DNA of 17,802 nt from Candidatus Hydrogenedentes bacterium CG07_land_8_20_14_0_80_42_17 (GTDB taxonomy: Bacteria > UBA8481): the NCBI GenBank assembly GCA_002780065.1, contig PEWQ01000137.1:3151-20952 (forward strand). The letters are read 5' to 3'. Below are positions 1 through 17,802 of the stretch, piece by piece. The notes beneath the pieces are model-generated. The model was not told the DNA's origin and did not search any database. It saw only the letters and a list, made by a program, of their open reading frames with translations. The position numbers and the translations under genes were made by a program. Position 1 is the first letter of the stretch. Each line of letters starts with the position of its first letter.

Positions 1-88
1 TTCTCAGGCTGGCCAAAAAGTTGTATTTTGTCTTTTGTCTTTTGATTGCATGCATTACTCGACTGTGCAGCTCCAAGATTTGAATATC

Positions 89-117
89 TTTACAGATTCG
101 TTATTGCTCATTATTCT
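89..117 (+). promoter_or_regulatory. Putative promoter of the hemB-rib operon
   Basis: A sigma-70-like pair, TTTACA (89-94) and TATTCT (112-117), is separated by exactly 17 bases. The -10 box ends six bases before the preferred hemB ATG at 124, so transcription would start at or next to the start codon, and no Shine-Dalgarno sequence is visible there. Matches to consensus are 5/6 and 4/6. This is a consensus match by eye in an AT-rich stretch. Bases 1-88 hold nothing else I recognise apart from a short T-rich direct repeat (TTGTCTTTTGTCTTTTG). Confidence 0.35.
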
Positions 118-123
118 ATTCGT

Positions 124-1134
124 ATGAAAAATATTAGTCTTCGTCCGCGCCGGCTGAGAATGAGCCGGACGCTCAGAGAAATTACAGGTGAGACTCGGCT
201 TACTGCAGAAAATTTTGTTCTTCCGTATTTTGTGCGCACAGGCTCAAATTCTGAAGTGCCGATTAAATCGATGCCGGGGATTTCTCAGTTCACAGTTGAC
301 CGTTTGATTGCTGATATGGAAGAACCCGTCAAGAACGGTTTGAGAGCAGTATTACTTTTTGGACTTCCGGATAAAAAAAACAGTGAAGGAAGTTCTGCAT
401 GGGACAGTAGAGGACCGGTGCCAGCGGCTTTGCGCGCTATAAAAAAATATTATCCCGAAGTTGTTACTATGGCAGATGTCTGCATGTGCGAATATACCGA
501 TCATGGCCATTGCGGACCTCTGACAGAGACAAAGCTCGGCGAAATAACTGTTGATAATGACAAAGCTCTTCTTCTTCATGCGCGCATTGCTACTGCCTAT
601 GCTGAGGCTGGAGCGGATGTAGTCGCTCCGTCCGGAATGATGGACGGTGTGGTCGGAGCAATAAGAGAAAAATTGGATCAATCAGGATTTATTGATACGA
701 CTATAATGGCGTACAGCGCAAAGTACGCATCGAGTTTTTACGGACCTTTTAGAGACGCCGCTGAAAGTCCTCCAAAGTCAGGCGACCGAAAGACATATCA
801 AATGTCGCCGATGAATTCGAGAGAAGCTCTTCGCGAGGTCGAGCTTGATATTGAGGAAGGAGCCGACATTGTTATGGTCAAACCTGCTTTAGCATATCTT
901 GATATCATTCGAATGGTCAGAGATGAATTTATTCTTCCGGTTGCGGCTTACAATGTCTCAGGCGAATACAGCATGCTGAAGGCGGCAATAGAAAAAAACT
1001 GGCTTTCTTATGATGCGGTCGCCGAGACGTTATTGTCGATAAGAAGAGCCGGAGCGGATATAATTATTTCGTATTTTGCGCGCGAAATTTTCAAGGAGGA
1101 TTCTTTAATTGATGTTTACAGGCATAGTCGCTGA
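124..1134 (+). CDS. hemB: Delta-aminolevulinic acid dehydratase (porphobilinogen synthase)
   Basis: This cytosolic enzyme condenses two 5-aminolevulinate molecules into porphobilinogen, the second common step of tetrapyrrole (haem, corrinoid) synthesis. The 336-residue product has the family length. Visible signatures are the N-terminal RPRRLR segment, the zinc-binding cysteine cluster C120, C122 and C130 in VCMCEYTDHGHCG, the substrate lysine K200 in AYSAKYASSFYG, and the Schiff-base lysine K253 in MVKPALAYLD. The three cysteines indicate the zinc-dependent class. The frame stays open upstream to a TTG at 46, but those 26 residues do not resemble HemB, so ATG 124 is preferred. It heads the operon, and its last 23 bases overlap ribE. 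The unusual partner is the riboflavin operon rather than other hem genes. Confidence 0.95.
   Translation: MKNISLRPRRLRMSRTLREITGETRLTAENFVLPYFVRTGSNSEVPIKSMPGISQFTVDRLIADMEEPVKNGLRAVLLFGLPDKKNSEGSSAWDSRGPVPAALRAIKKYYPEVVTMADVCMCEYTDHGHCGPLTETKLGEITVDNDKALLLHARIATAYAEAGADVVAPSGMMDGVVGAIREKLDQSGFIDTTIMAYSAKYASSFYGPFRDAAESPPKSGDRKTYQMSPMNSREALREVELDIEEGADIVMVKPALAYLDIIRMVRDEFILPVAAYNVSGEYSMLKAAIEKNWLSYDAVAETLLSIRRAGADIIISYFAREIFKEDSLIDVYRHSR
1093..1099 (+). promoter_or_regulatory. Shine-Dalgarno of ribE, inside hemB
   Basis: AAGGAGG lies within the 3' end of hemB, 12 bases before ATG 1112 and 9 before an in-frame TTG at 1109. It is the strongest ribosome-binding site in the window and shows that ribE is initiated independently inside the hemB frame. 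Riboflavin synthases begin MFTGIV, which matches ATG 1112. Confidence 0.7.
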
Positions 1135-1714
1135 GACTGGAACCATATTAGAAAAGAAAAAAATTTCAGGAGGAATCCGTTTCAAACTCAGAGCTCCTAA
1201 AATTGCTCCTCAATTCTTTCTCGGAGATTCTGTTGCAATTGACGGATGCTGTCTGACAGTTGTATCTGTTGACAGAGAAGATTTAGAATTCGATCTTTCA
1301 CCGGAAACTCTTTCGAGAACAATTGCGGAAGGATATAAGGAAGGCGCAAAAGTAAATTTGGAATCATCGTTATGTGTCGGAGACAAAATGGGTGGACACT
1401 TTGTGACTGGTCACGTAGATACTGTGGCTCGTGTTCTTGGAATGAAATATGAAGGAGATTTTGCCACGCTGTCACTTGAACTGAAATCAGATGCTAAAGG
1501 CCTTGTAGCTGAAAAAGGTTCAATAGCCGTCAATGGAGTATCGCTCACGGTAGCATCGTGGAATCGAAATTCCGGCGGCGGAGTTGTAGATATTGCATTG
1601 ATACCGGCAACTCTTGAACGAACGAATTTAGGATTACTCGGAAATGATTCTATAGTGAATATAGAATACGATTTGATTGCTCGGTATCTTGCTGAATTAA
1701 ACCGAAAGGATTGA
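1112..1714 (+). CDS. ribE: Riboflavin synthase, alpha chain
   Basis: The enzyme dismutates two 6,7-dimethyl-8-ribityllumazine molecules into riboflavin plus the pyrimidine substrate, the last step of riboflavin synthesis. The 200-residue length is typical. The protein is a tandem of two lumazine-binding domains. The first opens with [10 protein letters not shown] at residues 1-10 and contains DGCCLTVV (residues 44-51). The second starts around [10 protein letters not shown] (94-103) and contains [10 protein letters not shown], the duplicate of that strand. The start was set at ATG 1112 because the family begins MFTGIV; a TTG one codon earlier is possible. The gene overlaps hemB by 23 bases and ends 5 bases before ribBA. 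The symbol ribE is used here for riboflavin synthase; some nomenclatures call it ribC. Confidence 0.95.
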
Positions 1715-1719
1715 AAAAA

Positions 1720-2967
1720 ATGGTTCACAAAAATTCTAAATCATCGCATTTGTGTAATGTGATTGAAGCGATAGAAGAACTGCGGCAAGGAAAGATGCTT
1801 ATCGTAGTTGATGACGAGGATCGGGAAAACGAAGGCGATCTGATAATTGCAGGCGAAAAGGTTACTGAATCAGCAATTAATTTTATGGCAAAAAACGGGC
1901 GCGGTTTGATATGCGTTCCTATGGCGGAAGAGATTGCAAAAAAGTTGGAATTAGTTCCTATGGTGAACGAAGGAACGGATCCGCTCGGAACGGCATTTAC
2001 AATCTCGGTCGACGCGGCTCAGGAAACAACAACCGGAATTTCTGTTGCGGACAGGACAAAGACAATTCGAGCTCTTTCAAATCCTGATTCGAAGCCTCAG
2101 GATTTTGTGAGACCGGGCCATATCTTTCCTTTGATTGCAAAGAAAGGCGGAGTCTTGCGCCGCGCAGGCCATACCGAAGCATCTGTTGATTTAGCCGTAC
2201 TCGCAGGATTGCGGCCGATTGGAGTAATATGTGAAATTCTCAATGACGACGGAACAATGGCAAGGATGCCCGACCTTGAAAAATTTTCCAAACTTTATGA
2301 TTTAAAAATTCTTACAATTCAGGATTTAATTGCATATCTCCGCCGAACCAAAGAACTTGTCTCTAAAATTTCGGAGATTCGGTTGCCGACAAGATACGGC
2401 GAATTCAAGATGACAGCTTATGAAGAAATTCTTACCGGAGAAATTCACCTCGCATTGGTTCACGGCGAATTGAAAATTTCGGAACCTGTGCTGGTTAGAG
2501 TTCATTCTGAATGTTTGACAGGAGACATATTTCATTCATCGAGATGTGATTGCGGTGAACAGCTCGAGTCCTCGATGCGGCTCATTGTTAAAGAGGGTTC
2601 AGGAGTAATACTCTACATGCGTCAGGAGGGCCGAGGAATCGGCTTAAAAAATAAGCTGAAGGCATACGAACTCCAAGAGAAGGGTTTAGATACGGTTGAA
2701 GCAAATCAGGAGCTCGGCTTTGCGCCCGATCTACGCGATTACGGAATTGGGGCGCAGATACTCGTAAAACTCGGTCTGACGCGAATTAAGCTAATTACGA
2801 ATAATCCTCGAAAAATTATAGGACTCTCTGCTTATGGTTTAACTGTAGCTGAACGGATTGATATCGGACAATTTGTAAAAAAAGAGAATCAGCGTTATCT
2901 GGAAACTAAACGTGATAAGCTCGGGCATCTGATCGAAATTATGGCAGAGAAGAAAGAGCGAAAATGA
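1720..2967 (+). CDS. ribBA: Bifunctional 3,4-dihydroxy-2-butanone 4-phosphate synthase / GTP cyclohydrolase II
   Basis: It supplies both precursors of riboflavin: the four-carbon unit from ribulose 5-phosphate and the pyrimidine from GTP. The N-terminal RibB half (about residues 1-205) carries the acidic metal/active-site loop [11 protein letters not shown] (31-41) and [16 protein letters not shown] (148-163). The C-terminal RibA half (about 206-415) has the zinc cysteines C265, C276 and C278 in [20 protein letters not shown], the GTP-binding loop [12 protein letters not shown] (301-312), and [12 protein letters not shown]. Both halves keep their signature residues, so both activities are expected. 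ATG 1720 has GAAAGGA (1704-1710) nine bases upstream; the in-frame TTG at 1711 directly abuts that site and is less likely. The last codon overlaps the ribH start as ATGA. Confidence 0.95.
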
Positions 2968-3449
2968 AGGACCTAAAGATAGAATTGGGAACGATAATGT
3001 GTTCGGAACGGCTTCCTCGAGTTGCTGTCGTTGTCTCCAAGACAAATGAGTTTGTGACGGCAAAACTGCTTGAGGGTGCTTTGAGCGAACTGCACGATAT
3101 AGGAGAAGTGACTGTAATTGAAGTAGCAGGCGCGTTTGAAATTACAGCCGCGTCAGCTATTGCGTTCGAGCGCGGATTCGATGGAGTAGTTGCTCTAGGA
3201 GCAGTGATTCGCGGCGATACTCCTCATTTCGATTATATCTGTCAGGCAGTGACAATCGGATTGACTGAGCTTTCGGCAAAGGGAAAAATAATTACATTCG
3301 GTATATTGACGGCCGACAATGTCGGACAGGCAATTGAACGAGCGGGCGGGGCTATGGGAAATAAAGGCGCTGAAGCCGCTAAGGCGCTTCTGCAGTTGAT
3401 AAGCGCAAAGCAAAGATTGGAAATGAGAATGAAACATGATGCGGCATGA
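2964..3449 (+). CDS. ribH: 6,7-Dimethyl-8-ribityllumazine synthase (lumazine synthase)
   Basis: It condenses the dihydroxybutanone phosphate made by RibB with the ribitylaminopyrimidine to give the lumazine substrate of RibE, usually as an icosahedral or pentameric shell. The 161-residue product has the family core: GAFEI (56-60), the phosphate-loop motif [14 protein letters not shown] (79-92) with catalytic H88, GILTADN (113-119), and ERAGG with R126. Several active-site positions are atypical by alignment with the B. subtilis enzyme from memory: the aromatic residue that stacks on the pyrimidine (Phe22 there) is T27, the proline before GAFEI is Ala, the proline after it is Thr, and a lysine near the C-terminus (131 there) is A130. 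It overlaps ribBA by 4 bases and nusB by 14. Identity as RibH is firm; the substitutions may alter kinetics. Confidence 0.92.
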
Positions 3450-3972
3450 AGCGCGCAGGATAGCGTTTTCACTAATCTTTTCTTCTTTTTATCTCGAAGA
3501 TGAATTTGTTAGTAGTGTAGATGACCAGATAGAACTTTTCTATTCGATATTCGGAAACAGGAAAGATAAAGAGACTCAACTTGGCTTTGTGCTGCCCTTT
3601 TCGGAGCAAAGAAACAATAAATCTCAAATACAAAAATATGTTAAGCATCTTGTTGCCGGCGTGATTGCTGAGCGAAAAATGCTTGATGAAAAGATCGAGA
3701 ATGCCGGAGCGAACTGGTCGTTGATTAGGATAGGAAGAATAGAACGTGCTATACTCCGGATGGCGATATTTGAGTTTACGCATCCTGAAGAAGACGGAGT
3801 GATTTTGCCTATTGAGATTGTGATTGACGAAGCTGTTGAATTGGCGAAGATTTATGGAGGAGAGGAAAGTCCTAAATTCGTCAATGGAGTTCTGGATGCT
3901 ATTTACCAGAAGAACATGAGTGAAGTTGTATTGGAAGATAAAGATAAGAAAAATCCGGGTGGCTGTGCATGA
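3436..3972 (+). CDS. nusB: Transcription antitermination protein NusB
   Basis: NusB binds NusE (S10) and the boxA RNA in rRNA leaders to keep polymerase elongating. The N-terminus [16 protein letters not shown] matches the first helix with its basic residues. The C-terminal half has the family signature: RIERAILRMAIFEF, then EIVIDEAVELAKIYGGEES and PKFVNGVLDAIY. At 178 residues it is longer than E. coli NusB (139), because of a divergent middle region (about residues 25-75) and a charged tail after the last helix. Two adjacent ATGs (3436, 3439) can start it, and both overlap the end of ribH. Placement of nusB directly after ribH is a widespread bacterial arrangement and supports the call. Confidence 0.93.
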   Translation: MMRHEARRIAFSLIFSSFYLEDEFVSSVDDQIELFYSIFGNRKDKETQLGFVLPFSEQRNNKSQIQKYVKHLVAGVIAERKMLDEKIENAGANWSLIRIGRIERAILRMAIFEFTHPEEDGVILPIEIVIDEAVELAKIYGGEESPKFVNGVLDAIYQKNMSEVVLEDKDKKNPGGCA

Positions 3973-5984
3973 AAAATAAATTGTCGATAGCGCATTGGAT
4001 TGGAATAACAGCGCTTCTTGCTCTGCTTGTTGCCGGCGGTTTTGTCGTAAAATGGATTTTAACAAATCAAAATAATCTTCAGTCTGGAAATTCTAAGAGC
4101 GGAGTTTCAGAACAATTAACAAAAATAATTTCACCGAATCTTTTAAATATGATTGGGGGCAAGTCGGGAAACGAACCTAGAGAACCGCATAGCGATGCAA
4201 TTGAATCTCTGCTTGCAGGTTCTGAAGAGATTCCTTTGCCTTCTGAAGAAAAGCTTTCAGGACTGTCTGTTCAAACCAGAGAAACATTGCGTTTGAGATA
4301 CAATTTAGGACTTTTAAAGTTTCATCAAAACGATACTCCTTCTGCTATTTCGGCTTTCAAGTCCGTGTTAGATATCGATCCGCAAGGTGCTTATGGAATC
4401 AGAGCGTTCATGCAGATCGGAATAATTTATTCGATGAGTGGAAATTATTCGCTTGCTGAAACTTATTTCAGAAAAGTTGAGGCATTGGATCCTACGAATC
4501 CTTTGGCTGAGCATCATCTCGGAATGTCGATCTATAAAATGGGAAGAATCCAAGAAGCGATTCAGCACCTTGCAAAAGCCGCTACGCTCGATGGCGCCAA
4601 CGTCGGCATTTTGCAGAATTTAGGAAATGCTTATCTCTCTTCAAAAAACTTTGAATCAGCGAAAAAGACATTTCTTCAGGCTTTGGAGATCGATCCGAAC
4701 AATTTTGAGATAAGGTTTAATCTTGGTCTTTGCTACTACAGGATGAATGATCTAGCTTCTGCGGAGGAGCAGTTCGATAAAGCAAGAGCAGGTTTAAGCG
4801 GCGACAATAAAGCCCGTGCAACTGCTTTCCTAGGGATTACAAGATACAACAGAGGATTCTTTGGTGCGGCGGCAAGCGCATTCAAAGAAGCGGCTGAACT
4901 TAGTTCGAGTAATATGGACTACAGGTTCAATGAAGGTGTGGCTCTAGCAAAATCAGGAATGCCGCAGGATGCGGCCATTGCATTTCGCCGAGCGCTCGAA
5001 ATTTCTCCGCGCGATGCGGCGGCATGGTTTGGATTGGGTAGTGCTTATTACATGAACGGTCAGAAGCGAGAATCATTCGATGCATACAATAAAGGTTTAG
5101 AGATCGATACATCTGCTTCTGCTCCCCTTTTCACTACAGGATTTATTTTGATGGAATCCGGAAAAGTGCCTGAGGCTGCTGAACGTTTTAGAAAAGTTGT
5201 GGAACTTGGCGGACAGGACGCGCTTCGCGCTCACGTCAATCTTGGACTTTGCTACGAAGCAATGGGAAGGCTGGAAGATGCCGCAAAAGAATATCGAGCA
5301 GGCGATCCTAAAGACCCCAGAACTTTTTACAATCTAGGACTTATTTTGAGAAAACTTGGAGATAAAAAAGGCGCTGTTGAAGCATTTCTAAAGGCAACGG
5401 AATTGAAGCCGACTGATGCGCGATATGCAGCGGCTCTTGGGGACGCATATTTTGAGGCTGATATGCTTTCCGCTTCTGTCGGCGCTTATGACGCGGCGTT
5501 AAAAAATGGCGGAGATGATTTTGAAATTCTGATAAGGATTGCTCAGCTAGAAGCGAGATTGGAAAAAAATGATCTCGCTCAAGAATTTTCCCAAAGAGCT
5601 ATCAGCACCGCTTTGAACGGCTCTCAGAAGGCCAGAGCATATCTTGTTCAAGGCCTCATTCTGGATCGAAAAGGCGATTTAGATGCGACGCTGAAGGCAT
5701 TCAGGCAGGCAGTTGCGTCCGACCCGAGAAATGCAGATGCATACTATAACCTCGGAGTTGTTGAGGCGAGACTGCGTTCTTATGATTCCGCAGTTGATGC
5801 TTTGAGGGTTGCAATACGATTAAATCCGAATCATGCCGGCGCACACACTCAACTCGGAAATATCTTTGCCGCGAGAGGACTGCGCGAAGAAGCGATACGT
5901 GAATACGAAACAGCGGTAAGAATAGATTCGAGTGCGGTCGAGGCTACTTTTAATTTGAAAGAACTTGCATCCGCTCCAAGATGA
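3969..5984 (+). CDS. Membrane-anchored protein with about 16 TPR repeats
   Basis: The 671-residue product has a short basic N-terminus and one hydrophobic segment (about residues 12-31), then a low-complexity linker to about residue 100. From about 106 to 656 it is a nearly continuous array of 34-residue tetratricopeptide repeats. I count about 16, recognisable by recurring G-x2-Y/A, A-x3-F/Y and (I/L)-x-P positions, for example FNLGLCYYRMNDLASAEEQF and YYNLGVVEARLRSYDSAVDA; the tenth is shortened. No enzymatic domain is present. The hydrophobic segment is probably an uncleaved anchor that places the superhelix in the periplasm, though a signal peptide cannot be excluded. It overlaps nusB by ATGA, so it belongs to the operon. 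TPR arrays are scaffolds for protein complexes; the partner is not evident from the sequence. Confidence 0.85.
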   Translation: MKNKLSIAHWIGITALLALLVAGGFVVKWILTNQNNLQSGNSKSGVSEQLTKIISPNLLNMIGGKSGNEPREPHSDAIESLLAGSEEIPLPSEEKLSGLSVQTRETLRLRYNLGLLKFHQNDTPSAISAFKSVLDIDPQGAYGIRAFMQIGIIYSMSGNYSLAETYFRKVEALDPTNPLAEHHLGMSIYKMGRIQEAIQHLAKAATLDGANVGILQNLGNAYLSSKNFESAKKTFLQALEIDPNNFEIRFNLGLCYYRMNDLASAEEQFDKARAGLSGDNKARATAFLGITRYNRGFFGAAASAFKEAAELSSSNMDYRFNEGVALAKSGMPQDAAIAFRRALEISPRDAAAWFGLGSAYYMNGQKRESFDAYNKGLEIDTSASAPLFTTGFILMESGKVPEAAERFRKVVELGGQDALRAHVNLGLCYEAMGRLEDAAKEYRAGDPKDPRTFYNLGLILRKLGDKKGAVEAFLKATELKPTDARYAAALGDAYFEADMLSASVGAYDAALKNGGDDFEILIRIAQLEARLEKNDLAQEFSQRAISTALNGSQKARAYLVQGLILDRKGDLDATLKAFRQAVASDPRNADAYYNLGVVEARLRSYDSAVDALRVAIRLNPNHAGAHTQLGNIFAARGLREEAIREYETAVRIDSSAVEATFNLKELASAPR

Positions 5985-6000
5985 AAATGTGTATTAATGC

Positions 6001-6095
6001 TGTCATTGCCAGCACCGAAGGTGCAAAGCAATCTGTGATGTTTAAGAGATTGCTCCGCCGCTATGACAAAAAGAATTACGCTTCTCGCAATGACA
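6001..6095 (+). repeat. Dispersed palindromic intergenic repeat (REP/MITE-like)
   Basis: Nested inverted repeats fill most of the gap between the TPR gene and the deacetylase gene. The outer arms are TGTCATTGCCAG (6001-6012) and CTCGCAATGACA (6084-6095), complementary with one mismatch. Inner arms AGCAATCT (6027-6034) and AGATTGCT (6047-6054) are perfectly complementary. A third small hairpin GCACC-GAA-GGTGC sits at 6012-6024, and a partial extra copy of the outer arm (ATGACA, 6063-6068) lies inside. From memory, this TGTCATTGC...GCAATGACA type of element is common between genes in many uncultured bacterial genomes. It has no coding capacity, and only one copy is visible here. Confidence 0.7.
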
Positions 6096-6114
6096 TTGAG
6101 CTTTTGGTTACCAA

Positions 6115-6804
6115 ATGAATTATAAATTTATCTCCTATATTGCAATTTTTTGTTTAACTTTGATTTTTGTAAATTCGATTTCAGCAACTCCGAGAGATGT
6201 CAGAGTTATTTGGGCAGGATCTGCGTCTTCGAACAAGATTGCGATTACTTTCGATGACGGGCCTACTCCGTCAAATGACGATATGATTCTGGATGTTCTG
6301 AAAGATGCGGGAGCGCGCGCAACATTTTTTGAGGTTGGTCAGCGCGTCAAAAATTCCGGAGCGGAAGGAAGACGAGTTTTGAAGCGCATGCTCGATGAAG
6401 GACATGAGATCGGCAATCATAGCTATTCACATTTAAATGCCGCGCATCTTTCCAATTCAGCTTTACAACAAGATGTTGAGTTGACTCAGCGCATAATCGA
6501 ATCAGCTTGCGGCTATAGACCGATTCTCTATCGACCTCCGGGCGGCGGCATTGATTTTCCTGCTGTGCGTTCTTTAGCTTCGACTGATATTCAAACAGTA
6601 GTGATGTGGTCAATCGATCCGATGGATTGGCAAAGGCCGGGAAGAAAAAAAATTTGGAAGTACATAGCAGACAATCTTTCACCCGGCGCCATAATACTTT
6701 TGCATGACACGCATATCGATACAATTAAGGCTCTTCCTCTTCTGATTGACCTTATTCAGGCTCGAGGATATGAAATAGTGACAGTATCTGAACTATTGAG
6801 ATAA
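6115..6804 (+). CDS. Secreted polysaccharide deacetylase (NodB homology domain)
   Basis: Predicted to remove N-acetyl (or O-acetyl) groups from a polysaccharide such as peptidoglycan, chitin-like material or a surface glycan, using a divalent metal. The N-terminal hydrophobic stretch (about residues 4-24, ending SISA) looks like a signal peptide. All five NodB motifs are present: TFDDGP (45-50) with D47 as base and D48 as metal ligand, HSYSH (102-106) giving the two metal-binding histidines, RPPGG (140-144), the WSIDPMDW block (165-172), and LLHD (196-199) with H198. The domain occupies nearly the whole 229-residue protein, with no carbohydrate-binding module. No good ribosome-binding site precedes the ATG. 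The upstream gap is mostly the palindromic repeat, so its promoter would lie in or beside that element. The substrate cannot be inferred. Confidence 0.88.
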   Translation: MNYKFISYIAIFCLTLIFVNSISATPRDVRVIWAGSASSNKIAITFDDGPTPSNDDMILDVLKDAGARATFFEVGQRVKNSGAEGRRVLKRMLDEGHEIGNHSYSHLNAAHLSNSALQQDVELTQRIIESACGYRPILYRPPGGGIDFPAVRSLASTDIQTVVMWSIDPMDWQRPGRKKIWKYIADNLSPGAIILLHDTHIDTIKALPLLIDLIQARGYEIVTVSELLR

Positions 6805-6924
6805 TTGAAATTAACTCTTGTGTGAATAAAAACACCAAGTTCGCTATTGAATTTGCAAAATAATACGAGCATAATTAAATTAAATTAGTGTGAAATATTA
6901 ATGATTGTAAGGGTGGGGAAAATT

Positions 6925-7422
6925 ATGAGGGAACAAGAGTTGCCTTCGAACGAAAAAAGTAAAAAGATATTGCTTGTCGAAGATGATGACGACATGCGCG
7001 ATATACTTGGTTTTTGGCTCGAGGGTGAAGGCTACGAAGTAATATCGGCGTCAAACGGTTGGGAGGCAATTCATACCGCAAGAGACGTCAGACCTGATGC
7101 GATGATATTGGATCTTCTAATGCCGATTGTTGATGGATTTCAGGCATGCAGATATGTTCGACACGATCCTGAGTTAAGATATCTTCCAGTCATAATGTTT
7201 TCGGCAGTCTTTATTGATGCTGAGGAGCGGCAGATGGGCTTGGATGTAGGAGCTGATGAATTTATTGCAAAGACGAGTGGATTTAACACATTACTGGCCA
7301 GTCTGGATGAGGTGTTAAAGAAAGCAGATAAACTCGAACGACCTGAAGTTGATGAAAAGATGGCATCGTTAGTGCGTGCTGAAATCGAATCGCAGGCAGA
7401 GTTCTTATCAAGGAAACATTAG
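6925..7422 (+). CDS. Stand-alone response regulator receiver protein
   Basis: A CheY-like receiver domain fills residues about 13-135 of a 165-residue product. The acidic pocket is E19-D20-D21-D22, the phosphoacceptor is D63 in ILDLLMP, the switch Ser is S93 in MFSA, and the conserved lysine is K116 in FIAK, followed by Thr instead of the usual Pro. After the receiver is only a charged 30-residue tail with no DNA-binding or enzymatic domain, so it probably acts through protein contacts. ATG 6925 is preferred because a G-rich stretch (GGGTGGGG, about 6911-6918) precedes it; ATG 6901, eight codons earlier, has none. No histidine kinase is nearby. It lies upstream of the phosphate-transport pair, but a 132-base gap argues against firm linkage. 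Confidence 0.85.
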   Translation: MREQELPSNEKSKKILLVEDDDDMRDILGFWLEGEGYEVISASNGWEAIHTARDVRPDAMILDLLMPIVDGFQACRYVRHDPELRYLPVIMFSAVFIDAEERQMGLDVGADEFIAKTSGFNTLLASLDEVLKKADKLERPEVDEKMASLVRAEIESQAEFLSRKH

Positions 7423-7554
7423 AAAAGGCGATAGGCTTATATCGTCATTTGCAAATATCTTAAAATTTTTTCTCTTGTAATGCTTGAAAAATAAAATAGT
7501 ATTTCCTCCGTTTGTTTAAAAAAATTCCAACAAAATTACAAGGGGTCATAAAAT

Positions 7555-8199
7555 ATGAAGATTAATATTCTAGATTTGCTTTTGCCTAGAGAAACAAAGT
7601 TTTTTGATCTAATGCATCAAATGACCGATTTACTGCTTGAAAGCGCTAATATTTTCAAAAACCTTGTCATCAGTATTGATTCAATGGAAGACTACGAAGT
7701 GAAGATGAGGCTCACCGAGATAAAAACATGTGAGGGTCGCGGTGATGACCTCGAACATAATATCATAGTCGAACTACATAAAACTTTTATTACTCCGCTG
7801 GACCGAGAAGACATTCACACAATGACAATCAATATAGATAGGGCTCTGGATATTCTGAACTGTATTTCACAGAAATTCGAGGTATACAATATTCATACGG
7901 TTCCGAAAAATGTTTGTAATTTTGCAGGCATCATAATTGAAATAGTAACAGTATTAGGAGAATTGATTGATGCTCTGAAGAAGAAAGGGCCCATTGAAGA
8001 AAAGGTTAAAAAGATGCATGAAATCGAAAATAAAGCCGACCATCTTTTTCATTCCAGCATGGCAGAACTTTTTACAGGAAAATATAATCCAGTTGAAATA
8101 ATTAAGCTCAAAGAGGTTTACGAACAGCTTGAAGAGATAGTTGACGTTGTTGATTACATCGGAAAATTTGTTCGAGGCATGATGGTAAAAGTCGGCTGA
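7555..8199 (+). CDS. DUF47 family PhoU-like phosphate transport accessory protein
   Basis: A 214-residue all-helical protein of the DUF47 family (distant PhoU relatives), which is routinely encoded next to PiT phosphate transporters and thought to regulate them. Visible family features are the acidic metal-site motifs ECEGRGDDLEH-like (E60, D64, E67) and EIENKADHLFH (E156, E158, D162), a repeated pseudo-symmetric arrangement, and the C-terminal EQLEEIVDVVDYIGKFVRG. The start is fixed by AAGGGGT (7540-7546), eight bases upstream. A weak promoter-like pair, TTGTAA (7475-7480) and TAGTAT (7497-7502) with 16 bases between, precedes it. The transporter gene begins three bases after its stop, so the two form an operon. 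I see no convincing Pho box. Confidence 0.9.
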   Translation: MKINILDLLLPRETKFFDLMHQMTDLLLESANIFKNLVISIDSMEDYEVKMRLTEIKTCEGRGDDLEHNIIVELHKTFITPLDREDIHTMTINIDRALDILNCISQKFEVYNIHTVPKNVCNFAGIIIEIVTVLGELIDALKKKGPIEEKVKKMHEIENKADHLFHSSMAELFTGKYNPVEIIKLKEVYEQLEEIVDVVDYIGKFVRGMMVKVG

Positions 8200-8202
8200 T
8201 TA

Positions 8203-9198
8203 ATGTTCGATACTTATAGCGCAACCGTAATAATAATTATTATAGCTTTAATATTTGATTTTCTTAACGGGTTTCATGATTCTGCAAATTCAATTGCCAC
8301 TGTAGTTGTCTCGAAAACACTTACTCCAATGCAAGCTGTTATACTTGCCGCCTCTGCGAATTTTATCGGTTTTTTTACAGGCGGAGTTGCAGTAGCAAAA
8401 ATGATCGGTAAAGGTGTTGTAGCTGTCGATAATGTCACTCTTTCTTTGTTATTTGCGACTCTATTAGGCGCGGTAATATGGAATATAATAACATGGTATT
8501 ATGGACTGCCTACCTCAAGCAGTCATGCATTAATCGGCGGACTTATCGGAGCAGGCGTTGCATCTCATGGATTTAAATCGATTATAATAGGAAGTGTATT
8601 AAAAATATTTGCTTTTATTTTTATTGCTCCCGCGCTTGGCTTGATTGGCGCTGTGATATTTACTGTGATTGTGCTGATGTTTTTTCGAAAGAGCGTACCG
8701 AAAACTGCAACCGCTATTTTTAAAAGACTTCAGCTTGCTTCCGCTTTTTTTTGCAGCTATGGACATGGAATAAACGATGCTCAGAAAACTATGGGAATTA
8801 TTGCTTTGGCAATGTTTGTTGGAGGATTGACAAAAGAATTCAGCGTTCAGACATGGGTTATTTTCAGTTGTCATGCGTCAATTGCAATTGGAACGTTACT
8901 TGGGGGCTGGCGCATAGTAAAGACGATGGGAACAAGTATTACAAAGGTAGGGCCTATGGAAGGTTTCTGCGCCGAGACTTCATCGGCTGTTATTCTCATT
9001 GCAACATCTCATTTTGGAATCCCTGTCTCTACGACTCATGTTATCGCAGGCTCGATCATGGGGGTAGGAACGGTTGAGAATATTTACAACGTAAGATGGA
9101 TTACCGTTCGAAAAATACTTCTTGCATGGATTTTTACAATACCATTTACCGCGTTATGCTCGGCAATAGCGTATTTGGCAATAATGTGGATAGAGTAA
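8203..9198 (+). CDS. pit: PiT family inorganic phosphate transporter
   Basis: An inner-membrane symporter that takes up inorganic phosphate, probably with metal-phosphate and protons or sodium. The 331-residue protein is almost entirely hydrophobic, with about 10 membrane segments in two inverted halves. Each half carries the PiT signature: DFLNGFHDSANSIAT (19-33) and its second copy SYGHGINDAQKTMG (185-198). The associated re-entrant loops are GLPTSSSHALIGG (101-113) and GIPVSTTHVIAGS (272-284). The length fits the compact bacterial/archaeal type that lacks the long central loop of E. coli PitA. It is coupled to the DUF47 gene and has no strong ribosome-binding site of its own, suggesting translational coupling. 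It converges on lptG with only 29 bases between stop codons and no clear terminator. Confidence 0.93.
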   Translation: MFDTYSATVIIIIIALIFDFLNGFHDSANSIATVVVSKTLTPMQAVILAASANFIGFFTGGVAVAKMIGKGVVAVDNVTLSLLFATLLGAVIWNIITWYYGLPTSSSHALIGGLIGAGVASHGFKSIIIGSVLKIFAFIFIAPALGLIGAVIFTVIVLMFFRKSVPKTATAIFKRLQLASAFFCSYGHGINDAQKTMGIIALAMFVGGLTKEFSVQTWVIFSCHASIAIGTLLGGWRIVKTMGTSITKVGPMEGFCAETSSAVILIATSHFGIPVSTTHVIAGSIMGVGTVENIYNVRWITVRKILLAWIFTIPFTALCSAIAYLAIMWIE

Positions 9199-9227
9199 AG
9201 ACTAAGTTAGTAAGATGAACGATTCTA

Positions 9228-10361
9228 TCACATTCCAATCATGATTCTCAGCCAACGGGGCATTGGACTTCTAATCGAGTTCATTGCCATGAAGGCAATA
9301 ATAAGAGGCATGATCCATGGAATAAAAACTGCAATCTTATGGAACTCAGGGAGGCCTGCGGCGAGTTCGCTAAGTCTTATTGTTGATTGAAGAATGATCA
9401 TGTATAAAAGCGTGCAAACAAGCGCTGATCCTATGGCAAACCCCAATCCTTTTCGCCTTCCAATTCGTGCTCCAATTCCTATGCAAAAAATCGCAATGAA
9501 TGGAATCGAGATTGGAAATGCAAGTTTGGATTGTATTTTTGCTCTTCTAATTTCGATCTCAGTCCGCATTTTATCCAGTGACGGATTAGTTTGAAGAATC
9601 TCTTTCAATTCATAAACCTCTTTGAATAAATCAGAAAGTTTTATTGTTTCTATCGACTTATTCAAAATAATTTTAAGTCCTTGAGACGAAACAGTCAGTT
9701 CGATTGCCTTTGGTGGAGAAATATTTATTGCTTCTGTTCTGTTTGAACTGAGCCATCCTATTCCATCGGCATATTTAATTCGGTCATAGAAGCTGATATT
9801 CATAACTGACGAGCCTGCAGTGTCTGGGAAAATTATAGAAACTGAATCCATTATTTTTTCATCAGGAGAAAAGTAATCTGCAAAGATATATTTTTCGTTT
9901 TCAAAAAAAACAAAATCGTATATTTCAATCTTTGGTGGAGCTTTTTTCTGAATCAGAACCTTTCGAATGAAATCCGCTTTATCTGAATACTCAGGAACAA
10001 TAAATTCAGCTCCGAGCATCAGCAGCAACGAAATAGAAACTGTAAAAGCGACAATTCCTTTGCCGTAATCCAGAAGAGAAATTCCTCCGGCTTGAGACGC
10101 AATAATTTCTGAGAGGTGAGCTCTAGAGGCAATAACAAATATTGTAGAAAGAATTATGGCGACTGGAGCTGATACATAGGCTAAAAATGGTATTCTAGCC
10201 ATGATGTAATTAAAAAGATTTTGAAGTGATTCGGTAGAAAGATCGTAATTGTTTTTCAATTCAAAGAGCTCTACAAGAACAAAAAAGCCTACGAAGAATA
10301 CGAAAAATGAGAAGAAAGAAAACAAATAACTGGATAGTACGAATCGATGAATTATTTTCAT
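9228..10361 (-). CDS. lptG: LPS export ABC transporter permease, LptG-like
   Basis: One of the paired inner-membrane permeases of the Lpt machine that extracts lipopolysaccharide and passes it across the periplasm. The 377-residue product has three N-terminal membrane segments (about 11-33, 60-80, 103-123), a periplasmic beta-jellyroll (about 135-245), and three C-terminal segments (about 280-298, 305-325, 340-362). The segment IASQAGGISLLDYGKG after TM2 is the expected coupling-helix region, and IGARIGRRKGLGFAIG matches the family's TM4-TM5 turn. The start was placed at 10361, where ATGA overlaps the lptF stop. The frame continues upstream within lptF, but that part encodes no recognisable LptG sequence; ATG 10376 is an alternative. 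F/G assignment rests on gene order, since the two are homologues. Confidence 0.88.
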   Translation of the reverse strand: MKIIHRFVLSSYLFSFFSFFVFFVGFFVLVELFELKNNYDLSTESLQNLFNYIMARIPFLAYVSAPVAIILSTIFVIASRAHLSEIIASQAGGISLLDYGKGIVAFTVSISLLLMLGAEFIVPEYSDKADFIRKVLIQKKAPPKIEIYDFVFFENEKYIFADYFSPDEKIMDSVSIIFPDTAGSSVMNISFYDRIKYADGIGWLSSNRTEAINISPPKAIELTVSSQGLKIILNKSIETIKLSDLFKEVYELKEILQTNPSLDKMRTEIEIRRAKIQSKLAFPISIPFIAIFCIGIGARIGRRKGLGFAIGSALVCTLLYMIILQSTIRLSELAAGLPEFHKIAVFIPWIMPLIIAFMAMNSIRSPMPRWLRIMIGM

Positions 10362-11410
10362 CTTCTCATAGTCCATAGGCACAGCGATAGAAATGATATA
10401 ATTAAATGCGGCAGAAGGAGCCAGATAAGCTGATAGCCATATTTGTCCACCATTGCGTCGGATAGAAAATAAATCAGCCAATAAAGAAAATATAAGAGCG
10501 CAGAATAAAGTACTGCTCCGCGCGCATGCTCTTTTCGCCCGGCAAAATGTGTGGATGCAACCAAAGGAATAGAAGTAATGATAAATATAGGAATTATCAG
10601 AGCTGAAAGAATTCTTCGCCATAATTCTGCCTGATATTCTTTTTCGTTTGAAGAAATAAGAAAAGATGCAGGTCTCCGTTTTGGATCCGGAGAAGCATCT
10701 GACGGAAGAGGAATACGAAGTAAATAATTTTCAAACTTCAAAATTCTTCCGCTATTCAGCGGCGAAAGATTTCTAATCGAACCGTCAATAAGGTTTAGAA
10801 TAATGGTATTTCCACTGATCGACCATGATCCTTTTGATGAAAGAATAAGCAAACGTTCATTTCCTTTTGAAAGAGGAGACGGAATGATGGAAAAAAGTTT
10901 TTGGAATTTTTGAGCTTCCGGAGAAATATCTCCTATAGCAATATGCCTGCCCGATATTCTTTCGACTATTCCTGGCTTCAATCCTTTTATCGGATCTATG
11001 CCTACTCCAAAACCTGCACTATCGAATTGAACATAAGCTTTAGGCATCAAAACGAGATTATTGAATAAAGCCACTGCGAGAAGAATCAGTGAAAAAAGAA
11101 TCGGGAATAATGCAAGACGAATGCGGCTTGCGCCGGCCGCCAGCATTGCGCAAATTTCCGAACCGGCAGTCAATCTGCCGAATGCAAGAAGAGTTCCGGC
11201 AATGGCAGCTATTGGAACAGCATGAAATAGTATTATTGGAAACATCCAGCCAATAAGAGAAAAAATTTGTGATAAATCCAATGAACGAGTGACAGCAAGC
11301 TCTATTATGCGATAAAATCGATTGAGTATGAGAACACCTCCGATTATACCGAGGGTAGACAGGAACCCATGGAGTACGAATCGAGCTATGTATCTATCGA
11401 GTGTCTTCAT
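10358..11410 (-). CDS. lptF: LPS export ABC transporter permease, LptF-like
   Basis: Partner permease of LptG in the LptB2FG lipopolysaccharide extraction complex. The 350-residue product begins MKTLDRYIARF, typical of the family. It has membrane segments around residues 12-30, 55-78 and 100-120, then the jellyroll (about 125-245), and three more at about 265-285, 298-317 and 327-346. The coupling-helix motif FGRLTAGSEICAMLAAGASR (77-96) is a clear LptF/LptG signature, and ARGAVLYSALLYFLYW matches the TM5 region. The start at ATG 11410 is chosen for the family N-terminus; an in-frame TTG at 11452 would add 14 residues. No Shine-Dalgarno is visible. lptG follows with a 4-base overlap, and the divergent SprA-like gene starts 20 bases away. 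Confidence 0.88.
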   Translation of the reverse strand: MKTLDRYIARFVLHGFLSTLGIIGGVLILNRFYRIIELAVTRSLDLSQIFSLIGWMFPIILFHAVPIAAIAGTLLAFGRLTAGSEICAMLAAGASRIRLALFPILFSLILLAVALFNNLVLMPKAYVQFDSAGFGVGIDPIKGLKPGIVERISGRHIAIGDISPEAQKFQKLFSIIPSPLSKGNERLLILSSKGSWSISGNTIILNLIDGSIRNLSPLNSGRILKFENYLLRIPLPSDASPDPKRRPASFLISSNEKEYQAELWRRILSALIIPIFIITSIPLVASTHFAGRKEHARGAVLYSALLYFLYWLIYFLSDAMVDKYGYQLIWLLLPHLIISFLSLCLWTMRR

Positions 11411-11418
11411 GGATAAAG

Positions 11419-11446
11419 CGTATACGGCAAATGGAAAAGATGACAA
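11419..11446 (-). promoter_or_regulatory. Putative lptF promoter within the divergent gap
   Basis: Read on the minus strand, TTGTCA (complement of 11441-11446) and TATACG (complement of 11419-11424) are 16 bases apart. The -10 box lies eight bases before the lptF ATG, again implying a nearly leaderless message. The -10 is part of an 8-base palindrome, CGTATACG (11419-11426), in the middle of the 20-base gap, so TATACG also reads on the plus strand, but I find no matching -35 for that direction. Consensus matching by eye only. Confidence 0.28.
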
Positions 11447-14400
11447 GACCAAGTTTTAGTTTTTTAAAAATTAATATTGCTATTATTTTATTATTTATTT
11501 TTGCATTTAATGTCTCAGCCGATACAAATGTTGCGTGGAGTGAAACTGCTCAGGGCTGGGAAGATCTAGCAAAAAAATATCAAGACGAAGGGAATATCTC
11601 CGCCGCACGCGAAGCGTGGACTGAAGCGGCAATAGCTTGGGAGCGAGAGGGAAAGAGCAAGCGAATCGAAGCAGTTGGCGATTTGCAAAGAGTCAATGAA
11701 ATTGAGACTGCAATTGATGGTATCACTCAGGAGCTTTCCGCGTGGCGGCGAAATGCAGTTAGCTGGAGAGAAGCGGCTCTGGCATTAAGACGCGAGGGCA
11801 AAGATTCAGCGGCTGAACAAGCATTTTCCAGGTCTTCCTCCGCATTGCAAAGAATCATCGAATTGGAAACTCAGCTTGATCAATTGACTTTGCGACTTAA
11901 CGAAAAGCGAAAGACTTTGATCGATATGCCGATTTCTGATGAATTAAAATCAGACTTGGTATCGCGCTGGGCAGAGGTGGCTCAATCATGGGAACTAACT
12001 GCTCGAGCGTGGGAACGGACAGGAGAGCCGGGAAAAGCCAGAATAGCAAGAATGAAAGCAGATGAAGTGAGATCGAGAATTCGTGAGATTCGTCCCGATC
12101 TTAATGAAATGTGGTTCAAAGCAAAAACTTATCCTCCGGACGAAGATGCAGTTCAATTGAAGCCAACCGTTTCTGCCGATACAATGCCTTTAGCTCTAAA
12201 TACTCCTGAACAGCCCGTTGTAGTTAATCCAATTCCGGGTTATGTGCCTCCTGATATTCCTCCTCGACCGGTTCTGCCTCCGAATTGGCTTTTGAATTCT
12301 GATGAACTCGAAGATTTGAAAAGCGCCGGAGTATGGAGACAGACCGCCGAGGTATGGCGCAAAACTTCATTCAGCAGTTCTGCATCAGGCAAAATCAATG
12401 AAGCTCGACGCGCAGGAGAAAATTCCATATCCGCCGCTGATAAAGCTTTGCAATTGGAATCAAAGGTTCGCTCTTCTTATGCAAAGAGGGAATTGGAAAT
12501 AAGAAATACTCTTGCTAAAGCATTCGGTGAGGAACCTCGAACTGAGACAGATATTTTGAATGCTCTTGATGCAGGTCCGATACTTTCTCCCGAATTGCCG
12601 CAACTTTCCGGAGATGCTGTCGCTTTAGCGCCGCCGCCAATTCCCGGAAAGGACACGTCAAATCAAGTGCGCCGAGGATTTTTCGATCTCGAAATCGGCG
12701 GGCCTTTACCTTCTACGTTGACGATACGAGGTCGAAAAGTTGTCGATGTCAATTACAGAGTAACTCACTATACAAACACAGATGCAACTCGCGACGCCGG
12801 AAACACTCAGTCCAGCTTCAATCTGAATCAGGAACTACAGGTCGAGGTTCTCGGCAGAGTAGGTCGTGAGGATCAGGATCATATCAACGTGAATATTCGT
12901 TATGATGATACTCAGCGCGGAGTGAACTCTGTTAACAATCGTTCAATCGGAGTGGATTTTGTCGGAGTGCCGCACAAAGCAAGCTGGGGAACTTATCAAT
13001 ATGATTTCGAGTTTGGAGACATTTCGGTTTCATTGCCGGGAAGCGAATTTGCTTTCTACAATAAGAGTCTGTTCGGAGCAAAAGGGATCTTCAATGTCAC
13101 CGATTTGAATTTCGGGTGGCTAAAGGCTGATCGAGTTTCATTGCAATTAGTCGGCTCTCAAACAAAAGGTGTGTCAGCCTCGAAAGAGTTTACTCTGACC
13201 GGTGAGCGAGTGCCTCCGGAAGAATTTCAAGACAAGCAGTTTGCTCAAGACAGATACTATTTGATAGAGCCTGATGTCACTCAACTGCCAATAAAAGATG
13301 TGAAGGTTTATCGCGACGACGGAAACGGAGCGAACGATCAGGGCACAGTCCAGTTTATTGCCGCTGGAGCAGGTCCTACAGCCGGCTACAGCTATAGTGG
13401 AAATTGGAATGAACTTATTGCGGGGCAAGATTTTGTATTGAACCAGACAACAGGTGAATTAGAAATCATGGTAGGAGTCGGGCCGAATGATTACATTGCC
13501 GTTCAATATTCCGGACAGGCGGTCAGTTACGGAAGCGTTATACCAAATCGATTGATTCGCGTTTCTACAGATACGCCTGTAGCTAGAGAAGTGTTTCGCA
13601 TTCATGAATTGAGAAATCGTTACAAGCTTTCCAGGCAAAGAATAAAAAAGAACGACCCGAATTTAATATTCGAGATTCGTGACAAATTAGGATTCAAGCA
13701 GACTACAGTAAACGGCGTTCCTACGACGTATCTTAAACTTTTCGGTTTCGACCGTGACGGCGACGATAAAGTTGATATCGAATTAATTGATTACGATTTC
13801 GGAGTAATAAAAGCCTTGGACACTGCTCCGTTTGCAAAAACAGGCAATGCCGATATCGATAATTCCGCAATCTATACCAGCGACAATTTAACTGATATTG
13901 ATTACAAATACATAATTCATATTGAGTATTCTTCGGATCAGCCTCAAGAGATTTTTACGCTTGGTTTCGACATAATTAAGAATTCGGATATCGTCACGGT
14001 TGACGGTCAGAAGATGACTAGAGATGCAGATTACTTCATCGATTATGAAGCAGGAATAATTACATTCCTTAATAAAGCCGTATTGAAACCTGACTCAAAG
14101 ATTCGAGTGGATTATGAGTATTTGCCTTTTGGCGGGCAATTTGAGCGGACGCTGATGGGAACACGGTTGGATGTTGAGGTAAGTCCCCGATTGAGATTTG
14201 GAACGACACTTCTTTACGACATGTCGGCAGATGCTCAAGTTGTTCCAAATATATTTGAAGATAAACCTGATAAGAATGCTATTGTCGAGCTGGATGCTCA
14301 ACTTCAGGCGGCATCATTAATTTTGGATTGGCTGGATCGCGGAGACGAGCATTCGTTCGTTCGAAAATTGAAAGATAATTTTACATTTAATATTGGCGGA

Positions 14401-17400
14401 GAATGGGCGTGGACATCACATACTCCGAATACTTTCGGCGCCGCAGTGGTAGAAGATTTCGAAGCGATAGAGGATATAGTCTCAGCCGGATTCGGAAGAA
14501 CTTCATGGCAACCGGCTTCTGCACCTCTTTCTGACACTGCCGGACTTTTTACCGGTGGAGCTCAAAATTCGAGAGGCATTTATTCCATTTCGCTTAAAGA
14601 TAATTTCGGGCATAAGACAACTAGTGCGCTGTCCAGCGAAGAAAAACAATCTTCACTGCAGCTGGATCTTTCTTTCGACGCAACTGAAACTTGGGTTGCA
14701 ATACGCCAATCGCTTTCGCCTGCCGCAATCAATTTTGAAAATATGACGTCTATGGAATTTTATGTTTCAGGCTTACCGGCAACTGTCAAAACTTACGTCG
14801 ATGTCGGAGTAATCTCCGAGGATGCAGATGGAGACGGAATACTTGATAGTGAAGATAACGGGCTGGACGGCGTTGCGAATACAGGAGACGTCGGAGAAAA
14901 CAACGGAGTATTGAATACTAACGAAGACAATGGAATAAACTTCAATCATCCTGTTAGAGGTATTTTAAATTTTGGCTCCAACGACGGAACAATGACCACC
15001 GAAGACATGAACAATAATTTTAAGCTGGATCAAGCTGAAGCATTTTATCGGCTTGGTGAACTTAACACTTCGGCTGACATTGAGCGTAAGGTCTTTACAG
15101 GCTCCGATGGAACTCTTTGGACATTATTCCGAGTTCCTTGGCGCTCGCGAAATCCAGTCGGCGCCGCAAACACAAACGTAATCAAACATGTCAGGCTTGT
15201 CTTCGAGCGAACTCCCGGTCAAGATTCTTCGGCATCTTTTTTCATGGACCAGCTTTCATTCAGAGGAAATAGGTTTACAGGTTCCTCTTCTGATTCGAAG
15301 ATTGTTTTGATGCCTCGCAACAACGAGAACGACGCGAATTATACGATCCCTGCGAGAACCGAATTGAAAGACGATCCTGATAAGAAAAAAGAACAATCAT
15401 TGGGAAGCAGATGGAGCTTGGGAGTTAATGATTCTTCTACGGTAAAACAGAGTTTTGCAAAACCGATCAACTTAAGTGATTACCGACGTCTTTCGTTTTT
15501 TATGGCAGGCGATGCGAAGAGTGAAACTTTTTCTTTGATTTTGGCTTCTGATGATAAAAATTATATCGAGATCAGCAAACGAGTCACTTTGGGTTCTGAC
15601 ATAGGAGGCCTTGCCGGAGCGGCTCAAACTCCAATTTGGGAACGTATCGATGTGGAATTGGATCCGATTCGTCAGGCAGTAATAGCAAATGTGCTCGGAG
15701 CAATGGACACTGAATTAGTTTTAACTCCATCCTCAATTTATACGATACATATTTTCGGCGAGCCGTGGTTATTGAGAAGCCCTTCCGTTTCGCAAATCAA
15801 TCAGATTTGGTTGAGAGTAAGTTCGACTGCCGCTGATTCCGGAGAGATTTGGCTCGACGATATTTATTCAGCCGAACCCATTGTTCAGACGGCAACTGCT
15901 CAGAAGGCATCGTTCTCATCGGGTTGGAGCGATTTGTGGTCGCTGTCCGGAACATGGAGAGATGTTCCCGGAAAATATCGAGGTGTCGGAATAATAAACG
16001 ATCCTCAAGTTGGAGCAAATGTTGAGCGCTCCGCAACATCGAAGAGTCTTACAGCAACTTTGAATCTGCACAGATTATTACCTGCGGCATGGCAAATTCT
16101 TCTTCCTCTTACAGGAAGCTGGTCGCAAACGGCCACGATAGTGGACCCGGATCGAGTTGAAAATGTGCTTGCTTCGGACCTCGGAAAATTAGCATCCGAA
16201 CAGCAAACTTACGGAGCAACTTTACAAGTTTGGAAATTGCCGTCTATCAGCGTTAATTACGGTTTGACTACTGCGGAACGCGATTATCGGCTCGAGGATT
16301 ATTCGAATCGCAATTCAACTTTTAATGCAAATACCGCTTATTCTTTTTCATTTCCAAGAAAACTTTTCGGCATAATTCCTACGGGAAAATCTCTGTATGT
16401 AAATTCGGCTTACTCTTTCGCTCAGGCGCGTTCTAAAACAGTTAATGCTCCGTCTTCAGGACTAAATTCAATTGTCACTTCAAGGCGTGATAATCAAAAT
16501 GTAAACGCGAGCGTGAATTCAAAGCCCATTGAACCTTTGAGTCTCTCTTATGATTACAATATGGGTTGGTTGGAACAGCAAACATTAATCGCTTCCGAAG
16601 CATGGAAAGGAATTACGAATAGGAGTCATCGAGCAAATGCCTCTTTAAATCTTCCGACTAAGTTTGGTATTTCGCCTGGTATTTCGACTTCAGCAAATTA
16701 TTCTGAATTATTTAATCGAGCGACATTTGGAGGAAGGAACAAAGATATTAATCTTGGTGGAAACTTTAATATCACTGTCGGACTCAACCCCTCAGCATGG
16801 ACCAGACTGCTTTCATTCTTGTCGATAAGATATAGCTATAATCTCTCTTCGGTAGCGACTTACAGGGCTCTGAATACCGGCACAACTTTGAGCGATGTCC
16901 TTGGCGATTATGTTGGAGAGCGGCTCTTTCCTTGGGGGTCCGCGAAGAGAGTTGGATTTGGAGCAGAAGGTGTTACTGCCAACAGATCAAGCGCCTCTAC
17001 AAATAATTCGCATAACTTTAGCGGAGGCATCAAGACATTTAGCTGGTTGCAAACATCATATTCGGCAAATATTACCAGAAATGAAGTTGCTTCGCTTTCA
17101 ACTATTTCGATTACCGACGGAATAATGGGCGCATTAAATATGCGAATGGATTATATGCAGGCATTTCCTAATTCATTCATAAAGTTCAGGTCTTCATACA
17201 TCACAGGCGCAATAAGTTACGGCAGAACAGAAAATGCGGCGAGCAGAACAAATACTTTTTCGCCTTCGATGAATTGGAATGCGCAATGGACAGACGCGCT
17301 CAATACAACTTTCTCTATGGCTTACAATCAATCAACATCGATTACTTCGAATGCACCTTCGAATCGAAGTATTGCAAAATCACTCACACCATCGATGAAT

Positions 17401-17712
17401 TTTACTTATTTCTTCGATATTGCAAAGATACCGGCGATGGTATCTCTGCCTGGAATAGGAAAAGTTTCAGACTTGAATCGCAGAGTCCAACTGAGCGGTG
17501 GAATTAATACTACGTTCAGACAAAATGAGGTTGGAGGAAAGAAAACTTCTGAACAGAATAATTACGGTCTGAATCTTTCGCTCGGATACAGAATATCGTC
17601 TAATCTTGATTTTACCGCATCGAGCTCAGGCTCTTGGCTTCAGGATAAACTCGAAACAAAGAACGACTTCTTTACTGTAGGCGGCGGAGCGAGAGTCGAA
17701 TGGAGATTTTGA
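11431..17712 (+). CDS. sprA: SprA-family giant outer-membrane beta-barrel protein with Trp-repeat helical N-terminus
   Basis: A 2093-residue secreted protein related to SprA, the very large outer-membrane channel of type IX secretion (known family role; function here is inferred). The signal peptide spans the first 30 residues (ending FNVSA). Next is a helical region with Trp-rich repeats (nt 11536-12456) and Pro-rich linkers. The barrel region starts near nt 12680. SprA-like blocks are VSLPGSEFAFYNKSLFGAKG (from nt 13027), RYYLIEPDVTQLPIKDVKVY, DYFIDYEAGIITFLNKAVLK (nt 14029-14088), SGEIWLDDIYSAEP (near 15840) and LLPAAWQILLPLTGSWSQ (near 16078). The C-terminus ends VEWRF, an outer-membrane-barrel final strand. 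Length is somewhat below F. johnsoniae SprA (about 2400). ATG 11440, three codons later, or GTG 11401 are alternative starts. No other T9SS gene is in view. Confidence 0.82.
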   Translation: MEKMTRPSFSFLKINIAIILLFIFAFNVSADTNVAWSETAQGWEDLAKKYQDEGNISAAREAWTEAAIAWEREGKSKRIEAVGDLQRVNEIETAIDGITQELSAWRRNAVSWREAALALRREGKDSAAEQAFSRSSSALQRIIELETQLDQLTLRLNEKRKTLIDMPISDELKSDLVSRWAEVAQSWELTARAWERTGEPGKARIARMKADEVRSRIREIRPDLNEMWFKAKTYPPDEDAVQLKPTVSADTMPLALNTPEQPVVVNPIPGYVPPDIPPRPVLPPNWLLNSDELEDLKSAGVWRQTAEVWRKTSFSSSASGKINEARRAGENSISAADKALQLESKVRSSYAKRELEIRNTLAKAFGEEPRTETDILNALDAGPILSPELPQLSGDAVALAPPPIPGKDTSNQVRRGFFDLEIGGPLPSTLTIRGRKVVDVNYRVTHYTNTDATRDAGNTQSSFNLNQELQVEVLGRVGREDQDHINVNIRYDDTQRGVNSVNNRSIGVDFVGVPHKASWGTYQYDFEFGDISVSLPGSEFAFYNKSLFGAKGIFNVTDLNFGWLKADRVSLQLVGSQTKGVSASKEFTLTGERVPPEEFQDKQFAQDRYYLIEPDVTQLPIKDVKVYRDDGNGANDQGTVQFIAAGAGPTAGYSYSGNWNELIAGQDFVLNQTTGELEIMVGVGPNDYIAVQYSGQAVSYGSVIPNRLIRVSTDTPVAREVFRIHELRNRYKLSRQRIKKNDPNLIFEIRDKLGFKQTTVNGVPTTYLKLFGFDRDGDDKVDIELIDYDFGVIKALDTAPFAKTGNADIDNSAIYTSDNLTDIDYKYIIHIEYSSDQPQEIFTLGFDIIKNSDIVTVDGQKMTRDADYFIDYEAGIITFLNKAVLKPDSKIRVDYEYLPFGGQFERTLMGTRLDVEVSPRLRFGTTLLYDMSADAQVVPNIFEDKPDKNAIVELDAQLQAASLILDWLDRGDEHSFVRKLKDNFTFNIGGEWAWTSHTPNTFGAAVVEDFEAIEDIVSAGFGRTSWQPASAPLSDTAGLFTGGAQNSRGIYSISLKDNFGHKTTSALSSEEKQSSLQLDLSFDATETWVAIRQSLSPAAINFENMTSMEFYVSGLPATVKTYVDVGVISEDADGDGILDSEDNGLDGVANTGDVGENNGVLNTNEDNGINFNHPVRGILNFGSNDGTMTTEDMNNNFKLDQAEAFYRLGELNTSADIERKVFTGSDGTLWTLFRVPWRSRNPVGAANTNVIKHVRLVFERTPGQDSSASFFMDQLSFRGNRFTGSSSDSKIVLMPRNNENDANYTIPARTELKDDPDKKKEQSLGSRWSLGVNDSSTVKQSFAKPINLSDYRRLSFFMAGDAKSETFSLILASDDKNYIEISKRVTLGSDIGGLAGAAQTPIWERIDVELDPIRQAVIANVLGAMDTELVLTPSSIYTIHIFGEPWLLRSPSVSQINQIWLRVSSTAADSGEIWLDDIYSAEPIVQTATAQKASFSSGWSDLWSLSGTWRDVPGKYRGVGIINDPQVGANVERSATSKSLTATLNLHRLLPAAWQILLPLTGSWSQTATIVDPDRVENVLASDLGKLASEQQTYGATLQVWKLPSISVNYGLTTAERDYRLEDYSNRNSTFNANTAYSFSFPRKLFGIIPTGKSLYVNSAYSFAQARSKTVNAPSSGLNSIVTSRRDNQNVNASVNSKPIEPLSLSYDYNMGWLEQQTLIASEAWKGITNRSHRANASLNLPTKFGISPGISTSANYSELFNRATFGGRNKDINLGGNFNITVGLNPSAWTRLLSFLSIRYSYNLSSVATYRALNTGTTLSDVLGDYVGERLFPWGSAKRVGFGAEGVTANRSSASTNNSHNFSGGIKTFSWLQTSYSANITRNEVASLSTISITDGIMGALNMRMDYMQAFPNSFIKFRSSYITGAISYGRTENAASRTNTFSPSMNWNAQWTDALNTTFSMAYNQSTSITSNAPSNRSIAKSLTPSMNFTYFFDIAKIPAMVSLPGIGKVSDLNRRVQLSGGINTTFRQNEVGGKKTSEQNNYGLNLSLGYRISSNLDFTASSSGSWLQDKLETKNDFFTVGGGARVEWRF
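11536..12456 (+). repeat. Degenerate Trp-heptad helical repeats encoded in the SprA-like gene
   Basis: Four degenerate helical-hairpin units of about 40 residues begin at nt 11536, 11743, 11968 and 12334. Each starts with W-x3-A-x2-W: WSETAQGW, WRRNAVSW, WAEVAQSW and WRQTAEVW. In three of the units a glycine-containing turn and an alanine-rich second helix follow. The same spacing occurs twice more (WTEAAIAW at nt 11617 and WELTARAW at nt 11989), giving six matches. The fourth unit is separated by a Pro-rich linker (about nt 12130-12290). The layout resembles TPR-type hairpins, but the paired tryptophans are not the usual TPR consensus. Confidence 0.7.
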
Positions 17713-17731
17713 CATAATTCAGCATCTGGAG

Positions 17732-17756
17732 GCACGCACGCCCCCCCCGTGCGTGC
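17732..17756. repeat. Perfect 9-bp hairpin with an all-C loop downstream of the SprA-like gene
   Basis: GCACGCACG (17732-17740) and CGTGCGTGC (17748-17756) pair perfectly around a loop of seven cytosines. The hairpin lies 19 bases after the SprA-like stop codon. It is GC-rich enough to act as a terminator stem, but no T-tract follows on the plus strand. CGTGCAT occurs at 17752-17758 and again at 17763-17769. It may be a transcript-end stabiliser, a weak terminator, or part of an intergenic repeat that continues past the window end. Confidence 0.6.
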
Positions 17757-17802
17757 ATGATACGTGCATAATAAGAATGCGTCGCTTGCACAGGCGAGGG
17801 CG

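Follow-up and report, generated by a model that had tools for sequence, protein, structure and literature searches.

The SprA-like gene and its genomic surroundings

The window, by which we mean the whole stretch of 17,802 nucleotides analysed here, carries a long forward-strand open reading frame of the SprA/Sov type, upstream of which two genes of the LptF/LptG family are encoded on the opposite strand (Table 1). This divergent arrangement is found both in the source genome (G000; window 9228-11452) and in a second genome, G001 (L034, 13177-15410), and the 5' ends of the SprA-like ORF and of the nearer lpt ORF, as listed, overlap. As the hydrophobic stretch following the likely ATG ends in VSA before DTN, the mature protein probably begins near residue 41. 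No lipobox Cys was seen by eye at this apparent cleavage site, the signal appearing instead to be of the Sec type.

Table 1. Features of the SprA-like locus, in window positions, and contigs on which a cargo-tail gene is followed by a PorV-family gene.
Feature	Position	Strand	Basis or remark
Second LptF/LptG family gene	9228-10622	-	PF03739
LptF/LptG family gene next to and divergent from the SprA-like gene	10358-11452	-	PF03739
SprA/Sov-like ORF	11401-17712	+	2103 aa from GTG; likely true start ATG 11431 or 11440
Putative signal peptide, residues 14-40, ending ...FNVSA before DTN	11440-11520	+	Read by eye from the sequence
Predicted hairpin 1, residues 45-91; W4 = Trp53	11533-11673	+	Motifs 11536-11559 and 11617-11640; AF2 H5-22/H26-51; TPR_2 match in register
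Predicted hairpin 2, residues 95-174; W4 = Trp122	11683-11922	+	Motif 11743-11766; AF2 H55-91/H95-134
Predicted hairpin 3, residues 180-230; W4 = Trp197	11938-12090	+	Overlapping motifs 11968-11991 and 11989-12012; AF2 H140-167/H170-190; register
Pro-rich low-confidence linker, residues 249-296	12145-12288	+	Sequence; pLDDT < 50 over 249-279
Predicted hairpin 4, residues 300-374; W4 = Trp319	12298-12522	+	Motif 12334-12357; AF2 H260-288/H292-334; register
SprA-like barrel region, residues 425-2103, ending ...VEWRF	12673-17709	+	TIGR04189; homologues in other genomes
Cargo-tail/PorV contigs, G000	C171, C169, C202, C144, C3, C149, C145		
Cargo-tail/PorV contigs, G001	C106, C96, C130, C68, C6, C42, C133, C110		
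Cargo-tail/PorV contigs, G030	C44, C18, C10, C28, C30, C40		

The barrel core of the window protein matches the SprA/Sov family TIGR04189 with an E value of 1.7e-38 and 131.6 bits, a significant score which does not reach the curated cut-off of 200. TIGR04189 also matches the SprA-like proteins of G001 and G030, and a protein of G031 (L006), which scores 427.9 bits and is over the cut-off, aligns with the window protein by BLASTP at 190 bits. The Pfam family SprA_N is clear in the G031 protein, weak in the G001 protein and was not seen in a Pfam search of the window protein, and a PDB sequence search with the full window protein returned no significant match. Because the TIGR04189 match is significant though below the cut-off, because the G031 protein provides a link and because SprA_N occurs in the G001 and G031 proteins, the window protein is, on sequence comparison, a distant SprA homologue, here termed SprA-like. 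It resembles SprA/Sov, a large outer-membrane translocon, in the match of its barrel core, and differs in falling below the curated cut-off and in adding an N-terminal helical domain.

Components of a type IX secretion system (T9SS) are encoded elsewhere in these genomes. T9SS cargo tails (TIGR04183) number 11 in G000, most over cut-off, and 13 in G001, and PorV-family matches (NF033709) number 14, again most over cut-off, and 16, respectively. Often, a PorV-family gene directly follows a type A cargo-tail gene (TIGR04183) with the same orientation, mostly at a distance of 75-254 bp, the counts being 7/11 in G000, 8/12 in G001 and 7/27 in G030 (Table 1). Cognate pairing with PorP/SprF has been described for type B cargo (PMC12618676); the cargo-adjacent arrangement is alike, with the difference that here PorV accompanies type A cargo. 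Searching for Peptidase_C25, the family of the PorU sortase, detected none in G000, G001 and G030, drafts which are 87-94% complete, and gave strong matches in G031 and G010. One Skp is encoded in G000 and one in G001. A GldL/GldM family search gave no match in G000, a result not used as absence since the controls were silent too. Within the window itself, positions 3969-5984 encode a 671 aa protein with an N-terminal hydrophobic segment and approximately 16 tetratricopeptide repeats (TPRs; TPR_2, E 4.9e-76), whose gene adjoins nusB and a polysaccharide deacetylase gene.

Tryptophan motifs and predicted hairpins

The preliminary description of this DNA had drawn attention to six exact copies of the motif W-x3-A-x2-W near the N-terminus of the SprA-like protein, and an exact scan recovers all six, at residues 46, 73, 115, 190, 197 and 312 of the ORF (motif starts at 11536, 11617, 11743, 11968, 11989 and 12334 in the window). 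They span residues 46-319 of the 2,103-residue protein, and the remaining ~1,730 residues contain no copy, despite the presence of 30 Trp. The enrichment is far beyond that given by composition, 20,000 shuffles of the domain producing a mean of 0.059 motifs and a maximum of 2. The relative in G001 also has six motifs, five of which occupy equivalent positions, the motif at residue 73 being the one not kept; the two domains are 38% identical and 12/13 Trp are conserved.

This relative also bears on the trivial explanation that the fusion of domain and barrel is an artefact of assembly or binning, which might be suspected since G000 is a fragmented draft of 207 contigs, 87% complete. G001 is an independent draft from another family of the same order and contains the same fusion in a single open frame of 2,100 codons, with the domain diverged to the extent given above and with the same lptF/G neighbours. 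An artefact is therefore largely refuted and we regard it as extremely improbable. The fusion of a repeated two-helix domain bearing paired Trp to a SprA-like barrel, as originally described, is thus observed in two genomes.

AlphaFold2 (AF2) modelling of the whole domain with the two sequences gave hairpins at approximately residues 50-82, 86-175, 180-230 and 300-374 (pLDDT 72.8, pTM 0.31), and modelling of block 41-243 alone gave the first three at 45-91, 95-174 and 180-230 (pLDDT 82.2, pTM 0.47). Given these pTM values, the packing of the hairpins against one another is uncertain. The second hairpin is predicted to protrude as a finger built from helices of ~37 and ~40 residues, with pLDDT blocks mostly of 92-97. 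Prediction thus yields repeated two-helix hairpins carrying Trp pairs, as had been anticipated.

The correspondence between motifs and repeat units is not one to one. Six separate units, each starting with a motif as first proposed, were rejected in favour of four hairpins because the motifs at 190 and 197 overlap in one helix and that at 73, which is not kept in G001, falls in the second helix of unit 1. Similarly, of the ~40-residue units originally envisaged, the repeated two-helix organization holds and the uniform length does not, the hairpins measuring ~47, 80, 51 and 75 residues. The range 11536-12456 first assigned to the domain fell short at its end, as the helical domain reaches approximately residue 374 (window ~12522). 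The Pro-rich linker described before the last unit is present and coincides with the predicted low-confidence segment (Table 1).

Relationship to tetratricopeptide repeats

A common register is evident in the four units of the window protein, with W4, G15 and A20 present in 4/4 and A8 in 3/4. Together with the G001 relative, in which W4 is located at residues 70, 139, 214 and 334, eight units align without gaps, in which W(-3), W4 and G15 are present in 8/8, A8 in 7/8 and A20 in 6/8, the second helix being Ala-rich. The first Trp of each pair precedes W4 by one heptad, on a lengthened helix A, in agreement with the spacing first noted. The repeat is also borne out by self-alignment, the best gapless 41-residue self-matches scoring 64 in the window domain and 77 in that of G001, compared with shuffle maxima of 26±6 and 32±6, respectively, which never exceeded 54 in 300 shuffles. 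Pairings of the four units with one another belong to the high-scoring gapless self-matches, which lie well over the shuffles.

Comparison with known TPRs extends this register. The eight-unit profile was compared with a TPR profile built on the 16 repeats found in the plain TPR protein encoded at window 3969-5981, and the two aligned without gaps over 29 columns in the same register, with a probability of 73% and P of 3.1e-5. Pfam TPR_2 matched residues 50-76 of unit 1 in register (E 1.5e-4, 22.1 bits, below the cut-off of 27); Pfam TPR searches of single units were mostly negative, no other unit being matched, and a PDB sequence search with the domain gave only a weak match to a designed TPR. 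An HMM built from one TPR protein of the window was uninformative for the window domain as a single sequence, its 2.6 bits being equalled by 45/2000 shuffles, and placed the G001 domain above all shuffles. In Foldseek searches with both AF2 models, consensus TPR proteins headed the lists, which included OGT and MamA, at E values of only ~0.01 and with low TM-scores.

Closer structure comparison (VIA) gave different pictures for the two models. The full-domain model was matched mostly through long hairpin 2, by unrelated hairpins; because this generic element filled the lists, the matches were not taken as a relationship, and families missing from them were not counted as excluded. The model of residues 41-243 aligned over model residues 2-203 with the TPR or TPR-like proteins NASP, Sec17, LGN, KLC1, BF2334, MamA and Rap, with ~70-100 residues aligned in each case, including NASP (Z 11.0, 96 residues, 3.4 Å), BF2334 (Z 10.6, 99 residues, 3.2 Å) and Sec17 (Z 10.5, 92 residues, 3.0 Å). 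As such Z-scores are common for helical models, this supports TPR packing of the hairpins without proving it. The aligned lengths correspond to about half of the range, suggesting that hairpin 2 is probably skipped and may protrude as a finger between hairpins 1 and 3. The likeness to the interrupted TPR of NASP (7v1k) and to alpha-SNAP/Sec17 (1qqe) thus extends over the whole modelled range, at ~90-100 residues, without a sequence family relation, and the common arrangement may be one that helical arrays adopt in general.

An alternative is that the domain consists of coiled-coil hairpins with a PspA/ESCRT-III-like shape, which act as a spacer or stalk and form no TPR ligand-binding scaffold. 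The long hairpin alone does match those of Snf7, Vipp1/PspA, EmrA and LipC (Z 9.7-12.9), and of the two further domain matches in 386 genomes, both at marginal E values, one is a PspA-like coiled-coil protein (L075). The other (L074) is a TPR-containing response regulator, however; the register, the turn at G15 and the TPR profile match hold for all four units, and TPR proteins predominate in the Foldseek list when hairpins 1-3 are modelled alone. We therefore consider a coiled-coil spacer rather unlikely.

From sequence and predicted structure, we favour the term degenerate TPR for the domain, its helix A being longer by one heptad and one of its hairpins long and protruding; it does not appear to represent a new fold. 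The motif connects an extra heptad with TPR position 4, which makes it a TPR variant and not a Trp pairing of unknown kind. The domain has in common with TPR_2 and its relatives a helix-turn-helix unit in which W4, A8, G15 and A20 keep register; the differences are the additional heptad with Trp at -3, the sub-cut-off scores and the lack of contiguity, the TPR-like units being separated by long helices and a linker. Hairpins 1-3 of the model (pTM 0.47) resemble TPR proteins. Thus, the TPR-like layout recognized in the preliminary description is supported by the register, the profile alignment and Foldseek, and its suggestion of an undescribed domain is not, in view of the same register and profile match, the sub-cut-off TPR_2 hit and the TPR proteins heading the Foldseek lists.

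Distribution and proposed role of the domain

SprA-like proteins were detected in 79/386 genomes (E <= 1e-20, query residues 424-1100). A contig search with an alignment as the query identified 35 SprA-like loci, mostly of Elusimicrobia, and none with the single window protein as the query. Strong E values for the N-terminal domain were confined to G000 and G001, which are the only two genomes of their phylum in the sample, and the domain is known from these two sequences only. It is absent from all other SprA-like relatives whose N-termini were read, these mostly having 50-220 residues of unrelated sequence before the barrel. In the nearest of the others, G030 and G312, the first ~130 residues of the SprA-like ORFs (L084 and L085) contain one conserved short segment, GEFGLAAMNYFRAYHLYDAL. 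Pfam made no TPR call on this segment; one possible reading is that of a lone TPR-like hairpin, which may be akin to the repeat unit described here, and the domain is possibly a lineage-specific expansion from a single unit of this type. Among the sequences searched, and in comparison with part of the literature, namely open-licence papers, the fusion of a degenerate TPR to a SprA-like translocon in this lineage appears new.

In Flavobacterium, the extended SprA N-terminus is periplasmic and lies inside a SkpA trimer, and its base, together with the pore rim, is contacted by the TPR lipoprotein SprE, one of whose 13 TPRs is interrupted by helical fingers pointing across the pore; the SprE/SkpA dish is required for substrate release (PMC10994853). 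In Porphyromonas, PorW is a direct binding partner of Sov and forms a bridge to PorN (PMC8754138). Since SprE and PorW sit at the SprA/Sov N-terminus or pore, a TPR-like finger domain would be rightly placed to perform part of this work in cis. We propose, with a probability of roughly 0.6, that the ~330-residue lineage-specific N-terminal domain, composed of four degenerate TPR-type hairpins, is a built-in periplasmic scaffold which binds a T9SS partner in a manner analogous to SprE/PorW. Once the protein has been exported by Sec and cleaved near residue 40, its N-terminal domain would lie in the periplasm under the pore, by analogy with the Flavobacterium SprA N-terminus, with the conserved Trp pair (-3 and 4) packing on each hairpin, hairpin 2 drawn out as a long protruding finger and the Pro-rich tether leading to hairpin 4 and then to the barrel. 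The partner could be Skp or a PorV-side, hub or motor component, and the domain may thereby do in cis something like what SprE/PorW do in trans. The periplasmic docking originally suggested fits the position of the SprA N-terminus in PMC10994853.

The analogy has limits. A TPR-type helical scaffold at SprA/Sov, with one TPR interrupted by a finger, is common to both, the periplasmic face being presumed here; SprE, with its 13 TPRs, exists as a lipoprotein of its own, whereas the present domain has four degenerate hairpins, no lipobox Cys and is itself the N-terminus of the SprA-like protein, not a separate outer-membrane lipoprotein. A stronger version, in which the domain is a fused replacement for SprE/PorW, making the pore-hub link part of the pore protein in a T9SS apparently lacking PorU and with cargo paired with dedicated PorV, seems doubtful. 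The domain might otherwise serve as a periplasmic gate or cargo chaperone over the pore of its own barrel, with no docking site for another T9SS part, in keeping with its direct tethering to the barrel by a flexible Pro-rich linker and a disordered segment and with the single Skp in the genome, which leaves room for added chaperoning in cis. However, separate Plug or PorV proteins fill the pore in characterised systems (PMC8754138, PMC10994853), and PorV genes are numerous here; we consider a gate or chaperone improbable.

On the docking scaffold reading, a helical scaffold that well-studied bacteria supply separately would be built into the T9SS pore of a poorly known lineage. The fusion could reveal how the pore is connected with its partners, and bears on its coupling to energised periplasmic parts. 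A natural TPR-like/SprA fusion would be 'Rosetta stone' evidence for a TPR module at the SprA N-terminus, and would provide a self-contained construct for structural study from a lineage far from Bacteroidota.
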